Shown: positions 1 through 64,000 of the stretch, in pieces
How positions within the stretch are numbered: position 1 is the stretch's first letter
Layout of the letters: the number at the start of each line of letters is the position of its first letter
NCBI RefSeq assembly: GCF_003202755.1
Contig: NZ_QGLK01000005.1
Location: forward strand, 124,001-188,000
DNA length: 64,000 bases
From: Bifidobacterium asteroides
Lineage (GTDB): Bacteria; Actinomycetota; Actinomycetes; Actinomycetales; Bifidobacteriaceae
Direction of reading: 5' to 3'
Made by a program: the position numbers and the translations under genes
Notes under the pieces: generated by a model
Told to the model about the DNA's origin: nothing
The model's database searches: none
Seen by the model: the letters and a program-made list of their open reading frames with translations, nothing else

Positions 1-274
1 ACTGTCTGATCTGCTTGATGCGCTGGGCCTGACTCAGCCGGTTGCCATCCTGCTGCCCTTGCTGCATGACCAACCCTTTCACCGTCCTCGACTGCCTGTC
101 GCAGAACCTCATACCGTCTTCCCGACCCACCATGTGCAGGGAGGTGGAAAGCCTGTCCTGGCGATGCTCCGAGGCCCGCTTCATGCCCTTGACGGTGCGA
201 AACGGCAGCCAACCCAGCACCAGAATCACTGCAATCACCAAAACCATGATGCTGCTGAGTGATTCATAAACCAT
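1..274 (-). CDS. Small membrane-anchored protein, partial (C-terminus outside window)
   Basis: An open frame starts at an ATG at 274-272 and runs off the left edge, giving about 91 residues. Residues 8-25 form one hydrophobic segment (motif SIMVLVIAVILVLGW) followed by a basic, Arg/Lys-rich stretch, so the protein is predicted to be anchored with its C-terminal part in the cytoplasm. The remainder is Gln/Arg-rich and hydrophilic. I do not recognise the family. The next gene upstream on the same strand begins at 1004 and ends at 351, 77 bp away, so the two may be co-transcribed. The frame and start are plausible, but the function is unknown. Confidence 0.5.
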   Translation of the reverse strand, partial: MVYESLSSIMVLVIAVILVLGWLPFRTVKGMKRASEHRQDRLSTSLHMVGREDGMRFCDRQSRTVKGLVMQQGQQDGNRLSQAQRIKQIRQ

Positions 275-350
275 AGGTACTACGTTAGTTGACGGTATGC
301 CCCAAGCGGCAAGTCAAACCCAGCGTGTCGACCATGTCTGCCCCGGGGAT

Positions 351-1004
351 TCATAAACGGGCCAGCAGATCTGAATCGAATTGGTCGCTGATCCAGGCAA
401 AGGTCAGGTGGTCCCGCCACTGTCCGTTTACATACATGTAGCTGCGACGCAGCCCCTCCGGCTCCATGCCCAGCTTTTGTACCACACGCAGGGACCGCTG
501 GTTTTCAGGCAGAATCGCCACCTCCAGACGGTGCAGATGAGGCCCACTCCTATCCTTGAAGACCCAATTCGCCACCATGGCCAAGGCCAGGGGCGCGAAT
601 CCGTGACCGATCCAATCCTGGTCAACCCAGTAGCCCGCTACTGCCGTGCACATGGACCCATAGCGGATGGCGCCTAGGGAAATCTGCCCTACGATGCTCT
701 GATGAAACTCCATCAGGAAGACCGCCGAAGTGCCCTCCTGCCGGGCACGCTCCAGCTCCTGCATCCACTGGGCATAGGTCATGCCGGGTCCGTGGCGGGG
801 ATCCCCAGATTCCCATGGAGCCAGCCAATCACGATTCCTCCATCGAACCGCATTCCATGCTGATTGATCACCCTCGCGGATGGGTCTCAGCAGGAAGTCC
901 CCATGGCCTGGAGGCGGGGTCAGACGATCGGGCAGATTCAGGGCATGGCCCGAGCGGGCCCGGGAACCCTGCCAGACCTGACGGAAGGTATGCAGAACCG
1001 ACAT
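351..1004 (-). CDS. GNAT-family N-acetyltransferase (RimJ/RimL-like)
   Basis: The 217-residue protein has the layout of RimJ/RimL-type GNAT acetyltransferases, which transfer acetyl from acetyl-CoA to protein N-termini or small amines in the cytoplasm. After a ~35-residue lead come the strand FLLRPIREGDQSAWN, the core strand GQISLGAIRYG, the acetyl-CoA-binding segment with WIGHGFAPLALAMVANWVF (a variant of the Q/RxxGxG/A loop) and the typical C-terminal block RLEVAILPENQRSLRVVQKLGM with GLRRSYMYVNGQWRDH. It is divergent from the cyclo-ligase gene at 1084, with about 80 bp between starts, which must contain both promoters. The substrate cannot be told from sequence; RimJ-like is a family-level statement. 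Confidence 0.85.
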   Translation of the reverse strand: MSVLHTFRQVWQGSRARSGHALNLPDRLTPPPGHGDFLLRPIREGDQSAWNAVRWRNRDWLAPWESGDPRHGPGMTYAQWMQELERARQEGTSAVFLMEFHQSIVGQISLGAIRYGSMCTAVAGYWVDQDWIGHGFAPLALAMVANWVFKDRSGPHLHRLEVAILPENQRSLRVVQKLGMEPEGLRRSYMYVNGQWRDHLTFAWISDQFDSDLLARL

Positions 1005-1083
1005 GATTCCATGTTCTCACCGAACGGCAGCTGAGGCAGACAGGCGTCCATCCGGGAGAGCCCCTACTGGTAGAACTGAGGAC

Positions 1084-1761
1084 ATGAACGAGCAGGCACG
1101 CATCGACATGGACAAGCAAGATCGGCGTGGCCGGTTGCTTGAAGACCGAAGGCACATCGATCGGACCCAATGCCTGGATGCGGGCCGCAAGCTGGCCTAT
1201 CTGCTGGCCGATCAGGTGCTACCCAGAGTCGAACGCTCCCGAAGCGACCAGAGCCTGACCGTGGCTGCTTTTGCCTCCATTCGGGGTGAGATAGCCATGG
1301 ACCCCAGTCTTGACCTTCTGCTGGGCCGGGGATACCAGGTGCTCATTCCCATGCTGGGCACGGGCACCCAAGTAGGCTGGGGATGCCTGCAATCAGAGCA
1401 TGATCTGGATGGCATGAAGCGGATTCCCGGCTGGCGGCCGGACGAACCCGATATGCCGGCACTGCCAGCGCAGGCTTTGCATCAGGCTGATCTGATCCTG
1501 GTGCCGGCACTGGCCATCGACCATGCCGGCATTCGTCTGGGTCGGGGCGGCGGCTGGTATGATCGGGCTTTGGCCTTGCGTGCTGAACAGACCCCAGTGG
1601 TAGGCATCTGCTGGCCCGGCGAATTCGTGGAAGCCCCTCTGCCCCACCTGGATCATGATCTTCCTGTGGATGCCGTCCTGACGCCCGAAGATTTCACGCC
1701 CACAGCCGCAGGTCTGTCACGAAGACCCAAGGCGGACCATAATGGTGATGAACAAGACTGA
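1084..1761 (+). CDS. 5-formyltetrahydrofolate cyclo-ligase
   Basis: The 225-residue product converts 5-formyl-THF to 5,10-methenyl-THF using ATP, returning the storage form to the one-carbon pool. Family signatures visible are the N-terminal RGRLLEDRR helix, the segment VLIPMLGTGTQVGW, the strand DLILVPALAIDHAGIRLGRGG and the hallmark nucleotide/folate loop GRGGGWYDRAL. An upstream in-frame ATG exists at 1003, but it overlaps the start of the divergent acetyltransferase. I prefer 1084, which is preceded by a GAGG box about 4 nt upstream. The gene is followed by fmdB after 101 bp; this pairing is common in actinobacteria. Confidence 0.9.
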   Translation: MNEQARIDMDKQDRRGRLLEDRRHIDRTQCLDAGRKLAYLLADQVLPRVERSRSDQSLTVAAFASIRGEIAMDPSLDLLLGRGYQVLIPMLGTGTQVGWGCLQSEHDLDGMKRIPGWRPDEPDMPALPAQALHQADLILVPALAIDHAGIRLGRGGGWYDRALALRAEQTPVVGICWPGEFVEAPLPHLDHDLPVDAVLTPEDFTPTAAGLSRRPKADHNGDEQD

Positions 1762-1862
1762 CGAGAGGCCCGGTGCCGATTCTTCTGGTCGCAGTCACCA
1801 CTAGGATATTGGGTGTTGAACCAATCGTCGCGCGAACCGACCATCAGCGGAGGGAAAGAACG

Positions 1863-2078
1863 GTGCCCACCTATCATTATCGTTGCAAGAACTGCGGATA
1901 CGACTTTACCAAGGAGCAGTCTTTCAGCGACGAACCCATCACCATCTGCCCCAAGTGCGGGCAGCAGCAGGTCCGCAAGGTCTTCTCCGCAGTACCCATC
2001 GAGTTCAAGGGCCATGGTTTCTACCGGACCGACGGAGCCTCATCTTCCTCCTCTTCGAGCTCCACAAGCAGCAAGTAG
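1863..2078 (+). CDS. FmdB-family zinc-ribbon protein
   Basis: A 71-residue protein initiated at a GTG (1863) with a good GGAGGG ribosome-binding site about 9 nt upstream. It carries the FmdB zinc ribbon: YRCKNCGYDF followed by ITICPKCGQ, giving two CxxC knuckles, then VRKVFSAVPIEFKG-GFYRTD, the family's conserved C-terminal core. It ends in a poly-Ser/Thr tail of about 14 residues, typical of actinobacterial members. FmdB proteins are small putative regulatory zinc proteins of uncertain function. A longer ATG-started frame begins at 1773, but its first 30 residues have no family similarity, so the GTG is preferred. Confidence 0.85.
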   Translation: MPTYHYRCKNCGYDFTKEQSFSDEPITICPKCGQQQVRKVFSAVPIEFKGHGFYRTDGASSSSSSSSTSSK

Positions 2079-2150
2079 ACCAAGAGGCACATTCGACCAC
2101 ATCGACCATGCGGACCCATACGCCGGACAACATTCTGGCAGGCTGGGGGC

Positions 2151-3031
2151 ATGGTCGATTTTCCCATCTTCACCAAGAAGAACAAGCCTTCAACGGTCAC
2201 CAGCACTCTGACTCGCCGACGGCGACTTTTTCGGCTACGGAGCGTAGGGGCCGCCCTGGCATTGGGGCTGGCAGTCTTCTGTGCCCTGCAGATCCTGGTC
2301 CAGGCGCAGGGCCGTCTGTCTGTATTGGTCGCCGCTCGGCCTATTGCACGCGGCTCAGCCATCGAGCCTGCCATGGTTCGGACGCGGATCCTGCATGGCA
2401 GGGAACGGCTGCCCGGCCTGATCGCTTCATTTGGGCAAGTACGCGGACGGAGGCTGATGATCAGCGTCCACACAGGGCAACCGCTGACCACAGCCATGAT
2501 CAGCAACAGACCGGCACAGCCGGCCGGGACCACCGCAGTGACCGTCCACCTGGCCGACGATCCGGGAGACCTGCAGGCCGGCGATCAGGTGAGTTTGCTA
2601 GCCGCGGGGAACTGCCCGGCCGACAACGGTCCGCATCCCACCCAATCCAGTTCCCTGCTGCCATCCTCCAAGCGAGACCAACCCGGTTCTGATAGGGTGC
2701 CGGGGCTTGCCCACAGTCGACAAGTCAACGACGTACAGACGCCTGCTCCCAGGCAGGCCTCAGGTGGCGGACGCTGCATGATAGCCGAGCAGGCACTGGT
2801 TTTGCAACCAGCGCAGACCGTCCCCAGGAATCAATCCAATCCAGACGGGCGGGAGAGCAACCAAGGCCGGCAAAGATCCCAGTCCGTCTTCGCTCTGGAT
2901 GCCAATCAGGCCCTGCTCTTGTTGTCGCTGGATCCATCCACCCCTGTCATTGCCATTCGCCCCGACAGAACTCCTGCACCGACACCCTCCAATCATGTCG
3001 GAAAACCGAAACCATCCTGGGCCCGCGATAA
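2151..3031 (+). CDS. SAF-domain (CpaB/RcpC-like) membrane protein, 3' end uncertain
   Basis: From the ATG at 2151, the protein has a basic N-terminus, one membrane segment (about residues 31-50, ALALGLAVFCALQILVQ) and a SAF domain starting near LSVLVAARPIARGSAIEP, then TAVTVHLADDPGDLQAGDQV. A Pro/Ser-rich linker leads to a last folded block, LDANQALLLLSLDPSTPV. These features fit a CpaB-like Flp-pilus assembly or SAF protein. The frame has no stop where the protein should end: it stays open through mscL until 4625. The closest stop in any forward frame just upstream of mscL is a TAA at 3029-3031, in a different frame, so I give that as an approximate end. A frameshift or sequencing error near 2990 is the simplest explanation. 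Confidence 0.55.
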
Positions 3032-3090
3032 TGGAGGAGGAAGTAGGCATGGGCGCTCCATGCCTCACATCAGCTACGGAAGGATACAGG

Positions 3091-3618
3091 ATGGCCTCGA
3101 TCAATCAGGTGGCGGCCAAGGATACCGCCGAAGCAGTGCACAAGATCTCGCAGATCAGCAACAAGGGCGTGCTGGGCGAATTCAAACAGTTCATCTCACG
3201 CGGATCCATGGTGGATATGGCCGTGGGTGTAGTTATGGGTTCAGCGGTGACCAGCGTGGTCAACGCCATCGTCAACAATCTGATCAGCCCCCTGATCGCC
3301 ATGATCTTCGGCAAACCAGACCTGTCGGGACTCCTTACCATCAGCTACCGGAACGCTACCATCTCTTTCGGTGCCATTCTGACGGCCCTGCTCAACTTCC
3401 TCTTGATCGCCATCGCTGTCTACTTCTGCATCATTATGCCCATCAACAAGCTGCGGCAACTGAGCAGGGCGGCCTCGGGCATCAAGGACCAGCCCAACGC
3501 ACCCAGCCCCCAGGACCAGAGCCTGCAGCTGTTGCGCCAGATCGCCGCCGACATCCACCAGTCAACAGGCGCAGACAGCCAAGATGCCGGAACCGGTATG
3601 CCCACAGGACAGAACTAG
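3091..3618 (+). CDS. mscL: Large-conductance mechanosensitive channel MscL
   Basis: A homopentameric inner-membrane channel that opens under tension to release solutes during hypo-osmotic shock. The 175-residue protein shows the family signature FKQFISRGSMVDMAVGVVMG (amphipathic N-helix and the TM1 pore constriction), then VVNAIVNNLISPLIAMIFG, and TM2 FGAILTALLNFLLIAIAVYF, followed by a C-terminal coiled region with a Gln-rich extension. It is longer than the usual 130-150 residues because of about 25 extra residues before the FKQFI helix and a longer C-tail. I start it at the ATG at 3091, which has an AGGA box; an earlier in-frame ATG at 2899 would add sequence unlike MscL. Confidence 0.92.
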   Translation: MASINQVAAKDTAEAVHKISQISNKGVLGEFKQFISRGSMVDMAVGVVMGSAVTSVVNAIVNNLISPLIAMIFGKPDLSGLLTISYRNATISFGAILTALLNFLLIAIAVYFCIIMPINKLRQLSRAASGIKDQPNAPSPQDQSLQLLRQIAADIHQSTGADSQDAGTGMPTGQN

Positions 3619-3627
3619 AACCAGCAG

Positions 3628-3864
3628 TCAGTCGCCACGCTCGTTGGGGAAGAGTCCCCAATGCGGCGGCAGCTCACCCAGGATCCGCCGGTCATCCCCG
3701 TCAAGACGATCCTGCGTACAGACCTGGTCCTGAGGATCCTCCTCGATGCCGTCAACATCAAACCGTTCCGTGCCTGGGCGAACAACCCGGCGATGCCGAC
3801 GTCTGCGTGAAGCTGCAGGCTCACCGGTCTGATTTCCCCGGTCTAGCTGATCATCTGCCATCAA
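3628..3864 (-). CDS. Small hydrophilic protein of unknown function
   Basis: A 78-residue, highly charged protein whose start (3864) overlaps the stop of the large upstream gene by an ATGA junction at 3861-3864, implying translational coupling. The N-terminal half is Arg/Asp-rich and probably disordered. The C-terminal end, DDRRILGELPPHWGLFPNE, looks like a conserved folded motif. It appears to be the last gene of the FHA/pseudo-helicase operon. I do not recognise the family. The coupling and the compositional contrast between halves argue for a real gene. Confidence 0.55.
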   Translation of the reverse strand: MMADDQLDRGNQTGEPAASRRRRHRRVVRPGTERFDVDGIEEDPQDQVCTQDRLDGDDRRILGELPPHWGLFPNERGD

Positions 3865-6800
3865 CGCGCCTGCTGGTAGATATCAGCAAGGCGAGCAACG
3901 ATCCTTTCGGCTTCTTTATCGGGGTTGACAAAGGCCGAAACGCTCCAGACCGTCATGACCGACCAACCAAGATACTGCAGGTCCTCGGTGGTGAACCGGT
4001 GACGTTCCCGGGTGGACTGGGTATGCATGAACTCGGCGTCGTCGGTCAACACGGCCAGAGCATAGGGCTTGTTCTTGAGCCCAACCACCAACGGGATTCG
4101 GGGCGCCTGTTCGTACCCATAATCCAGGGCTACATCCAGCCCCCGGGTCCGCAGCCGTTGGGCCAGATCCCGGAAGAGCACATTGGTGGACTGCTCGGCT
4201 TGCTCGGGCCTAGCAGGTTCAGCGTCGGGATGCTCAACCCAAGTCAACAGATCCTTGAGCAGACGCGGCCCAGGCTGGTGAATGCGGTCGTCCTCAAGAT
4301 CATCAGCGGAAAACGCCGCAACGATGTCCAGATTCCGATCCGGCAGGACCAGAGCATCCAGCAACATGCCCTTGCCTCCTTCGCCTTCCAGGTCGCCGAA
4401 CTGCTGCAGAAGACGGCCGTGGGTGGTCTTGGCAAAGCCCAGAGTGAGGATCACGTCCGTGGCCCGGGCACCGCAGACCTCGTCAATGCCGACAATGCGT
4501 ACGTGCCGCAGGAATTTGGCGAAAACCCTATCCTTGGCAGCTGCCGACTTGAGTTCAGCGCCGAGCCTGGAGCGGTGGGTTGCCGACAGGGTGACCACAG
4601 TCAGCAGATAACTGTTCGGCACTAGGGAGAAGGATCCGGCCTTGCGCTTGAGCATGTCAACAACGGTAGCCACCTCCTGTTGACTGGACTCGACCAGCCC
4701 GGTGGCCATGACCGGGACGCCAGCGCCCTCCACCCGGGTCAGGGTCACCCTGCCAGGCTCCCGGCAATCTGGCACAGGTACCGACAGATCCCCATAGCCG
4801 TGATCTTTCAGGAAAGCATCCAGTCGAATGGAACGACGTGAGGGCCGTGATTTGACGGTGACTGGAACCAGATGATCGACCAGCTGCAAGAGGCCATCCG
4901 AGGTGATGGTGGGGCGGTGGGCGATGACCGCCACCTGCCGGGCACGCGCCAGCACGGTCAGGACCTGAATGGAAGGCATATGAGCCCCGGCATCGATGAT
5001 GACCGTATCAGCAAGCTGTGTCGGATTGGTCCTGGTCGCCAGCGTGGCCGGAGTCGCGATGATGATGGGCTTGGCCGCCGACAGTATGCTGGGGTGGGCC
5101 TGTTGAAAGACGGCAAGAGAGGCACCGGGGTTGCCGGCCAGCATGGTGTGCAGCTGATTGGCCTCCTGTGTGCGCGAGAAAAGCAGCTCGGATAGGCGCT
5201 TTTCACTCTCCTGGGCAACCATGGGTCCTACGCTGGCCACATGCTCGGCATCTACCTGGCTGAAGCGGTCGGCTGCGTTGGATAGGGCGGAACCGTCCTG
5301 GTTGGAGATGATCTGCGAGGAACGCATGATGTCGTCGAAGACTGTGGTCCACCACGCCAACTGCAACTCGGCCCGTACCGCCTTACCTTCAACCTGGCGG
5401 TTGCGCAGGTCCTGGACCAGGCCCTCCAGACCCGCCTTGTTAAATTCACCCTCCAAAGCACAGCGTTCAGGCAAGGTATCCAGGGCTGTATGGTCGTCAA
5501 AGAGGGCCTTGAGCCGCTCCTCCACCTTGTTGAAGTCCATGGTCTCCAGATCGCCACCAGCCGGAGTCGAGTCCAAGACGGTGTCCAGAGCCGTCATGTC
5601 ACGGATCAGGGATTCCTGAGTGTCGATGATGACGTCCAGCTTGGGTGGCAGGACCGGCCAGCCGCCGTGGGGGACGAAGGTCCGCCACTGCTCGGCCTGC
5701 TTGGAGACCACCACCAGTGATTCATGCAGATCCTCGACCTGGGCACCGGGCCTGAGCAGGCTCTTTGCTTCCTTGACCAGGCGTCGACGTTCCCAGAATC
5801 CCAGATTGGTGCCACTAGCTTTGCGATCAGCCTTGGCCTTGGTGGCCTCAATCATGGCAGGAATGTCGCGCTCGAAGATGGAGGGCTGGAAGACATCCAG
5901 GACCCTACGAAGGTTCTTGAGGACCACCACCTGCCGCCCCCAATCCTTGACGGTGGCCGGCACAGGGAATCCGCAGGTCTCTACAGTAGATTTGACCTGC
6001 TCACGGGTGTCCGGCAGAAGCCGTTGCAGCAGACGAACCACACGGGAGTAAGCGTCCACGGCCTCGTTCTCGTTGACCAAGGTAGCGCCGAACCAAGGAG
6101 TATCTTGTGGACCGATGACGAATTCGCCCAGCTCGGCAGCCCTCTCCAGCTTATCGGCCCAGGCATTCAACTCGGGCTGCAGATTGTGGGCAGTGGCCGC
6201 ACCCAAACGGACACGGGTGGCAGGATGCGTAGGCATGTTGGCAATGTTGGCCAGATTCTGAATAGTCTGGTAGGCCGAAACCCCCCAGCTGGAATCCACC
6301 CCATGCAGATCGCCCAGATAACGGGTCAGCCGGGAACGGACACCCACAAGCTCGTCAGCCACCTGATCGAAGTGTTCACTGGCCTTGCCGGGTTTGAACC
6401 CCACCGCATCAATCAGCCGCTGGTCCAGGACCCGGCCCAGCTGATCGTCGGTCAGGTCAAGAGCCATGTCCGCCATCCCGGCAGCATCCAGACGATGTTG
6501 AAAGCGCCGCTTCTCCTCCACCACACAAGGTACATAGAGCACTGTTCTGCCTGCGGTGACGCAACGCGAGGCAATGGCCAAAGCGTCGTCGGCGCTGTGG
6601 CGGCCGGTCTGTTCATCCACAATCACGCTATGACCGGTCGCCACCAGCTGGGCTGCATAACGGACCCGGTTGTCCACATCTCCGGACTCGAATTCGCTGT
6701 GAGGATCCGCATCGAAGGGGCTGTAGTCAGGCACAGATCCGCCCTTGAGCCGCTCGGAGGCTTCCTGATCACCTGCCAAAGCATCGAGCAGATCGTTGCC

Positions 6801-7583
6801 GGTGGACCCGGCGGTCATCCGGTCCAGAATCCGGAGGCTTTCACCAAGCAGCTGGGCCGATGGCTCGATGAAACACCCTAGGACAATTTTCCGTTCGATG
6901 GTGAAGTCGCTGATATGCGGCGTGATCAGGGCCGTCATATCCTTGAACAACGATGAAGTTTCTGGTGTGCCGCCCTGATAATGGGAGGCGGAAAACAGGC
7001 GGTCAGAATCCAGGGTGATGCCTCGCTCGCGCATGGCCGAGATCAAGGCAGGATTAAGATCCACCTTGCCTGTGAATCTGATGGAGGCTCTGGAGGTTCC
7101 CTGTGTGCCCTCATCAATACGCACGGGGTAGAGCAGAACAGGCATGTCGCGCCCCTGCCAGGCAGCCACTCCCACCACCATGGAGAGCTGGGCAAAACCG
7201 CTGGCACGCTCTTTGGCGGCCTGATCGTCCAGGACCCGCTCCATGCGCCGGTGGGCCGCGCGCAGCATGCCGCGGTCTCGGAAGAGCGCATCCAGATGAA
7301 CCTGACCGCTGGCGAAAAGCTGTGCAATGCCTGAAGGATGCGCATGTGTCAGGTCCATCTGCGCGGCCAGCTGCGATACATTCTCCAGAGGAGTCAATCC
7401 CACCTGGTTCTGGTAGTCCTGGCGCCATCCTCGAATTCGCTCCAGAGGAGTCAGCGGGGCTTTGACCTCTTCTGCCGCAGGGTCGGAGGAGGATCCGGCC
7501 GCTGATGCCTGCGCATCCTCAGCCCGTTTGCCCTGTTCCGATTCCCCGGTGCTCATTACCGTCTCGCTCATCCGTCTACTCAC
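3861..7583 (-). CDS. Very large SF1-helicase-like protein (DUF4011 type) with degenerate ATPase motifs
   Basis: A 1240-residue cytoplasmic protein with the overall plan of actinobacterial helicase-related proteins. It has an N-terminal region with LTPLERIRGWRQDYQNQVG, a RecA-like core and a C-terminal block (GLDVALDYGYEQAPRIPLVV, then FTTEDLQYLGWSVMTVWS) resembling the Vsr/REase-like domain of the MTES_1575 family. Where motif I should read GxxGxGKT, the sequence is SVIVDEQTGRHSADD, with no P-loop lysine. The motif II position reads VIIDAGAHMP instead of the usual DEA-Q. It therefore looks like a pseudo-ATPase. It is coupled by ATGA overlaps to the FHA gene upstream and a small gene downstream. 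Function unknown. Confidence 0.65.
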   Translation of the reverse strand: MSRRMSETVMSTGESEQGKRAEDAQASAAGSSSDPAAEEVKAPLTPLERIRGWRQDYQNQVGLTPLENVSQLAAQMDLTHAHPSGIAQLFASGQVHLDALFRDRGMLRAAHRRMERVLDDQAAKERASGFAQLSMVVGVAAWQGRDMPVLLYPVRIDEGTQGTSRASIRFTGKVDLNPALISAMRERGITLDSDRLFSASHYQGGTPETSSLFKDMTALITPHISDFTIERKIVLGCFIEPSAQLLGESLRILDRMTAGSTGNDLLDALAGDQEASERLKGGSVPDYSPFDADPHSEFESGDVDNRVRYAAQLVATGHSVIVDEQTGRHSADDALAIASRCVTAGRTVLYVPCVVEEKRRFQHRLDAAGMADMALDLTDDQLGRVLDQRLIDAVGFKPGKASEHFDQVADELVGVRSRLTRYLGDLHGVDSSWGVSAYQTIQNLANIANMPTHPATRVRLGAATAHNLQPELNAWADKLERAAELGEFVIGPQDTPWFGATLVNENEAVDAYSRVVRLLQRLLPDTREQVKSTVETCGFPVPATVKDWGRQVVVLKNLRRVLDVFQPSIFERDIPAMIEATKAKADRKASGTNLGFWERRRLVKEAKSLLRPGAQVEDLHESLVVVSKQAEQWRTFVPHGGWPVLPPKLDVIIDTQESLIRDMTALDTVLDSTPAGGDLETMDFNKVEERLKALFDDHTALDTLPERCALEGEFNKAGLEGLVQDLRNRQVEGKAVRAELQLAWWTTVFDDIMRSSQIISNQDGSALSNAADRFSQVDAEHVASVGPMVAQESEKRLSELLFSRTQEANQLHTMLAGNPGASLAVFQQAHPSILSAAKPIIIATPATLATRTNPTQLADTVIIDAGAHMPSIQVLTVLARARQVAVIAHRPTITSDGLLQLVDHLVPVTVKSRPSRRSIRLDAFLKDHGYGDLSVPVPDCREPGRVTLTRVEGAGVPVMATGLVESSQQEVATVVDMLKRKAGSFSLVPNSYLLTVVTLSATHRSRLGAELKSAAAKDRVFAKFLRHVRIVGIDEVCGARATDVILTLGFAKTTHGRLLQQFGDLEGEGGKGMLLDALVLPDRNLDIVAAFSADDLEDDRIHQPGPRLLKDLLTWVEHPDAEPARPEQAEQSTNVLFRDLAQRLRTRGLDVALDYGYEQAPRIPLVVGLKNKPYALAVLTDDAEFMHTQSTRERHRFTTEDLQYLGWSVMTVWSVSAFVNPDKEAERIVARLADIYQQAR

Positions 7584-9172
7584 TTCCGCACGGCGTTCAG
7601 ATACTCGTGATACCCGTCATTGTTTTGCAGGGCCGCATCGATGTCCCGGTCGCCCTGAGCCTCCAACCAGGCGTAAAGATCATCATAAAGGGCCGGGTTC
7701 ATCGCCAGGAAAGGCAGCAGTTGCCGATGCTTGGCCATGGCGAACTGCAGAGCAAAGTCCCCGGTTCGCTTGGCATCTTCAGAACTCATCCCGTCCACCT
7801 CGATGGCATCCCGGCCACGGTCATAGTCACCCTTGGAAACCCGCTCGAAGACGGATCCTGGCTCAAAGGCCGGCTGGTATCGATGGTCATCATCCGGCTT
7901 ATCCGCTGACTCAGGACGCCGGGCCTGATCCGGTTCCTCCTTGGACAGGCGAGCCAGCTCTACAGCTCCCAGCGGGGTGAACCCCTGGGCCGAGCCTGAT
8001 TCGCCCCCCCGGCCTTGTCCGGACTGATCGTCCGCATGGCCTTTGTAGCCGAAAGACGCGCTATCATCGTGTTGACCACGATCATCACGAGCATCTTGGT
8101 CATAGCGTTCCTGATTGGGAGCGGAGTCAGCGGAACGCGAGCGACGAGCATCAGCGAAAAGGTCGCGGTCGACCGGCTGCCTGTCCTCCTCCTGAGTGCC
8201 GACCAACGGCAGACCCCGCTCGGATTCGTTCTCCTGCCATGGCAGGGGTCGACGGCCTTCGCCACGAGAGTCCTGAGCCTGGAAGTCCCCTTCACGCCGG
8301 GCACCCTCGCGGTCTTCGAATTCTTTGTCATCCGGCTGGTCGGCATAGGCCCGGCGACGGTCTGATACCTGGCCATCTGCCGATCCAGCATCGGCCGATC
8401 CCTTGTCAGTCTGTCCATGCTCTGCTGAATCAGGATTGTCATAATACCGCGCTTGCGAGTCACGCGGATTCACAGAAGCTGATCTTCCGGAGAAAGTCGG
8501 CGACGCGCTATCCTCCGAGTCGCGGTCAACTGAGGCAGACTTGGGACGATCTTGTGAAATTCCGGCGGTCTCTTGCGAAGAATCGGCTGTCTTGGCGGCA
8601 CCCAGGGCCATATCATGAAGGGCAGTGACCCGGTTACGGACCCCGTCGGCCTTGAAGATGCCGGTGGGCTCGCCGGCGCGCATATCCAGAATGTCGTCAA
8701 CGGACATCTCAGCTGCATCAGGCTCCACTGCGCCGCGGGGCTGTGTGGAGTACGAGAAGAGGTCAGGTACCCGGAGCGAAGGATCGGTCTGGTCTTCTTC
8801 GGGATTGCTGATGCGCACGAAATCGACAGGAACATCACCGAACTGGAAACGAGCTGAGCTGCTGGACAGTGGGTAAGCGGCATCCACAGGCAGCCTGACC
8901 AGCGATCCGTCGGACTGAATCAGATAGGACCCATTGGTGGAGCCCATGTCGCGCAGGGTGGCCAGACCGTCCTGATCGACGGCGAAAATGGCATGCCGCT
9001 TGGACATGGATTTGGTCTGATCGGGCACCTCCAAACGACGCCGACCGTCATCGGCCAGCGGACGCAGAGGCTTGCGACCGATCTCGACGGTCTCGCCAGG
9101 CTTGAGCCGGGTCTCTTCCACACCATTGAACTTAATGATCCACACCTGCCCCGGTCGCCGATCGTCACTCAC
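7580..9172 (-). CDS. FHA-domain protein with long disordered tail
   Basis: A 530-residue protein. Residues 1-120 form a forkhead-associated domain, which binds phosphothreonine peptides: VEIGRKPLRPL, then SMSKRHAIFAVDQDG and LRDMGSTNGSYLI (the SxRH and GSTNG signatures). From about residue 150 to 430 the chain is low-complexity and rich in Asp, Arg, Ser and Gln, probably disordered and a target for Ser/Thr phosphorylation. The final ~70 residues (FALQFAMAKHRQLLPFLAMN and DLYAWLEAQGDRDIDAALQ) are folded. It overlaps the downstream pseudo-helicase by ATGA (7580-7583), so the two proteins probably act together downstream of a Ser/Thr kinase. The start has no strong competitor. Confidence 0.85.
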   Translation of the reverse strand: MSDDRRPGQVWIIKFNGVEETRLKPGETVEIGRKPLRPLADDGRRRLEVPDQTKSMSKRHAIFAVDQDGLATLRDMGSTNGSYLIQSDGSLVRLPVDAAYPLSSSSARFQFGDVPVDFVRISNPEEDQTDPSLRVPDLFSYSTQPRGAVEPDAAEMSVDDILDMRAGEPTGIFKADGVRNRVTALHDMALGAAKTADSSQETAGISQDRPKSASVDRDSEDSASPTFSGRSASVNPRDSQARYYDNPDSAEHGQTDKGSADAGSADGQVSDRRRAYADQPDDKEFEDREGARREGDFQAQDSRGEGRRPLPWQENESERGLPLVGTQEEDRQPVDRDLFADARRSRSADSAPNQERYDQDARDDRGQHDDSASFGYKGHADDQSGQGRGGESGSAQGFTPLGAVELARLSKEEPDQARRPESADKPDDDHRYQPAFEPGSVFERVSKGDYDRGRDAIEVDGMSSEDAKRTGDFALQFAMAKHRQLLPFLAMNPALYDDLYAWLEAQGDRDIDAALQNNDGYHEYLNAVRK

Positions 9173-9731
9173 GTTTTCGACCTCCCAAATCTGCAGCCGC
9201 CTTCACTCGGTACTACCGCCTATTCTGTCATGAAACCCAGAGATAGGATTGATTGCGTGCCGAATTAACTGATAAAGGACACATGAAAGGCTCGCAGACA
9301 TTGAGCAGTGCTTGGGAGCCGACTGAATCAGGAGCATCTGCAGACCTGATTGCGAATACGCCCCGGAGCTCATTGCAGGCCATGAAGCATTTCAGACACA
9401 TTGCGCCGCCTTCGTATAGATAGCAAACATCTCATAATCGTTTGGCCCGGAGTGGATTTTTTCGTACATCGGGTGCACATATAAAGGCTGACCCGACAGC
9501 AGTCTACAACTCTCTGTCAGTGTGGACAGAGCAACCTGACCGAACTTGATTACGACAATGAACAAATTGTTTCAGATGAATCCTTATCCGCCCGTCAGTC
9601 CTTGAACTTGGGCGCCCGGGTACGTAAATCCGCAACCGCAGGAAGGACCGTCCCATGGACATCGGTGCGGATCGTCCCCGAGCAAAGCGGCGCACCCCCA
9701 CACCTCACCCCTATGGTCAGGCCGGATATGA
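9173..9731. other. Intergenic region upstream of the FHA gene
   Basis: About 560 bp without a convincing gene. Short open frames here have no coding character. It should hold the promoter of the FHA operon (leftward); I did not find a consensus -35/-10 pair I would trust. The right end carries the rplL terminator. Confidence 0.5.
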
Positions 9732-9770
9732 GGAAAGCCCCGCGCTGTCGATGACAGCACAGGGCTTTCC
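9732..9770 (-). terminator. Terminator downstream of rplL
   Basis: A nested perfect inverted repeat: GGAAAGCCC (9732-9740) pairs with GGGCTTTCC (9762-9770), enclosing GCTGTC-gat-GACAGC (9744-9758). It lies 31 bp past the rplL stop on the same strand. There is no long T-tract, as is common in high-GC actinobacteria. Confidence 0.7.
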
Positions 9771-9800
9771 AGCATGCAAGAGCTCAGAAAGAGCCAATGA

Positions 9801-10181
9801 CTACTTGAGCTCGACGGTGGCGCCAGCTTCTTCCAGCTGGGCCTTGGCCTTGTCTGCGTCTTCCTTCTTGGCACCTTCCAGGACGGCCTTGGGGGCACCG
9901 TCAACCAGAGCCTTGGCATCGGCCAGGCCCAGGTTGGTGATAGCCTTGACGGCCTTGATGACCTGGATCTTCTTGTCACCGATGGCGGAGAGGACGACGT
10001 CAAACTCGGTCTTCTCCTCCTCAGCAGGAGCAGCGGCGCCGGGGGCGGCAGCGGCCACGGCCACAGGGGCGGAGGCCTCGACATCGAACTCGTCCTCGAA
10101 CTTCTTGACGAAGTCGGACAGCTCGACCAGAGTCATTTCCTTGAACGCGTCGATGAGCTCGTCAGCAGAGAGCTTGGCCAT
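9801..10181 (-). CDS. rplL: 50S ribosomal protein L7/L12
   Basis: The 126-residue acidic stalk protein of the large subunit, which recruits translation GTPases. The N-terminal dimerisation helix ([20 protein letters not shown]), the Ala/Gly-rich hinge ([16 protein letters not shown]) and the C-terminal domain with [37 protein letters not shown] and [10 protein letters not shown] are all intact and standard in length. It follows rplJ by 103 bp on the same strand and ends at a nested hairpin terminator. Confidence 0.98.
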
Positions 10182-10284
10182 AATGGCTTCCTTTCATTTG
10201 TGGCGACCGGCATTGACTGGTAAGCCGATCACCGAACATCTTTTCTTGTATTCGCCGTATGAATCCGGGCCGATGGGCGTGGAC

Positions 10285-10806
10285 TCAGGCGGCCTTTTCC
10301 TGCTTCTCGCGCAGGGCGTCGAACGTGCGCACGGCCTTGGTAGGCACAGCGACGAACAGGTTGGCGGCCTTGGACATGGTGCCCTTGAGCGCGCCGGCCA
10401 TCCGGGAGAGCAGAACATCGCGGGATTCCAGATCCGCGATCTTCTTCACGGCATCCGCGTCAGCAACAGCTCCATCAATAAAGCCGCCCTTGACGATCAG
10501 TGCCGGGTTGTCCTTGGCGAAATCGCGCAGCGTCTTGGCGGCATTGACGTAATCACCCTTGACGAAGGTGATGGCGCAGGGGCCGGCAAGCATCTCATCG
10601 AGACCCCCGATTCCAGCCTCTTTGGCCGCAATCCGGGCTAGCGTGTTCTTCGCCACGTTGTAGGAAGTATCGCGGCCTAGCTTGTTTCGCAGATCGGCGA
10701 CCTGCGGAACACTGAGCCCACGGTACTCGGTGAGGATGATAGCATCGGCGTCACGGAACTTGTCCGTCAGCCTGGCGACAGCCTCTTCCTTTTCGGGCCT
10801 TTTCAT
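10285..10806 (-). CDS. rplJ: 50S ribosomal protein L10
   Basis: A 173-residue protein that anchors L7/L12 dimers to the large subunit at the base of the stalk. Recognisable segments are the N-terminal MKRPEKEEAVARLTDKF, the strand AIILTEYRGLSVPQVADLR, AKNTLARIAAKEAG, the middle block AITFVKGDYVNAAKTL and the C-terminal helix that binds L12. The open frame extends upstream to 10926 through leader sequence with no L10 similarity. The ATG at 10806 has a GGAAGGAA box and is the correct start. Expression is probably controlled by the leader described separately. Confidence 0.97.
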   Translation of the reverse strand: MKRPEKEEAVARLTDKFRDADAIILTEYRGLSVPQVADLRNKLGRDTSYNVAKNTLARIAAKEAGIGGLDEMLAGPCAITFVKGDYVNAAKTLRDFAKDNPALIVKGGFIDGAVADADAVKKIADLESRDVLLSRMAGALKGTMSKAANLFVAVPTKAVRTFDALREKQEKAA

Positions 10807-10994
10807 GGCGTTCCTTCCTAGACAGACCTCTGGAGGGAGCCGGACGACTGAGCATGACAGGCAAAAAGAAAGCCCTGCCGACAGGCAGAGCAAAAAACAG
10901 GTCACGAAGACCAATTTGAAACTCAACCTGTGCTGGCTCGATCAACCGAACTTAGGAGACCCAAGGGTCCCGACCAACGGTCTTTGGTATGCAA
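10807..10994 (-). promoter_or_regulatory. rplJ leader with intrinsic attenuator (L10 leader type)
   Basis: The 5' UTR between the predicted transcription start (near 10994) and the L10 ATG is about 190 nt. In the transcript sense it contains a strong hairpin, GCTCTGCC-tgtc-GGCAGGGC (10891-10872), followed directly by a T-rich run (10871-10863), the signature of an intrinsic attenuator. L10, or L10-L12, binding to its own leader is the known mode of autoregulation for this operon. The kink-turn of the Rfam L10 leader was not verified by folding. Confidence 0.7.
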
Positions 10995-11000
10995 ACGGCA

Positions 11001-11029
11001 ATAATACACAGGTCGGCCGCAGCCGTCAA
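11001..11029 (-). promoter_or_regulatory. Promoter of rplJ-rplL
   Basis: On the minus strand, TTGACG (11029-11024) is followed by a 17-bp spacer and TATTAT (11006-11001), a near-consensus housekeeping promoter. It points at rplJ and defines the attenuator-containing leader. Confidence 0.8.
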
Positions 11030-11185
11030 GTCCATATACACGACAAGCTCGGCTTCTACCATTTTTGCGGGCCGCATAACGGGCGCAGATTCACGGCACC
11101 CGAACCTTAACGGGTACAGCCCACCAGAACGCGGGCCTATAGGCACCACCATGCCACTCGGCCAAGCGCTCCTGTTGATCTGCAC

Positions 11186-11938
11186 TCAGAGCTCGCGTAC
11201 GATGCCCAGCACCAATTTGGCAGCTGTGTCGGCATATTTGGATATGTCAAACTCCCGGAAAACCTCGTAGTCGGTGTCGGCGTTGTCGCTCAGAGCGCGG
11301 ATGACCAGAGCCGGAACCTTGTTGCGGGCCGCCACGTGACAGACGGCCGCACCCTCCATCTCGACCGCATCGGCCCCAGTCTGCTCCTTGACCTGTGCGA
11401 TCTTCTCCGGGCTGTCCACAAAGTAGTTGCCGGTTGCAATGGTGCCGACGATGTGCTTGATCCCCATGGCATCCAAGGCCCGATCAGCCAGATCCAACAG
11501 GTGAGGGTCCGAGTGGAACTCCTCCGTGCCGGGGGCCGATTGGGCCACCAATCGCATGTCGGTATCCAGATAGCGCAGGGTACCCCCAAGGACTACGTCA
11601 TTGATGTGCAGGTCCTTGTTCAGGTTGCCGGCAATGCCGGAGAAGATGACAACCTTGGGATGGAGGGCATCGATCAGATATTGCGTGGTGGCGGCAATAT
11701 TGACAGTGCCCATGCCACCCACGGTGGCAGCCAACCGAACAGGGCCGTGCGACCCATCAAGGGTGCCGCATATAACCTTCAGACCGGCATCACCGGCATG
11801 GGGATCCTGATCGACCTGCTCCAGGCCTCGGCCAATCAGGGCCACCTCCTCATCCATGGCTCCTATGACGGCAACCGGCCGTCGATCTTCGCCCTCCAGG
11901 GAACCATCCGTTTCGCTCATGCCTGACTCCTTATCCAT
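11186..11938 (-). CDS. mtnN: 5'-methylthioadenosine/S-adenosylhomocysteine nucleosidase
   Basis: A 250-residue enzyme that removes adenine from MTA and SAH, feeding methionine salvage and the activated methyl cycle. Visible family features are the N-terminal VAVIGAMDEEVALI (with the catalytic-loop Glu), the motif ATVGGMGTVNIAATTQYLID, KVVIFSGIAGNL, the substrate-binding GNYFVDSPEKIAQVKEQTGA, the purine/ribose-binding ADAVEMEGAAVCHVAA and the catalytic Asp region ALSDNADTDYE. The first ~20 residues are a non-conserved lead; an ATG at residue 7 is an alternative start. The gene precedes the rplJ promoter and follows the DAHP synthases on the same strand. Confidence 0.93.
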   Translation of the reverse strand: MDKESGMSETDGSLEGEDRRPVAVIGAMDEEVALIGRGLEQVDQDPHAGDAGLKVICGTLDGSHGPVRLAATVGGMGTVNIAATTQYLIDALHPKVVIFSGIAGNLNKDLHINDVVLGGTLRYLDTDMRLVAQSAPGTEEFHSDPHLLDLADRALDAMGIKHIVGTIATGNYFVDSPEKIAQVKEQTGADAVEMEGAAVCHVAARNKVPALVIRALSDNADTDYEVFREFDISKYADTAAKLVLGIVREL

Positions 11939-11985
11939 GATTTCACCCGCGACCGCGGCCCGACCAGCCTACTGCAGGCTGTATG

Positions 11986-13206
11986 TCAACGAGCCGTGCT
12001 GCGACGACGATCCACTGCCCCCGCCAACTCCTCCAGCAGATCTTGAGTATCAGGCCAAGAGATGCAGCGGTCAGTGATCGAGCACCCGTAGACCAGTTGG
12101 TCCAGCGGGGCCGGCTTCTGATTGCCTCCACGTATGAAACTCTCCATCATCAGCCCGGTAAAGCCCTCCTCGCCGTCGCCTATCCGCTGGGCCAACTCAT
12201 GGACAACCTGGATCTGGCGCCGCTCATCCTTGCCAGAATTGCCATGGGAGGCATCGATGAGCAGCCCGTGGGCAGCCGCGCTATCCTTGGGCATGCGCTG
12301 GCGCAGCACGGCAAGGGCCGCCTGCACCGAGTCCTGATCGTAGTTGGGGCCGGACTTGGAGCCGCGAAGGACCAGATGGCAGTCGGGGTTGCCCATGGTC
12401 GCGACGGCTGCGGCCTGACCCTCGTGATCTATCCCGAAGAAGGTATGACGCTGAGAGGCCGCAAAGCAGGAGTCGATGGCCACGTCCACGCTGCCGTCCG
12501 TAGCGTTCTTAAAGCCGATGGGCATCGACATGCCACTGGCCAGCTCCCTGTGAACCTGGCTCTCCGTGTTCCGAGCACCGATGGCCCCCCAGCTGACCGC
12601 GTCAGAAATGTACTGGGGCGATGTGGGCTCAAGAAATTCCGTGGCCGCCGGCAGCCCGGTCTCCAGCACACCCAGCAGGATACGCCGTGCCAGGACCAAG
12701 CCTTTCTGAATGTTGTGGCTGCCATCCAGATCGGGGTCGTTGATCAGCCCCTTCCAGCCGACCGTAGTCCGGGGCTTCTCGAAGTAGACCCGCATGACAA
12801 TCAGCAGCCGATCCTTCAACCGCTCATTGACTGCCGACAGACGACGAGCATAGTCCAGCGCGGCATCGGGGTCGTGGATGGAACAAGGACCCACAATGAC
12901 CAGCAACCGGTCGTCCCGACCATGCAGACAGTCCACAATCTCCTGCCGGGAGCGGATGACCAGGTCCTTGGCCGGTCCATCCAAGGGGTATCGGGTCAGC
13001 ATCTGCGCGGGCGAAGGCAGGCGGTCAAGCTCAAAGACTCGCCTGTTGACGATCCGACCTATACCTACCTCGTCCTCCCACCTGGGTAGGTTCCCCGACT
13101 GCAATGGGTTGACGCCGGCCGCCAGCGCCTTGTGCACCAGTTCAACTTCGTAGGCCTTGCTGGGTCGGGGCAGAGGCTCCTGTGGCTCATCCTTCATCCC
13201 ACTCAT
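11986..13206 (-). CDS. aroG: 3-deoxy-7-phosphoheptulonate (DAHP) synthase, second copy
   Basis: A 406-residue class I DAHP synthase that condenses PEP and erythrose-4-phosphate in the first step of the shikimate pathway. It contains the AroG-type signatures VIVGPCSIHDPDAALDYARR, IVMRVYFEKPRTTVGWKG, the conserved Lys/Arg block GAIGARNTESQVHRELASG, GNPDCHLVLRG and IDASHGNSGKD. Its ATG overlaps the stop of the neighbouring paralogue (13203-13206), so the two are translated as a pair. Two stretches are nucleotide-identical to the paralogue (see the repeat entries), which points to recent gene conversion. The paralogues may differ in feedback inhibition, but this cannot be read from sequence. Confidence 0.95.
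   Translation of the reverse strand: MSGMKDEPQEPLPRPSKAYEVELVHKALAAGVNPLQSGNLPRWEDEVGIGRIVNRRVFELDRLPSPAQMLTRYPLDGPAKDLVIRSRQEIVDCLHGRDDRLLVIVGPCSIHDPDAALDYARRLSAVNERLKDRLLIVMRVYFEKPRTTVGWKGLINDPDLDGSHNIQKGLVLARRILLGVLETGLPAATEFLEPTSPQYISDAVSWGAIGARNTESQVHRELASGMSMPIGFKNATDGSVDVAIDSCFAASQRHTFFGIDHEGQAAAVATMGNPDCHLVLRGSKSGPNYDQDSVQAALAVLRQRMPKDSAAAHGLLIDASHGNSGKDERRQIQVVHELAQRIGDGEEGFTGLMMESFIRGGNQKPAPLDQLVYGCSITDRCISWPDTQDLLEELAGAVDRRRSTAR
12731..12846. repeat. 116-bp perfect direct repeat, copy A (within second DAHP synthase)
   Basis: Identical base for base to 13948-14063 in the tandem paralogue, including third codon positions. It encodes the PEP/E4P-binding block. The flanks diverge at once, so this is a discrete conversion tract. 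Confidence 0.9.
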
Positions 13207-14348
13207 GCCTTCATCCTTTCCCGACGGGCTTGCACGGCATCGGCCAGGATCTGCAACAGTTCCTCGGTCCTGTCCCAGGCAATGCAGGCATCGGTGACGG
13301 ACCGGCCGAAGACCAGCTGATTTAGCGGAGCCGGTTTCTGGTGACCGCCCTCAAGAAAACTCTCCATCATGATGCCCGACAAGCCCTGCTCACCCTTGGC
13401 GAGACGGTCTGCCAGCTCCTCGACCACCAGGGCCTCACGCACGGGGTCCTTACCGCAGTTGCCATGAGCTGCGTCCACAATCAGACCGCGGCAGGCACCA
13501 GGGCCCAGCGGTGCTTGATGCATGACCTCCAGGGCGGACTGGACGGATTCCGCATCGTAATTGGGGCCATGACTGGAACCACGAAGAATTATGTGGCAGT
13601 CGGGGTTGCCTCTGGTCTCGGCAGCGATGACATGGCCGTCCAGGTTGATGGACAGGAAGTGATGTTCGGATGCCGCAGCCAGACAGGAATCGACCGCAGC
13701 CTCTACACTGCCCTCGGTCGAGTTCTTGAAGCCCATGGGCATGGACATGCCGCTGGCCAGCTCCCTGTGAACCTGGCTCTCCGTGTTCCGAGCACCGATG
13801 GCCCCCCAGCTGACCGCGTCGGAAAGATACTGCGGGGTGATGGGGTCCAGCCACTCTGTGGCCGCCGGAATCCCCTGACCCAGAACCTGCCAGAGCACCT
13901 GGCGGGCCAGGCGAATCCCCTTGCGGATGTTGAATGTTCCATCCAGGTCGGGGTCGTTGATCAGCCCCTTCCAGCCGACCGTAGTCCGGGGCTTCTCGAA
14001 GTAGACCCGCATGACAATCAGCAGCCGATCCTTCAACCGCTCATTGACTGCCGACAGACGACGGGCGTACTCCAGAGCAGCTTCCGGGTCGTGGATGGAG
14101 CAGGGACCGGTGATGACCAGCAGCCGGTCGTCCCGACCATGCAGAACGTCCCGGATGGCCTGGCGGGAATCCCGGACCAGCTCCATACGCTTCGAATCCA
14201 GGGGCCGCGAGCGCAGAAAGACCCTGGGGGCCGGGATTGGATCCAACTGACGAATGTTGACATCCACTGTTTCGGGAAAGACGGCCGTATCGGCAAAATA
14301 CTGCCGCTCCTCTTCAGGGATGATATCCGGTTCCTTGACGAATGCCAC
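13203..14348 (-). CDS. aroG: 3-deoxy-7-phosphoheptulonate (DAHP) synthase, first copy
   Basis: A 381-residue class I DAHP synthase, first gene of a tandem pair. Diagnostic blocks are VITGPCSIHDPEAALEYARR, IVMRVYFEKPRTTVGWKG, GAIGARNTESQVHRELASG, GNPDCHIILRGSSHGPNYD and the C-terminal VDAAHGNCGKDPV with SIMMESFLEGGHQKP-like text. The N-terminal ~45 residues (DIIPEEERQYFADTAVFPET) differ from the second copy; in this enzyme class the N-terminus takes part in allosteric control, so the copies may answer to different aromatic end products (inference). It ends in an ATGA overlap with the second copy. Confidence 0.95.
   Translation of the reverse strand: MAFVKEPDIIPEEERQYFADTAVFPETVDVNIRQLDPIPAPRVFLRSRPLDSKRMELVRDSRQAIRDVLHGRDDRLLVITGPCSIHDPEAALEYARRLSAVNERLKDRLLIVMRVYFEKPRTTVGWKGLINDPDLDGTFNIRKGIRLARQVLWQVLGQGIPAATEWLDPITPQYLSDAVSWGAIGARNTESQVHRELASGMSMPMGFKNSTEGSVEAAVDSCLAAASEHHFLSINLDGHVIAAETRGNPDCHIILRGSSHGPNYDAESVQSALEVMHQAPLGPGACRGLIVDAAHGNCGKDPVREALVVEELADRLAKGEQGLSGIMMESFLEGGHQKPAPLNQLVFGRSVTDACIAWDRTEELLQILADAVQARRERMKA
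13948..14063. repeat. 116-bp perfect direct repeat, copy B (within first DAHP synthase)
   Basis: Partner of 12731-12846. A second shared tract of 68 bp pairs 13753-13820 with 12536-12603. Spacing between copies (1217 bp) equals the gene period, so unequal crossing over here could delete or fuse the pair. Confidence 0.9.
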
Positions 14349-14504
14349 GGTCGCTCTCCTCTCTGTCGTACTGCGACGATCCTGCCCGAATTCCTCATGA
14401 CCGCCCGCATCCGGGCCAATGTGGACAGTCCGTTCCCGCTATGCATATAGACCACGGGAACGAACAGTTTGATGGATAGAAGTGGATGAATTTAGTGCTG
14501 CTGC

Positions 14505-15869
14505 TCAGGCCAAGGCACCCATGGGATCCCAGGCGGGCAGCATGATGGCCTCCTGATCAAAAGCCTGACGATACTCGTCAGATAGCATGGACTTGGGCAC
14601 AGCCACCTCGTAGACATACTCGCTGAACCAGTCGTCGCTCATGGTGAAGTAACCCTTGTTGGCAATGTCAGCGCCCCAGGAGTTCTCCACCCGCCAGCGG
14701 TTGGTGGTCCGGCCGTCATCGGCCACGTCCACGCCCACGAATGCCATGGCGTGGTTCTGGGCCGAGTCGCCGAAGCGCACCCGCTGCTCCTTGTCCATGT
14801 CGAAGTCCACACCGTAGACCCAGCCATACTCGAACAGGTCTGTGGCCCACTGACCGGCCTTGCGGTCCATCATGGGGTGGCAGTCGGCACCGAACCAGAC
14901 TGGCAGGCCCTGCTCGCTCATCAGACGACGGGCGCAGTCCTTCATGACCTCCACAGGAACGTTCAGATACTCGGTGGGATCGCCGCCAGCCACGTTGCCT
15001 AGGTGCTCGATGCCGATCTTGCGGCCCTTGGGATGCTCTGGGCGCGGATCGTCGACCAGGCAGACATAGTCCTCAAGTCCTGCATTCACGTAGCGCTTCC
15101 AGAACTCCTGCGGGGTAATCCGGCCATCCCGGTGGAAGACGCCGTCCTTGTCGGTCCACTCCCAGTCGAAGCTGGTGGGCGGGGTACCCAAATGAATGGT
15201 CAGGATACGGTGGCCAGCCTCCAGGGTTCTATCGATGATCTCGTCAATCCCGTCTGGATTGGCCACCATGTGAGCCGTGGCCTGGTGGAGCAGGCGACGC
15301 AGCTGATCGTTCATCTGGCTGGTGTTCTGGGAGGAGGCAGTCTCGGGATAGAACTGCTTGGGCACTGCGCCGTACTTCTTATAGATGTTCATGGCCATGA
15401 TCCACTGACCGCCATCTCCCATCACATCGCCCATCAAGAAACGCATGAGCTGGGAGTCGATGGGTTCGTGGGCACGCACCAGAGCCGCTACGTCGCGCAG
15501 GAAGTAGTTGACGCGCTCAAGCTTGTCATAATACATGGCGTAGTTCTGGGACAGCTCGAAGTCGCCCATGGGGTTGGCGGTGCTTTCGCCATCAATGTTC
15601 AGAGCCTTGCGGGCCACGAATCGGGCCACATTTAGCGAGCTGAAGAGCCAGCAACGGCCGGAATGCGCCTGCGAGGTGACCGTACCATTGTCGATGCTGA
15701 CCGAAAATCGGTGTTGGAGCAGGCGGGAGCGATTATAGTTGTGGGCCACTTCGTCAATGCCTACCTGAGTGACGGCGTTCATGGCGACGTGGTTGGCCTC
15801 GCGCTCATCGAAGGCGGTGCGCAGGCCCTCCAAACGGGTCTGATCCAGTGGTGTCAGTGCTGATGTCAT
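14505..15869 (-). CDS. pepC: C1-family aminopeptidase (bleomycin hydrolase type)
   Basis: A 454-residue cytoplasmic cysteine aminopeptidase, standard length for PepC, which removes N-terminal residues from peptides and assembles as a hexamer. The papain-fold triad is visible: Cys73 in AHSGRCWLFSSLN, His in SAQNHAMAFVGVDVADDG and Asn in WRVENSWGADIANKGYF. Other PepC-specific text includes ELSQNYAMYYDKLERVNYFL and GDGGQWIMAMNIYKKYGAVP. The extreme C-terminus (AWDPMGALA) ends close after the fold, as in self-compartmentalised BLH enzymes. It is a single gene; the upstream neighbour at 13203-14348 is in the same orientation but 157 bp away. Confidence 0.95.
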   Translation of the reverse strand: MTSALTPLDQTRLEGLRTAFDEREANHVAMNAVTQVGIDEVAHNYNRSRLLQHRFSVSIDNGTVTSQAHSGRCWLFSSLNVARFVARKALNIDGESTANPMGDFELSQNYAMYYDKLERVNYFLRDVAALVRAHEPIDSQLMRFLMGDVMGDGGQWIMAMNIYKKYGAVPKQFYPETASSQNTSQMNDQLRRLLHQATAHMVANPDGIDEIIDRTLEAGHRILTIHLGTPPTSFDWEWTDKDGVFHRDGRITPQEFWKRYVNAGLEDYVCLVDDPRPEHPKGRKIGIEHLGNVAGGDPTEYLNVPVEVMKDCARRLMSEQGLPVWFGADCHPMMDRKAGQWATDLFEYGWVYGVDFDMDKEQRVRFGDSAQNHAMAFVGVDVADDGRTTNRWRVENSWGADIANKGYFTMSDDWFSEYVYEVAVPKSMLSDEYRQAFDQEAIMLPAWDPMGALA

Positions 15870-15980
15870 ACGGTCTGTCCTTGTTTCCTTTCATGCGGAT
15901 GTATCTGCATCCCTGCATCCAGCATAGCGGGAATCAGTCATCAAGGGTTCGCCTGGTGGAGGATGTGAACAACTGCACTG

Positions 15981-16997
15981 TCAAGCCAGAGAGAAGCGCT
16001 GGGCTGCATTGACCAAGGCCAGGACCACCAGGACGACCAACCCGAGGGAGATCCAGCCCTTATAGGTTCCGGGGCGTGAGCGATTGGCGCGCAGATAGTC
16101 TGCCAGCTGTCCCCGAATCAACCAGAGGACAATTAGTCCCCCAACCAGGCCCAGAAGGGTCATACCCTGGTTGAGCATCATGCCGGTGCGGGCAGGCACC
16201 GTCTGAGTCAGCCACATCATGGCGTCGGCCAGGACCAGGTTGTTGAAGATATGCAAAGCCATGGACCAGATGATGGAGTATTCCATGGCGATGAAACCCA
16301 GAACCAGGCCCAGCAAGAAGGTGAATAGACTCTGGGTGATGTCCCCGTGCAGGCAGGCGAAGATAAAGGAGGAGGTGACGATGGCAAAGGTTCGCCCGTA
16401 GGGTCTGAGCCTGCCCATGACCACGCCGCGCAGCAAAAACTCCTCGACAACAGGGACCAGGATAGCCGTATCCAAGGGCGACAGGAACCCGTGCTGGCCC
16501 GCAGCAATCTGGGAAGTGGTGGAATGGTAGACCAGCCCCAAGGCCTGGGATCCCTGGTTGACCACCCAGGTGAAGCCCGTCTCGATGCTGCTGGCCAGCA
16601 TAATTAGCAGGATGGCCCCGATAAGCACGGCCGGACCGGGATTGGTATGAGCCTTGTAGCGCACCGGGGTGGAACCGCGGCCAAGCAGGTCCTGGCCACG
16701 GGTGCCGAAGAGGAAGATCAGCATGACCAGATCGCCCAGCAGATCACCTAGTCCCGGCTGACGGGCAATGCCCAGGGCCGCAGCCACCGAGGGCAGATTC
16801 AGAACCCCTGCGAATAGGTTGGCCACCACCAGATACACCAAGGCGTAGAGAGATTGCAGATCCACCCCCCGGCGCACTTGGGCGCTCCACGAGCGTGAGG
16901 GCCCTGGAGATGCGCTCGATCCCCCCTGTTTGCCCGCATCCGCATCGGTCGAATCTGTGGCGGGTGACTCTGATAATGAGTGATTTGGTTGCTGCAT
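15981..16997 (-). CDS. CPBP-family intramembrane glutamic protease (CAAX/Abi type)
   Basis: Starting at the ATG at 16997 the protein has about 338 residues: a Ser/Asp-rich cytoplasmic lead, then eight or so membrane segments. The CPBP motifs are present: EEFLLRGVVMGRLRP (motif 1, the paired glutamates and Arg), FIFACLHGDITQ (motif 2, His) and a later helix with HIFNNLVLADAM (His/Asn). These enzymes cleave membrane substrates and often provide bacteriocin immunity, but the substrate here is unknown. The longer frame to 17144 includes sequence that overlaps the terminator of the adjacent gene, so I reject that start. Confidence 0.85.
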   Translation of the reverse strand: MQQPNHSLSESPATDSTDADAGKQGGSSASPGPSRSWSAQVRRGVDLQSLYALVYLVVANLFAGVLNLPSVAAALGIARQPGLGDLLGDLVMLIFLFGTRGQDLLGRGSTPVRYKAHTNPGPAVLIGAILLIMLASSIETGFTWVVNQGSQALGLVYHSTTSQIAAGQHGFLSPLDTAILVPVVEEFLLRGVVMGRLRPYGRTFAIVTSSFIFACLHGDITQSLFTFLLGLVLGFIAMEYSIIWSMALHIFNNLVLADAMMWLTQTVPARTGMMLNQGMTLLGLVGGLIVLWLIRGQLADYLRANRSRPGTYKGWISLGLVVLVVLALVNAAQRFSLA

Positions 16998-17124
16998 GAT
17001 GCTCTCCCAACCCTGTGGACCCCATGGCCTGCGCCCTTCACCACTGACTCTAGGCCAGAGCAAGGGTTCGGATCGAGATTGACGCCCATGCCGGTTTCGG
17101 CATGAGATCGGGCAACTTCCAGAC

Positions 17125-17163
17125 AAGAAAAAGCCGGGTTGCAAATCATGCCTGCAATCCGGC
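17125..17163 (-). terminator. Intrinsic terminator of the DivIVA-like gene
   Basis: In minus-strand sense, an 11-bp stem (17163-17153 with 17143-17133, one G-U pair) is followed by CTTTTTCTT. It lies 25 bp past the stop of the gene ending at 17189. Confidence 0.8.
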
Positions 17164-17188
17164 CCTTACGAACAGTGAAGTTCGTTGA

Positions 17189-18913
17189 TCAGTCCCGATC
17201 GGTCGAGGTCACGCCATCATTGACCGGCGGAATGACCGTGGTTTCCTGGTCAGTGACCGCCTTCTCCACCTGTACACCCTTGGCCTGGGCCGGCGCATCA
17301 CCGGTCTGGTCGGATGCATCGGGCAGGACGCTCGGTGCCGGGGAGGGCAGGACCTGAGTCGGCATATTGGCCGAGGACCGGACAGTCACAGCCGCGCTGG
17401 TCTCATCTTCGGAATTGCCGGCTGAATCAGCTGCCACGTCATCAGTTGCCAGGTCATCGGCTGGCTGACTCGCTGCGACCGGATCGTCCGATGCCTGAGG
17501 GGTTTCTTCCTGGGTGTCGGCAAGGGGCTGGCCTACACCATCATCCTCGCTTTCCGCCTTCGGCGCTGGGGCCGGCAATGGATCAGCGGCAGGCACCGCG
17601 TTGACCACGGGCACGCTTGGCGCCTGCCCCTCGTCCTGGTCATTGACCACAGTCTCATCATGGAAGCCGTCGAAGTTGCCGAAGGACTTGGAGAAGATGT
17701 TCCGCAACTCATCGACCCGAGAGGTAATGGTGGCTTCCCGGTGCTGCAGCTTGGTGATGTGGTCCTTGAGCCCGTCCAGCTCAGCCTGTGCGGCCTTGCG
17801 CTGAGCCTCGACCTCGGCCTGGGCGCGCTGTTTGGCCTCCTCCAGCAACTGGCTGGCCTTGCGCTCGGACTCCTCGCGCTTGAAGGATGCGAACGAATCG
17901 GCATCCTTGCGGGTGGCCTTGGCCTGTTCAATCAGCTCCTGGGTTTCCTTCTCAGTCTTGACCCGGCGCTCCTCCAGGCTCTTGAGCAGCTCGCCCACCT
18001 TCTTGGTGGCCTCCTCCTGCTGGGCGGCGATGTCGGAGCGCACCTGCTCGGCCTCGGCATTGACCTTGGCCATGGTCTCGGCGCTGGTGACCTTGGAATC
18101 GTCCACGATCTGCTGGGCTTCCGACTTGGCCTTGTCAGTGATCTCCGAAGCCTGCCTGCGAGCGTCATTCAGGCTCTTGGAGACCTGCTCGCGCACATCG
18201 GCAAGCTTCTTGTTGGCCTCGGCCAGGGCCTTCTGAATCTGATCGTTGGCATCCTTCTTGAGCTTGGCGATCTCCTCGTCGCTCTTGCGTCGCTTGTCGG
18301 CGATCTCCTTGGCGGCCTTGGCCTTCTGCTCGGACAGCTCCTTGTCCTGGGTGGCCTTGTTGGTGGCCAGCCGCTTCTCATGCTCTTCGCGGGAGTTCTG
18401 CAGCTCCAGATCCAGGGCCTGGCGACGTTCGGCCACCACTTTGTCGGCCGCGGACTTGCTCTGTTCGCTCTGCTGCTTGGCGGTGGTGGTGACGGTCCTG
18501 GCTTCGTCGTTGGCGGCCTCAACGATGGACTTGGCCTTGGCGTTGGCCTCGTCCACGATGTGCTTGGCTTCAAGCTGGGCCTCGTTGACCAGGGTCGTCG
18601 CCTTCTCCTGGGCGGAGGTCTTAGTGGATGCCGCATCCTGCTTGGCGCGGTTGAGCAGCTCGGTGCTGGTCTGCTCGGCCGAAGCCAGCAGCTGCTGGGC
18701 ATTTGCTCCGAGGGAGGCGAAGGAGTTGCGCGGCTGTTCGACCTTGCGTGACTTGGCCTCCTGGAGTTCCGCCTCCAGTTTCAGAATGCGATCGTCATCG
18801 GCCTTGATCTGCTGACGCAACCGGGCCAGATTGCTCCGCGAGGCCGCTAGGGCTTGGTCGACCCGCTCCTTGTCATAGCCTCGAAGGACAACGGGAAACT
18901 GATCTTCGGCCAT
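17189..18913 (-). CDS. DivIVA-like coiled-coil cell-envelope/division protein
   Basis: A 574-residue protein beginning MAEDQFPVVLRGYDKERVDQ, the N-terminal membrane-curvature-sensing module of DivIVA/Wag31/GpsB-type proteins. Residues ~30-410 are an almost uninterrupted Ala/Lys/Glu coiled coil (repeats such as EAQLEAKHIVDEANAKAKSI) with the Ag84-like heptads. The last ~150 residues are acidic and Pro/Ala/Asp-rich, probably disordered. I start at the ATG at 18913, preceded by AGAGGAG; an upstream ATG would add eight residues. Actinobacterial members localise polar growth or septation. The gene has its own terminator and is flanked by unrelated genes. Confidence 0.8.
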   Translation of the reverse strand: MAEDQFPVVLRGYDKERVDQALAASRSNLARLRQQIKADDDRILKLEAELQEAKSRKVEQPRNSFASLGANAQQLLASAEQTSTELLNRAKQDAASTKTSAQEKATTLVNEAQLEAKHIVDEANAKAKSIVEAANDEARTVTTTAKQQSEQSKSAADKVVAERRQALDLELQNSREEHEKRLATNKATQDKELSEQKAKAAKEIADKRRKSDEEIAKLKKDANDQIQKALAEANKKLADVREQVSKSLNDARRQASEITDKAKSEAQQIVDDSKVTSAETMAKVNAEAEQVRSDIAAQQEEATKKVGELLKSLEERRVKTEKETQELIEQAKATRKDADSFASFKREESERKASQLLEEAKQRAQAEVEAQRKAAQAELDGLKDHITKLQHREATITSRVDELRNIFSKSFGNFDGFHDETVVNDQDEGQAPSVPVVNAVPAADPLPAPAPKAESEDDGVGQPLADTQEETPQASDDPVAASQPADDLATDDVAADSAGNSEDETSAAVTVRSSANMPTQVLPSPAPSVLPDASDQTGDAPAQAKGVQVEKAVTDQETTVIPPVNDGVTSTDRD

Positions 18914-19057
18914 GGAAACACTCCTCTTCGCCACCAAGACATGCCGGCCCGTGACAAAGATGTCTTCGGTCCGGTGGATTTACCTCGACTCTACCCCATG
19001 ACAGGCCGAAATTTGCCGTCTGACAAGCTGCCGACACATTGACCTTACATACGGGGC

Positions 19058-19786
19058 TCAGGCAATAAGAATAGGGCTGGAGGAGGGTCTCCGATAGTAG
19101 CGAATGGTCTCATTTACCACCTCGCGCACAGCCTGTATCTGCTGATCCAGAGGCAGACCGCACTCCTGTCCGTCGCTTTCGTTGACCAAGGGAAGACTGA
19201 CGAACCCGGCCAGGACATCCTTGTGTCCTGCAGCCCATGCCAGCAGGTTGTAGAAAAGCGCGTTGCAGACATAGGTACCCGCGTCCGAGCTGAGTGTGGC
19301 CGGAATACTGCAGGTGCCAAAGTCGTGCAGGATGGCCCGCAGTGGCAGTCGGGTCCAGTAGGCGGCCGGACCCTGGGGGTCAATGGGCTGGCGACTGGTC
19401 TGGCGGACGGTATCCCGGGACTCCCGCTCCCCTAAGTTGTCATGGTCGTCAGCATCGTCCTCCTTGAGGTTGACGGCGCAACGCTCCATGGCGATGCCAC
19501 GAGCCCGACGCTTGAGCCCTGTGGCGATGATGATATCGGGGTGCACCCGCTCTATGGCCTCATGCAGTATGGGCCAGGCCTTGGCGAAGCTGACAGGCAT
19601 GGTGACCGAGGAAATAGTCAGATCCACGCCCTCCAAAGGATCCTCCTCAGTGGGGCCAACAGGGCGCATGCCCTCCATGCCATGCTTGGCCAGGGCCTGT
19701 GAGACCTGGTAGGAGGGGTTTACGTCAACACCCTTGTAATGATCGTATCCGGCGACGATGACCCTGATCTGCTCCATGTGCACCAT
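19058..19786 (-). CDS. pcp: Pyroglutamyl-peptidase I family protein (C15), catalytic His apparently missing
   Basis: A 242-residue member of peptidase family C15, which removes N-terminal pyroglutamate from peptides. Fold markers are RVIVAGYDHYKGVDVNPSYQV (normally GFDPFGG-xxNPS), HPDIIIATGLKRRARGIAMER (with the Glu region), and SDAGTYVCNALFYNLL with the catalytic Cys. The third catalytic residue, the His of the usual GFIHxP strand, is replaced: the strand reads AGFVSLPLVNE. There is also a ~25-residue polar insertion after AVNLKEDD. Either another His serves or the protein is not a peptidase. It follows ispD by 13 bp, so they are probably co-transcribed. Confidence 0.8.
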   Translation of the reverse strand: MVHMEQIRVIVAGYDHYKGVDVNPSYQVSQALAKHGMEGMRPVGPTEEDPLEGVDLTISSVTMPVSFAKAWPILHEAIERVHPDIIIATGLKRRARGIAMERCAVNLKEDDADDHDNLGERESRDTVRQTSRQPIDPQGPAAYWTRLPLRAILHDFGTCSIPATLSSDAGTYVCNALFYNLLAWAAGHKDVLAGFVSLPLVNESDGQECGLPLDQQIQAVREVVNETIRYYRRPSSSPILIA

Positions 19787-19799
19787 GGTACACAGGACT

Positions 19800-20609
19800 T
19801 CACCCGGCCAGGGAACGCGCTATCCATTCAGCCATGGGCACGTCCGATGGCAGGGTGATCTTCATGTTGGTCACGCTGCCGGCCACAATGGCCACCGACT
19901 CCTCAGGCAGGCGGTCCACCACTACCCTGGTGTCATCAGTGGGATGGAAGTCGGGGTCCGCAGCGGCCAGGTCGTAAGCCTTGCGGAGGGTGCCGAAACG
20001 GAAGGCCTGCGGGGTCTGAGCCCGGAACATGTTGTCACGGTCTGGCACCTGACGCACCACCTTGCGATCGCCCAGGTCGCCGGTCATCAGCATGGTGTCA
20101 CTTGAGGCCACGGCCACGGTTGCGGCGTTGAATGTATCCAAGGCATCGATGCAGCCATCGATGGACTCCTGGCTGACGAAGGGGCGAACCGCATCGTGGA
20201 TGAGCAACTTGGCATCCTGGGGAATCTCCGCATCAGCCAGGGTCTGCAGGGCTGCCTCGGTACTGTCCATGCGCTCGATGCCGCCCTGGATAACCGTGCG
20301 GACCTTGTCGTAGGTGTCAGCGCCCACGATGGCCTCGACAGCCTCCCGCACCCGATCATTGACCACGACCAAGATGTCCGTGACCCGGGCATTGGACTGG
20401 AAGGCGTCAATTGACCAGGTGATGATGGGTTTGCCGCCCACCTGCACCAGCTGCTTGGGATTGCTCTCGTCAAAACGAACGCCCAGCCCGGCCGCCAGAA
20501 TCACCGCTACAACTGGCTGAATCTGCTCCTCCGGCTCTGCACTATCCTGACTGGCCTCGGACGGGGCTGCTGATGCTCTGCGCTCACTCATAGACTCAAC
20601 GGTACTCAC
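19800..20609 (-). CDS. ispD: 2-C-methyl-D-erythritol 4-phosphate cytidylyltransferase
   Basis: A 269-residue enzyme that transfers CMP from CTP to MEP, the third step of the non-mevalonate isoprenoid pathway. Signatures are the nucleotide-binding VVAVILAAGLGVRFDESNPK followed by QLVQVGGKPIITW, the strand LLIHDAVRPFVSQES, and the C-terminal DDTRVVVDRLPEESVAIVAG. The first ~30 residues are a polar lead rich in Ser/Glu; the frame opens at a GTG (20609) with an ATG at 20591 as an alternative, and neither has a strong ribosome-binding site. It is upstream of pcp in a tight pair. Confidence 0.93.
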   Translation of the reverse strand: MSTVESMSERRASAAPSEASQDSAEPEEQIQPVVAVILAAGLGVRFDESNPKQLVQVGGKPIITWSIDAFQSNARVTDILVVVNDRVREAVEAIVGADTYDKVRTVIQGGIERMDSTEAALQTLADAEIPQDAKLLIHDAVRPFVSQESIDGCIDALDTFNAATVAVASSDTMLMTGDLGDRKVVRQVPDRDNMFRAQTPQAFRFGTLRKAYDLAAADPDFHPTDDTRVVVDRLPEESVAIVAGSVTNMKITLPSDVPMAEWIARSLAG

Positions 20610-20711
20610 GAGAGGACGCTGAAGGGTGCAGACCCGGCGCTATCTGCACCGAACATCTGCACCCGAGGTCTGCTCCGGCTGCCAGAAACAGGATCAATCA
20701 ATCTCACGGCT

Positions 20712-21692
20712 TCAGTCATCGGCCAGAATAAGGGCCAGCATGCGCCCCTCCCCAGCCTTGTTGGCCAGCGAGGCCCGACGGTGGGAATACCAGAGTGGGT
20801 TCTCCATTGTGCACAGCGGTCGGTGCAGATCCTCAAGACGCTTCGATAGGGAGGGACCCTCGCCGTCCTGGCTGCACAGCTCTTCCAGGTCCGGGTCCTG
20901 ACGCAGATAGCTGGTCGCAGCGCCAACCCGGGGGGCGGAGTCTACGATATTGGTCACTCCTGCCGTCTTCAGTTCCATCCTGGCAGCAGTGGCGATGTCG
21001 ATGGCGATTCCGCCGAATCTGCATGGTCCGGATGCGCCGGGGAAACGCTTCTCGAAGTCATCGGCCAGGTCCGAACCCACCTGATAGCAGTCCGCGCAGA
21101 TGCTAGGTCCCAGGGTTGCCACGATCCTGGACGGGTCAGCACCCTTGTCGGCCATGGCCTGGACTGTTGACGGAATGACTCCAGCCACCAGACCCCGACG
21201 GCCGCAGTGGGCCGCCCCCATCACGCCAGCCTGAGGGTCGGCCAGAAGCATGGGAAGGCAATCAGCGGCAAAAATACCCAGGGCCAAGTCGCGACGGGTG
21301 GTCACCTGAGCATCAGCCTCGCAACGCCCCTGGGGCTGACCCTGGTCGGCATCCCAAACCCGGGCTGAGTGAACCTGGTTCACTAGGACCACGGGACGGT
21401 TCAGCTGGCGACCCAGAGCCTGACGATTAGCAGCAACTGCCTGCGGGTCATCGTCTCCCTTGCCGCCTAGATTCAGCTGGGCATAATCGTCTGAGGAAAC
21501 CCCGCCCAGCCTGGTGGTGTAGACCACCTTGATCCCTGGCGCCAGGGCTATGGGAATGGTGACCGGGATTGGCCGACCCTGATCGTCCAGCGACGACAGG
21601 GGACTGCTGTCTAGCAGGGTCTGTTCCCGATCCCAGGCTTCTCCCTGAGCACTCTGACCATCCTGCTCGTTTGGTTGAGGCTCGAGACTCAT
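20712..21692 (-). CDS. pgeF: Purine nucleoside phosphorylase/laccase-domain protein (YfiH/PgeF family)
   Basis: A 326-residue member of the YfiH (DUF152) family of multi-copper-like fold enzymes, known as purine nucleoside phosphorylases and as a peptidoglycan-editing factor. The zinc-binding residues are in VLVNQVHSARVWDADQGQ (His), GAAHCGRRGLVAGVI (Cys/His) and the signature GPSICADCYQVGSDLADDFE. It is about 60 residues longer than average owing to an acidic N-terminal lead. The ATG at 21692 overlaps the stop of the aldo/keto reductase (21689-21692, ATGA), so they form one operon. A DivIVA-type gene nearby would fit a cell-wall role, but that is only context. Confidence 0.88.
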   Translation of the reverse strand: MSLEPQPNEQDGQSAQGEAWDREQTLLDSSPLSSLDDQGRPIPVTIPIALAPGIKVVYTTRLGGVSSDDYAQLNLGGKGDDDPQAVAANRQALGRQLNRPVVLVNQVHSARVWDADQGQPQGRCEADAQVTTRRDLALGIFAADCLPMLLADPQAGVMGAAHCGRRGLVAGVIPSTVQAMADKGADPSRIVATLGPSICADCYQVGSDLADDFEKRFPGASGPCRFGGIAIDIATAARMELKTAGVTNIVDSAPRVGAATSYLRQDPDLEELCSQDGEGPSLSKRLEDLHRPLCTMENPLWYSHRRASLANKAGEGRMLALILADD

Positions 21693-22570
21693 GCAGTCGC
21701 CACCCGGTTCAGGCGGTCCATCTCCTCTTCGCTCAGCTCCATGTCGGCCGCCTGCAGGGAATCCAGAATGGTGGCCGCCCTGTGGGCCCCGGGAACCACA
21801 AAGACGTTGCGGTTCTGGGACAGCTCCCAGGCCAGGACCACACGCTGGTGGGAAACGCCGCGCTCCTGGGCCACCTGACGGAAGGTGTCATAACGGGTTT
21901 CGTCCTTGGGCGCTCGGAAACCTCCCAAGGGGCTCCAGCAGACAAAGGCCAGACCCAGTTCGGCCGCATGGTCCAACTCCTGGCGGGAGCTGGTAAAGGT
22001 GGGCGAGAACTGGTTCTGCACGGCCACGAGGTCATCGCCCAGAATCTGACGAGCCAGGTCCATCCGCTCAATGTCTACGTTGGAGACGCCTAGGGTCCGG
22101 GCCACGCCCTGTTTGACCAACTCGGCCATGGCCTCCAAGGACTCCTGGTAGGGCACCTGCGGATCAGGCCGGTGCATGTAGAGCAGATCGATGGTGTCCA
22201 CGCCCAGGGCCTGAGCGGACTCCTTGGCATGCCGGATCAGGCTCTCCGGTCGACCGTCCACCGCCCAGGTTGGCCGACCATCGGTGAAGTTGCGGTAGTG
22301 CCCAACCTTGGTGGCCACCAGCACATCCTGACGGGGTCCCTTCCAGGAGTCCAAAGCCTGGCGAACCAGTCGTTCATTGGTCTGCTCAGGACCACCTGAC
22401 TCGTAGTAGGACCAGGCAGTATCCAGATGTCGGCAACCGGCATCCAAAGCCTGATGGATGACGTCGATGGCCGTTGCCTGGTCCGGCTTGCCCTCGATGG
22501 ACAATCCCATGCAACCCAGTCCGACCGCTGTCGTAGTAAAGGGCCCCAAGGCCCGCATCGACGATGTCAT
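21689..22570 (-). CDS. Aldo/keto reductase
   Basis: A 293-residue NADPH-dependent oxidoreductase with the (beta/alpha)8 AKR fold. The catalytic tetrad can be placed: Asp in RHLDTAWSYYESGG, the adjacent Tyr, Lys in DVLVATKVGHYRNF and His in IDLLYMHRPDPQVPYQ. The cofactor-binding text near the C-terminus is FVVPGAHRAATILDSL (the usual IPG-R pattern). AKR enzymes of this subgroup reduce aldehydes of varied origin; the substrate is not predictable. It is translationally coupled to pgeF downstream. Confidence 0.9.
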   Translation of the reverse strand: MTSSMRALGPFTTTAVGLGCMGLSIEGKPDQATAIDVIHQALDAGCRHLDTAWSYYESGGPEQTNERLVRQALDSWKGPRQDVLVATKVGHYRNFTDGRPTWAVDGRPESLIRHAKESAQALGVDTIDLLYMHRPDPQVPYQESLEAMAELVKQGVARTLGVSNVDIERMDLARQILGDDLVAVQNQFSPTFTSSRQELDHAAELGLAFVCWSPLGGFRAPKDETRYDTFRQVAQERGVSHQRVVLAWELSQNRNVFVVPGAHRAATILDSLQAADMELSEEEMDRLNRVATA

Positions 22571-22648
22571 ACACGTACTCCCGTCTTGTAGATTGACGCC
22601 AGCTTCAATGCCGCCGGCTTCCTATCGAGCTTAGCTTGTGGCCCAGTA

Positions 22649-24901
22649 TCAACGACCGCCGAAGGAACCACCACCGGAGCCACCACCGGAGCCACCGAAG
22701 GAACCACCACCGGAGCCAAACCCACCAATACCACTGCCGGAACTGTTGCCGCTGGCCTGGCCGATCAGGCCGCCGATCTGTTCGAGTCCCTGGGTCAACT
22801 GAGTACCCAGATCAACCACCCCGCCTTGGCCAAGCATTGAATTTGCAGCCAATGCTTCAGGGCCACTCACGGAGGAAGCCACCGAAACATTCTGGCTGTA
22901 AGGCAGGAAGGTACAGTAGAGCAGGCTCCCGCGCGCATTATTATTCAGCCAGTCGAAGTCGGTCAGTTCAGGGCTGGCCTGTGCCAGCTGAGCGACAACC
23001 CGGTCACTTATACCGAAGGCCGCAGCGTAAACCAGGTAGCGGTCCCAGAGCACCAGATCCTCCACGCCCCGGTGGCTAAAATCGCTGAAGTCCAGCAGAT
23101 AGCGCCGAAGCCCTGACACCTGACCAGCCATGAGTTGTCCATTCCGGCTGAGCACTTGCGAACTACCATAACGAATGGAGAATGCTGCAACAGCCACCAG
23201 AAGCACGGCCAAGGGCGCACGTACCAGCACGGTGCCCGGCAGGAATCCAGCCAGCAGGATGAAAGCGGCCAAGAGCACGGCCAGGAAGGGCAAGACCTCT
23301 ATGCCATGACGATAGGCACGCAAGTCAGCATTGTTGGTCTCAAACTTGACGGCCTTGTCGAAAGCCTCCAGATAGCCCTTGCCATGATTAGCTTCGGTGC
23401 TGGAGAAGAGAGCAATCATCTCGTACAGGTCGAAACGTTCATCCTTGGAGCCCATCAGAGCGGAAGCACCTTCCAGCATGGTCAGGCAGGCTTCCTCGCT
23501 TAAGGACAGGGCCAGGGAGGCTCGATCCTGACTACAGACCGGATTAATGACCACCTCCATGGACTGCCGTTTGCCCTTGTGGAGCAGCGAGCGCATCACC
23601 TTAGTCAGGGAACCTCCGCCGGAATTCGCCCGGTCCTCATACTTGACCGGAATCAGAGCGATGGCCCGCTTGGAGGCCAGGGAGAGAATGGTGGCTGACA
23701 ATTGCCTGCCAATAGGAGATTCTCGGGTCAGCATCAAATCGTTGATAACGGCGGCCACGGCCGGTGACAGATCAGGAGGCTGACGGTAGTAGATAATATC
23801 GCCTCGGTACTGGGAGTCTCCATAGGTGCGGAAGGCCTGCCAGAGCATCACTACAATCAGCGCGATAGCAGCCAAGACAGTCAGTACACCAGCCAAAAGT
23901 CCGATCCGCGCCCGTCTGGTCTGCTCGGCGTGCCAGTGCTCATACTGCTGGCGCTCCTGCTTGATGATGCGATCACGCGCCGGTTGAGAGTCGGTCCTGA
24001 CCACCGAGGAAACCCTCTTCGCATCGAAGAGAGCCACCAAATCCAGATGCTGACCTGGCCCGATCCGGTCAGCTGAAAAGTGGATACGACTGTCATCGCC
24101 CACCTGGTAGGAACCCTTGCCAGCGAAATGGAGCCAGGCCTTGGCATCCTTGTCCTTCTCTGTTCCTATAAGCTTGGGAAGCCTGACATCAGCGCTCATA
24201 TGCTCGACAGAAATCTGGTTGGTGTCGCCCACGGGCTCCCATTGGAATTCGGCCACATCGGGATGGGCAGTAGTTACCCCGTGGAAGGTCATGTCGATGC
24301 GGAAGCGCCGACCTGAATCCTCGGCAATCTGCGGAATGTTCCAACCCAGCTCCACCTGACACCGGTCCCCCTGGGCGCCGCAGGCGGATCCTTGGTCCGA
24401 GTCGCCCGGCTTGTAGGATTCCAATCCTGAGTCCGAGACTGTGCCCATATACCAGGTGCCAGCCATGGTCTTATCCCAGTCGGGAACCTGATCGAGGTTA
24501 TCAGGATCCGTCGGCGGATCGGCTTGCCTATATGTAGAGCCATTGGTCAGGTCGCGCACGCTTATGTCACTGATGCCAGTCAGCCGGTCAGGCTTGATCT
24601 GATAACGCTGGTAGAGCTCCCTCCAGGGACGTTTGTCACCGTTGTCGTCCTCACGGGAGTTCATGGTTACGGTCAGGTCCTGACTGATGCGCAAATCGCC
24701 GTTATCCAGGACCTGGACATCATAGTCCACTGAATCGTATACCAGGTCCGGCCAATTCTTGTTGAAGATAAGCAGAGCAGCGACTATGCACGTCACCAAG
24801 GCTGCCACCAAAGCCAGTGCCAAGGCTCGGAAAAAGCGGGAAGTGCTCCAGGAGGGATGGCCTGAGACCGGTTTCCCAGAGGAGGCTGCTGGGGCGTTCA
24901 C
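22649..24901 (-). CDS. DUF2207 membrane protein with Gly/Ser-rich tail
   Basis: A 750-residue protein. A first membrane segment (FRALALALVAALVTCIVAAL) precedes a large extracytoplasmic DUF2207 domain of ~270 residues starting YDVQVLDNGDLRISQDLTV. A second segment (RIGLLAGVLTVLAAIALIVV) leads to a cytoplasmic region with LTRESPIGRQLSATILSLAS and a further hydrophobic pair around residues 545-580 (VLPFLAVLLAAFILLAGFL). The last ~25 residues are almost only Gly, Ser and Phe. It overlaps the LemA gene by ATGA (24898-24901); DUF2207-LemA pairs recur across Gram-positive bacteria and are thought to act at the envelope. Molecular function unknown. Confidence 0.9.
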   Translation of the reverse strand: MNAPAASSGKPVSGHPSWSTSRFFRALALALVAALVTCIVAALLIFNKNWPDLVYDSVDYDVQVLDNGDLRISQDLTVTMNSREDDNGDKRPWRELYQRYQIKPDRLTGISDISVRDLTNGSTYRQADPPTDPDNLDQVPDWDKTMAGTWYMGTVSDSGLESYKPGDSDQGSACGAQGDRCQVELGWNIPQIAEDSGRRFRIDMTFHGVTTAHPDVAEFQWEPVGDTNQISVEHMSADVRLPKLIGTEKDKDAKAWLHFAGKGSYQVGDDSRIHFSADRIGPGQHLDLVALFDAKRVSSVVRTDSQPARDRIIKQERQQYEHWHAEQTRRARIGLLAGVLTVLAAIALIVVMLWQAFRTYGDSQYRGDIIYYRQPPDLSPAVAAVINDLMLTRESPIGRQLSATILSLASKRAIALIPVKYEDRANSGGGSLTKVMRSLLHKGKRQSMEVVINPVCSQDRASLALSLSEEACLTMLEGASALMGSKDERFDLYEMIALFSSTEANHGKGYLEAFDKAVKFETNNADLRAYRHGIEVLPFLAVLLAAFILLAGFLPGTVLVRAPLAVLLVAVAAFSIRYGSSQVLSRNGQLMAGQVSGLRRYLLDFSDFSHRGVEDLVLWDRYLVYAAAFGISDRVVAQLAQASPELTDFDWLNNNARGSLLYCTFLPYSQNVSVASSVSGPEALAANSMLGQGGVVDLGTQLTQGLEQIGGLIGQASGNSSGSGIGGFGSGGGSFGGSGGGSGGGSFGGR

Positions 24902-25482
24902 TGTCCGAAGTCCACAACGGGCGCCTGGCGGCTGCCCTCGTCGGCCTGGAAGTACTGGGCCTGACGGAAGTGGAAGAGGGATGCGATGATGTTTGAGGGG
25001 ACCGTCTCGATGCGGGTGTTGAACTTCTGGACCACATCATTGTAGAACTGCCTGGCGTAGGCGATTTTGTCCTCCAGGTCCTTGAGCTGACGCTGCAAGT
25101 CCAGGAAGTTCTGGTTGGCCTTGAGCTCAGGGTAGGCCTCCGCCCGAGCCATCAGAGTGACCAGGGATTGACCCAGTCTCTGCTCGGCATCGGCACGGGC
25201 CTGCATCTGGTCTCCGCCAGCTGTCTGGGCCTGAGCCACGTCGGCGCGGGCCTTGGTCACCTCCTCCAGGACGGAGGACTCGTGTGAGGCGTAGCCCTTG
25301 ACCGTCTGGACCAGATTGGGCACCAGGTCGGCACGCTGCTTGAGCTGGACGTCAATCTGGGCCCAGCCATTGGCCACCCGGTTGCGCAGATTGACCAAAC
25401 CGTTGTAAGCCCCGATGCCCCAGATGACCAGCAACACGACCAGCAGGACAATGACGATAAGCACGATCAGTGATACGGACAT
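24898..25482 (-). CDS. LemA family protein
   Basis: A 194-residue protein with a single N-terminal membrane helix (LIVLIVIVLLVVLLVIWGI) and the all-helical LemA domain: YNGLVNLRNRVANGWAQIDV, QLKQRADLVPNLVQTVKGYA, QRLGQSLVTLMARAEAYPEL, KANQNFLDLQRQLKDLEDKI and FYNDVVQKFNTRIETVPSNI. It is cytoplasm-anchored or exposed at the cell surface, role unclear. It is the first gene of the LemA-DUF2207 pair; the pnp terminator sits directly upstream. Confidence 0.95.
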   Translation of the reverse strand: MSVSLIVLIVIVLLVVLLVIWGIGAYNGLVNLRNRVANGWAQIDVQLKQRADLVPNLVQTVKGYASHESSVLEEVTKARADVAQAQTAGGDQMQARADAEQRLGQSLVTLMARAEAYPELKANQNFLDLQRQLKDLEDKIAYARQFYNDVVQKFNTRIETVPSNIIASLFHFRQAQYFQADEGSRQAPVVDFGQ

Positions 25483-25512
25483 GTTCCAATTCTCTCACGG
25501 AAGGGTCTGCAG

Positions 25513-25546
25513 ACAAAACAGGACCCCGCCCATTAGAACGGGGTCC
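25513..25546 (-). terminator. Intrinsic terminator of pnp
   Basis: In minus sense, GGACCCCG (25546-25539) pairs with CGGGGTCC (25528-25521) and is followed by TGTTTTGTC. It lies 45 bp past the pnp stop. Confidence 0.85.
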
Positions 25547-25590
25547 TATCGGAAGACACCGAATCAATCAACATCCGGCATCAGCGGGAA

Positions 25591-28371
25591 TCAGTCTTCA
25601 CTGTCGAAGGGGTCGAAGTCCCTGCGCACCCGGCGACGGGGACGCTCGGAACGCTCCTCCCGGTCGGCCCGGTACTCGTCGTAGTGCTCGTCGGCCGCAT
25701 AGCGCGGATTCTCCCTGCGGCCACGATAGCCGCCACGTCCGGAAGAGCGACGCTCATGACGGCCGCCACGATCACTGCGGTCATCACGCTCGGCACGGCT
25801 GCTACGGCCGCGACGCTCGCCACGACCACGGCCGCCACGATCCTCGTCATCGTCACGGGAGACCCGACGCCGATCACGACGGGAGCCACGGTCCTCGTCC
25901 TCGAACCAGTCACCGCCATCCTCAAAGTCGCGGTCGCGGCTCTGGCGACGGTGCCGGGGACGGTCCTCCTGGTCCTCGTCGTCGTAGTAGCGGTCATCAC
26001 GCTCGGAACGGGAGCGACGCGGGGCCTCATACCGATCCTCGCGTTCGGAGGAACGGCTGCGGCGATCGCGGCGATCACGGTCACCACGACCGCTGCGCTC
26101 ACGACGATCACCGCCACGGTCCCGACGGTCACCACGGCCTCCGCGATCGCGACCTCCTGCGGACTCCTGGTCCTCGAAGCCGGGGATGGCCAGGGAGATC
26201 TTGCCTCGGTCGTCCACACCCTGGACGATGACCTCGACGGTGTCACCTTCCTTGAGGACGTCCTCCACGGAGTCGATGCGTTCGCCGTTGGCCAGGTTGC
26301 GAATCTGCGAGATGTGCAGAAGTCCGTCGGTGCCCGGTGTCAGGTTGACGAAAGCGCCGAAGCTGGTGATCTTGACCACCTTGCCGTTGAAGGTCTCGCC
26401 CGCCTCGGGCACGTGCGGGTTGGCGATCTGGTCGATGACCTCCTTAGCCTTGGCTGCAGCCTCGCCGCCCTCGGAGGCGATGTAGACCGTGCCGTCGTCC
26501 TCGATAGAGACATCGGCGCCGGTGTCCTCCTGGATCTGGTTGATCATCTTGCCCTTGGGGCCGATGACCTCGCCGATCTTGTCGACCGGAACCTGAGTGG
26601 TGATGATGCGCGGCGCATAGGGGCTCATCTCGGCGGGTCCGTCGATGCACTCGTTGATGACATCCAGGATGGTGGCCCGGGCTTCCTTGGCCTGCTGCAG
26701 GGCGGCGGCCAGGATGTCGGCGGGAATGCCGTCCAGCTTGGTGTCCAGCTGCAGGGAGGTGATGAACTCGGAGGTGCCGGCCACCTTGAAGTCCATATCG
26801 CCGAAGGCATCCTCGGCACCCAGAATGTCAGTCAGGGTCTTGTAGGTGGGCCGACCGTCGACCTCGCCCGTGACCAAGCCCATGGCGATGCCCGCTACAG
26901 GGGCCTTCAGGGGCACGCCGGCAGCCAGCAAGGACAGGGTGGAGGCGCAGACGGAGCCCATGGAGGTGGACCCGTTGGAGCCAATGGCCTCGGAGACCTG
27001 ACGGATGGCGTAGGGGAACTCCTCGCGGCTGGGCAGAACCGGAATCAGAGCGCGCTCGGCCAGGTTGCCATGGCCCACTTCGCGGCGCTTGGGCGAACCC
27101 ACGCGGCCGGTCTCGCCGGTCGAATAGGGCGGCATCTCGTAGTTGTGCATGTAGCGCTTGGTGGTGGGGCCGGACAGGGCATCGATGGTCTGCTCCATCT
27201 TCAGCATGTTCAGGGTGGTGATGCCCAGCACCTGGGTCTCGCCGCGCTGGAAGAGGGCGGAACCGTGCACACGGGGCACCACGTCCACCTCAGCAGACAG
27301 GGTGCGGATGTCGCGCAGGCCACGGCCATCAATGCGGTAGTCCTGGGTCAGGATGCGGCGGCGGACAATCTGGCGCTGAAGCTCCTTGAAGGCATTGCCC
27401 AGCTCCTTGTCCTTTTCGGCCTCGTCCATGTCGGTGAACTCGTCGGCCAGAGCCTCGCGGACCTTCTCCTTGATCTCGTGGATTCGATCCTGGCGGGGCA
27501 GCTTCTCCGCGATGGACAGAGCCTGGTCCAGATCAGCATGAGCCACCTGGTCGATGCGAGCATAAAGCTCGTCAGTGTACTCGGGGAAGAGCTGGAAGTC
27601 CTTGGTGGGCTTGGCGGCCTTGGCCTTGAGCTCGCTCTGGGCCTCGCACAGAACCTTGATGAAGGGCTTGGCAGCCTCAAGACCCTGGGCGACAACCTCT
27701 TCGTCGGGCTTGATCTGGCCCTCGTCATAAATCAGGCTCCAGGCGTTCTTGCCGGCACCGGCCTCGATCATGGCGATGGCGACGTCCCCGCCCTCGACCA
27801 CACGACCGGCCACGACCAGCTCGAAAACGGCGCGCTCGCGCTCGCTCCAGCGCGGGAATGCCACCCACTGGCCATCGATCAGGGCCAGGCGCAGACCCGA
27901 GACCGGACCCTCGAAGGGCAGACCGGAGATCAAGGTGGATGCGGAGGCCGCGTTCAGGGCCAGCACATCGTAGGCATCCTCGGGGTTGACGGCCAGGATG
28001 GTCTCCACGACCTGGACCTCGTTGCGCAGGGTGTGCGGGAAGAGAGGGCGCAGGGGGCGATCAATCAGCCGGCAGGCCAGGATGGCCTCGTTTGAGGGCC
28101 GACCCTCGCGACGGAAGAAGGAGCCGGGAATCTTGCCCGCGGCATACATCTTCTCTTCCACATCGACGGTCAGCGGGAAGAAGTCGTAGTTCTCCTTGGG
28201 GCTGGACCCGGCGGTGGTGGTGGACAGCACCATGGAATCGTCATCAAGATAGGCGGCTACTGCCCCATCCGCCTGCTGGGCGAGACGACCCGTCTCGAAG
28301 CGCAACGTGCGCTTGCCATATGATCCGTTATCGATCGTGGCTTCTACAGCCGTGATTTCGGGACCCTCCAT
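25591..28371 (-). CDS. pnp: Polynucleotide phosphorylase with long RGD-rich C-terminal extension
   Basis: A 926-residue 3'-5' exoribonuclease (phosphorolytic) of RNA turnover. It has two RNase PH domains ([20 protein letters not shown]; second domain with [20 protein letters not shown] and [19 protein letters not shown], and catalytic Asp in [16 protein letters not shown]), a KH domain ([20 protein letters not shown]) and an S1 domain ([20 protein letters not shown]). Residues ~737-926 form an extreme Arg/Asp/Gly/Ser tail, far longer than in E. coli PNPase. The ATG at 28371 has a perfect AAGGAGG box; a longer frame starts at 28431. Upstream rpsO gives the classic rpsO-pnp order, separated by the rpsO terminator. 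Confidence 0.97.
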
Positions 28372-28581
28372 AGGGTTCCTCCTTTTATTTACTGCTTGTT
28401 TACTACCTGATGTCAGGATGCTCGGCGTCACTTAACCGCCGGAGATCCTTGTACTTCGGTCTGGTCCTGCCGAACCCCATGTCCGGCGATTTTCATTCCT
28501 TGCGGACCAGCCTTGCATTTCAATTCGGCACCATCTTCTGCAACCCCATCCCGGGATCGACGGTACCTGGTTCAGTCATGC

Positions 28582-28609
28582 AAAAGCGCCCGAGCGCTAG
28601 GCCCGGGCG
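28582..28609 (-). terminator. Intrinsic terminator of rpsO
   Basis: In minus sense CGCCCG (28609-28604) pairs with CGGGCG (28592-28587), followed by a short TTTTG run. It lies 14 bp after the rpsO stop and precedes pnp by 200 bp. Confidence 0.7.
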
Positions 28610-28622
28610 AAAGCATGCATAA

Positions 28623-28892
28623 TCAGTGGCGCAGTCCAAGACGCTCCACCAGGGAACGGTAGCGGTTGATATCCACCTTCTTGAGGTAATCCAGCAACCG
28701 GCGACGATGACCGACCATGAGCAGCAGACCGCGACGTGAATGATGGTCGTGCTGATGCTGCTTGAGGTGCTCTGTCAGGTCGGAGATTCGCTTGCTCAGA
28801 AGAGCCACCTGGACCTCGGGGGAACCGGTGTCGCCCTCGTGGGTCGCGTATTCCTTGACGATTGCCTGCTTCTGCTCACTCGTAAGAGCCAC
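28623..28892 (-). CDS. rpsO: 30S ribosomal protein S15
   Basis: An 89-residue, full-length S15, which binds the central domain of 16S rRNA early in subunit assembly. The conserved text [60 protein letters not shown] and [13 protein letters not shown] is intact. The pair with pnp is ancestral. An AGGAGG box precedes the ATG at 28892. Confidence 0.98.
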
Positions 28893-28981
28893 GGCTCCTC
28901 CTCTTGCATTCTTCCGTTACGCGGTGCACCAGCCCTATGCTGAAGCGCTCTCGATCCGCGGGCGAAACACGCCAAAAATAC

Positions 28982-28991
28982 ATTATACACA
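28982..28991 (-). promoter_or_regulatory. Candidate extended -10 of the rpsO promoter
   Basis: Minus-strand TGTGTATAAT (28991-28982) is a perfect TATAAT with an upstream TG. A -35 match is weak, which is normal for extended -10 promoters. It lies 90 bp before the rpsO start. Confidence 0.55.
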
Positions 28992-29436
28992 GCGATGGGA
29001 CCGAGGGCGGGAATTGAGGGATAGGCCAAGGACGGAACCGAGTCTTGTGGGGTTCCGCATTATCTGATATCCATTCGACTATCCATATCGTCCGGGCAGG
29101 CATCAGCACGCTTGCCATTATGTTTGCCAAGCTGTGATACCAGGCGAATAGGCCGCATGCGCAGAACACCCAGCTCGCCATTACAATGCCATGCCACAGC
29201 TTGAACCATGCACACACTGGCCATATAGAGTTATCCATAACCTCGGGTCTCACCATCAAGATGGCGTAAGACCAAAGCCGTGCTTATCGAATGGCTGAGG
29301 GTGCTTCACGCCTCAGGTTTCATACACTGCCAAGTTGAAGATAGTCATGCTTCCTACAAAGCGGCCTGAAAACAAACGACATGACCTCATGTGCCGATGC
29401 CGCTGAAAATACGGTGATCATTGCCGGATACGAATC
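28992..29436. other. Intergenic region between rpsO and the LacI gene
   Basis: About 445 bp. A minus-strand frame (28876-29259) has one hydrophobic, Trp-rich stretch (about residues 20-60) but runs over the rpsO promoter and has no ribosome-binding site. I do not annotate it. No terminator with a good T-tract is visible for the LacI gene. Confidence 0.4.
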
Positions 29437-30531
29437 TTATATGGCAGGTTTACGTGTGGAAGAACGACGGACCAGCCTAGGCATAAGCAACTGGGTTGTG
29501 TGGATATGGCCCTTTGGATTCGTGATCTCGTCCACCAACTGTTGCATGGCCTGCCTCCCCATTTCAACTCCAGGAGATTCAACGACGGTCATCGGCATAG
29601 GTGAAATGCTGTCCATCGTGTCTCCTTCGAGACCGATGACGGAGACATCCTGGGGGATTCGCAGATCATTATGCTGAAGAGCACTGAGCAAGCCGGCAGC
29701 AAGCGTGTCTGTGGCGGCGATCATACCGTCAGGACGCTGTTCCGGCGGCATCGCAGCAATCGAGTTGCCCAATTCGAGGCCATCCTCAAAGGAATTCCCT
29801 GCAGAATCTACGCTTTGAAAGCTGATCTCTCCATCTTTGGAAGCAATGTCTTCGAAACCGAGCAGCCGGTTATGAATAGGTTGGAAGACATCAGCCGCAT
29901 GGTAGGCGAAAACCAGTCTTTTGCATCCTGTGCCGATGAGTTCATGGACCGCCAGCTGGCAAGCTGCTTCATCGTTCTTGAGTATGGAGCAACTGTTATC
30001 GGCAATCGCAGGGTTGAGATGATCGATCATGACAACGGGAATGCCCGCAGCTCTAGCGAACGCTATGTCATCCTGTGAATCGAATACTGAACTGAGCAAT
30101 ATCCCCTGAAGCCTCATCTGACAGAGCATCCTGACCAAGCTCGTTTGCCGTTCCTTGTCAGACATGGCATTTACAGCTATGACCTGCATGTCTTCTTCAT
30201 CGCATACCTCTTGTACCCCCTCGAGAGCAGAGATAAAGACGGAATTCTCCACATCAGTAATCACAAAACCGATGATGGGGTAGGGCACAGTGCCAAAGTT
30301 GGAGTGCTGTCTGGGCATGCGGATATATCCAAGGGACTCAATAGCCTCTTGAATTTTGAATTTCAATTTATCCGATACCCTATCAGGATAATTCAAATAA
30401 TTGGAGACCGTACCGATAGACACCCCCGACAGCTTGGCAACATCGCTTATGCCGATGCGGTGCTTCTCCCCTGCGTCGCCTTTGGCCTTTCGAGCAACTG
30501 GCCTGTTTTCGTCGTGGTTGTTATCGCTCAT
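29437..30531 (-). CDS. LacI-family transcriptional regulator
   Basis: A 364-residue regulator. The N-terminal HTH is clear (GISDVAKLSGVSIGTVSNYL, then VSDKLKFKIQEAIESLGYI with the hinge helix), followed by a periplasmic-binding-protein-like effector domain: IGFVITDVENSVFISALEGV, GIPVVMIDHLNPA, LVFAYHAADVFQPIHNRLLG, DGMIAATDTLAAGLLSALQ and DVSVIGLEGDTMDSISPMPM. I start at the ATG at 30531; an earlier ATG at 30579 would add 16 residues. It diverges from two sugar transporters and a rhamnosidase, so it most likely represses them, with a rhamnoside or its breakdown product as inducer (inference). A copy of the operator-like motif lies inside the gene at 30356-30366. Confidence 0.93.
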   Translation of the reverse strand: MSDNNHDENRPVARKAKGDAGEKHRIGISDVAKLSGVSIGTVSNYLNYPDRVSDKLKFKIQEAIESLGYIRMPRQHSNFGTVPYPIIGFVITDVENSVFISALEGVQEVCDEEDMQVIAVNAMSDKERQTSLVRMLCQMRLQGILLSSVFDSQDDIAFARAAGIPVVMIDHLNPAIADNSCSILKNDEAACQLAVHELIGTGCKRLVFAYHAADVFQPIHNRLLGFEDIASKDGEISFQSVDSAGNSFEDGLELGNSIAAMPPEQRPDGMIAATDTLAAGLLSALQHNDLRIPQDVSVIGLEGDTMDSISPMPMTVVESPGVEMGRQAMQQLVDEITNPKGHIHTTQLLMPRLVRRSSTRKPAI

Positions 30532-30683
30532 TATCGTCACTCTATTAAACCGTTCGGACACTGAGCGGCGATATTGCAACGAATACTACTGGCAACTGAC
30601 CTAGAAGGCCGACGAGAATGTGGCACATATCTCGCTGTCAGAACTACAGGCCCTGCCATACCACGTACATCATAAACTGCAAA

Positions 30684-30724
30684 TTGAATTTCAGAATATA
30701 CAGTTTTCTAATTTGAAATTCAAA
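30684..30724 (+). promoter_or_regulatory. Candidate promoter with paired operator sites for the MFS-GH78 operon
   Basis: TTGAAT (30684-30689) and TCTAAT (30707-30712) are spaced by 17 bp and form a plausible promoter toward the MFS genes. Two inverted copies of a near-palindrome, TGAATTTCA (30685-30693) and TGAAATTCA (30714-30722), overlap or flank these boxes with centres 29 bp apart. The second is part of the perfect palindrome TTTGAAATTCAAA (30712-30724). This layout suits a dimer-of-dimers LacI repressor. Confidence 0.55.
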
Positions 30725-30771
30725 ATCAAAAGCAGTAAGCTTCCTCCGTATGGAGGTTCACTCCATGGAAC

Positions 30772-30800
30772 CGTCAACGGCTGCAGATCGGCCGTTGACG
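30772..30800 (+). promoter_or_regulatory. 10-bp inverted repeat in the leader of the MFS operon
   Basis: CGTCAACGGC (30772-30781) and GCCGTTGACG (30791-30800) are perfect inverted repeats around a 9-nt loop, 58 bp before the first MFS start. A smaller hairpin, CCTCC-gtat-GGAGG (30743-30756), precedes it. It could be a second operator or an RNA hairpin in the 5' UTR. Confidence 0.45.
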
Positions 30801-30858
30801 AGGGTATGCAGCAGTAGCAGCATCCTCGCTGTCGAGAGATGGACTGAAAGGAACAACG

Positions 30859-32175
30859 ATGTGTGCTTCAAGCAATGAGCCCACAAAAGGATTGGGCGTC
30901 TATATGCCACTTGCCATGGCGGCAGGCATAGGCTCCCTCTTGGGTTCCGGCGTCATAGTAGGGCTTTCGTCGACTATTACTGTTTGGCAGACAGGAATGG
31001 GACTGAACAATGGACAGGTTGGCATAGTGTCGGGCATTCTAACCTTTGCCATCGCCTTCGGTTCTTTCTTTGGAGGACGATTAGCCGACACGATTGGCCG
31101 CGTAAGGGTTTTCAACTGGATTAATCTTGTCTATGCCATCGGCGCAGTCGCATGTGCCCTAGCTCCGAATTTCGTCGCTCTAACGCTCGGCGTTGCCGTT
31201 GTGGGAGTGGCTTCAGGCGCCGATCTGCCAGTTTCCATGACAGTGGTTTCGCATGATGCCCCTACCGATTCCATAGCGGCCCGGCTCGTTTCCACCACAC
31301 AGATATTCTGGCAGCTGGGCATTCTTATCGCTTCCCTTTTCGCCTTTGGCCTCTCCCGCATGCAAGGAGACATGGGCGGTCGAGTGGTCTTTGCCGTATT
31401 GGCCGTCTTAGCCTTGGTCGCCTGGCTCTGGAGACTTCTGTCCCCCTCTTTCCGCAGCTTCCACGAAGCCGCCGAAAAGCGCGATGTCGAGCAGGCTGGC
31501 ACAGAATCTGCAGCCGCCCAGAAGGTCTCGGTTATCAAGGTGCTCTTCGGTCCACGCCGACAGGTCCTTCTGCGATATCTGGCCGCCATAATGGTGTTTT
31601 ATTTGGGATGGAACCTGCTAGCCAATACCTGGGGTCAGTTTCAAACCTTCATGTTTGTAAAGGCAAACGCCTCTCAGTCGCTTGCCACAGGCCTGGGCGT
31701 AGCCCTCAATGTGATGACCGTGATTGTCAGCATGATTTTTGCTTCTATTGCAGGAGGTAAATACCGGAACAAAGCCTTTGTCATCGGTATGATCTTTTCA
31801 TTCATCGCCATGCTCTGCATGGCCTTGGGCGGCACCAACCTATGGGTCATAGTCGGAGCAACCGCAATCCAGAACATCGGTACACCTCTTGCTGGTGAAG
31901 CCTTGTACAAGGTTTGGACGCAGGAGTCCTTCCCGATCGAAATCCGGTCCAGCATCCAAGGCTTTATCAATGGAACTTCCAGACTGGTCTGTGCCCTTTT
32001 TGCCTTCGTCACTCCGCTGCTGGTGCTTCCCGGCACGATCCGCACTACCATGTGGTGCTTCCTTCTGGTAATCGTTATTGAATTCATAGCTGGCTGCCTC
32101 ATGATTTCCTTCCAGCATCGATATGGCACCGATGAGGAATACATGGCCGCCACCCATGAGCATGGCGAGGCCTGA
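30859..32175 (+). CDS. MFS transporter (sugar-porter-like), first of a tandem pair
   Basis: A 438-residue major facilitator with about 12 membrane segments. The MFS loop 2-3 signature is GSFFGGRLADTIGRVRVF, and the sequence GLASGADLP-like motif (VGVASGADLPVSMTVV) follows TM4, a pattern shared with the sugar-porter subfamily. A soluble ~40-residue central loop (RSFHEAAEKRDVEQAGTES) separates the two six-helix halves. An AAAGGAA box precedes the ATG. It is 2 bp from the next MFS gene and upstream of a GH78 enzyme, so import of rhamnosides or released sugars is the probable role (inference). Confidence 0.9.
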   Translation: MCASSNEPTKGLGVYMPLAMAAGIGSLLGSGVIVGLSSTITVWQTGMGLNNGQVGIVSGILTFAIAFGSFFGGRLADTIGRVRVFNWINLVYAIGAVACALAPNFVALTLGVAVVGVASGADLPVSMTVVSHDAPTDSIAARLVSTTQIFWQLGILIASLFAFGLSRMQGDMGGRVVFAVLAVLALVAWLWRLLSPSFRSFHEAAEKRDVEQAGTESAAAQKVSVIKVLFGPRRQVLLRYLAAIMVFYLGWNLLANTWGQFQTFMFVKANASQSLATGLGVALNVMTVIVSMIFASIAGGKYRNKAFVIGMIFSFIAMLCMALGGTNLWVIVGATAIQNIGTPLAGEALYKVWTQESFPIEIRSSIQGFINGTSRLVCALFAFVTPLLVLPGTIRTTMWCFLLVIVIEFIAGCLMISFQHRYGTDEEYMAATHEHGEA

Positions 32176-32177
32176 AC

Positions 32178-33467
32178 ATGGCGAAGAACTCTTCTCGACT
32201 CGACCGCCGTTATTGGCTATTGAGCGCCAATGCGGGAATGGCCTCCTACCTTGATGCAGCAATCCTGGTCAGCACCGGCATCGCCTTGCCATTGTGGACG
32301 CACAGTATAGGCCTGTCGACCTGGTGGACCGGTGCAGTAAGTACAATGCTGACACTCGCCGTGGCTGTTGGCTCGTTCTTCGGCGGACGCCTGTCTGACA
32401 TATTCGGCAGGGTTTCGGTGTTCAACCTGGATATCCTCTTTGTGGTTGTCGGTGCCCTGATGGCAGCTTTTGCCCCCAATCAAACAGTCCTCATTTGCGC
32501 ACTGATCATATGCGGGCTGGCTTCAGGCGCCGATCTGCCAACATCCCTTGCTGTCATTTCTGAGCGTGTTCCAAAGGACGTGCAAGGAAGGATTGTTTCC
32601 AGTACGGAATTATTCTGGATAGGTGGCATCATAGTTTCGCAAGCCATAGGGCTAGGTGTTTCAGGCATGGGGTCGGGCGGTATCATTGTCCTTTTTGGCT
32701 TCATCGCTCTAGTTGCCCTTGTTACCTGGCTTGTCAGAGTGGCCAGCAAATCGTTCAAACGCGTTGAGAACGATCTCTATCATGAAAACTCTGCGATTCA
32801 AGCCAAGCAACCTGACCAATCAGCTTCGGACGCCTACCCGCTTTCGGAGTTAGTGCATAAATCAAGGTACTTGATTCCCATGCTTCTGCTCACGTTCTAT
32901 TACCTCATGTGGAACCTGCCAGCGAACACCTGGGGATCATTCCAGACATACTATATGGTCGAAATTGGCGGAAAGTCGCAGGCCTTTGCAACAGCCTGCG
33001 GGTTGATCGCCAATATACTCACGCTGATAGCCACATATTGTGTTTTCATGAAACTCGCTGATACCAAGTATCGGTATACTGTCCTGTTCTTCGGGGTCAC
33101 CTGCGGGATCGCGGCTTTTGTGGTTTCGGCATTCGCCGGCGGCCAATGGCTCGTATTCACCATTTGCTACTTCGTGTTCAGCGCCACAAACTGTCTGCAC
33201 GGAGAATCAGTTTATAAAATTTGGAGTCAGCAGTTTTTCCCATCGAATGCTCGAGCAACTGCAACCGGCTTCACTTACGCCATCGTCCGCTTTTTCACAG
33301 CCTTGTTCGGCTTTGTCACTCCGACCATCATGGCCTTTTCCCCGACCCTGCTCCTATGGCTTCTAGTGCTGTTCCTTGTTTTGAGCCTGATTACGGCCCT
33401 GGCCACATTGAAATTCATTCAGGCCTATCGAATACCGGATCCGGTTCTAAACCAAGACAACTCTTAG
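32178..33467 (+). CDS. MFS transporter (sugar-porter-like), second of a tandem pair
   Basis: A 429-residue paralogue of the preceding transporter with the same signatures (GSFFGGRLSDIFGRVSVF, CGLASGADLPTSLAVISERV, LMWNLPANTWGSFQTYYMVE, ATATGFTYAIVRFFTALFGF). About 12 membrane segments are visible. The two paralogues share order and motifs but are clearly diverged, suggesting an old duplication with different or heteromeric substrates. The ATG lies 2 bp after the previous stop, so translation is coupled. The GH78 gene follows after 53 bp. Confidence 0.9.
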   Translation: MAKNSSRLDRRYWLLSANAGMASYLDAAILVSTGIALPLWTHSIGLSTWWTGAVSTMLTLAVAVGSFFGGRLSDIFGRVSVFNLDILFVVVGALMAAFAPNQTVLICALIICGLASGADLPTSLAVISERVPKDVQGRIVSSTELFWIGGIIVSQAIGLGVSGMGSGGIIVLFGFIALVALVTWLVRVASKSFKRVENDLYHENSAIQAKQPDQSASDAYPLSELVHKSRYLIPMLLLTFYYLMWNLPANTWGSFQTYYMVEIGGKSQAFATACGLIANILTLIATYCVFMKLADTKYRYTVLFFGVTCGIAAFVVSAFAGGQWLVFTICYFVFSATNCLHGESVYKIWSQQFFPSNARATATGFTYAIVRFFTALFGFVTPTIMAFSPTLLLWLLVLFLVLSLITALATLKFIQAYRIPDPVLNQDNS

Positions 33468-33520
33468 TGGAAGCTTGACCATCAACGTCATTGACATATT
33501 TACGTAAGAAAGGCATCGAT

Positions 33521-36142
33521 ATGATTCAGGCACCTGTACGCGTGCGTGTTGAGCAGTTCTCTGGTGATGTATTGGGAATTGGTACGCCAACACCCCGCTT
33601 ATCCTGGGAATATAACTGTCCTGTTCCGGAAAACGCAAAAGCCGAAATTCGCGTCGAACGCCGCAAACCGCGTCACGGCGCCAACGAAAGCACAATAAGC
33701 GTGGATTCTTCCCAGAACATTCTCCTGCCCTGGCAGTTCGAGCCTTTGGATTCACGAGAACTGGTCAATGTCTTTGTCCGTGTGAAGACCGACAAAGAGA
33801 CCAGCGAATGGTCGCGTCCCTTATTCTTCGACGTCGGCCTCTTAATGCCACATCAGCGCGTAGCTGATTTCGTTGGACCTTCCTGGCCCGAAGCGGGAAC
33901 AGATCATCGCCCGCAGCCACTGGTGCGAACAGAATTTACAATCAGGGAGAAGCCTGTTCTCGCCAGATTGTACCTGACCGCCTTGGGACTGGTATCAGCC
34001 AGAATCAACGGTCACCGTGTGGGTGTCGATCAACTGAACCCAGGGTGGACAAGCTATGACAATCGCTTGGAGTGCTGGACCTATGATGTATTGGATCTGA
34101 TTCACGAAGGCGCCAACGCACTGGGGCTCCTACTTGCGGATGGCTGGTATAGGGGCAGAGTCGGATTCGATGGCGGTGAAGCTAATGTATGGGGCGACAA
34201 GATTGGCGCTTTTGCGCAATTGGAAGTCACCTACGCCAACGGCGAGCGCCAATCCCTATATTCGAACTCTTCAGATGAACGATGGAAGACAACACTGGGA
34301 CCCATAGTAAGATCAAACATCTACGAGGGTGAAACCTATGATGCGCGGAAAGAGATGCCTGGCTGGGACAGGCCAGGCTTTGACGACAGTTCTTGGCAAC
34401 CCGTGGCGGAAATACCTTTCGACGAGCATAAAATCGAATTCCCCGTCATGCGCTCAATCCAGCCGGATAAGATCCAAGAAGACAGGACCATACATGTGAC
34501 AGCTGGTGTGGAACCGGGAACCTGGTTGATTGATACGGGTCAGAATGCGTCCCAACGTCTGAAGCTGCACATGCACGGGTTGAAGGCAGGCCAAGAGATA
34601 TCCGTACAACATGCCGAGGTACTGGACAAGGAAGGCAATCTCGTTACTACCATCCTCAAAAGAGGCCACCAGTTGGATACGTACATATCCAACGGAAAAG
34701 ACGGCTGGTGGGAACCGGAATTCGACATGCACGGGTTCCGTTATGCACTGGTGAAGGGATGGCAGGGCACACTGACACATGAGGATATCAAGTGCACTGT
34801 CTACCACACAGCCATGGAAAGAATTGGATGGTTTGACACGTCCAACGAAATGGTCAATAAACTCAGTGAGAACACAGTCTGGGCTCTGAGATCCAATTTC
34901 ATGTCGATTCCGACGGATTGCCCCCAGCGGGACGAGCGTGTGGGTTGGACGGCCGATATCGCTGTTTTTTCGCCAACGGCCCTTTACCTGTACAACGCGG
35001 CTGGTTTACTTCGCAACTGGCTGCGCGACCTGGCATTCGAGCAGAAGAAGAATGGAACAGTTCCGTTTTATATACCCTATGTCCCCATGGGGATCTGGTC
35101 GGATCCGCAGGCCATTGCCATCTGGGGCGACGCAGCAGTACTGGTGCCTTGGGCCTTATATATGGCCACTGCTGATAAGGATGCCCTGCAAGAGCAGTAT
35201 CCTGCCGCGGTCACCTGGGTGAACGAGGTGCATGGCTACTTGTCGCCAGATGGCGTTTGGGACAGGCGACCCGAATATGCTCTTGGGCAGTTGGGTGATT
35301 GGCTCGATCCCACAGCCCCGCCGGAATCTCCCGACCAAGCCATGACCGCAAAGGAATTGGTCGCTACTGCCTTCTATATCCACAGCTGCGATCTTCTTGC
35401 GCAAATGGCCATCGTTCTTGACAATGACGATGATCGGAAACGATTCAGCCATTTCGCCGAGGTCTCAAGAGCAGGGTATGGGAAACGGTTCGTTGCAGCG
35501 AATGGAAGAATGACCTCCGACACCCAGTGTGCCTATACCTTGTCCATCATGTTCGACCTGGTTCCCGACAAGACTTTGATGGAGGGCTTTGGCAACAGGC
35601 TGGCTGAATTGGTCCGCTCGTCTGATTGGAAGATTGGTACAGGATTCGCCGGCACCGCTTACATTCTCCCTGCTCTGGCCAAATCAGGACACCTGGATGA
35701 AGCTTACGGTCTTTTTTTGTCGACCAAATGCCCGAGTTGGCTCTACCAGGTATCGATGGGCGCAACCACAACCTGGGAACGCTGGGATTCCATGGAACCC
35801 GATGGCAGCTTAAACCCAGGGGGCATGACCTCGTTCAATCACTATGCTCTGGGATCTGTGAATAATTGGGCTTATTCAACGATTGCGGGCATATCCCCTA
35901 TGAGCCCCGGTTGGAAAACGATCAAAGTCGCTCCGCGACCGGGTGGGGGGATCACCCACGCTTCCGCCAAGCATTTGACCCCCTACGGATTGATATCAAT
36001 TGCTTGGAATATTGATTCAGATTCGCATTGCATGCATCTTTCCCTGCATGTGCCTTACGGTGCTACAGCTTGTCTGGACCTGCCTGGCACCCGGCAGGAA
36101 TGGCTTAAGGGTGGCGATTACCAACGTCAATACTCCCTTTGA
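33521..36142 (+). CDS. GH78 family alpha-L-rhamnosidase
   Basis: An 873-residue enzyme without a signal peptide, so cytoplasmic, which removes terminal L-rhamnose from plant glycosides. N-terminal beta domains (VEQFSGDVLGIGTPTPRLSW; ARLYLTALGLVSARINGHRV; LGLLLADGWYRGRVGF) precede the (alpha/alpha)6 barrel with the hallmark DCPQRDERVGWTADIAVFSP, holding the catalytic acid Glu, then GQLGDWLDPTAPPESPDQAM and MGATTTWERWDSMEPDGSLN. The C-terminal domain has MSPGWKTIKVAPRPGGGITH. Start chosen at 33521 with an AGAAAGG box. It closes an operon with two MFS transporters; plant flavonoid glycosides are the natural substrates one would expect. Confidence 0.92.
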   Translation: MIQAPVRVRVEQFSGDVLGIGTPTPRLSWEYNCPVPENAKAEIRVERRKPRHGANESTISVDSSQNILLPWQFEPLDSRELVNVFVRVKTDKETSEWSRPLFFDVGLLMPHQRVADFVGPSWPEAGTDHRPQPLVRTEFTIREKPVLARLYLTALGLVSARINGHRVGVDQLNPGWTSYDNRLECWTYDVLDLIHEGANALGLLLADGWYRGRVGFDGGEANVWGDKIGAFAQLEVTYANGERQSLYSNSSDERWKTTLGPIVRSNIYEGETYDARKEMPGWDRPGFDDSSWQPVAEIPFDEHKIEFPVMRSIQPDKIQEDRTIHVTAGVEPGTWLIDTGQNASQRLKLHMHGLKAGQEISVQHAEVLDKEGNLVTTILKRGHQLDTYISNGKDGWWEPEFDMHGFRYALVKGWQGTLTHEDIKCTVYHTAMERIGWFDTSNEMVNKLSENTVWALRSNFMSIPTDCPQRDERVGWTADIAVFSPTALYLYNAAGLLRNWLRDLAFEQKKNGTVPFYIPYVPMGIWSDPQAIAIWGDAAVLVPWALYMATADKDALQEQYPAAVTWVNEVHGYLSPDGVWDRRPEYALGQLGDWLDPTAPPESPDQAMTAKELVATAFYIHSCDLLAQMAIVLDNDDDRKRFSHFAEVSRAGYGKRFVAANGRMTSDTQCAYTLSIMFDLVPDKTLMEGFGNRLAELVRSSDWKIGTGFAGTAYILPALAKSGHLDEAYGLFLSTKCPSWLYQVSMGATTTWERWDSMEPDGSLNPGGMTSFNHYALGSVNNWAYSTIAGISPMSPGWKTIKVAPRPGGGITHASAKHLTPYGLISIAWNIDSDSHCMHLSLHVPYGATACLDLPGTRQEWLKGGDYQRQYSL

Positions 36143-36171
36143 TAAGGTTTGAACGCTGATCTTGCATTCAT

Positions 36172-36216
36172 CAAGTGGCTTCCCCGACCGTTGCTCATTG
36201 GTGGGGAAGCCACTTG
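36172..36216 (+). terminator. Hairpin after the GH78 gene
   Basis: A perfect 14-bp stem pairs CAAGTGGCTTCCCC (36172-36185) with GGGGAAGCCACTTG (36203-36216) around a 17-nt loop, 29 bp after the stop. There is no T-tract, but position and strength suggest a terminator. Confidence 0.75.
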
Positions 36217-36256
36217 CGCCTACCAGCTTGCATGCGAAAATACAGCATGCGCATAT

Positions 36257-36355
36257 TCAGCTGCGTAGCTTTATACCACCTGGCAGTTTTGCTGACTCAT
36301 AGATGATTTCGTCGCCGTTCACAATTACCTGTCCTGCACCACACCCGCGAAAGCC
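36257..36355 (-). pseudogene. C-terminal remnant of an amidohydrolase-like gene
   Basis: In the minus frame from 36355 to a TGA at 36259-36257, 32 codons read GQVIVNGDEIIYESAKLPGG and end IKLRS. This has the pattern of the last beta-strands of amidohydrolases of the D-aminoacylase type (VNG-x-xxYE-x5-PGxxLR). The frame is closed immediately upstream by a TAA, and no matching body is found, so this looks like a stump of a deleted gene. The family call rests on pattern memory only. Confidence 0.3.
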
Positions 36356-37348
36356 CTCGCATTACGGTGAAAGGGTAAGAGTCAGGCTACAACCGTGGTC
36401 TTTAACCAATTCTCATGGAACAGATCGGTTTACCCTACGCGTCGGAGACCCATGCAGATATCGGGGATGGCATAAGGAGAATCGTCCTGATCATTAGGAA
36501 TCTGAAACCTTCCTCCAGCGCTTGCTTCACAGCATCCAGAGCTTTTTTCGTTCACGGCCGTTCATACCGACGGAAGCAATCCCAGTGTTTTCTTTAATCA
36601 GGGGCTCCTGGGACTGCTTCAGTACATACACGGTTACTGCTGACAGGTTGCTTCACACCGTTCTCACTGGGGACTACGGTCTTTGTCTGCAGCCCGTCGG
36701 ATTCTGGGCCGGATCGCTCTCACTCCGCTCACCCATGTTCTGTTATTCCGCCGCGCAAATCTCAGAACAACCGCATGGTACATTTGGCATCTAAGTCTGA
36801 TTAGTCAGAACAATGTCAATGAGTTGACGATGAATGAGACTCCGGCCAAGCAGCAGCAAACAATAATATTGAACTGCTTCCACGTTTTCTAAATATCGAA
36901 ATTACCACAAGCAGCCAGTCACATAATAAACAATCGCACGGAAGTGGCGGCTGCTTCTGGCTTTGATGTCATTGACCGAGCACTATACAAGGAAATCATG
37001 ATCACTGACCATCCAGACAAAACCTCGTGTGAAGTTTAGAGGATACTGCAGGACCCTCCCAGTATGAAGACCGGAAGCTTAGGGGTAATAGTCAAAGGAG
37101 CGGCCCCAGAGATTCTTTTCCACAGAATCATAAGATCTGCTTCCCTAACCTTGCATGCATTTCACCAAAATGTCCCCGCCTCCGCTCATCCCGCCCAGTG
37201 ACAAGCAACAAACATGGCACCGATACCCGAGCTGACAGGAAACATGAACCTTATCGGAAGTGACTGCCTGCTCGTATGGCTGCGTGTTTGCACAACATCG
37301 CCGAAAGGAACAGAAAAAGATCTCTCCTTGGCCGACACGACAATCAGG
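36356..37348. other. Decayed or non-coding region
   Basis: About 1 kb without an intact gene. Minus-strand reading of 36500-36660 gives protein-like text broken across frames (VTVYVLKQSQEPLIKENTG and, in another frame, DAVKQALEEGFRF), suggesting a second eroded gene. 36800-37340 is AT-richer and shows nothing recognisable. No insertion-sequence ends were seen. Confidence 0.35.
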
Positions 37349-38065
37349 TCATGCCGCGGTAATCAGACCTCCGAAGAGGACGATGGCGATGGCCGCCAGC
37401 TCGATGATGAAAAATAAGGAAAGAGCAGACCAGCTGTGGGTCAGCGTGTTCCAGGGGGAATCCTTGCGCACACAGACCAGGATGGCCACGAAGACGACCG
37501 CAAAGACCGCCACGCCTAGGCCGGCAGCGATGATGCCCAGGTTGGCCGCATTGGCCAGAATGGCCTGATGCTGGTAGACCACGAAGGTGCTGTACCAGAA
37601 GTTCATCTTGAGCAGGCAGAGGCCGGCAATCAGCTGTTCGGCTGCTAGGCCCAGTACGAAGACCACCCGCCAGAACCAGGAAGACGACTCGATGATGGAC
37701 ATGCCGATACCCATAAAGGTCAGCACGGTCACCGTCCAGGCGATCAAGGCTATGCCGCGCGGGTCCAGGACCGAGGCATAGCGGAGCACGCCCTGGGTGT
37801 GGTTGATGGCCAGCGAGCGCCCGTATCCATAGGGAATGACGATGGCCAAGAGGACCGCCAGCGCGAAGACGACCCAACGGACCGGGCGGGCACGTCGCTG
37901 CTCGATCTCAGCCAGCGAGTATTCCGAATCCGGAATAGTCGCTTCAGGGTGGGCCGAAACCTTGTTCACCGCAGTCGCTTCATCCGGATGCAGTTGCGCG
38001 GTTGTGGAACTCGCTGCATCGCTTATGCCGGATCCCGCGCCATCCGCATCGTCGAATTGCTCCAT
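37349..38065 (-). CDS. Multi-pass membrane protein of unknown function
   Basis: A 238-residue protein from the ATG at 38065 (preceded by GGAGG at 11 nt; the open frame extends to 38104). An acidic Ser/Ala-rich N-terminal ~60 residues is followed by five or six membrane segments: VVFALAVLLAIVIPYGYG, IALIAWTVTVLTFMGIGMSI, WFWRVVFVLGLAAEQLIAG, ANLGIIAAGLGVAVFAVVF and SLFFIIELAAIAIVLFGGL. I do not recognise a family. GC content is higher than in the flanking decayed and CRISPR sequence, so it looks like a core gene. The neighbours give no functional hint. Confidence 0.7.
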   Translation of the reverse strand: MEQFDDADGAGSGISDAASSTTAQLHPDEATAVNKVSAHPEATIPDSEYSLAEIEQRRARPVRWVVFALAVLLAIVIPYGYGRSLAINHTQGVLRYASVLDPRGIALIAWTVTVLTFMGIGMSIIESSSWFWRVVFVLGLAAEQLIAGLCLLKMNFWYSTFVVYQHQAILANAANLGIIAAGLGVAVFAVVFVAILVCVRKDSPWNTLTHSWSALSLFFIIELAAIAIVLFGGLITAA

Positions 38066-38445
38066 CGGCGACCACACCTCCAAGTCCGCTACTCGTGGAC
38101 ACACCGCCTACAAGCTTATACCGGACGGCACACTCGCGCCTAGGAACGAGAGAATGGCATGAAAATGATTAGTACTATACCGAAGCAGCAACTCATGCTC
38201 ATGTTTTGAAGAAGCAGAATTTATAATAAAGTTCTAAGGAAAGAACTGATTTAATACATATTCCAGCTAAGAAGCAGCGCTGTATGGTTAATTCAAAGCA
38301 GCGCAATCAGTTTTTCGTTTTAGGTTTCCACGCAGCAGGCAGTGCATTTGCCGCAAGCAGAGAGCCATTCGTTGCAGTATTCCCAATCCACACCCCCACG
38401 AGGAGAGCGTCCATCCTCATTGCCTTAGTGGACCCAAGACTGGGC
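38066..38445. other. Sequence between the membrane protein gene and the distal end of the CRISPR array
   Basis: About 380 bp, AT-rich from 38150 to 38290. It holds the promoter region of the leftward gene and the sequence beyond the oldest CRISPR repeat. No gene seen. Confidence 0.4.
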
Positions 38446-41400
38446 ACTTCAATCCACGCTCCCGTGAAGGGAGCGACCTTACGCTCTTGTCTGTTGTAGC
38501 TTCCCGCGTCTATTTCAATCCACGCTCCCGTGAAGGGAGCGACCCAATGTTCGCCATGGCCGATTGCGGGAGTGTCTTATTTCAATCCACGCTCCCGTGA
38601 AGGGAGCGACCTTTTCATCCAAGGTGGCACACTCGCGGTTCGGATTTCAATCCACGCTCCCGTGAAGGGAGCGACCTGGGACCAATCATCAGAGATGGTG
38701 TCCTCTAACTATTTCAATCCACGCTCCCGTGAAGGGAGCGACATACAGACATTTAGACAACGCATGCAACGTACTACATTTCAATCCACGCTCCCGTGAA
38801 GGGAGCGACGCGTCTGGTCGCGGTCTTTTCTGCCTCGTTGCGATTTCAATCCACGCTCCCGTGAAGGGAGCGACGTGGTCGTATCAATCAGCGAGTTGGT
38901 CTCAGCAATTTTAATCCACGCTCCCGTGAAGGGAGCGACCACCAGCGAGGCCGACCTCTACCAGTCCCTGATATTTCAATCCACGCTCCCGTGAAGGGAG
39001 CGACCCATGTTCCTACGAGGTCTTTGCCTATGCCAAAATATTTCAATCCACGCTCCCGTGAAGGGAGCGACACTATGCGGGCAACGTCACGGATGTGGAC
39101 GCTAAATTTCAATCCACGCTCCCGTGAAGGGAGCAACGCGCGCCGTAGGCGCGGACAACGTCTACCGGTGATTTCAATCCACGCTCCCGTGAAGGGAGCG
39201 ACCCCTGAGTGCCTCCGTGTACGCGTTGGCCTCGCCGTTTCAATCCACGCTCCCGTGAAGGGAGCGACGTGTTCGTGGCGTTGTTGAAATTCCCTACGGT
39301 TGGATTTCAATCCACGCTCCCGTGAAGGGAGCGACGATGGCGCCCCAAATCTGCGACCCCAGGTTTCTATTTCAATCCACGCTCCCGTGAAGGGAGCGAC
39401 CCGAATGTATCCGTCATCCACACTGAAAAGTTTTATTTCAATCCACGCTCCCGTGAAGGGAGCGACACGCCAACGACGATCCGGACGGTGAGCTCACAGC
39501 CATTTCAATCCACGCTCCCGTGAAGGGAGCGACAACAGCGTAGTGCGACCCTCGCACACAGCATAAATTTCAATCCACGCTCCCGTGAAGGGAGCGACAT
39601 GGCATGGGAGACGGTGTGCGCGATGTCCGTGTCATTTCAATCCACGCTCCCGTGAAGGGAGCGACCTCTCGGACCTGACTGGGAGTACCACTGGCTCAAA
39701 TTTCAATCCACGCTCCCGTGAAGGGAGCGACCCGACAACGAGGCCCTGAACCTCATGCAGGACAAATTTCAATCCACGCTCCCGTGAAGGGAGCGACGTT
39801 GCATTTCCCGACGTTCGTTTCATTATTTTTGACATTTCAATCCACGCTCCACGCTCCCGTGAAGGGAGCGACTAGCGATGACGAATTTATTTCAAATCGA
39901 GATGGAATTTCAATCCACGCTCCCGTGAAGGGAGCGACCGGGCAGCAGCCAATAGCCCCGGCAGACTGTCAATTTCAATCCACGCTCCCGTGAAGGGAGC
40001 GACTCGGCGTTCGCGAAGAACACCTCGGTCGGTATCATTTCAATCCACGCTCCCGTGAAGGGAGCGACACACGGGGATCGCGGTCAGGGCCACCGTGAGC
40101 AAATTTCAATCCACGCTCCCGTAAAGGGAGCGACGTGCGAGCTTGTAGATGCCGGTGATATGGTAATATTTCAATCCACGCTCCCGTGAAGGGAGCGACG
40201 CGGGTCGCCGCAGCTGTGTCCGGCCATGTGATATTTCAATCCACGCTCCCGTGAAGGGAGCGACGGCATTCTTGGCCCCCTATGGGGCTTGCAGACTATT
40301 TCAATCCACGCTCCCGTGAAGGGAGCGACCGTATATCTTTAATGCGGCTAAAAACGATGGACAATTTCAATCCACGCTCCCGTGAAGGGAGCGACCCGCC
40401 TCCCATATCACGGTGTTCGATGCCGGCGGATTTCAATCCACGCTCCCGTGAAGGGAGCGACTGCGTGATGTGGCTGACGGCAGAAGCTTGGCGGCATTTC
40501 AATCCACGCTCCCGTGAAGGGAGCGACGCCCCTGGTGGCTGATAATCCACGTGAATACGTGATTTCAATCCACGCTCCCGTGAAGGGAGCGACGACATCT
40601 ATGCCCCGTTCGTATCGAATTCATCGAATTTCAATCCACGCTCCCGTGAAGGGAGCGACAGAAGGCAGCACATCATGCGTCACCCAACGCTGATTTCAAT
40701 CCACGCTCCCGTGAAGGGAGCGACCTGATAATCCACGCGAATACGTCGAATTCGACCTATTTCAATCCACGCTCCCGTGAAGGGAGCGACCCCCTTTGGC
40801 CTGCCACTGGGCCAAGGTGTCGGTATTTCAATCCACGCTCCCGTGAAGGGAGCGACACCTTCATGGGGATCCTGGCGGCATTCCGGGCGATATTTCAATC
40901 CACGCTCCCGTGAAGGGAGCGACCCTGTCGGTTGGCTAGGTTGGTGTTTTGCTGGTTATTTCAATCCACGCTCCCGTGAAGGGAGCGACCAGGCTTTGCA
41001 TGGACCTTAACCGTCGTTCCTTGAATTTCAATCCACGCTCCCGTGAAGGGAGCGACGCAAGCTTGGACCTAATCGAGCCCGCACGACCGGATTTCAATCC
41101 ACGCTCCCGTGAAGGGAGCGACACAGAACGCACGGACCGGTGATCATAAACGCTGGTGATTTCAATCCACGCTCCCGTGAAGGGAGCGACATATCCAGTT
41201 TGCTTGTGCCGCCAAAAGTCTCAAATTTCAATCCACGCTCCCGTGAAGGGAGCGACCTGCGCGACCTGGTAAGGCAGACCGTCCTAGAAATTTCAATCCA
41301 CGCTCCCGTGAAGGGAGCGACGAGCAGCCCGTCCATGGGCTCCCAGTGACCCCAGAATTTCAATCCACGCTCCCGTGAAGGGAGCGACGTTTCTGTAACC

Positions 41401-44400
41401 CTCTCGACCGCCAATGAGGACGATTTCAATCCACGCTCCCGTGAAGGGAGCGACAGGCCGGGTGGGGCACCAAGCCCATTATCTACATATTTCAATCCAC
41501 GCTCCCGTGAAGGGAGCGACGGACGGCTGTATCGAGTTTCTTCTCTGGCGTTTGATTTCAATCCACGCTCCCGCGAAGGGAGCGACCTGGTTGCCGGCGT
41601 AATGGTCACCGTACCGCGCGATTTCAATCCACGCTCCCGTGAAGGGAGCGACCTGGCAGCCTCATTATTACAGTAATAAGTAAAAAATTTCAATCCACGC
41701 TCCCGTGAAGGGAGCGACGACCGGTCACCAGCCATGAGGGGTCGCCTCCCTGATTTCAATCCACGCTCCCGTGAAGGGAGCGACACGATCCTAAGGGATC
41801 GCACCTATGATGAGACGCATTTCAATCCACGCTCCCGTGAAGGGAGCGACCTTTGTCTCTCGCTCCCCGACAGCACCTATTGGGCATTTCAATCCACGCT
41901 CCCGTGAAGGGAGCGACCTGATGATCGTCGTATTGCGTACCTTAATTACTAATTTCAATCCACGCTCCCGTGAAGGGAGCGACCCAGTCCGACGATCCTA
42001 TCGACTGCCGCCTTTGAATTTCAATCCACGCTCCCGTGAAGGGAGCGACAAGCCAGCCGACGACATTATCCCACGCACCGTGATTTCAATCCACGCTCCC
42101 GTGAAGGGAGCGACTTGGCTGACAAGGATAAGGCCATTGCTCTTATAATTTCAATCCACGCTCCCGTGAAGGGAGCGACTCATATGCTCATAGCTGGTTT
42201 CCAGTTTGGACCGATTTCAATCCACGCTCCCGTGAAGGGAGCGACGTTCTTCTGGAGCACAACGTCTCCCTTGTATGCATTTCAATCCACGCTCCCGTGA
42301 AGGGAGCGACAGCTGGTAGAAGACGCATCTGCCATCCGGAAGCAATTTCAATCCACGCTCCCGTGAAGGGAGCGACTCAAGCTGAACCGGATAGCGATCA
42401 AGCAGCTGAAATTTCAATCCACGCTCCCGTGAAGGGAGCGACCCGGCCGGATGGATCTGACCAATGCACCAGTCAGATTTCAATCCACGCTCCCGTGAAG
42501 GGAGCGACGATTCCCGATCCGACCATCAGCAAGGAACAGGCCATTTCAATCCACGCTCCCGTGAAGGGAGCGACCAGACTGAGCGTGCTACAGTAAGTAG
42601 CACATAAAATTTCAATCCACGCTCCCGTGAAGGGAGCGACGATAAGCAATGAGCAGCAAAAAGCAAGTAGATACATTTCAATCCACGCTCCCGTGAAGGG
42701 AGCGACACCGGCTGCCTTGACCATGCCAGCAGCACGCCGATTTCAATCCACGCTCCCGTGAAGGGAGCGACTGTTGTTTGACGTACTGGTAGGAGTCGTC
42801 GGCCAATTTCAATCCACGCTCCCGTGAAGGGAGCGACCGCAGTAATCCTTGCCAGTGGCCGGATCGTGCAGATTTCAATCCACGCTCCCGTGAAGGGAGC
42901 GACGACATGGGTAGCCGATAGAGTAGGTCCAGCGTTTATTTCAATCCACGCTCCCGTGAAGGGAGCGACACACCCTGAGTGATCCCATCCCACACGCCTG
43001 TGAAATTTCAATCCACGCTCCCGTGAAGGGAGCGACTTGCGCCGGACAGTGCCATTCTGACATACAATTGATTTCAATCCACGCTCCCGTGAAGGGAGCG
43101 ACTAGCAGACCTTATGAAGTACGCTCGGGACAGTCTCATTTCAATCCACGCTCCCGTGAAGGGAGCGACGGGTCACCAAGACAGTGTCCAGCCGCCGGAT
43201 GCGCATTTCAATCCACGCTCCCGTGAAGGGAGCGACGCATGGCCGACAAGGTTGAGCAGTTCAACGCGCAATTTCAATCCACGCTCCCGTGAAGGGAGCG
43301 ACTCGTGATACCAAGTGCACTCCAAATCAGGCTCAGATTTCAATCCACGCTCCCGTGAAGGGAGCGACCATTGGTGTACAACGGCGACAGCCCTTCCGGC
43401 ATATTTCAATCCACGCTCCCGTGAAGGGAGCGACGTATCCGCTTTAGAACAGTAGGCTATTGCCTCTGATTTCAATCCACGCTCCCGTGAAGGGAGCGAC
43501 GTCTGGACGACCTGTACGGCAGGCTTGACGATCCATTTCAATCCACGCTCCCGTGAAGGGAGCGACAACATAAACCAGTTCTATGCGCTGAATTTTAGTA
43601 ATTTCAATCCACGCTCCCGTGAAGGGAGCGACATGCTCAGCACGATACGTGCCAAAAGCCCTAGATATTTCAATCCACGCTCCCGTGAAGGGAGCGACCT
43701 GTAGTGTATAGGTCCACACCCACGCTCTTGCATTTCAATCCACGCTCCCGTGAAGGGAGCGACACCGCAGGCGCAGACCTACACGGAGGCCCTCAAATTT
43801 CAATCCACGCTCCCGTGAAGGGAGCGACCCGGGGTCTTGTACACGTGCAACTCGTCGCAGATATTTCAATCCACGCTCCCGTGAAGGGAGCGACCTTTGG
43901 CCGCGTCGGCTGGCGTTGCACCAGCATTGATTTCAATCCACGCTCCCGTGAAGGGAGCGACACAACGCTCTGAACAGCATCAAAAAGGTCGCGGGATTTC
44001 AATCCACGCTCCCGTGAAGGGAGCGACCTCTTCCAGCATGGCGGCAACCCGGTCCTGCGCTGATTTCAATCCACGCTCCCGTGAAGGGAGCGACCATCGG
44101 TCAGATACACCCCGGGGGCGTTTCTGTCATTTCAATCCACGCTCCCGTGAAGGGAGCGACCCCATGACATCGATCCTTTCTCTCATGTTCCGATTTCAAT
44201 CCACGCTCCCGTGAAGGGAGCGACGTCTTCGATTTCCTTTTTGGTGTATCTGTCCTCAATTTCAATCCACGCTCCCGTGAAGGGAGCGACGAGAGAGCAG
44301 GAGCTTGCCCCTTGCGTCTGATAATTTCAATCCACGCTCCCGTGAAGGGAGCGACGATATATCTGTCAGGATTCGGCAAACGCCACAAGATTTCAATCCA

Positions 44401-44685
44401 CGCTCCCGTGAAGGGAGCGACAGTGGCTTGACCTGGTGTACAAGGCCTATGGGGTATTTCAATCCACGCTCCCGTGAAGGGAGCGACCTTTGTATCGAAG
44501 TTCTTGGCTATCATATCAACGATTTCAATCCACGCTCCCGTGAAGGGAGCGACGTGTGCAAGGCTGCTTTTTTAATCCCGGGGAAGGATTTCAATCCACG
44601 CTCCCGTGAAGGGAGCGACTGGCATCATTCGCCACAAAGCTCGGCTTGTCCCTATTTCAATCCACGCTCCCGTGAAGGGAGCGAC
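38446..44685 (-). CRISPR. Type I-C CRISPR array, 95 repeats and 94 spacers (hand count)
   Basis: Repeats are 32 bp. In the transcribed (minus) sense each starts GTCGCTCCCTTCACGG and ends GAGCGTGGATTGAAAT, with the 7-bp stem CGCTCCC/GGGAGCG; spacers are about 33-35 bp, with a mean period of 66 bp. This is a I-C repeat, matching the cas genes. The ATTGAAAT end gives the crRNA 5' handle, so transcription is leftward, the leader is at 44686+ beside cas2, and the oldest spacers lie near 38446. Most repeats are identical. Variants occur at 38446 (ACTTC start), 38908, 39106, 39237, 40103 and 41555, and the repeat at 39834-39872 carries a 7-bp internal duplication. Confidence 0.99.
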
Positions 44686-45133
44686 AGCACAATGATACAT
44701 CCGATGACCAATATATGATCAGCTTTTAATGGCTGGCGACTCCCAACAGCCCAAACTAGGTACCCAGATTCTATTTCTAGTCGAGCAATTGAGATGATGC
44801 TTCAAGTCGATAACATCACTATTCAGTTATCAAACAACTGTTCATCCGATTCACTAAAATTCTAGCTTTTTTCGTATACATACCCGTCTGATTTGAAATG
44901 CGAAAAGAACTCAGCTCACGAAAACATGCGAAATTAAGACCGTATATCGTCCTGAAGTAGAGATTTGCGACGCGAAGGATCAGCCAAATACATGATTGCT
45001 AGCGTTTCGCACCAACGATGATCCACAACAGCAGTCAACATACTGCACTGTTTACAGAATTACACCAACCACTTAGCTATCGTCTAATTTCTGCGACCCA
45101 AACAAAACAGTAAAATCAAAGTCACTTAACGCT
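44686..45133 (-). promoter_or_regulatory. CRISPR leader
   Basis: An AT-rich, gene-free 450 bp between cas2 and the leader-proximal repeat (44654-44685). It is in the expected place for the leader that drives pre-crRNA transcription and directs new spacer insertion. I could not pick a convincing -35/-10 pair by eye. Confidence 0.8.
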
Positions 45134-45424
45134 CTATAACATCATCACTTTGTCAACAGGGATATGGCGCCTAACCCCATAGTAATGGATTCTGCGCGAG
45201 TATCTGGCACCCAGATCGTACAAGATCAAGCTGTCTTCCTGAGGATTGATCAACGTCATCAGCCGCTGTTTTAGCAGCTCACGGTCGGCGGGAGTGACCA
45301 CGCATTCGAACACACTATTTTGCACACGCTGACCAAACTTCATGCACTCATGGCCGACCTGTCGCAATCGTCTCCGGCCAGCAGCCTCACAGGTGTCGAC
45401 ATCATAAGCGACAACCACCATCAT
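45134..45424 (-). CDS. cas2: CRISPR-associated endoribonuclease Cas2
   Basis: A 96-residue, full-length Cas2 that forms the Cas1-Cas2 integrase. The ferredoxin fold begins MMVVVAYDVDTCEAAGRRRL with the conserved first-strand Asp, followed by QVGHECMKFGQRVQNSVFEC and DSLILYDLGARYSRRIHYYG. It is the last gene of the operon, 12 bp after cas1, and faces the leader. Confidence 0.97.
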   Translation of the reverse strand: MMVVVAYDVDTCEAAGRRRLRQVGHECMKFGQRVQNSVFECVVTPADRELLKQRLMTLINPQEDSLILYDLGARYSRRIHYYGVRRHIPVDKVMML

Positions 45425-45436
45425 TATTCTTTCACC

Positions 45437-46468
45437 CTACTTCCAAAACATCGGCGGATAGGCATCCATATCCCCACGTATGTATCTAGCCAACAATAAT
45501 GCCTGCACATAGGGCACCAACCCCCATGGCACTTTCTCCTTAAGAAAGGGGTGCATGATTTGCTCATTTTTGCGCTTCTGCCAGGCTGAAAGCACCTGCT
45601 TCCTCCCCTTGTCGTTAAGATAAGTTCCTCCGTTCTCTCTAATCTCGAAATCTCCGGCCTTAATTACATGAGTGTTGACCAGAGACAAAGCCAGCCGATC
45701 CGCAAAGACAGGGCGCAATTCCTCAACAAGATCCAGGGCCAGCGAAGATCTGCCTGGCCTGTCTGTATGCAAGAATCCAACATAAGGATCAAGGCCAACA
45801 CCTTGAAGTGCAGAACGACAATCTCCGGAAAGCAGCACGTAGATAAATGAGAGCAGGGCATTCATCCTATCCATCGGTGGCCTCCGGCTGCGCTGCTCGA
45901 AGTAGAAATCATCCTTATTTGTGAGGATGAGATCATCAAAGGCATAAAAGTAGCACTTCGCAGCCTCCCCCTCCACACCACGAACCGAATCCGCTGTTAG
46001 GCAACCATCCAATTCCTGCAAGGCTGCCAACAGACGGGCACTCTGCTTTTTGACACGAGGCACATTGATCCGTAAAGCGTGGTCTCGGGTAGCGCGCTCC
46101 AACACCTGTCGCGCATTGAATATCTTGCCCATGACGAACGAGGCTGCAATCGAGCAAACCTCATTATCGTCATCGGCCATGTGATACTGACGGCGTCGCA
46201 AAAGCACATTTCTGTTAGCTTCTCCAAGTACTGACCCGTAGTATTTGCCCTGCGGAGAGTAGAAGGAGAACGAGACCCCAAATTCATTACACTTGCCCAG
46301 CAAGGCCGGCGAGGCACCCTTGTAGCTGAAGCAAAGAATAGACTCCAAGGCACGCAGGGGTATCCGTCCCATGACGTGGTCTCCCTCATTCACCACAACA
46401 TTCTCCTGCTCCAGGGAAAGGTAGGCATCCTCTGTAGTGACAAACAAGGTGTTCAACATCTGTCTCAA
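45437..46468 (-). CDS. cas1: CRISPR-associated endonuclease Cas1, type I-C
   Basis: A 343-residue integrase that, with Cas2, inserts new spacers at the leader end. The N-terminal beta domain (LNTLFVTTEDAYLSLEQENV, IPLRALESILCFSYKGASPA) precedes the helical domain with metal ligands Glu in SVRGVEGEAAKCYFYAFDD, His in YVGFLHTDRPGRSSLALDLV and the downstream acidic DLVEELRPVFADRL. All are intact, so adaptation should be competent. It lies between cas4 and cas2, the standard I-C order. Confidence 0.97.
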   Translation of the reverse strand: MRQMLNTLFVTTEDAYLSLEQENVVVNEGDHVMGRIPLRALESILCFSYKGASPALLGKCNEFGVSFSFYSPQGKYYGSVLGEANRNVLLRRRQYHMADDDNEVCSIAASFVMGKIFNARQVLERATRDHALRINVPRVKKQSARLLAALQELDGCLTADSVRGVEGEAAKCYFYAFDDLILTNKDDFYFEQRSRRPPMDRMNALLSFIYVLLSGDCRSALQGVGLDPYVGFLHTDRPGRSSLALDLVEELRPVFADRLALSLVNTHVIKAGDFEIRENGGTYLNDKGRKQVLSAWQKRKNEQIMHPFLKEKVPWGLVPYVQALLLARYIRGDMDAYPPMFWK

Positions 46469-46527
46469 TGGATCATCGCTTCCCTCTGGTGCTTTTCCTC
46501 AATAACCTCTCATTGCCCAAGTTACCC

Positions 46528-47247
46528 CTACAACTCTTTCAAGGTCTTTCGAATGTAGTCAGCGGCGGAAGACTTATGCACAAGTTCAGGCAGGCAGATA
46601 TCCTTCAATGAGCATGACCGGCAACCCGTTTTCGGCTTCACCTTTGGAGTATGGCCTCGTCGATAAAGGTCCCGCATCTCCGACAGATCATCGGCCACCT
46701 GAGCGCGAAGTTCATTGTTGAGTTCAACCACTTCACGGCGCTTGGTCTGCTGGTAGAACAATGCCCCCTGGCTGATGCTGCAGGAGAGCATTTCTTCCAA
46801 GCACATGGCTTCGCCGCACAATTGCAAACGATCAGCATTATTGACCTTGCTGGAACCATGTTTGTACTCAATAGGATAGGGTTTCCACCGCCCTCTTCTG
46901 CCTGTCAATGAAACCCCATCCTGAGCCGCGTGAAATTCGACAATGTCACAATCTCCGACAACTCCTAACCTTCTGGAGAATACGCGCAGATCGCGCAGTA
47001 TCAAGGTGTCGCCGCGTTTTTCAGAAGCGTGGTAGTCGTGAGCACGTCGGTGTTCGAAGTCTCCTGCATATGTTCTGGTGTTGTCACGCCACTGCTCCTC
47101 TATGTGGATCAATGCCCATTGGCGCTTGCAGAACTCAAAATGCTGAATGCCAGACAGGGTCAGCCATTCATCCTCAGGATATTCGGCCGGCCCTGTGGCC
47201 ATGGACAAGTCCATGGAATTATCACTCATTGTAGTGTTCTCAGCCAT
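46528..47247 (-). CDS. cas4: CRISPR-associated exonuclease Cas4
   Basis: A 239-residue RecB-type nuclease that trims prespacers and selects for the PAM before integration. It has the iron-sulfur-ligand Cys in GIQHFEFCKRQWALIHIEEQ, with the remaining three in the C-terminal cluster GCRSCSLKDICLPEL, and the nuclease motifs DIVEFH and YPIEYKHGSSKVNNADRLQL. It is about 20 residues longer than average from an N-terminal polar lead. It overlaps cas7 by 8 nt. Cas4 makes selection of a TTC PAM likely for acquired spacers. Confidence 0.95.
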   Translation of the reverse strand: MAENTTMSDNSMDLSMATGPAEYPEDEWLTLSGIQHFEFCKRQWALIHIEEQWRDNTRTYAGDFEHRRAHDYHASEKRGDTLILRDLRVFSRRLGVVGDCDIVEFHAAQDGVSLTGRRGRWKPYPIEYKHGSSKVNNADRLQLCGEAMCLEEMLSCSISQGALFYQQTKRREVVELNNELRAQVADDLSEMRDLYRRGHTPKVKPKTGCRSCSLKDICLPELVHKSSAADYIRKTLKEL

Positions 47248-48172
47248 CCACCATTTCAGTCAGTTCGACCGACTGCGGAATAGCTGAAGTATCAACGGTC
47301 ACATCGTAATCCGAGAAGCTGCGCGGTGTCTCAACTTCAGGCTTATGGGCCACATGAATGCTATCGAACAGCTTATAGGAGGGAGCATCGCCAAGATCGT
47401 TGCTGTGCTTGAAGACATAGAGCTTGCGAACGGCCATCTTGCCCCTAGCAGCAGAATGATCAAACTCGAACATATTGAGAATGGCCTGCCAAAGCATGGC
47501 CAGGTCTTCCTCGCTAAATCCGGTGGTCTTTTGTGCTAGCTTTGCATTCACATAGCCATCAGCACGGTATAAACCGTAAGGAACAATTGACTTGTTGCCC
47601 ATCTCATTGTTCTTGTTCTCTTGGTCTTTTTCCGTAGTAATGGCCACCCTGGTGATGGTGACCGACTGTGGGAAAATCGGATCGATGGACCTCGAGAATC
47701 CAAGTTGCACAGGGCCACGCACCTGGCCACAGGCCAACCCGCCCTTGACGAAGGTGGTCATCACCGCGCCAAAGGTCCTGATATCGAAGAAATTGGAACA
47801 CATGTAATCGAGGATTAATCTATCCAGCTCGCCATTTTCCTTCTTGGCCTTCTTTAGGGTCTTCCCGATACTGTCCACATCGGGGTCCCCATTGACGCCA
47901 ATCGCTTTCAATGCCTCAGCATCGAGGCGGTTCAGCGGAACCTGCTGCTTAATATAAATACGCCAGGGCGCCTTATCCCCGTTAATCAATTGCACATAGT
48001 TACGTATCTTCCTCTTTAGGCAAACATCAGTAACAATTCCAATCCCGGTCTCACTATCGGTTCGTGGCATATTGCCTGATTCCGGATCTCCGTTGGGATT
48101 GCCATTCTCAACGTCATAGAGAATGGAAAAATCGTACCTATTTTGGATAGCCTTGGCAGTTTGCTCACTCAT
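47240..48172 (-). CDS. cas7: Cascade backbone subunit Cas7 (Csd2), type I-C
   Basis: A 310-residue protein that polymerises along the crRNA as the backbone of the I-C Cascade. The family start YDFSILYDVENGNPNGDPES with NMPRTDSETGIGIVTDVCLK is textbook Csd2, and ADSFDIRTFGAVM-type text (NFFDIRTFGAVMTTF, CGQVRGPVQLGFSRSIDP, SITRVAITTEKDQENK) follows. Overlaps of 8 nt with cas8c and with cas4 show tight translational coupling. Confidence 0.97.
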   Translation of the reverse strand: MSEQTAKAIQNRYDFSILYDVENGNPNGDPESGNMPRTDSETGIGIVTDVCLKRKIRNYVQLINGDKAPWRIYIKQQVPLNRLDAEALKAIGVNGDPDVDSIGKTLKKAKKENGELDRLILDYMCSNFFDIRTFGAVMTTFVKGGLACGQVRGPVQLGFSRSIDPIFPQSVTITRVAITTEKDQENKNNEMGNKSIVPYGLYRADGYVNAKLAQKTTGFSEEDLAMLWQAILNMFEFDHSAARGKMAVRKLYVFKHSNDLGDAPSYKLFDSIHVAHKPEVETPRSFSDYDVTVDTSAIPQSVELTEMVDG

Positions 48173-48566
48173 TTACAATTCCTTCTTCCTTGTTAGTTTC
48201 CTTATTGTCGTCCTTGTTCTTGCCCTTGTAGCGCTCCTGAGTCTCGAAATAATATCCAAGCTGGAAAGCACCCTGTTCAGGCAGCGATAACCTCGTCGGG
48301 AAGTTCTCGCCGATTCTGTTCATCAGATCAGCGATACGCTTGGTATAGTAAATGCGCGTTCCCGTCGGCAGTTTTCGCAGGTGCTTTTTCGCCAAATCGC
48401 CCAAGTGCGGGAAAACCACGGCTGGCATGGTCGATGCATTAGTAAAGAACCGGTCACCAATCGTGGTATTGATACCAGGATTCGCAGCATGTTGTATGTC
48501 CTCATACAGGGCGAACAGCCGTCCTAGGACATAAGGCACATTGGTGCTTTCTTTGTTGATGGACAC
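48165..48566 (-). CDS. cas11c: Small subunit Cas11c, from an internal start in cas8c
   Basis: Inside cas8c, a perfect Shine-Dalgarno AAGGAGG (48581-48575) sits 8 nt before an in-frame GTG at 48566-48564. Translation from there gives 133 residues (start VSINKESTNVPYVLGRLFAL) ending at the cas8c stop. Type I-C systems are known to make the Cas11 small subunit from such an internal site in cas8c, and the size fits. The protein is mostly helical, with FALYEDIQHAANPGINTTIG and FPHLGDLAKKHLRKLP. Confidence 0.75.
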   Translation of the reverse strand: MSINKESTNVPYVLGRLFALYEDIQHAANPGINTTIGDRFFTNASTMPAVVFPHLGDLAKKHLRKLPTGTRIYYTKRIADLMNRIGENFPTRLSLPEQGAFQLGYYFETQERYKGKNKDDNKETNKEEGIVNE

Positions 48567-49958
48567 TTGCAATACCTCCTTAGGGCATTGGTTGTTTTGA
48601 TGACGAAGAAAATACGCTTTGATGATTGCCGCCTTGGCGCGGGGAACTTCATGCTCAACGCCAATGCGGTTCTCGACAGCAGTCAGGAGCGACGTAGGAT
48701 AGGGCGCACCTGTAAGAATGGCCTTAAATAGGTCGGAAACTGTACGGGGGGAAGCTGGAATCCTCTTTTTCCCACCAGCGGCAGATGGCACAGTTTGCGC
48801 AAGGAGCATCCACACAGGTAGATCGTGACGTTTATCAAATTTCGGTCGTTCGATATCCAAATCCGCATAATGCCGACGTACATGTTCCATGTAACTGCCA
48901 TAAGTGTCCTTCAAGAAGAAGGACACCGAAAGCCTGGCCGCATTAGGGGCAAGCCCAAGGATGTAAAAATGCTCATCCGGATTAAGCCTGACACCATTGA
49001 AATCAACGGGGTTCCCCTTAGACAAGGCTGTGACAGTGGCTATTAGATCCTGTTGGTCAACCCCTGCAGCGCCTTCAATGCACAAGTTCATCTCAGCTGA
49101 GTACTCAGCCTGTCCTGACTCTGCCCAGGAAACAATCGTCAAGGAACCATCATTGACAGTTCTTGTATACTGATCGTCTTTCAGCACAGTATTTAAGGCT
49201 GTAGTATAAGCAAAGGCTTCACGTTTGCTCATAGGAGCATTTTGATCCTGCTTTTTGTTGTAGGAAAGATATGCTGGCGCGTTAAAAGACACTAGTGCTG
49301 ATCCACTGGATTGTGCGTTGCGGACGCCTCTGATATTTGGATGAGTAAGAGCAGGGACGACAGCTTGGCCTGAAACAACACTTTGCATGGTTTCAGAACC
49401 AGCGGCCGTTTCACCACTGTCATCGTCATCCGAAGAGAACCATGAATCCCAGTATTTCTGCATGGTTCGGTTTTTAGATAAAGGTAAGCCGTTAAAGCAG
49501 AGGACAAAATTACCGGTTAAGGCCTTCTTCCAGTCCCCTTCGCCTAATTTCTCCTCGACAACTGCCGCTTGAGGCGTCCGGGAAAAGAAAGCGAGCACTG
49601 CACGGGCTTCATCATCTTCGGCGTTTGCAAGCACCTGACGATGCAATTCAGCAGCAGCTGCAAAGCGCTTGGCCGCCTTGTCTGTTGCACCGTTGGCATC
49701 TGCACCTAGCAGGTAAGAGGAGTTGTCGCAGAGGAAATTGGCCTGAATTTTCACCGTTCGTAATGCATGTGCCGGAACAGGCATCATACGTCTGAACTGC
49801 TTGTTCTTTGTCAATGTCCCAAACGGAATGACATGGGTTATGGCCCCGTCATCCGCTATGTCCAGTCCCCACGGAACATTTTCAACGCTGTATCCATACC
49901 GCGGTGCCTGACCAGCCTCCACCAGCCGGTCGTAAAGTCTGACTAGTTCGCCAATCAT
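48165..49958 (-). CDS. cas8c: Cascade large subunit Cas8c (Csd1)
   Basis: A 597-residue type I-C large subunit, which recognises the PAM and helps open the target duplex. It begins MIGELVRLYDRLVEAGQ, and the family text GYSVENVPWGLDIADDGAIT, CDNSSYLLGADANG, FVLCFNGLPLSKNRTMQKYW, LVSFNAPAYLSYNKKQDQNA and FYILGLAPNAARLSVSFFL is present. The C-terminal ~133 residues are also made separately as Cas11c. It overlaps cas5 by ATGA (49955-49958) and cas7 by 8 nt. Confidence 0.97.
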   Translation of the reverse strand: MIGELVRLYDRLVEAGQAPRYGYSVENVPWGLDIADDGAITHVIPFGTLTKNKQFRRMMPVPAHALRTVKIQANFLCDNSSYLLGADANGATDKAAKRFAAAAELHRQVLANAEDDEARAVLAFFSRTPQAAVVEEKLGEGDWKKALTGNFVLCFNGLPLSKNRTMQKYWDSWFSSDDDDSGETAAGSETMQSVVSGQAVVPALTHPNIRGVRNAQSSGSALVSFNAPAYLSYNKKQDQNAPMSKREAFAYTTALNTVLKDDQYTRTVNDGSLTIVSWAESGQAEYSAEMNLCIEGAAGVDQQDLIATVTALSKGNPVDFNGVRLNPDEHFYILGLAPNAARLSVSFFLKDTYGSYMEHVRRHYADLDIERPKFDKRHDLPVWMLLAQTVPSAAGGKKRIPASPRTVSDLFKAILTGAPYPTSLLTAVENRIGVEHEVPRAKAAIIKAYFLRHQNNQCPKEVLQVSINKESTNVPYVLGRLFALYEDIQHAANPGINTTIGDRFFTNASTMPAVVFPHLGDLAKKHLRKLPTGTRIYYTKRIADLMNRIGENFPTRLSLPEQGAFQLGYYFETQERYKGKNKDDNKETNKEEGIVNE

Positions 49959-50611
49959 GAGCTCATCCTCGGATCAGTTGCATCCAGCACGCCGTTAATC
50001 AACTCAGCTCTGAAAAACATAGGTTGCGGGTCCGCAGGGTCTCGATAGTCCATGTCGTATAACATGTACCCCAGATCCCGATGACCATTTTCGAATCCCT
50101 TGGGCTGACCCTTATCGACATCCCAAAGCCGAAAATCGACAGGGAACTCCCGTGTTCCGAAATAAGGGTGGTGATAGTACTGCCCGTTCTGAGCTCGTCT
50201 ATTGAACATGCTGATGAACTTAGCCGGCGTATCCCCTGCAGCAGCTTTGCTATTCATATCAAAATGTGCCTCAATCACATAGTGAACATCCCGCAGAATG
50301 GTGGAGGCACGCTGCTGAATGTCTGAGGAAGCATAGATCGCGCTGTCTTTGGACGGATCATTGATCATCGACCGGATAGTATCGGCCGATATCACGCTGC
50401 TGACCTCATTGCGACGAACACTGGTGAATCTGATGGGATTCATAACCACGATCCTGTCAATCCGCCAGATCATGCCCGGATGCCAGAACACAGCCTCCAG
50501 AATCCCACGTGCCGCCGATGGCGTCATCACGTCGTACGAGACTCTCTCTACTTTCATTTCTGGTCTGGTGAAGAGGGCGTACGGACCCCAGACCTCAAGT
50601 TGTACTGTCAT
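49955..50611 (-). CDS. cas5c: CRISPR-associated protein Cas5 (Cas5d), crRNA-processing endoribonuclease
   Basis: A 218-residue Cas5d. In type I-C, which lacks cas6, this protein cuts pre-crRNA at the base of the repeat stem and caps the 5' handle. The start VQLEVWGPYALFTRPEMKVE, then RVSYDVMTPSAARGILEAVF and WHPGMIWRIDRIVVMNPIRF, and the C-terminal YFGTREFPVDFRLWD are typical. It would also process the solitary repeat upstream of the operon if that repeat is recognised. It is 45 bp downstream of cas3. Confidence 0.97.
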   Translation of the reverse strand: MTVQLEVWGPYALFTRPEMKVERVSYDVMTPSAARGILEAVFWHPGMIWRIDRIVVMNPIRFTSVRRNEVSSVISADTIRSMINDPSKDSAIYASSDIQQRASTILRDVHYVIEAHFDMNSKAAAGDTPAKFISMFNRRAQNGQYYHHPYFGTREFPVDFRLWDVDKGQPKGFENGHRDLGYMLYDMDYRDPADPQPMFFRAELINGVLDATDPRMSS

Positions 50612-50656
50612 TGGTCTCCTTTCCTGTTGCCGGTATTGCTAATTACGATTCAGCCA

Positions 50657-52801
50657 TCAATACAGCAGCCCGTTTTGAGGCAACTGATCTTCATCGACCT
50701 GCAGACCTGTAGCACTGTCGTACATGCCCATGTCCAGCAGAACAAATGCATCGTCATCCGACCTGGCACCGTGCTCAGCCAAAGCGGATATCTTCCCAGC
50801 CTCTTTGAGTCTGTCCAGCTGTCTAGGCCAGACATTGACCGCGTACCGGCCCAATCTGCGGAACAGCCCTCGCGTATAGCAACGAGGATCAGTCAGCTGG
50901 GCACACAGGGTGCTCGCTTCTTCATTGACCGGTATATAGACGGGAACAGTTGGCGTATCAATCAGCTTGAAAAGCTCAGCAATCTGAGCGAACGGCATAC
51001 GGCATCCTGATATTCCACGCTCATGAGCCTTAAGAATCTGACGCTGATCGAGACTCTCGTCCCCTCGCATTCCAAAGAGCCTGGTGAAATATTCATGAAT
51101 CGCTTTTGAAGATGCCAGGTCAGCATTGCCTTTCCGTACCAACTCGAAAGCCAACATATTCTGTTTCAAAAACGAAACCTGGCCCTCATCAGTCGAAAAA
51201 ACATGAACCAATGAGGCATCCGCTTCACGTCGACCTTCTCTATTGCAACGGCCAGCTGTCTGAAGAATCGAATCAAGACCAGTCTGTTCCCTATATGCCT
51301 CAGGAAAATCGACATCCACTCCGGCCTCTATCAGAGACGTGGATACGACCCTGCAAGATTCTCCCTGGGTGAGGCGATCCCGTATCTGCTTCAGAAACCG
51401 TTCCCTGTCATAGGCACATTGCAGTGTAGTCAAGCAGAAAGTACCGTCTTCAAAGCCATGCTTTCGCACCGCTCCGGAGATGTACTGCGCCTCCTTACGT
51501 GTGTTGACCACGCACAGAACCTGATTATGGCCTTCTACAGCTTCAGCCATCTCATCCATGTTCTTATGACCGTCATCGACGATTCGGTTGCGCCTGAATT
51601 CCGAGCGCTCCTTTTCGCTTAATGGTGCAATTTCAGGGATGGTCAGATTCGGGCATTGAAGAGCCTGAGCAAACAGTTCCTGCAAGGCCGGCTGTGTTGC
51701 TGTGCACAGCACCGCGGTGACGTGATAGTTGGCAACCAGTTCAGCTATGGCCTGTACACATGGTTTCAGCTGAGGCAAGGGCAAGGTCTGGGCCTCATCG
51801 AAGATCACAACAGAGTTAGCTATGTTATGAATCTTCCTGAGTTTAGAGGCCTTGTTGGCGAACAGGCTTTCGAAAAACTGCACAGCAGTGGTTACGATAA
51901 CCGGCATGTTCCAGTTCTCGGCCGCAAAACTGCGATGCAAATCGTTTGCTGTAAGCTCGTCTTCCTCTTTTAATTGGAAAGCAGCATCTGCATAGTGTGG
52001 TAGAACCGCATCTGACCCAAGGAGGGTTTCGAATTCCTTTACCGTCTGGTCGATGATTGACGTGTAGGGCACGACGTAAATAACCCTATCCATATGGTGT
52101 GTTTTGGCGTGTTCAAGCGCGAACGTAAGCGAGGAATCAGTCTTGCCGCCGCCTGTGGGAGCGGTCAGCGTGTATAGACCTGGATTCCATTCAGGATCGG
52201 CCCCGTGAGTAAGGCAGTCACGCAATATGGCATTGCGTTTTTCATTCAACGACGTACTCGCCTTCGCCGACAGGAAGGACTCAGCCCTGCGCTCCATGAT
52301 TTCAGCAAGCGCCTTGATTCTGATTGACTGATGCTCACGCAGCTGCCCAGCCAGCGCTTTACTGATCTCACGTAATTCCTGTGGAGGCGGCATGATCGAT
52401 TTGGACAGACGATCGGGACCGAGATCCTGAAGCAGCTGCTCGAGAAATGGTGATTCATCGCGCTCTACTTTGCCATTGACAAAGAACTCAGCATCCAGCC
52501 GATCCGCATCCACTAGCGCTGATTCGTGCATACGGATACGCATCATGTCCGAGAAATGTGAGCCCAAAGAAGGAAGCGGCTTGACTTCGGGAAGAGTGAT
52601 CTCATCCTTCCAATGCGATGCATCAGGGTTGGGACGCTTCATTCTGCCGACCAAGGTGCTTGAATTCTCGGTATCAATCTGATTGCCAAAATCCGGCAAA
52701 CCAGCATGATGCCCTGCAATGGCAAATGTGGCTTCTTGAAGATGGAGCTTATAGGCTACTTTCATCCCGTATGAAGAGTGATTGACACTACTGCTCATCA
52801 T
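50657..52801 (-). CDS. cas3: Cas3 helicase-nuclease, main fragment (second half of HD domain plus helicase)
   Basis: A 714-residue protein with intact SF2 helicase motifs: Walker A LTAPTGGGKTDSSLTFALEH, DEAD-box-like VVIFDEAQTLPLPQ, CTATQPALQELF, and motif V/VI TSLIEAGVDVDFPEAYREQT with QTAGRCNREGRREA. The N-terminus starts inside the HD nuclease: VNHSSYGMKVAYKL (third HD His) and AIAGHHAGLPDFG (His-His motif). The first half of the HD domain is a separate frame (52788-53036), overlapping by 14 nt. An AGGGAGG box lies 6 nt before the second ATG (52798). Cas3 is normally one protein in type I-C. Confidence 0.93.
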   Translation of the reverse strand: MMSSSVNHSSYGMKVAYKLHLQEATFAIAGHHAGLPDFGNQIDTENSSTLVGRMKRPNPDASHWKDEITLPEVKPLPSLGSHFSDMMRIRMHESALVDADRLDAEFFVNGKVERDESPFLEQLLQDLGPDRLSKSIMPPPQELREISKALAGQLREHQSIRIKALAEIMERRAESFLSAKASTSLNEKRNAILRDCLTHGADPEWNPGLYTLTAPTGGGKTDSSLTFALEHAKTHHMDRVIYVVPYTSIIDQTVKEFETLLGSDAVLPHYADAAFQLKEEDELTANDLHRSFAAENWNMPVIVTTAVQFFESLFANKASKLRKIHNIANSVVIFDEAQTLPLPQLKPCVQAIAELVANYHVTAVLCTATQPALQELFAQALQCPNLTIPEIAPLSEKERSEFRRNRIVDDGHKNMDEMAEAVEGHNQVLCVVNTRKEAQYISGAVRKHGFEDGTFCLTTLQCAYDRERFLKQIRDRLTQGESCRVVSTSLIEAGVDVDFPEAYREQTGLDSILQTAGRCNREGRREADASLVHVFSTDEGQVSFLKQNMLAFELVRKGNADLASSKAIHEYFTRLFGMRGDESLDQRQILKAHERGISGCRMPFAQIAELFKLIDTPTVPVYIPVNEEASTLCAQLTDPRCYTRGLFRRLGRYAVNVWPRQLDRLKEAGKISALAEHGARSDDDAFVLLDMGMYDSATGLQVDEDQLPQNGLLY

Positions 52802-53036
52802 AGGCCTCCCTAATCATCCTCTGGAATTCCGCCGAATACTTGCCTATGTCATGAAGAAGGCCTGTATCCAGACCCATATCAGCCTGATCTTGGTCATACA
52901 GATAACCAGCCAGCCTGCCGGCGAAGGCTGCATCAAGGCATCCCGTCATTACCAGATGCTGCACGCAGACCTCGAAACCATGATCTTTTGAAGTGCGGGC
53001 CAGATACTCATCTACCTCGTCGCCTTCGGTCGTCAT
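52788..53036 (-). CDS. cas3: Cas3 HD-domain N-terminal fragment (frame-split from cas3)
   Basis: An 82-residue frame with the start of a Cas3 HD nuclease: EYLARTSKDHGFEVCVQHLV (first HD His) and the metal-binding GLLHDIGKYSAEFQRMI. It stops at a TAG (52790-52788) where the next block of the HD domain continues in another frame of the downstream ORF. A one-base shift would restore a single continuous Cas3. No classical slippery heptamer is visible. Either cas3 is inactivated by frameshift, or the two parts are made separately and assemble. It is coupled to the preceding 41-codon leader ORF by an ATGA overlap. Confidence 0.8.
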   Translation of the reverse strand: MTTEGDEVDEYLARTSKDHGFEVCVQHLVMTGCLDAAFAGRLAGYLYDQDQADMGLDTGLLHDIGKYSAEFQRMIREAYDEQ

Positions 53037-53158
53037 GCGATCATCTCTTCCTGACTTGGGTCACTGTTGAGCGGTTGCGCTGTATTGACCTGAATCCAAG
53101 CCGTCAATCGCCATACGCAAACCGGCTTCCCGCATATAAACCCAGAATCCTCAACCAT
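53033..53158 (-). CDS. 41-residue leader ORF of the cas operon
   Basis: Starts at an ATG (53158) with an excellent AAGGAG box 9 nt upstream, and its stop overlaps the cas3 start (ATGA, 53036-53033). The predicted start is about 40 nt after the operon transcription start. The peptide (MVEDSGFICGKPVCVWRLTA, then WIQVNTAQPLNSDPSQEE) has two Cys and matches no family I know. The ribosome-binding site and coupling suggest it is translated, perhaps to drive or regulate cas3 translation. Confidence 0.55.
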   Translation of the reverse strand: MVEDSGFICGKPVCVWRLTAWIQVNTAQPLNSDPSQEEMIA

Positions 53159-53204
53159 CGCCCCATCTCCTTCGTATAGGCGATCACTTGTGTTCTGATA
53201 CAGA

Positions 53205-53233
53205 AATATAAACCTATTAATGAATAATGTCAA
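53205..53233 (-). promoter_or_regulatory. Promoter of the cas operon
   Basis: Minus-strand TTGACA (53233-53228), a 17-bp spacer and TATATT (53210-53205): a nearly perfect sigma-A-type promoter, predicted to start transcription near 53198. It is the only strong promoter in the region upstream of cas3. Confidence 0.85.
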
Positions 53234-53270
53234 TTCGGTTTTTGGTTATTTAGAAAGGACTATATATTAC
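53234..53270 (+). promoter_or_regulatory. PAM and protospacer-like target of the solitary guide RNA, abutting the cas -35 box
   Basis: On the plus strand, TTC (53234-53236), the type I-C PAM, is followed by GGTTTTTGGTTATTTAGAA. Positions 1-5, 7-9, 11, 13-17 and 19 match the guide encoded at 53388-53370. Mismatches are at 6, 10, 12 and 18; complementarity is lost after 19. The PAM touches the -35 hexamer (53228-53233). Bound Cascade would cover the promoter, and the partial match should not license Cas3 cleavage. An AT-rich imperfect palindrome (53261-53283) lies within and beyond the target. Confidence 0.75.
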
Positions 53271-53323
53271 GTATATATATACAATTACTGAAGCTTGGTT
53301 TTATCTAGGGAAAATCTAACGAA

Positions 53324-53357
53324 GGTATAAAGGCTCATCAGCCTAGGCCGATGAGCC
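53324..53357 (-). terminator. Intrinsic terminator of the solitary guide RNA
   Basis: In minus sense GGCTCATC (53357-53350) pairs with GATGAGCC (53339-53332) around the inner palindrome GCCTAGGC with one mismatch on each side, and is followed by TTTATACC. It ends the guide transcript before the cas promoter. Confidence 0.8.
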
Positions 53358-53413
53358 CTAGCCTTATTCTACTAAACAGCCAGAAACCATTTCAATCCAC
53401 GCCTTGCGGCGAC
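53332..53413 (-). ncRNA. Solitary crRNA-like RNA gene upstream of cas3 (CreR-like autoregulatory guide)
   Basis: In minus sense: a 25-nt shortened repeat (53413-53389) keeps the leading GTCGC and the full TGGATTGAAAT handle, but has a reduced stem, CGCC-gcaa-GGCG region, in place of the 7-bp array stem. A 31-nt guide-like segment follows (53388-53358, starting GGTTTCTGGCTGTTTAG), then an intrinsic terminator instead of a second repeat. The guide's first 19 nt match, in register, the PAM-flanked site at the cas promoter. No spacer in the array shares this sequence. Its own promoter was not identified. It fits the CreR class of cas-repressing RNAs described in other CRISPR types. Confidence 0.75.
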
Positions 53414-53599
53414 TACGTCTGTATTCTGACCACAGCATTCAGCAATGCCGATCATGCATACAAGCCAACCACAATCCAAGCATGCGCCATAGTGACGTTT
53501 TAAGTTATAGCTAGATTGCTTTGCGCTACAGACACTTTATAAGTTACTCCTCTTCAGCTACTGAATTTGCTTGGCGCAGTCATTGACCTTATCCGCTAT

Positions 53600-54261
53600 C
53601 TACAAAGTACGGCGGCGGTACTCCATAGGAGGCATACCTACTTTGGATTTAAAAGCGCTGCAAAAGACGGACAGCTTGGAATATCCGCAATTCAGAGCAA
53701 TCTGTTCGACAGGCTTGGAGGAATTGCTGAGCATACTTCGAGCCGCATTGATTCGCGCGTCCATAACATAGGCATGAGGCGTATAACCGGCTGCCTTTTT
53801 GAATACCCTAATGAAGCTAGGCTCACCGAGACCAGTCATAATGGCAAGCTGCTGATTGGCAATATATGTCCATCACCATTTGAATGTCATGGCCGCTCCT
53901 GTCAATGTCACCCTGCCCCACCGGCGCATCAACGAACCAGGTCAGAATGTCCGTCACATATTTCGCAAGCATTGTTTCGGATAAATAGGTGCCGGACCGA
54001 AATATGTTGTAACTGGTCTTTAGCGGATGCAATGCCTTTTCATCCCGCTCCAGGGCGAAGATCGGCCCTCGCTTGGCAATTATCTGCTGATAATAAAACC
54101 GGGCGGCCTGACCATCGAAGTGCATCCAAAGTATCTCTGTCGGCCCCACAGTCTGATAGTGAAAGTATTTGGCAGCAATCCGAAAGTACAAACTGACCAC
54201 CATGGGCAACGCCCCGCATAGCATTGCTACGCGGTGTGAGCTCGCCTGATTTCAAATACAT
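53600..54261 (-). pseudogene. Frameshifted AraC-family transcriptional regulator
   Basis: Three overlapping frames spell one AraC protein. 54261-54180 gives a cupin-side fragment (GVAHGGQFVLSDC); 54180-53860 continues YFHYQTVGPTEILWMHFDGQ in a second frame; 53855-53600 gives the double-HTH (LGEPSFIRVFKKAAGYTPHA, RINAARSMLSNSSKPVEQIA, GYSKLSVFCSAFKSKVGMPP). The join near 53858 needs a one-base change (ATATAT-T-GCCAAT), and another shift is needed near 54180. The gene is therefore inactive as read. It lies 200 bp from the solitary guide RNA, and its former targets are unknown. Confidence 0.8.
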
Positions 54262-54368
54262 GATTTGAAAACTGGGATAGGTGTCACGCTAGGTGCGATT
54301 ACCATTGGGCATACAGTAAGACCTTCTTGGCATTGAGACTGCGAGCAAGGGTCATGAATGCTTGGCAT

Positions 54369-54647
54369 TTACTTATTCATGAAGCCGAGGCCCTGCAGCA
54401 GAGTGCTCAGGAATCCGGGGATTACCCTATTCAGGATGGCAAAGCCGATGATAACGACCGCTATGAAGACGACGACCCCTATTAGCTCGTCACGCTGCCG
54501 CTGACGGCGTTCAGCCTCACGCGCCGCTGCCTTCCTCTTGCGGTAAACCACCGGACACGTCGTTCCTGGACGATGACGATGTACAGGACACTCTGGATCA
54601 TACTGACACACACCATTAGCATAAGTCTCCTCGCCGGATCCATGCAT
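54369..54647 (-). CDS. Small Cys/His-rich protein with C-terminal membrane helix
   Basis: From the ATG at 54647 (an upstream ATG at 54698 is possible) the protein has 92 residues. The N-terminal part CQYDPECPVHRHRPGTTCPV looks like a small metal-binding knuckle. A strongly basic helix follows (YRKRKAAAREAERRQRQRDE), then one membrane helix (LIGVVVFIAVVIIGFAILNR) and an amphipathic end. I do not recognise the family. It is convergent with the broken plus-strand gene and alone in its strand context. Confidence 0.55.
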   Translation of the reverse strand: MHGSGEETYANGVCQYDPECPVHRHRPGTTCPVVYRKRKAAAREAERRQRQRDELIGVVVFIAVVIIGFAILNRVIPGFLSTLLQGLGFMNK

Positions 54648-54669
54648 TGATACTTGCCCGCAAGCTCTG

Positions 54670-55122
54670 TTTGCTTCTTCCTTGTTTGGTCTCACCACAC
54701 AACTTCAAGATTGGACACAATTCAGTCAAAAATATGTTCAGCTGGGTTATATGCTGGCCAAATCGATCGCCTGAAACTGCTTTATCTCCTGCAAAGACAA
54801 GGGTGAAGATGTAAACCCGGCTGCACTTATCGCGGTATTCCCTATGCCTGCCCTCATCGATGAGCTCAGAGACACCAGCAGCGACCCCATATATGCGAGC
54901 ACTGAACTCAAAGACAAAGATGTGAAAGACATACCTGCTGCACTCCCACGCGACGACAGAACGATTCGAAATCACTCTGGTTGTTGGTTTTGAATTATCG
55001 TGGCGAACCTACCAGCCATCCGTTCTGAAATCTTTGAGCTGAGAGTAAGCGAAGAGGATTGGACCAATGACAACGATGTTCCCGTTGATGGAATCACGCC
55101 CGCGGATGCAGGGAACGCATGA
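54670..55122 (+). pseudogene. Decayed gene of unknown family with in-frame TGA codons
   Basis: One plus frame reads as protein-like text interrupted by TGA at 54772 and 54991. It runs QLQDWTQFSQKYVQLGYMLA, then DVNPAALIAVFPMPALIDEL and DPIYASTELKDKDVKDIPAA, then IFELRVSEEDWTNDNDVPVD, to a TGA at 55120-55122. The constant frame and low repetition suggest a former gene with point nonsense mutations rather than noise. No start or family could be assigned. Confidence 0.35.
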
Positions 55123-55286
55123 AGTCCAGTCCGGCGAGCCTGCTACAAATGTGATTATTCACACGTATGCGGGGAATGCGCGTAGTATGCACAAAAAAGT
55201 TTGCATCAGTAAGGATTATCTTCGAGGATGCAAGCGTTCTGTCGCAGACCATACAAGGCCTGCACCATGAGGGAAGGGAATCAGTC

Positions 55287-56291
55287 ATGGCATGGAAGGG
55301 GAATGCGCAGGGCGCATCGGCGAAGGCCGACCATTGGCATTTCATCGTCGGCCTCGTGGCCGTCCTGGTGGTTGCCGCGGGCCTGTTGCTAGGGGTGTGG
55401 GCTTGGTCTTCGCACGTCAAGGCGGAATCCCTGGCCGACTGCCGGTCGCAAGCGGCTTCAGCGGCTCGGAATGTGAAGGCCTACAAGACGGACCGGGCTG
55501 CGGCGCAGCGGCGGGCCCCGGCCATACCCCAGGGCGACGTGTCCGACGTCAAGGTCGTGGCCGCCGTGGACAAGGCCGCCAAGCCCTCCGTCCCCGCAGT
55601 GCCTTCGTGCAGCGTGGACGACTCGTGGAGTTCGTTGAGAGCCTTGGCACAGCAGGCCGCCCAAGTTGCCGCCAAGGCTGATGCCGCCGACCGCGGCGTC
55701 AAAGCGGCCTCGGAGAAGGTGGCCCATGACGAGGCCAGGACGGTCAAGGCGCACCTGGACAAGGCAATCGCTGACGGGGACTCGCTGCTCTCGGGCAGCG
55801 ACGGCCAGGTGGCGGACAACGCTGTGCGCGACGCCCTGAAGACGGTGCTCGACCAGGCCAAGGCCGTGCAGGCCGACGCCAAGGCAGACACCAACGCGCG
55901 GCGCAAGGCCATCCAGGACCTCGCCAGCCAGATGCAGGCAGTCAATGACTCGAAGACCGCCAAGGCCAAAGCCGATCAGGAGGCCGCCGATCAGCAGGCC
56001 CAGCAGGCGGCTGTTGCAGCTCCGGCGCCTTCCTCGGGCCACACACAAGGCGGCTCTGCCAGCACTTCGGCCCGTTCCAACGGCTCCAGATATGCACGAG
56101 GCGGATCCCGCAGCGGCCAGACCGCTCGTCGGGGAGGCGGATCAGGAGGCGGCTATACCGCTCCCGCGCCTTCGTCGGGAGGTAGCGGCTCCAGCTACAC
56201 TCCCGCCCCTGATCACTACACCCAGGAGCAGATCGACGGAGCTCATCACTACATGTGCGTGACGCATCCTGCGATCACTTCCGGGTGCTGA
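55287..56291 (+). CDS. Membrane-anchored extracytoplasmic coiled-coil protein with Gly/Ser-rich stalk
   Basis: A 334-residue protein from the ATG at 55287 (GGAAGGGAA box). One membrane segment (FIVGLVAVLVVAAGLLLGVW, about residues 19-40) leads to an extracytoplasmic Ala/Lys/Asp-rich coiled coil of ~190 residues with two Cys (ADCRSQ, PSCSVDDSW). A Gly/Ser/Arg/Tyr-rich stalk follows (RYARGGSRSGQTARRGGGSG), and a short conserved-looking end with two further Cys (HHYMCVTHPAITSGC). The design resembles bifidobacterial surface proteins of unknown function. It has high GC, a strong terminator and no operon partner. Confidence 0.75.
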   Translation: MAWKGNAQGASAKADHWHFIVGLVAVLVVAAGLLLGVWAWSSHVKAESLADCRSQAASAARNVKAYKTDRAAAQRRAPAIPQGDVSDVKVVAAVDKAAKPSVPAVPSCSVDDSWSSLRALAQQAAQVAAKADAADRGVKAASEKVAHDEARTVKAHLDKAIADGDSLLSGSDGQVADNAVRDALKTVLDQAKAVQADAKADTNARRKAIQDLASQMQAVNDSKTAKAKADQEAADQQAQQAAVAAPAPSSGHTQGGSASTSARSNGSRYARGGSRSGQTARRGGGSGGGYTAPAPSSGGSGSSYTPAPDHYTQEQIDGAHHYMCVTHPAITSGC

Positions 56292-56307
56292 GCCCGCCGG
56301 GCATACG

Positions 56308-56345
56308 AAAGGGCCGTCCCCCCGAAGCCGGAGGGGCGGTCCTTT
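56308..56345 (+). terminator. Intrinsic terminator of the coiled-coil membrane protein gene
   Basis: A long stem, AAAGG-x-CCG-x-CCCC with GGGG-x-CGG-x-CCTTT (56308-56345), begins 16 bp after the stop and ends in TTT. Confidence 0.85.
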
Positions 56346-56667
56346 GCGTCTTCGGCCCAAATCACACCCCTGCCATGCCGCACCTGAATTCCTTGCAGAC
56401 GCACAACCGAACGCTGCGACGGGATTATCTCCGCGTAAGCAGGGAACACACCTCACGAAGAGGCTGCATGTAGTCTACCCGGGAGCCGCAGTCAGCGCTT
56501 AGAACGACGCATGCAATACATAGAGCTGACCGCATCTGAAGTCTTGAACCTTGAATTCGACTCCGATACGGTCGGAGCATCGCTCCACATGCCGAAGACT
56601 TCTATTTAGCTGCTTAACGTGATAACTAGGAATTAACGCCACATGCGTCACATGTCCTTGTCTAGTT
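56346..56667. other. Intergenic region between the coiled-coil gene and acpS
   Basis: About 320 bp between convergent genes. Nothing recognisable beyond the shared terminator at its left edge. Confidence 0.4.
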
Positions 56668-57159
56668 TCAGACACGCCTGCACAAAAGTACAACCGCCGA
56701 GGCCACCGGTCCGTCATGGCTGAGAGCGATGTGCCAGCACAACTGTACTCGATCGATCTGACCACCGGTCAGAGGCAAGGAATCGTAAAGCCTGGCTTCC
56801 ACCGAGGACTCCAGGTTGACGCCCGGCCGACCCCGGCCGTCGTCCAGGATCTCCACCCCGCTCCAGGGAAAATCATCCAATCCATAGGGCGATGCCTCAG
56901 GTCCCAGCGCCTGCGACCAGGCCTTGAGCACCGACTCCTTGCCAGCCCAGCGCACCGCCAAGTGCGCCGTTATATCGTCACGCTTGAGCATGGACCGCTG
57001 CTCGGCCTGCCGCCGCTCCCGTGGCGAGAACAAGCTTGTCATGCGCGTGCCCGGCATGGCCAGCTGCCGGCCGAACTCCTTCAGGTCGACCAGGTCATGT
57101 CCCAACCCCAGCACTTGTCCAAACCCGGCATCATTCATAGGCCCGAGTATGCCCCTCAT
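56668..57159 (-). CDS. acpS: Holo-[acyl-carrier-protein] synthase (4'-phosphopantetheinyl transferase)
   Basis: A 163-residue AcpS-type transferase that loads the phosphopantetheine arm onto acyl carrier domains, here presumably that of the type I fatty acid synthase. The Mg/CoA-binding signatures are LGLGHDLVDLKEFGRQLAMP (Asp), the FSPRERRQAEQR helix and HLAVRWAGKESVLKAWSQAL (WxxKE), with HIALSHDGPVASAVVLL at the end. An ATG at 57138 is an alternative start seven residues in. FAS in this window ends in a KS domain without a fused transferase, so a separate AcpS is required. It is in the same orientation as fas but 4.1 kb away. Confidence 0.9.
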   Translation of the reverse strand: MRGILGPMNDAGFGQVLGLGHDLVDLKEFGRQLAMPGTRMTSLFSPRERRQAEQRSMLKRDDITAHLAVRWAGKESVLKAWSQALGPEASPYGLDDFPWSGVEILDDGRGRPGVNLESSVEARLYDSLPLTGGQIDRVQLCWHIALSHDGPVASAVVLLCRRV

Positions 57160-57802
57160 CGGTCACTGCAGCAAATCATCCGATCAGAAACTCGAAAACT
57201 ACACAACCTGGGGTCCTAATCAACAATCACTGCAATCTTGCACAAACAGCCCTAGAAAGGGATAAACCACAAGGAATAAGAGGTTAGCAAGAAGGGAAGG
57301 TATGGATAAGAATAGATGGAGTGAGAGTCTGCCATATCTCATAGAGCGAAGTCAGCAACCTGCTTGGAAGTCAGCGGGCTGGGCCAACCGCACACAAATC
57401 ATTTAGGAACATTCAGCGCAGCAACTCAGAGGCTCTTCGCAGGACCTGAAGCCACAGGAATCCAATCCAAGCGGCGATGAGCATACATTGTCCTTAGCTT
57501 GCCACGTACCTGCCAACGGAGGTACAGAAACCAGCGGCAAAAGGATCATGAGCGGCTGGACATTGATCAGGAGTTCAAATCACTCGGCCATGCTCTCATG
57601 CCTATGCTTGAATCTCGGCCAGAGTGGTTCACACCTGGGTGTTTGTTCGGGAAGCACTGCGACCTTCTCCAGCTCGGAGTGGAGTTGCTTGAGTCCTTCG
57701 TTCTCGATGCGCAGCCGAGAGAACGTCATCATAGACAATGCAGGGCTACGCTTATCGTACCGAAAATAAAAGCAAGAGGGTGGTGCTTGAAGGGAGGTAA
57801 TA
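57160..57802. other. Region upstream of acpS, non-coding or decayed
   Basis: About 640 bp. The minus frame 57580-57750 has coding-like text (RLRIENEGLKQLHSELEKVA, LPEQTPRCEPLWPRFKHR) but no credible start, so it may be a gene fragment. The rest shows nothing recognisable. Confidence 0.3.
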
Positions 57803-58204
57803 ATGTCAGCTTTATGGTGGCGCAGAGTGGCGTCATACCTGCTTCGCATAGTATTGCCAGCGGCCTTGCTATCGCAGTTAGTGGGGAGCATTGTATTTGG
57901 AAGATCTTCGCCAGGCGGATCTGCTCAATCCTGGATCGATTGCGCTTCTGTGGCTGTTGCCTGCGTGATTTCCGCATGGTCCGCGCGCAATGGGCAATCC
58001 TGGGCGCACCGTCTCCTCAAGCTTCAGGTATGCGATCAGGATTCCAACCTGTCCATATCCGGTCTGAGAATGGGCGTGCGGGAGATAGCGCATCTTGCTG
58101 ATTTCGCATCGCTCTTCATTGGTTTTCTTTGGCCTTTATGGGATGGCAGAGGGCAGACCTTCGCCGATAAGATCATGGGAACAACAGTGACCAGAAAACA
58201 ATAG
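57803..58204 (+). CDS. RDD-family membrane protein
   Basis: A 133-residue protein with a perfect GGGAGGT box 6 nt upstream of the ATG. It carries the RDD pattern: WWRRVASYLLRIVLPAALL (Arg in TM1), GQSWAHRLLKLQVCD, the amphipathic GLRMGVREIAHLADFASLFI with Arg, and DGRGQTFADKIMGTTV (the family's final Asp region). Three membrane segments are predicted. RDD proteins are of mostly unknown function, some being ion transporters. It sits in the accessory stretch between acpS and fas. Confidence 0.75.
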   Translation: MSALWWRRVASYLLRIVLPAALLSQLVGSIVFGRSSPGGSAQSWIDCASVAVACVISAWSARNGQSWAHRLLKLQVCDQDSNLSISGLRMGVREIAHLADFASLFIGFLWPLWDGRGQTFADKIMGTTVTRKQ

Positions 58205-58316
58205 GCATGCCTGCAATGCCGCGACGACGCCCTGTACCCATCGTGCAGGCATGCGAAAAAGATACGGCTTCCAGCAGCAATCAAACCATGGGCATTAGTG
58301 CGCATGGCGCAGCAAA

Positions 58317-58661
58317 CTATAGCTGGGTTTCATCTGTATACTGCTGGCCGCTATGTATCTGCTCGACAATGGCGAACGCCGACCGTATAGCCACGTATAC
58401 CACCAGCAGCGCTATAGCGATAATCCAGTTAGTCATGGGAATCGAACCCTTAGGGCCACCCATGAAATGCAGGGAGACAAACCCCAGAATTATCAACGCC
58501 AGGCATAGCAGAACAACAAAGACTGCCCGGCCAGTGGTCACTCCTTTGGGGAATAGACGAGTCACACACTCGACCAGGCAGATAATTGACAGCGCAAAAC
58601 CGACGGATGCCACAATACTCACTATCATCACCTTGCCAATCCCTTGAACAATGCCCAACAA
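58317..58661 (-). CDS. Small membrane protein of unknown function
   Basis: A 114-residue protein with three hydrophobic segments: VMIVSIVASVGFALSIICLV, AVFVVLLCLALIILGFVSL and NWIIAIALLVVYVAIRSAF. No charged catalytic signature is visible. It is convergent with the RDD gene with 112 bp between stops. I do not recognise the family. Confidence 0.5.
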   Translation of the reverse strand: MLGIVQGIGKVMIVSIVASVGFALSIICLVECVTRLFPKGVTTGRAVFVVLLCLALIILGFVSLHFMGGPKGSIPMTNWIIAIALLVVYVAIRSAFAIVEQIHSGQQYTDETQL

Positions 58662-59104
58662 CCATCAACACCGAGGGCTGCCAGCAGTGTCTTTCCTAAA
58701 GTGTTCTCGAAATTCTTTCAATCCTTAAGGAAGCGGCAACTTTCTTGCCAAGCTTCATACCTCGTAATGCACCAAGCATACTTGACTGGATATAACAACT
58801 CAATTAGCTTTCCATTCTTGGCGGTCCGTTTTATTAACTGTCCAACCTGGTCATAGGGCCCAAAAATGGTTCCAGTGGAAATACCAGTAGCCTCTCCCGT
58901 CCTGGACGATTACGATACCTGTGCGACATCTGGGAGGCCTTGTTGCTGCAGTCAGCCGAGCACCTCCGCGTGTACCCTAACGTGTACCCATTCAGCCCGT
59001 AAAGTACCGAATACTGGGGAAGATTTCGCTCAGTCAGACCCGATCCTGACCGCTCCAAGTTGTTGGAAAACCCGCCGAGAATGACGGAATATCAACGATT
59101 ATCA
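58662..59104. other. Intergenic region before tRNA-Gly
   Basis: About 440 bp with only short frames lacking ribosome-binding sites. Nothing recognisable. Confidence 0.35.
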
Positions 59105-59178
59105 TGGAGCGGGCGACGGGAATCGAACCCGCGTAATCAGTTTGGAAGACTGAGGCTCTACCATTGAGCTACGCCCGC
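59105..59178 (-). tRNA. tRNA-Gly (anticodon TCC)
   Basis: A 74-nt cloverleaf on the minus strand. The acceptor is GCGGGCG (59178-59172) paired with CGCCCGC, with an encoded T-CCA end (59108-59105). The D-arm is GCTC-AATGGTA-GAGC, the anticodon loop CTTCCAA with anticodon TCC, and the T-arm GCGGG-TTCGATT-CCCGT. Confidence 0.98.
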
Positions 59179-60120
59179 AAAGCCGTTGGCTCGGTACAGA
59201 GCATAGCACATGGGCCGGCCGGAACATGCAGTAAATTGCTCATCCGAGGTTTAATTCAGCGCGAAACCTATGTAGACATCTCTGGACCGAATCCCTGTGC
59301 GACATGGAGACCTGCGCCGATTACCCCTCCCCCACGGATAACCGTGAAGATTCATACAGAAATTCTGGCCCTTGCCGGCCGAACTAATATCAGGCAGTTC
59401 ATCCACATTGAATAAAAACCCTCTCTCGCCAGTATCGCTTCATTGGGTATGCATGGATCAATCCCGTGGATCCGAGGAACATCTTGCGTGTACCCGCGAC
59501 TACCTGAGCACTGCGGGATCATTCATGCTAACGCGGTAGCCACTCATTACTGAATACTATGTATGGAAAAGAACAAATATTCCGCAAGATCTTTCATTTT
59601 TACAGAGCGAGGCGAATCGGACTGATATCGAGCCGCCATTCGATCTTGAAGAAAGAAAATAATAGGGAATTGACATTGACAGCGGCAAGTTCGCCGCGCA
59701 CATCAGCCTCGTCTTTCGACGATGGAAATTCCACTATGCCCGAGCATCGATTGCAATGGCTGAAATCATGCGGAAGATAACAGTATGAGCATTAATTCTT
59801 CTGATACCATCTAAAGCAACGTCAACAGATATTTATTATGCAGTTCTCAAAAACGAGAACAGCGGGAAACAAGTAGTTGGCCACAGTTGAGAAGGGAACT
59901 ATAGCCAAACATAATTGCCGAGTAGTTAGCCTAGGTTCTTCTGCTTTGATTAACGAAGAGATGAGATTTGTTTGCAGATGAGGTCAGATGTCAGCTTGTT
60001 GCTGCGGAGCTAGCATCATAGCCTATGCGACAACTTGTTCTGCTTCAGTATCGACAGATTGACCCTACCTAATTTTGGCAGCTTTTCATCTTGCAGCTCC
60101 TTCTCAAGAAAGGAAATGAA
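59179..60120. other. Long gene-free stretch beside tRNA-Gly
   Basis: About 940 bp upstream of the tRNA, AT-richer from 59520 on. The frame at 59559-59780 lacks coding character. A tRNA flank is a common site for integrated elements, but I found no integrase and no direct repeat of the tRNA 3' end. Confidence 0.35.
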
Positions 60121-60276
60121 ATGATATTAGCCATTAAACATTTTCTGTCATTATGTTCAGATGATCTCAAAAACAATTGGGGCGAGCCAGATTACATGAA
60201 GCACCTCGTTGGGGCTACGATATTCGGATTGTGCGGTGTAGCTTTTGGTGTCGCGATGTTCGTTTTATTTCCTTAG
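60121..60276 (+). CDS. 51-residue single-pass membrane protein
   Basis: An ATG at 60121 with a GAAAGGAAATGAA leader gives a 51-residue protein: a polar, acidic half (LSLCSDDLKNNWGEPDYMKH) then one membrane helix (LVGATIFGLCGVAFGVAMFV). No family recognised. Start, ribosome-binding site and clean hydrophobicity support a real small protein, but it stands alone. Confidence 0.45.
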   Translation: MILAIKHFLSLCSDDLKNNWGEPDYMKHLVGATIFGLCGVAFGVAMFVLFP

Positions 60277-61160
60277 ACATGCACGATACCTTGCTGCAAT
60301 ATAGTTATATCTACGAGCGCAGCAAACACCGATGAGTGCGGTGTCTTTGCGGAAACGCCGAGTCAGTACGAGCTACCATTATTCACTAGCTACCGCTTCC
60401 CATCAGGGACACCTATCCGTGGGGCAACAATAATCAGTGAGGTTTAGACGACAACATCGTGCACACACGGGGCATGCCTGTCTTTGTTCTGAAAGATAAA
60501 GCGGTACTCCTTACAAATCCCTCCAGTCAGCATAGGAACCTTCCAGTCCCTAGGCCTTGCCTCAGACATAAGGGCTCATGTCTAGGAAATCAGCTTGAAC
60601 AGTCCGTTGGAAACAGGCAATCGCCTCAATGCAGTAAATCGCCCGACCCGGCACCACCATCAACCAGTACCTGTGCCAGCTTTTAAGGGTCCCGCCCACA
60701 GCATAAGGGAGAAAATACCGGCGTGGCTATGGTGGTCGGGCTTCTTGCCATGAGTATTATGGCAACAAACCTCAGCCGCAGGATCCCATAGCAGCGGCCA
60801 CTAACACTTCGCACGAGTAAGAGGCCGGACGACTCCCCCAAGACAAGTTCGGCCATTCGGGTGGCCCAGCAATAATCCCAAGTAAAACCTGGGCCACCCA
60901 TCTACTTTTTTATACCTTTTCATGAATGGGGTCCAATCATGTTCAGGTTGTAAGGGCCGCCTGTCCCTCAAGCAGCTTTGAAGCAACCCAATGCACGCCC
61001 TTCTTAATCGTACTGAAACCAGATACAGATCGTATGCCTGTGTGGGACAAGACAAGTGAAGGCCATAACCAAGCCTGACGTACCTAGAATCATTTCAATC
61101 CACGCTCCCGTGAAGAGAGCAATCACCCGAGTACGAGCAGTTGATGAGATCTATCCATAA
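60277..61160. other. Gene-poor region downstream of fas
   Basis: About 880 bp holding an orphan CRISPR repeat (61092-61123) and otherwise no supported gene. Minus frames at 60683-60901 and 60801-61055 have no start signals or recognisable motifs. Confidence 0.35.
61092..61123 (-). repeat. Orphan type I-C CRISPR repeat
   Basis: A 32-bp copy of the array repeat with three differences, all in the 5' part of the transcribed sense (ATTGCTCTC instead of GTCGCTCCC). The 3' half, including the ATTGAAAT handle, is perfect. In minus sense the following 34 nt begin GATTCTAGGTACGTCAGG. It is 16 kb from the array and 8 kb from the cas operon, with no second repeat. Confidence 0.85.
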
Positions 61161-61194
61161 CAAAAGAGGAGGTGAGCCGTCTGGCCCACCTCCT
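61161..61194 (-). terminator. Intrinsic terminator of fas
   Basis: In minus sense AGGAGGTG (61194-61187) pairs with CACCTCCT (61174-61167), with an inner GGCC/GGCT pairing, followed by CTTTTG. It lies 81 bp past the fas stop. Confidence 0.8.
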
Positions 61195-61274
61195 TGATCA
61201 GCGCAGTGATTGAACTCTCACCGATTTCCCATCCATCACTGCAAAGATGGGGAATCGACCAATTCAGGATGCTT

Positions 61275-64000
61275 TCAGCTCAGGTCGTAGTAGCCGTCGG
61301 CACCCAGTCGGGCCTGGGGATCTAGCAGCATGGCCTTCTCGATCTCATGGCCCACATACCCGTGGCCGTCCTCATGGAAGCGGCGGTTGTCGATGGGCTC
61401 GTAGAGCGGGGCCCGACCCATGCGGCCCTCCTCCAAACGGCGCTGACCAGCGGCCAGGCGGTCGTTGGCCCGGCGACGCCACTGGTCCAGGGCCTCCTGG
61501 CCGGAGGTCTTGAGCACAGCCGCCTCGAAGGCTCCGGGGCTGACGATGACCCCGATGCCGGAGACATGGCCGAAGCCCAGGGAGGTGACCAGCCCGGCCT
61601 TGATTCTGCCCACCTTCAGGGGCTGTTCCAGCCAGACCAGATGGTCGTCGCGTCTCAGGACCGGATCCACGCAGTCCAGGGAGGCATTGGCCGGGATCAC
61701 CCCGGACCGGAAGAGCTGGGTGAGCCCGTTGATCTGGAAGATGCAGGCGCCACCCTTGGCATGGCCGGTCAGGCTCTTCTGGGAGATGACGTAGAGCGGG
61801 TTGCCGTCCGTCCGCCCGATGGCGTGGGCCAGGGTGTTGTGCAGCTCGGACTCGTTGGGGTCGTTGGCGTTGGTGGAGGTGTCATGCTTGGAGACCACGG
61901 CGATGTCGTCGGGGCTCACGCCCAGCTTGGCCAGCGAGCACACCAGGTCCGAGTCCTTGCCGCCCATGCCGGCGGCCAGAGCCCCCAGCCCGGGTGCGGG
62001 GATAGAGGTGTGGGCACCGTCCGCGAAGGAGTGGATGTACCCGACCACGCCAGCCACGGGCAGACCCATGCGCAGGGCGATGTCCCCGCGGGTCAGCAGG
62101 ATGGTCCCGCCGCCCTGGGACTCCAGGAAGCCGCCGCGCCGACGGTCGTTGGCCCGGGAGAAGAACCGAGGCTGGATGCCCTTGGAGTACATCTCGGCGG
62201 AATCGGCAGTGGCGTTCATGTTGCCGAAGCCGATGACCGACTCCACGCCGATGTCGTCGATGGCGCCCGTGACCACGAAGTCAGCCTTGCCCAGAGCGAT
62301 CTTGTCAGCGCCCTCCTCAAGGGAGACCGCGGCCGTGGCGCAGGCCGAGACCGGCTGGACCATGTTGCCATAGCCGCCGATGTAGGACTGCATGACGTGC
62401 GCGGCCACCACGTTGGGCAGAGCCTCCTGAAGGATGTCCGTGGGGATCTCCTTGCCCAGGAAGCGGTCAAGGTAGAGCTTGCGCATGGAGGCCATACCAC
62501 CGAAGCCGGTCCCCTGGGTGGAGGCAACCTTGGAGGGATGCACGGCCTGCAGGATCTCCACAGGGGTGAATCCGGCCGACAGGTAGGCGTCCACGGTGGT
62601 CACGATGTTCCAGAGGGCGATCTGATCCACGTCCCCGACCATGGAGGCGGGAATACCCCACTTGACCGGGTCGAAGCCCTTGGGGAACTGGCCGCCCACG
62701 GTCCTGGACATGGTGGCCCGACGCGGCACGCGGATGCGGGAGCCAGGCAGGCGGGTGACGGTCCACTCGCCGGACTCCTCGTCGCGGGCGACGCTGGTGT
62801 GGTCCGGATCCTGGGCCACGTACTCCTGAGCCATGTCCCTGGTGGGCACCGAGAAGGCCACGTCGTGATCCAGGAAGACGTCCACCTCCTCCTCGTTGGT
62901 GCCCTGGCGGTAGTCGGAGCCCATGCCGTCGTCGAAGGGACGGATGCCGGAGCGGGCCACCACCTGGTCGTGGTAGCGCTCGGCGATGTCCTGCTCGGGG
63001 ACCAGCTCGCCGTCGGTGTCGTACCAGCCAGGCTTGGGGCTGTCCTGCCACTCGACCAGACCCATGTTCCAGGCCAGTTCGAGCACGGCGGCGGCACTCA
63101 GGTCGACCTGTCCATCCGAGTGGATGCCCATCTCGGCCTCGAAGCGGGTGCGGCCGGAACCCCAGGGACCCATCTCGCCGATGGAGACGATGACGATCTG
63201 ATCCTCGGGTCTGGCCGTCACGCCCTGCCAATCCTGCAGATCCACCGGGGCCTGGGCGGGCACCCGGGGTGTGGGCAGGGCCTTGATGACCCGGTCTGGA
63301 TCCTTGTTGGTATCTGCGGGCGCATCTCCGGGCTTTCCAGCCGGAACCGCTGTCGACGGATCGTCGTTCTGGGCAGCCTCGGCCTTCAGGGCCTTGAGGT
63401 CCAGAGGGCTGGAACCCAATCCACCGGTCAGGTCGGCCTTAAGCGGGGCCTGGAGAGCCTGCTGACGAGCCTCTACAGTGCAGAGATCCAGCAGGGAATC
63501 AGCCATCTGCCCGGTGGAGTAGGTGTGGACGCCGTGGCGCTCCACCACCTGTACCAGCGGATCGTTGCCACCCATGAGTCCGGTGCCGCGGACCCAGCCG
63601 ATCAGCGGGTGGGAGAAGGTGACCCGGCCGGACCAGTCCTGCTCGGGACGGGACCGGTTGACGATGGCGTCCAGGGCGGCCTTGACCTCCCCGTAGGCTC
63701 CGTCGCCGCCGAACATGCCACGGTTGGGCGAGCCGGGCAGGACCACATGCAGACGGTGGTCGACGTCGGTATCCGCCCCGATGCCGGCGAACCCTGCAAT
63801 CTGGCGTTCCAGGCTCCAGAGCATGAGCCGGGCCTGGGACTCGAAGAGCCGGCCCGAGTCGGCCATGGTCCCGTGCATGGCGGGGGCTGCGAAGGGCAAC
63901 AGCAGGGTGGGCTCGTAGGCGGGCTTGAGCACGGTGGTCGTAGCCCCCGTGGTCTTGCGCTGCTCGTTGCCGACCCAGTCGACCAGGGCATCCACATCCC
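61275..64000 (-). CDS. fas: Type I fatty acid synthase, C-terminal part (KR end and KS), partial
   Basis: The last ~908 residues of a bacterial type I FAS, a giant multidomain enzyme making palmitate-range acyl chains. The visible part starts within the ketoreductase-like region (HLHVV-type text RLHVVLPGSPNRGMFGGDG, then IVIVSIGEMGPWGSGRTRFE). It continues into the ketosynthase with GTGFGGMASMRKLYLDRFLG, the active-site Cys in VQPVSACATAAVSLEEGADK and catalytic His in SKHDTSTNANDPNESELHNT and SQKSLTGHAKGGACIFQING. It ends shortly after KS with no fused phosphopantetheinyl transferase. The gene continues beyond the right edge. Confidence 0.95.
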   Translation of the reverse strand, partial: DVDALVDWVGNEQRKTTGATTTVLKPAYEPTLLLPFAAPAMHGTMADSGRLFESQARLMLWSLERQIAGFAGIGADTDVDHRLHVVLPGSPNRGMFGGDGAYGEVKAALDAIVNRSRPEQDWSGRVTFSHPLIGWVRGTGLMGGNDPLVQVVERHGVHTYSTGQMADSLLDLCTVEARQQALQAPLKADLTGGLGSSPLDLKALKAEAAQNDDPSTAVPAGKPGDAPADTNKDPDRVIKALPTPRVPAQAPVDLQDWQGVTARPEDQIVIVSIGEMGPWGSGRTRFEAEMGIHSDGQVDLSAAAVLELAWNMGLVEWQDSPKPGWYDTDGELVPEQDIAERYHDQVVARSGIRPFDDGMGSDYRQGTNEEEVDVFLDHDVAFSVPTRDMAQEYVAQDPDHTSVARDEESGEWTVTRLPGSRIRVPRRATMSRTVGGQFPKGFDPVKWGIPASMVGDVDQIALWNIVTTVDAYLSAGFTPVEILQAVHPSKVASTQGTGFGGMASMRKLYLDRFLGKEIPTDILQEALPNVVAAHVMQSYIGGYGNMVQPVSACATAAVSLEEGADKIALGKADFVVTGAIDDIGVESVIGFGNMNATADSAEMYSKGIQPRFFSRANDRRRGGFLESQGGGTILLTRGDIALRMGLPVAGVVGYIHSFADGAHTSIPAPGLGALAAGMGGKDSDLVCSLAKLGVSPDDIAVVSKHDTSTNANDPNESELHNTLAHAIGRTDGNPLYVISQKSLTGHAKGGACIFQINGLTQLFRSGVIPANASLDCVDPVLRRDDHLVWLEQPLKVGRIKAGLVTSLGFGHVSGIGVIVSPGAFEAAVLKTSGQEALDQWRRRANDRLAAGQRRLEEGRMGRAPLYEPIDNRRFHEDGHGYVGHEIEKAMLLDPQARLGADGYYDLS

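Follow-up and report, generated by a model that had tools for sequence, protein, structure and literature searches.

The cas3 gene of the type I-C CRISPR-Cas locus in this window (the whole 64,000-nt stretch of Bifidobacterium asteroides DNA analysed here) is divided between two overlapping reading frames, which raises the question of whether the gene has been misread, has decayed, or encodes its nuclease in two pieces. The upstream frame, ORF1 (53036..52788, minus; 82 aa), carries the N-terminal part of the Cas3 HD nuclease, including QHLV and GLLHDIGK, whereas the downstream frame, ORF2 (52801..50657, minus; 714 aa), encodes the remaining HD domain with the motifs VNHSS, GHHAGLPD, and DADRLDAE (NHS, GHH, and DAD), followed by the helicase and a C-terminal domain. 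The two share a 14-nt overlap (52788-52801, minus) that holds the double ATG of ORF2 and the TAG stop of ORF1, the latter 14 nt inside ORF2. Because ORF2 is read in the +1 frame with respect to ORF1, a one-base change would fuse them. The initial annotation had proposed both the division within the HD domain and its reversibility by a single base, and both stood when the coordinates were re-derived.

Taken together, the two frames contain all the hallmarks of a type I-C Cas3, namely the HD motifs (H, HD, H, HH, D) and then an SF2 helicase. ORF1 matched a Cas3-HD profile at 2.5e-7 and, by itself, fell below the curated cut-offs of HD models. On the single PADLOC Cas3c profile, ORF1 covered positions 11-68 and ORF2 positions 69-600 of 612 (1.7e-174); because the two are colinear on one profile and their junction is common to six of six genomes, the split is not attributable to chance. 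The HD residues, whose counterparts in Thermobifida fusca Cas3 are metal ligands, are distributed over both products, with H27, H62, and D63 in ORF1 and H86, H109, H110, and D176/D178 in ORF2, and they were invariant in both halves in an alignment of six rows.

The conservation of the junction was assessed at three taxonomic scales. Among 27 genomes of the genus, this cas3 subfamily was found in six, and a seventh (G015) had only a distant relative with 38% identity over the helicase. The initial annotation had called for a comparison of the junction in sister strains; in all six genomes, which include Bifidobacterium sp. 7101, B. apousia W8102, B. choladohabitans, and B. asteroides ESL0200, cas3 occupies two frames, ORF2 starts at the same point, the ORF1 stop is positioned alike, and GGGAGG and ATGATG are kept. 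ORF2 is 93-100% identical among five of these, the window's own included, and 64% identical in the sixth, G002, which has a full-looking locus (ORF sizes as expected) with at least 14 repeats. Of 189 genomes of the family, 49 had matches, and in the eight next-closest relatives (51-56% identity) cas3 is a single frame of 788-908 codons. The linker, measured from the Arg codon (Leu in two genes) after FQxxI to the Val before DHS/NHS, is 22 nt in all six split genes and 21 nt in all eight one-piece relatives. Across the phylum, 25 of 396 genomes had a Cas3 match, the window's own among them; 23 of the other 24 carry HDxGK and HHxG in one frame, and the remaining gene (L056) is cut by a contig end. 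These family- and phylum-wide counts are in line with the initial annotation, which took a one-protein Cas3 to be the norm in I-C systems. A scan of GTDB r220 genomes for Cas3 returned six loci, four of them from the split group, and the cas3 region had no match in a plasmid collection. In a tree of 19 Cas3 sequences, in which long branches elsewhere are unsure, the six split sequences fell on one side of a single branch (100/100). Since the junction and the one-nucleotide-longer linker are common to all six and these form one group, the most likely history is a single origin of the split, followed by its persistence as the identity of the proteins fell to 64%.

Both halves are under strong purifying selection, judging from their substitution patterns. 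Among five close species, dN/dS of ORF1 was 0.023-0.075 in 10 of 10 pairs (dS 0.17-0.63) and that of ORF2 was 0.063-0.121; the HD part of ORF2 taken separately gave 0.02-0.12 in nine of the 10 pairs and 0.46 in one, a value resting on four changes. Of the 83 codons of ORF1, 49 are identical, 29 vary only synonymously, and five vary in amino acid, four of these near the N-terminus. ORF1 is thus not a dead fragment, given its low dN/dS and mostly synonymous variation. Comparisons of G002 with the others are saturated at synonymous sites, so that only dN is usable there (about 0.25-0.27 for ORF1). Two candidate explanations raised in the initial annotation fail on these data. An inactivated cas3 was rejected because relaxed selection is absent, with whole-ORF dN/dS of 0.02-0.12 (0.02-0.08 for ORF1) and a split that survives to 64% identity. 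Phase variation was likewise rejected in this between-genome comparison, as all six genomes show one phase and the junction contains no slippery repeat, the longest run being GGG and the only two-unit repeats ATGATG and AGTAGT. A second break lies upstream in the window, where an AraC-family regulator (53600-54224, minus) is broken into overlapping frames (53823-54224 and 53600-53839); in one relative, L032, the matching N and C parts are in one frame, so this break, unlike that of cas3, is not common to all.

The placement of the break was examined in a structural proxy, the predicted fold of the one-piece relative L036 (34% identity; pTM 0.81). There the break maps to the loop between helix 53-60 and helix 69-79, with pLDDT under 50 at residues 62-65, so that cas3 is interrupted in an inter-helix loop of the HD domain. 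Linker length at this position is variable, being short in L036 and long in solved I-C Cas3 chains. ORF2 modelled alone gave a helicase fold whose HD remainder was weak (pTM 0.73; block means of about 34-75 over residues 1-139), as would fit a domain that is missing a part, and a shallow alignment may be another cause. The best match of both models was the I-C Cas3 8zns.

The rest of the I-C operon is complete at the window locus. All of its genes lie on the minus strand, with profile matches identifying cas5c (49955..50611), cas8c (48165..49958), cas7 (47240..48172), cas4 (46528..47247), cas1 (45437..46468), and cas2 (45134..45424), and a CRISPR array (38446..44685, minus) follows with 95 repeats and 94 spacers, none duplicated. 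Within cas8c, an internal Shine-Dalgarno (SD) sequence, AAGGAGG (-12.5 kcal/mol), precedes TTG463 or GTG465 and leaves 133-135 aa (region 48165-48570, minus); it is likely the start of a putative Cas11c small subunit (48165..48566, minus, for GTG465), and an internal start within I-C cas8c is already known (PMC7684278). A stray copy of the I-C repeat (61092-61123, plus; three mismatches to the consensus) occurs outside any array, close to a fatty-acid synthase gene and about 8 kb away from cas3.

The spacers provide a record of the activity of these systems. The window array was compared with those of four relatives (29, 60, 60, and 60 spacers, from a 10-kb flank only), and no spacer was shared between any two of the five strains. 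Self-targeting spacers were absent when compared with the strain's own genome, beyond the stray repeats. Array DNA of the window and of L034, L035, and L032 matched bee Bifidobacterium phages, and that of L033 gave no phage match. When 302 spacers (one 43-nt interval dropped) were mapped at ≤7 mismatches to four phages picked for prior matches, 27 matched, compared with 0 of 906 shuffled sequences. The best match of 19 of the 27 was flanked 5′ by TTC, a trinucleotide that makes up 1.3-2.4% of those on the four phages by chance; the other sequences at the PAM position were TTT (three) and TTG, CTC, TGC, TCC, and TGT (one each). Nine of 10 consecutive spacers in L035, which is B. asteroides ESL0200 (spacers 43-50 and 52), matched a single phage family, BlindBasel1/BlindUri1, all with TTC. 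The BlindBasel1 protospacers divide by strand, four on the plus strand at 12.6-20.0 kb and five on the minus strand at 22.8-26.3 kb, and the oldest spacer of the burst (43, with 3-4 mismatches), under an assumed polarity with the leader adjoining cas2, lies at the strand switch point at 22.8 kb. The clean separation of strands had P = 0.016 for nine matches in a post hoc test, and P = 0.029 when two near-identical protospacers were merged. Those two, spacers 44 and 46, take nearly the same protospacer with a one-base shift (BlindBasel1 24039 and 24040), and both are perfect matches. Among the window's own BadAztec/BadAargau spacers, strand separation was absent and the strands were mixed. The ESL0200 burst, one burst in one relative, looks like Cas3-dependent primed adaptation, and the spacer record as a whole shows adaptation more directly than interference. 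Because the operons are complete, the arrays unshared, the phage-matching spacers flanked by TTC, and one burst priming-like, the I-C systems with split cas3 look operational.

A solitary repeat and guide (53355-53422, minus) lie upstream of cas3. Their target (53234-53253, plus) adjoins TTC in the promoter region of the cas genes, some 200 nt ahead of ORF1, and differs from the window's guide at positions 6, 10, and 12 of the guide. TTC also flanks the match in L032 and L033, where the first 15 positions have mismatches at 6 and 12 only; ESL0200 likewise has them only at 6, 12, and 15, with TTT rather than TTC, and in L034 the match is shifted by one. CreR directs Cascade to repress the operon that encodes it, and the joint change of guide and target from one species to the next is what a CreR-like guide would be expected to show. 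The solitary guide therefore looks regulatory by its matches, and such a role does not require a dead Cas3.

How the second frame is translated bears directly on what the gene produces. An SD-like AGGGAGG inside ORF1 (52811-52805, minus) is conserved in the six genomes. The initial annotation placed this box 6 nt from an ATG, which is correct for the second ATG of ORF2; the first (52801) is only 3 nt away. ORF1 is itself preceded by the SD-like AGGAAGAG (53045..53052, minus; -12.8 kcal/mol). The ORF2 duplex is -10.3 to -12.6 kcal/mol in all six genomes and those of the other cas genes -7.4 to -13.4 kcal/mol, all energies depending on an assumed anti-SD sequence of Bifidobacterium; since 6.4% of the 2302 ATGs in the window reach -10 kcal/mol, the ORF2 site is good but not unique. 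A stronger point than the energy is that G002 has the Arg codon CGG in place of AGG, yet retains GGGAGG and ATGATG, which suggests that the initiation signal itself is maintained. With an overlapping stop and start and an SD before the downstream start, ORF1 and ORF2 have the arrangement of a translationally coupled pair, and coupling is predicted.

The main rival to such initiation, though an unlikely one, is that +1 ribosomal frameshifting joins the two frames into a full-length fused Cas3 with the internal SD as its stimulator, which would serve the same end as two chains. ORF2 is in the appropriate frame, both halves are under selection, and the fused linker would equal in length that of the one-piece relatives. 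In all six genomes, a TGA stands five codons before the ATG in the ORF2 frame, so any frameshift would be confined to about 27 nt. Programmed +1 frameshifting of the prfB type likewise involves an SD-like stretch upstream of the stop, with a spacing of about 6 nt. At the cas3 junction a purine-rich SD-like stretch does precede the stop, but it ends 14 nt before it; the codons just before the stop should be unable to re-pair in +1, and the sole candidate, AGG followed by G, for which re-pairing in the P site is conceivable, reads CGG_G in G002. A prfB-like site was thus absent from the shared ~27 nt, with neither a conserved slippery codon by the stop nor a stimulator at fixed spacing, which counts against frameshifting at a site of this type in particular. 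What is kept instead is a pair of start codons, and frameshifting gives no reason for ATGATG to persist in all six genomes.

The other explanations would deny the gene an intact nuclease, or the split its reality. The initial annotation had suggested that, if interference is off, Cascade with the solitary guide would be a purely regulatory complex. A loss of interference, in which Cascade, array, and guide persist only to regulate or bind and the two parts of Cas3 are relics, would be consistent with a divided HD domain and with a PAM-flanked match of the guide to the cas promoter in most of the five species; it is nevertheless improbable, because it leaves unexplained the strong selection on ORF1 and ORF2, both of which survive to 64% identity, and a spacer record of large unshared arrays, TTC-flanked phage matches, and a priming-like burst in one relative, and the claim of a purely regulatory complex is accordingly unsupported. 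Still less probable is that ORF2 acts alone as an HD-dead helicase, in adaptation or with a nuclease supplied in trans, with ORF1 serving some unrelated function. In its favour are an intact helicase half and the poor model of the HD remainder when ORF2 is folded alone, but the metal-site residues are invariant in both halves and ORF1 remains colinear with the Cas3c profile. As for a sequencing or assembly error, which the one-base difference between the frames might invite, the same junction occurs in six genomes, four of them named, and six assemblies would all have to carry a systematic error at one site; this possibility is ruled out for practical purposes. The split is best regarded, from comparative sequence evidence, as an old, inherited and selected architecture of this group of bee-gut bifidobacteria and not as a mistake.

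Conservation, selection, and the kept initiation signals thus favour the functional two-piece nuclease that was among the options of the initial annotation, and it is probable that this type I-C Cas3 is naturally encoded as two separately translated, coupled chains that reconstitute the HD nuclease. The gene would have been split once, in an ancestor of the clade, by a single additional nucleotide in the loop that joins the HDxGK helix to the helix of the following HD motif, and an internal ribosome-binding site (AGGGAGG, ATGATG) would start the second chain. Ribosomes ending ORF1 at the TAG, or new ribosomes, would initiate ORF2 via the SD within ORF1, and re-initiation across the 14-nt overlap could keep the two chains roughly matched. 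The ~9-kDa ORF1 product and the ORF2 product would then assemble non-covalently into one HD domain, and the assembled Cas3 would be recruited by Cascade as an ssDNA nuclease and 3′-5′ helicase and degrade phage DNA; separate translation, assembly in trans, and nuclease activity are all inferred. It is somewhat less probable, although still favoured, that this represents an obligate two-chain CRISPR nuclease, in which a ~9-kDa N-terminal protein and a helicase chain with its own translation start together form the HD metal centre in trans. A single gene could be restored by changing one base, yet the split persists across a clade of insect-associated bifidobacteria and so may be useful; if so, possible uses are a nuclease activation that depends on assembly and an altered surface presented to phage Cas3 inhibitors.

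In the open-licence literature, no description of a conserved HD-split Cas3 was found, and a frameshifted cas3 appeared only in PMC4449606 (2015), where a footnote to Table 3 records "Frameshift in gene Cas3" for the honeybee strain Hma3 (I-C, 63 spacers). Hma3 is a honeybee Bifidobacterium whose I-C cas3 is likewise frameshifted, and by analogy it very likely has the junction of the split group, although the available text of PMC4449606 records the frameshift at the strain level and does not treat conservation, selection, or function. The available portions of two surveys of Bifidobacterium CRISPR systems (PMC4521832; PMC7284854) do not mention a split cas3, and the latter reports 229 spacers for W8102. 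Strains listed as cas3-frameshifted would be taken as possibly CRISPR-defective, whereas the comparative evidence points to an inherited, selected architecture. If confirmed, the junction would provide a natural split point in the I-C Cas3 HD nuclease and a ready-made way to make Cas3 activity dependent on assembly.

Some type I systems, such as I-A, have separate Cas3′′ (HD) and Cas3′ (helicase) proteins. The split cas3 resembles these in drawing its HD nuclease parts and its helicase from more than one gene; however, the Cas3′′/Cas3′ break lies between domains, whereas that of the split cas3 interrupts the HD domain and divides the HD ligands between the two chains, and ORF1 carries only H27, H62, and D63 where Cas3′′ has a complete HD domain on its own polypeptide. 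The solved type I-C Cas3 proteins (PDB 8g9u, 8zns) share the motif order of HD then helicase and the same operon, and ORF1 and ORF2 read together match 8zns/8g9u at 1e-84 to 1e-85, but those are one polypeptide. A parallel in expression is the Cas11c of I-C cas8c, described in the available text of PMC7684278, in which an internal ribosome-binding site in an operon gene likewise yields a second functional chain; if confirmed, the split cas3 would join it as a second instance in which an internal start supplies an I-C operon with an additional chain. The start of Cas11c keeps the cas8c reading frame, so that Cas11c repeats the C-terminal part of Cas8c, whereas ORF2 begins in a different frame and its product has no sequence in common with that of ORF1.

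Follow-up and report, generated by a model that had tools for sequence, protein, structure and literature searches.

Why does a type I-C cas locus of Bifidobacterium asteroides, a bee-gut-type bacterium, carry, next to its cas genes, a solitary guide that matches their own promoter? A precedent is CreR, a crRNA-like RNA encoded within the cas locus that is partly complementary to the cas promoter and by which the effector genes are reported to repress themselves (Liu et al. 2023, Cell Host Microbe). A sequence-only reading of the window, that is, of the whole 64-kb stretch of DNA analysed, had proposed that Cascade loaded with the solitary guide represses the operon that encodes it, in the manner of CreR.

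The guide belongs to a compact unit on the minus strand. The unit begins with a solitary degenerate CRISPR repeat, GTCGCCGCAAGGCGTGGATTGAAAT (53389..53413), which is predicted to form a short hairpin and to provide the 5' handle of the guide RNA. Compared with the array repeat, its stem was shortened and its handle was identical. The full guide, GGTTTCTGGCTGTTTAGTAG, is read from 53388, and its positions 1-19 as aligned with the target, GGTTTCTGGCTGTTTAGTA, occupy 53370..53388. At the end of the guide RNA, a stem-loop was predicted by folding (GGCTCATCGGCCTAGGCTGATGAGCC, 53332..53357), and it is probably a terminator that replaces the second repeat; a consensus terminator scan did not call it. 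As in CreR, a crRNA-like unit with a repeat-derived handle lies beside cas genes. A search of Rfam found no family for the unit, and no promoter was found for the solitary guide RNA itself. Upstream of the unit, at 53567-54224, we noted by eye the remains of an AraC-type-like regulator gene, apparently frame-broken; similar sequence was also present upstream in three related genomes (G003, G008, and G011).

The genes downstream of the targeted promoter form a complete type I-C operon, all on the minus strand. A 41-aa leader ORF (53033..53158) has a good ribosome-binding site and overlaps the cas3 start by ATGA. It is followed by the N-terminal half of the Cas3 HD domain (52788..53036; TIGR01596, E=9.5e-7, below cutoff), the rest of the HD domain with the Cas3 helicase (50657..52801; TIGR01587, above cutoff), Cas5c (49955..50611; TIGR01876, above cutoff), Cas8c (48165..49958; TIGR01863, above cutoff), Cas7 (Csd2; 47240..48172; TIGR02589, above cutoff), and cas4, cas1 of the I-C type, and cas2, which were found by profile search (45134..47247). 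The signature genes for Cas5c, Cas8c, and Cas7c and the gene for Cas1c all scored above the NCBIfam cutoffs, as type I-C membership demands. A repeat search placed the canonical I-C array, with 94 copies of GTCGCTCCCTTCACGGGAGCGTGGATTGAAAT, at 38446..44685 on the same strand. Because a complete I-C cas operon follows directly downstream of the unit, we rejected its assignment to the Racr RNAs, which are solitary repeats in viruses or plasmids away from cas genes. Elsewhere in the window, another degenerate repeat stands alone at 61092-61123 (minus strand), beside a fatty-acid-synthase-like gene (repeat, ATTGCTCTCTTCACGGGAGCGTGGATTGAAAT; guide, GATTCTAGGTACGTC); it was dropped as a candidate second regulator, its best PAM-flanked target in the window scoring only 9/13.

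The target of the guide occupies 53237 to 53255 on the plus strand, which reads GGTTTTTGGTTATTTAGAAA from 53237, and follows the PAM TTC (53234..53236, plus strand). On the minus strand, the cas operon promoter has its -35 box, TTGACA, immediately next to this PAM, from 53233 down to 53228, and after a 17-bp spacer its -10 box, TATATT, which ends at 53205 (53205..53210). The two boxes carry 11/12 consensus bases; the promoter scan by itself is weak evidence, with 2 found versus 1.3 expected. Guide and target matched at positions 1-5, 7-9, 11, 13-17, and 19 (15/19), and mismatches fell at 6, 10, 12, and 18 and then at almost every position beyond 19. The position 10 mismatch is an extra one, outside the flipped positions. 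This register, the four mismatches, and the arrangement of PAM and promoter boxes had all been claimed from the sequence alone, and they were reproduced base for base by alignment and promoter scan; the title of that reading had omitted position 10, which its text gave. As with CreR, the guide is partly complementary to a PAM-flanked site in the cas promoter. A plasmid search with the promoter region gave no match.

The match was then compared with chance over 15 non-flipped positions (1-5, 7-11, and 13-17). The target scored 14/15, and the second best among 2100 TTC sites in the 64-kb window scored 10. Among 20,000 shuffled guides scored at the local TTC sites, the highest value was 13, seen once. 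The best score of the 93 array spacers at the cas promoter region was 10/15.

Related species were compared in a six-species set consisting of the window and five genus genomes with the same I-C cas3 (G002, G003, G004, G008, and G011). In all six, a unit of repeat, guide, and hairpin lay upstream of cas3, on the strand of cas3, and the guide matched a site whose PAM is 0-2 bp from its own -35 box. The architecture of repeat, guide, and stem-loop was common to the set, with a T-run that was strong in G002, G003, and G008 and weak in the window. The PAM was TTC in four of the five relatives, the exception being TTT in G008. Over 13 positions (1-5, 7-11, and 13-15), the guide scored 12-13 at its own target in five of the six species. 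In G003, guide GGTTATGTTGTTATT pairs with target GGTTAAGTTGTAATT, and in G004, guide GGTCTTTTGATTATT pairs with target GGTCTATTGATAATT; both pairs have mismatches only at 6 and 12. The target in G011 (L010 / L005) is one base short opposite guide position 6, and all 15 non-flipped positions pair after the shift. For the covariation count, a gap of one base was placed at position 6 of this target. A scan for single-base register shifts at 6 or 12 in loci without a match found that only G011 needed one. Either the assembly is in error here or nature itself has put the flipped-base model to the test; if the missing base is real, Cascade would tolerate the loss of the flipped target base opposite position 6. 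In G004 (L009, ~828-850), a second repeat-like sequence, GTCGCTCTCTTCACGGGAGCA, was observed just upstream of the unit, which suggests that the unit in this genome may descend from a mini-array.

These genomes also bear on whether guide and promoter drift independently, the outcome by which the sequence-only reading could have failed. Across all species pairs, 81/90 guide differences at positions 1-5, 7-11, and 13-15 were mirrored by both targets, whereas at positions 6 and 12 the figure was 0/17 (raw counts, uncorrected for shared ancestry). Guide and target thus change together, and no independent drift was seen. The maintenance of pairing among relatives, which agrees with CreR, was borne out by a swap test over the 42 distinct units of the wider scan described below, in which the guides scored a mean of 12.4/13 at their own targets and 4.5 at other targets. 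The unit might instead be the remnant of a decayed array, its spacer match being a vestige of old self-targeting that has no present function. Its repeat is indeed degenerate and present in a single copy. However, this explanation is contradicted by the covariation, by the maintained spacing of PAM and -35 box, and by the recurrence of the unit in four phyla, and we regard it as highly improbable. These results indicate that selection on the pairing is required.

The leader ORF raises a different explanation, an addiction module like CreTA, in which the guide would repress a toxic small gene on the shared promoter, so that the cell could not do without Cascade. The space between promoter and cas3 does hold a short ORF with a good ribosome-binding site, in G003 and G008 as well as in the window. 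Nevertheless, the ORF is truncated in G004, absent from G002, and replaced in G011 by another ORF that likewise overlaps cas3 by ATGA, yet the guide-target pair is kept. In most other loci examined, the target lies ~14-150 bp from the cas5c start, which leaves little or no room for another gene such as a toxin. In CreTA a toxin promoter is targeted and not that of cas, whereas the promoter targeted here leads into the cas operon. An addiction module is therefore improbable.

A break within the HD domain divides cas3 into two ORFs in different frames, with an overlap of 14 nt (AGGGAGGCCTATGATGAGCAGTAG). This arrangement was kept in all six species, down to 64% protein identity, and cas3 was in one frame in 43 other I-C loci. 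Conservation in six species speaks against decay and for programmed frameshifting or coupled translation.

We next extended the search to type I-C loci more widely. In a first scan of all 112 fetched loci, a lone handle was sought whose guide matched a TTC-flanked site no more than 400 bp away. Forty loci were positive, compared with 0-1 when the guides were shuffled; other trinucleotides in place of the PAM gave mostly 0-1 loci, and TTT gave 3. The refined scan yielded 43 loci with 42 distinct units from four phyla, the hosts being Bifidobacteriaceae, Clostridia and other Bacillota, Rhodobacterales, and one planctomycete. At the thresholds used, 63 of 106 I-C loci had no detectable unit, some for missing upstream DNA. 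In one of the positives, L053, which may be spurious, guide and target are 871 bp apart. Loci L022-L032 represent a divergent second I-C lineage in Bifidobacteriaceae, for which the I-C assignment was confirmed on one member.

Cascade of type I systems flips out each sixth base of the guide. Among the 42 units, the match rate was 95-100% at positions 1-5, 90-100% at 7-11, 86-93% at 13-15, and 60-64% at 16-17. It dropped to 12% at position 6, 21% at position 12, and 19% at position 18, and was at background after 18. Positions 6, 12, and 16-20 had not been used in picking the matches. The drops at 6, 12, and 18 together with the fade after 17 are the signature expected for flipped sixth bases and a pairing of about 17 bases. 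The rates at 6, 12, and 18 were below base composition, as selection for mismatch would produce, without reaching significance (p=0.08).

The same profile bears on whether the unit is a full self-targeting guide that licenses Cas3 cleavage and is tolerated through a broken or inhibited cas3. This would agree with the consensus PAM, with the perfect seed at positions 1-5, and with the two-ORF cas3 of the window. However, complementarity across units is restricted to the PAM-proximal part and fades after position 17, as for CreR, and the 43 I-C loci with a one-frame cas3 include many that carry such a unit. We find cleavage-licensing self-targeting scarcely plausible.

The position of the unit varied with the layout of the cas genes. 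Where the gap between cas3 and cas5c was at least 150 bp, the unit lay inside the gap in 31/31 loci, mostly divergent from cas5c, and where the two genes were contiguous (gap below 150 bp), it lay upstream of cas3 in 12/12; this count is partly circular, as a unit in the gap itself widens the gap. These results indicate that the target is upstream of the transcription unit with cas5c, cas8c, and cas7, and that the guide tracks the promoter of the Cascade genes. In some Rhodobacterales (L079 and L090), we observed by eye a GIY-YIG-type-like small ORF in the cas3-cas5c gap and no detectable regulatory guide.

Conservation of the unit in six species, covariation, spacing from the -35 box, and six-base periodicity over 42 units argue for the autorepression by Cascade that had been proposed for this locus. 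From the sequences, the unit is in all likelihood a type I-C cas-regulating RNA, a CreR. In the mechanism we propose, the lone degenerate repeat would be transcribed together with the guide into an RNA ending in the hairpin. Its handle is presumably matured by Cas5c, and Cas5c, Cas8c, and Cas7 would assemble on it. The loaded Cascade would find the TTC by the -35 box, open the DNA, and pair over about 15-19 bases with each sixth base unpaired, and on the promoter it would block RNA polymerase. The pairing would be too short for a full R-loop, and Cas3 should not be licensed to cut; we infer this absence of cutting, and the repression, on the strength of the short pairing and of studies in other subtypes. 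The blocked promoter is the one that makes Cascade, so that Cascade would limit its own synthesis in a negative feedback loop. Expression of cas should then rise when Cascade is inhibited or when array crRNAs compete for it. The targeting complex of the system thus very probably acts as a thermostat that regulates how much of the system is made.

CreR has been named for subtypes I-B, I-E, and V-A (review PMC13131331), and two further reviews describe it without mention of I-C (PMC12737573 and PMC12948488). The unit of the window resembles CreR as a crRNA-like RNA in the cas locus with a partial match to the cas promoter. Unlike CreR of those subtypes, it belongs to I-C, with presumed processing by Cas5c and no Cas6, and it has one repeat ending in a hairpin instead of a second repeat. 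For type I and V-A systems, Shmakov et al. 2023 (NAR 51:8150) reportedly predicted standalone repeats in a systematic way, with spacers that are in part complementary to cas promoters. Their tables may already include I-C elements, in which case the present result would be an independent rediscovery with covariation evidence. CreA of the type I-B CreTA has one or two degenerate repeats and partial guide-promoter complementarity, and represses through Cascade (Li et al. 2021; PMC9458426). The unit shares with CreA the degenerate repeat and the partial complementarity, and would likewise act through Cascade, but its target is the cas promoter and not a toxin promoter. The RNA anti-CRISPRs known as Racrs work as repeat decoys and are carried by viruses and plasmids, at a distance from cas genes; one of them, RacrIC1, comes from a B. 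pseudocatenulatum prophage (PMC10651486). Like RacrIC1, the unit is a solitary I-C repeat; unlike Racr RNAs, it is part of the host's cas locus, and its guide is conserved and matched to a target. The tracr-L RNA (Workman et al. 2021) is reported to be a natural guide that autoregulates Cas9 through a short match to the promoter of its own cas gene. The unit likewise supplies a natural guide whose complementarity to its own cas promoter is short, but tracr-L is an unrelated RNA of a type II, Cas9 system.

The principle of CreR is already known; what is new here is the subtype I-C, the breadth, and the sequence evidence. The natural guide-target pairs would provide a dataset of productive, non-cleaving Cascade pairing in which the six-base flip is visible in evolution. 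Where endogenous I-C systems are used for genome editing or CRISPRi, competition between introduced guides and the regulatory RNA is expected to shift Cascade levels, and anti-CRISPR proteins or heterologous guides are predicted to raise cas expression in I-C hosts. We lean slightly towards the broader view that guide-directed autorepression is general and long-conserved in type I-C across at least four phyla, with the guide tracking the Cascade-gene promoter, a pairing of about 15-17 bases, and the flipped positions free. The proposed CreR would extend RNA-guided self-control to subtype I-C, including that of Bifidobacterium and gut Clostridia.

Follow-up and report, generated by a model that had tools for sequence, protein, structure and literature searches.

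A solitary crRNA-like element upstream of a type I-C operon

The window (the whole stretch of DNA that was analysed, 64,000 nucleotides long) comes from a bee-gut Bifidobacterium of the asteroides group, whose close relatives are B. sp. 7101, B. apousia, B. choladohabitans and B. asteroides. Its minus strand carries seven cas genes in the order cas3-5c-8c-7c-4-1-2, which match the profiles of I-C, the most abundant subtype in Bifidobacterium (PMC7284854), with a CRISPR array downstream:

52788–53036, minus strand: cas3 part 1, start of the HD domain, 82 aa
50657–52801, minus strand: cas3 part 2, rest of the HD domain and helicase, 714 aa, overlapping part 1
49955–50611, minus strand: cas5c (Cas5d)
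48165–49958, minus strand: cas8c
47240–48172, minus strand: cas7c
46528–47247, minus strand: cas4
45437–46468, minus strand: cas1
45134–45424, minus strand: cas2
38446–44670 (approximate limits), minus strand: CRISPR array, more than 90 repeats GTCGCTCCCTTCACGGGAGCGTGGATTGAAAT

The cas3 gene is split into two overlapping frames within the HD domain, between HDIGK and NHSS (junction ATGATGAGCAGTAG), which makes full interference activity uncertain. All six examined genomes of the asteroides-like group share this split, down to 64% identity, and cas3 is one frame in other bifidobacteria; we favour translational coupling or a programmed +1 frameshift over a recent mutation.

About 350 bp upstream of cas3, on the cas strand, lies a crRNA-like element consisting of three parts:

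53389–53413, minus strand: degenerate, shortened CRISPR repeat with stem CGCC/GGCG, loop GCAA and an intact 11-nt 3' handle TGGATTGAAAT
53358–53388, minus strand: guide segment of 31 nt, of which nucleotides 1–17 (53388–53372) match the cas promoter
53327–53357, minus strand: 11-bp terminator-like hairpin (53357–53332) followed by TTTAT, in the place of a second repeat

The solitary repeat reads GTCGCC-GCAA-GGCG-TGGATTGAAAT on the minus strand (53413–53389), as compared to GTCGCTCCC-TTCAC-GGGAGCG-TGGATTGAAAT in the array; its stem is only 4 bp long, and both have the same 11-nt handle. The whole element folds better than 200 of 200 shuffled versions (z = -2.96). A scan of the element against Rfam returned only CRISPR-DR9, below threshold (16.5 bits for a gathering score of 45), and was not retained. 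The description in an earlier note, made from the sequence alone, of a single degenerate repeat with an intact handle and a shortened stem, a 31-nt guide-like segment and a hairpin with TTTAT replacing a second repeat, all on the cas strand and upstream of the cas promoter (element at 53413–53327, promoter at 53233–53205), stands as it was given. As to the intrinsic terminator that it proposed as the 3' end, the hairpin is conserved in relatives, where the T-runs that follow it are longer; the T-tract in the window is weak, and a terminator scan with a threshold of 5 T in 8 did not call the hairpin. No clear promoter for a small RNA was found at the element, and the promoter-like TTGAAA/TAGAAT inside it was dismissed as chance.

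The genome contains 94 copies of GCGTGGATTGAAAT: 92 in the array, one in the solitary element and one at 61092–61105 of the window. The last copy belongs to a second solitary, near-intact I-C repeat (about 61092–61124, minus strand; GATTGCTCTCTTCACGGGAGCGTGGATTGAAAT, then GATTCTAGGTACGTCAGGC) downstream of a fatty-acid-synthase-like gene, for which no TTC-flanked target with up to 2 mismatches was found in the genome. Just upstream of the crRNA-like element, the stretch 53600–54224 (minus strand) can be read by eye as a possible remnant of an AraC-type regulator gene, with a helix-turn-helix-like reading.

The guide matches the promoter of its own cas operon

The decisive feature of the analysis, which was absent from the earlier note, is a target for the guide in the cas promoter:

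53237–53253, plus strand: protospacer-like target GGTTTTTGGTTATTTAG, 14/17 to the guide, with mismatches at positions 6, 10 and 12
53234–53236, plus strand: PAM TTC, adjoining the -35 box of the cas promoter
53205–53233, minus strand: cas promoter, with -35 TTGACA (53233–53228), a 17-nt spacer and -10 TATATT (53210–53205)

Guide positions 1–17 (GGTTTCTGGCTGTTTAG) match the plus-strand target, the mismatch at position 10 being additional to those at 6 and 12, the significance of which is discussed below. Shuffling the region 20,000 times never produced a TTC-flanked match this good, and TTC is the I-C PAM (5'-TTC-3') in Bifidobacterium (PMC7284854). When the 2.17-Mb genome was searched with the guide, the cas-promoter target was the sole such site, with no second target.

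Guides and promoters change in step

The earlier note had proposed to look for conservation of the element upstream of cas3 in related strains, and five more genomes from this genus-level group do show the layout. Four close relatives display the same arrangement before cas3 (a shortened or full repeat, a guide and a hairpin), the hairpin in sister species being GGGCTCATC...GATGAGCC or a close variant, and a more distant member of the group, L039, the cas3 of which is 64% identical, has its own element before cas3 with a different hairpin. Among these relatives, the repeat stem, the handle and the terminator are kept, the last at a fixed position, while the guide changes. Because guides and their flanks change quickly, a first genus-wide DNA search gave two partial matches only, and no signal emerged until guides and promoters from the same locus were set against each other.

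In close relatives, guides and promoters change in step. Within the first 15 nt, mismatches are found only at positions 6 and 12 in both B. sp. 7101 (guide GGTTATGTTGTTATT, target TTC-GGTTAAGTTGTAATT) and B. apousia (guide GGTCTTTTGATTATT, target TTC-GGTCTATTGATAATT), and at 6, 12 and 15 in B. asteroides (guide GGTTACGTAGTTATT, target TTT-GGTTATGTAGTAATA); the PAM of L038 is TTT. In B. choladohabitans (L037, oriented coordinate about 1992), the match needs a 1-nt guide bulge after position 5 (guide GGTCT-T-CTGACCGTTCT, promoter GGTCTCTGACTGTTCT), and this extra base is either a sequencing error or a tolerated bulge at a flipped-out position.

This covariation was measured by comparing 12 guides with 12 cas promoter regions from Bifidobacteriaceae, in all combinations. 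Own pairs match at 12.0 of 13 positions on average and swapped pairs at 7.3 of 13, and none of 100,000 permutations equalled the true pairing, a figure that is not a strict probability since some guides are kin by descent (those of L042 and L047 are nearly one guide). The seed-side match amounts to 11–13 of 13 in 11 of the 12 loci, L037 joining them only with its bulge, and the cas promoter is the best target of the guide in nearly every species.

Which guide positions matter was assessed in 53 actinobacterial I-C loci by looking for perfect matches at 13 of the first 15 positions when one pair of positions six apart is ignored. Skipping the pair (6,12) yields perfect matches in 11 loci, any other pair in none or one, and reversed-target controls in none; most of our other scans skipped positions 6 and 12 in detection, and this skip-pair test and the unfiltered first search of the window are independent of that choice. 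Likewise, when all 64 triplets before the match were tested over the same 53 loci, TTC was found in 11 loci, TTT in one and the others in none. In type I effectors, every sixth guide base is flipped out along the Cas7 filament and is not read. The 6/12 pattern, with its 6-nt periodicity, thus points to Cascade on DNA as the expected reader of the guide, positions 6 and 12 being those that the Cas7 filament would leave unread, rather than to a simple antisense RNA.

A second layout and a wider distribution

In other Bifidobacteriaceae the element adopts a second layout (layout B), in which it occupies the space between cas3 and cas5c and runs antisense to the operon, with its hairpin near the end of cas3. 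The guide then matches the cas5c promoter, whereas in the layout described above (layout A) it matches the cas3 promoter. In L047, for example, the guide TTACTAGCTTTTGTCTA has the target TTC-TTACTTGCTTTAGTCTA, which overlaps the -35 box of a TTGCTT/TATAGT promoter. Overall, the element is present in 13 of the 14 Bifidobacteriaceae I-C loci and a cas-promoter target in 12. L045 has lost both; L044 (Bifidobacterium, oriented coordinates 6857–7072) keeps the guide RNA gene but is missing both cas5c and the target, and we found no cas4, cas1 or cas5c promoter there either. We count these two natural losses in favour of cas-promoter regulation.

Beyond this family, we studied 19 I-C loci drawn across the phylum and 20 from two further families. 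These gave about 14 additional elements whose cas-promoter target is flanked by TTC or TTT; both layouts are represented, and a hairpin follows the guide in those elements that were read out. The phylum sample contributes 3 loci of 19 with element and target; the two families were picked because matches had been seen there, hence the fraction in them is not unbiased. The phylum scan gave 15 matches for 2 in the reversed-target control, and those in L073, L084 and L085 were judged to be chance since they lack a repeat-like stem or a promoter target. The earlier claim of a I-C CreR-like RNA in a bifidobacterium has therefore been strengthened by the promoter target, the PAM and the covariation, but it was drawn too narrowly, as such elements are confined neither to bifidobacteria nor to the site before cas3.

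A model for autorepression and its alternatives

Taken together, the element, its target, the PAM, the position relative to the promoter and the covariation support, at the level of sequence, a model in which the element is very probably an autorepressing, CreR-type guide RNA of the I-C subtype that acts via the cas promoter. A short transcript would span 53413–53327, Cas5c would cut back the shortened repeat so that only its 11-nt handle is left, and the 3' stem-loop normally provided by the next repeat would be replaced by the terminator hairpin. Cas5, Cas8 and Cas7 would then assemble on this RNA and bind the cas promoter via the TTC PAM and a partial pairing over some 15–17 nt that skips positions 6 and 12. 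Since the PAM side abuts the -35 box, we read the outcome as repression, that is, the bound complex would block RNA polymerase at the operon's own promoter. In I-B systems an 11-bp seed suffices for CreA, and spacers of up to 24 bp repress without interference or priming (PMC10989794). The pairing seen here falls within the range in which that effector represses without destruction or priming, and would be too short to trigger Cas3. As in known CreR systems, this would amount to negative feedback: when Cascade is occupied by array crRNAs or by anti-CRISPRs, repression would lift.

How the element arose is a separate matter from what it does. In B. apousia (L036) the stem is of full length, and a second, decayed repeat that lacks the handle (25/32) lies 67 nt further upstream, in array register, which suggests that a mini-array of two repeats was the probable ancestor of the element. 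The stem is 4 bp in the other copies of the asteroides group, which would hinder recombination with the array; similar repeat degeneration stabilises CreTA (PMC9458426). The opposition drawn in the earlier note between a stand-alone guide RNA and a decayed array thus survives only in its first half, as covariation, PAM and a fixed terminator speak for a guide RNA that nevertheless probably descends from such a decayed mini-array.

Four other readings were considered. The complex could sit at the promoter to activate or fine-tune cas transcription, and the layout A protospacer lies just upstream of the -35 box, which is a frequent activator site. However, contacts on the PAM side are expected to clash with sigma at the -35 box, the protospacer covers the -35 box itself in layout B (L041 and L047), and known CreR and CreA repress (PMC13131331, PMC10989794), all of which makes activation very unlikely. 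Less likely still is a functionless remnant of a CRISPR array: although the repeat is degenerate, the B. apousia locus keeps its array register and the other solitary repeat, at 61092, has no target, decay alone would account neither for guides that follow their promoters, with a PAM and the 6/12 pattern in many species, nor for a terminator held at a fixed place. Remnant origin is likely, in other words, but lack of function is not.

An antisense or trans-acting RNA pairing with the cas mRNA or its leader, instead of Cascade on DNA, would explain why each genome has a guide complementary to sequence near its cas genes, but the target lies upstream of the -10 box, hence outside the cas mRNA, its strand differs between the two layouts, and the TTC PAM and 6-nt periodicity argue for Cascade on DNA, leaving this reading with even less to recommend it than that of a remnant. 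The least probable of the four, which we regard as close to negligible, is a CreA-like antitoxin RNA directed mainly at a toxin gene, its match to cas being secondary. The same kind of RNA represses toxin genes in I-B, but here the genome holds no second matching site, no small toxin gene was recognised beside the element, and the preference for the cas promoter extends to nearly every species.

Returning to autorepression, the distribution described above leads us to favour, with some reserve, a broader proposal: that a distinct class of CreR is widespread in the I-C systems of actinobacteria, with one degenerate repeat and a terminator instead of a second repeat as the 3' handle. Its two recurrent sites would allow autorepression either of the whole operon (cas3 first) or of only the Cascade and adaptation genes (from cas5c on, cas3 being excluded).

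Significance and relation to known systems

RNA-guided autorepression of cas genes in the compact, Cas6-less I-C subtype, backed by strong comparative evidence, would make this look like a general strategy. It has several implications: (i) the single-repeat, terminator-ended form is a natural design for a stand-alone I-C guide, (ii) removal of one small element is predicted to increase endogenous I-C activity, which would be useful for editing in bifidobacteria, and (iii) natural guide-promoter covariation offers an experiment-free readout of the guide positions that are read by I-C Cascade.

Studied examples of CreR typically have the layout of a two-repeat mini-array, which is not essential to the definition. 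Several CreR sequence features are found here, namely, a repeat of the cognate subtype outside the array by the cas genes, a seed-side promoter match and a PAM; the two-repeat layout is not, since there is one repeat and a hairpin, and only B. apousia keeps a decayed upstream repeat. Shmakov et al. reportedly described, in NAR in 2023 (gkad495), crRNA-like elements or mini-arrays in which repeats stand alone in the neighbourhood of cas genes and the spacers match promoters in part.

Among other RNAs of this kind, the phage-borne Racr anti-CRISPRs (PMC10651486) are also solitary repeat units, but they are viral and form aberrant complexes, whereas the present element lies beside cas genes in every genome and has a guide that matches its target. 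CreA of the I-B CreTA system of Haloarcula resembles it in that a short partial promoter match guides Cascade, but CreA represses a toxin gene and the target here is the cas promoter. Finally, CreR is likewise a crRNA-like RNA from a degenerate repeat beside cas genes, with partial complementarity to the cas promoter and predicted autorepression (PMC13131331, PMC12737573). It is listed for I-B, I-E and V-A (PMC13131331) and attributed to type I and V-A generally (PMC12737573); neither review names I-C, and I-C cases may figure in the primary surveys (Liu 2023, Cell Host Microbe; Shmakov 2023). Relative to known CreR, what differs is the subtype, I-C, the single repeat, the terminator hairpin as 3' end and the two recurrent layouts, one of which is antisense between cas3 and cas5c.
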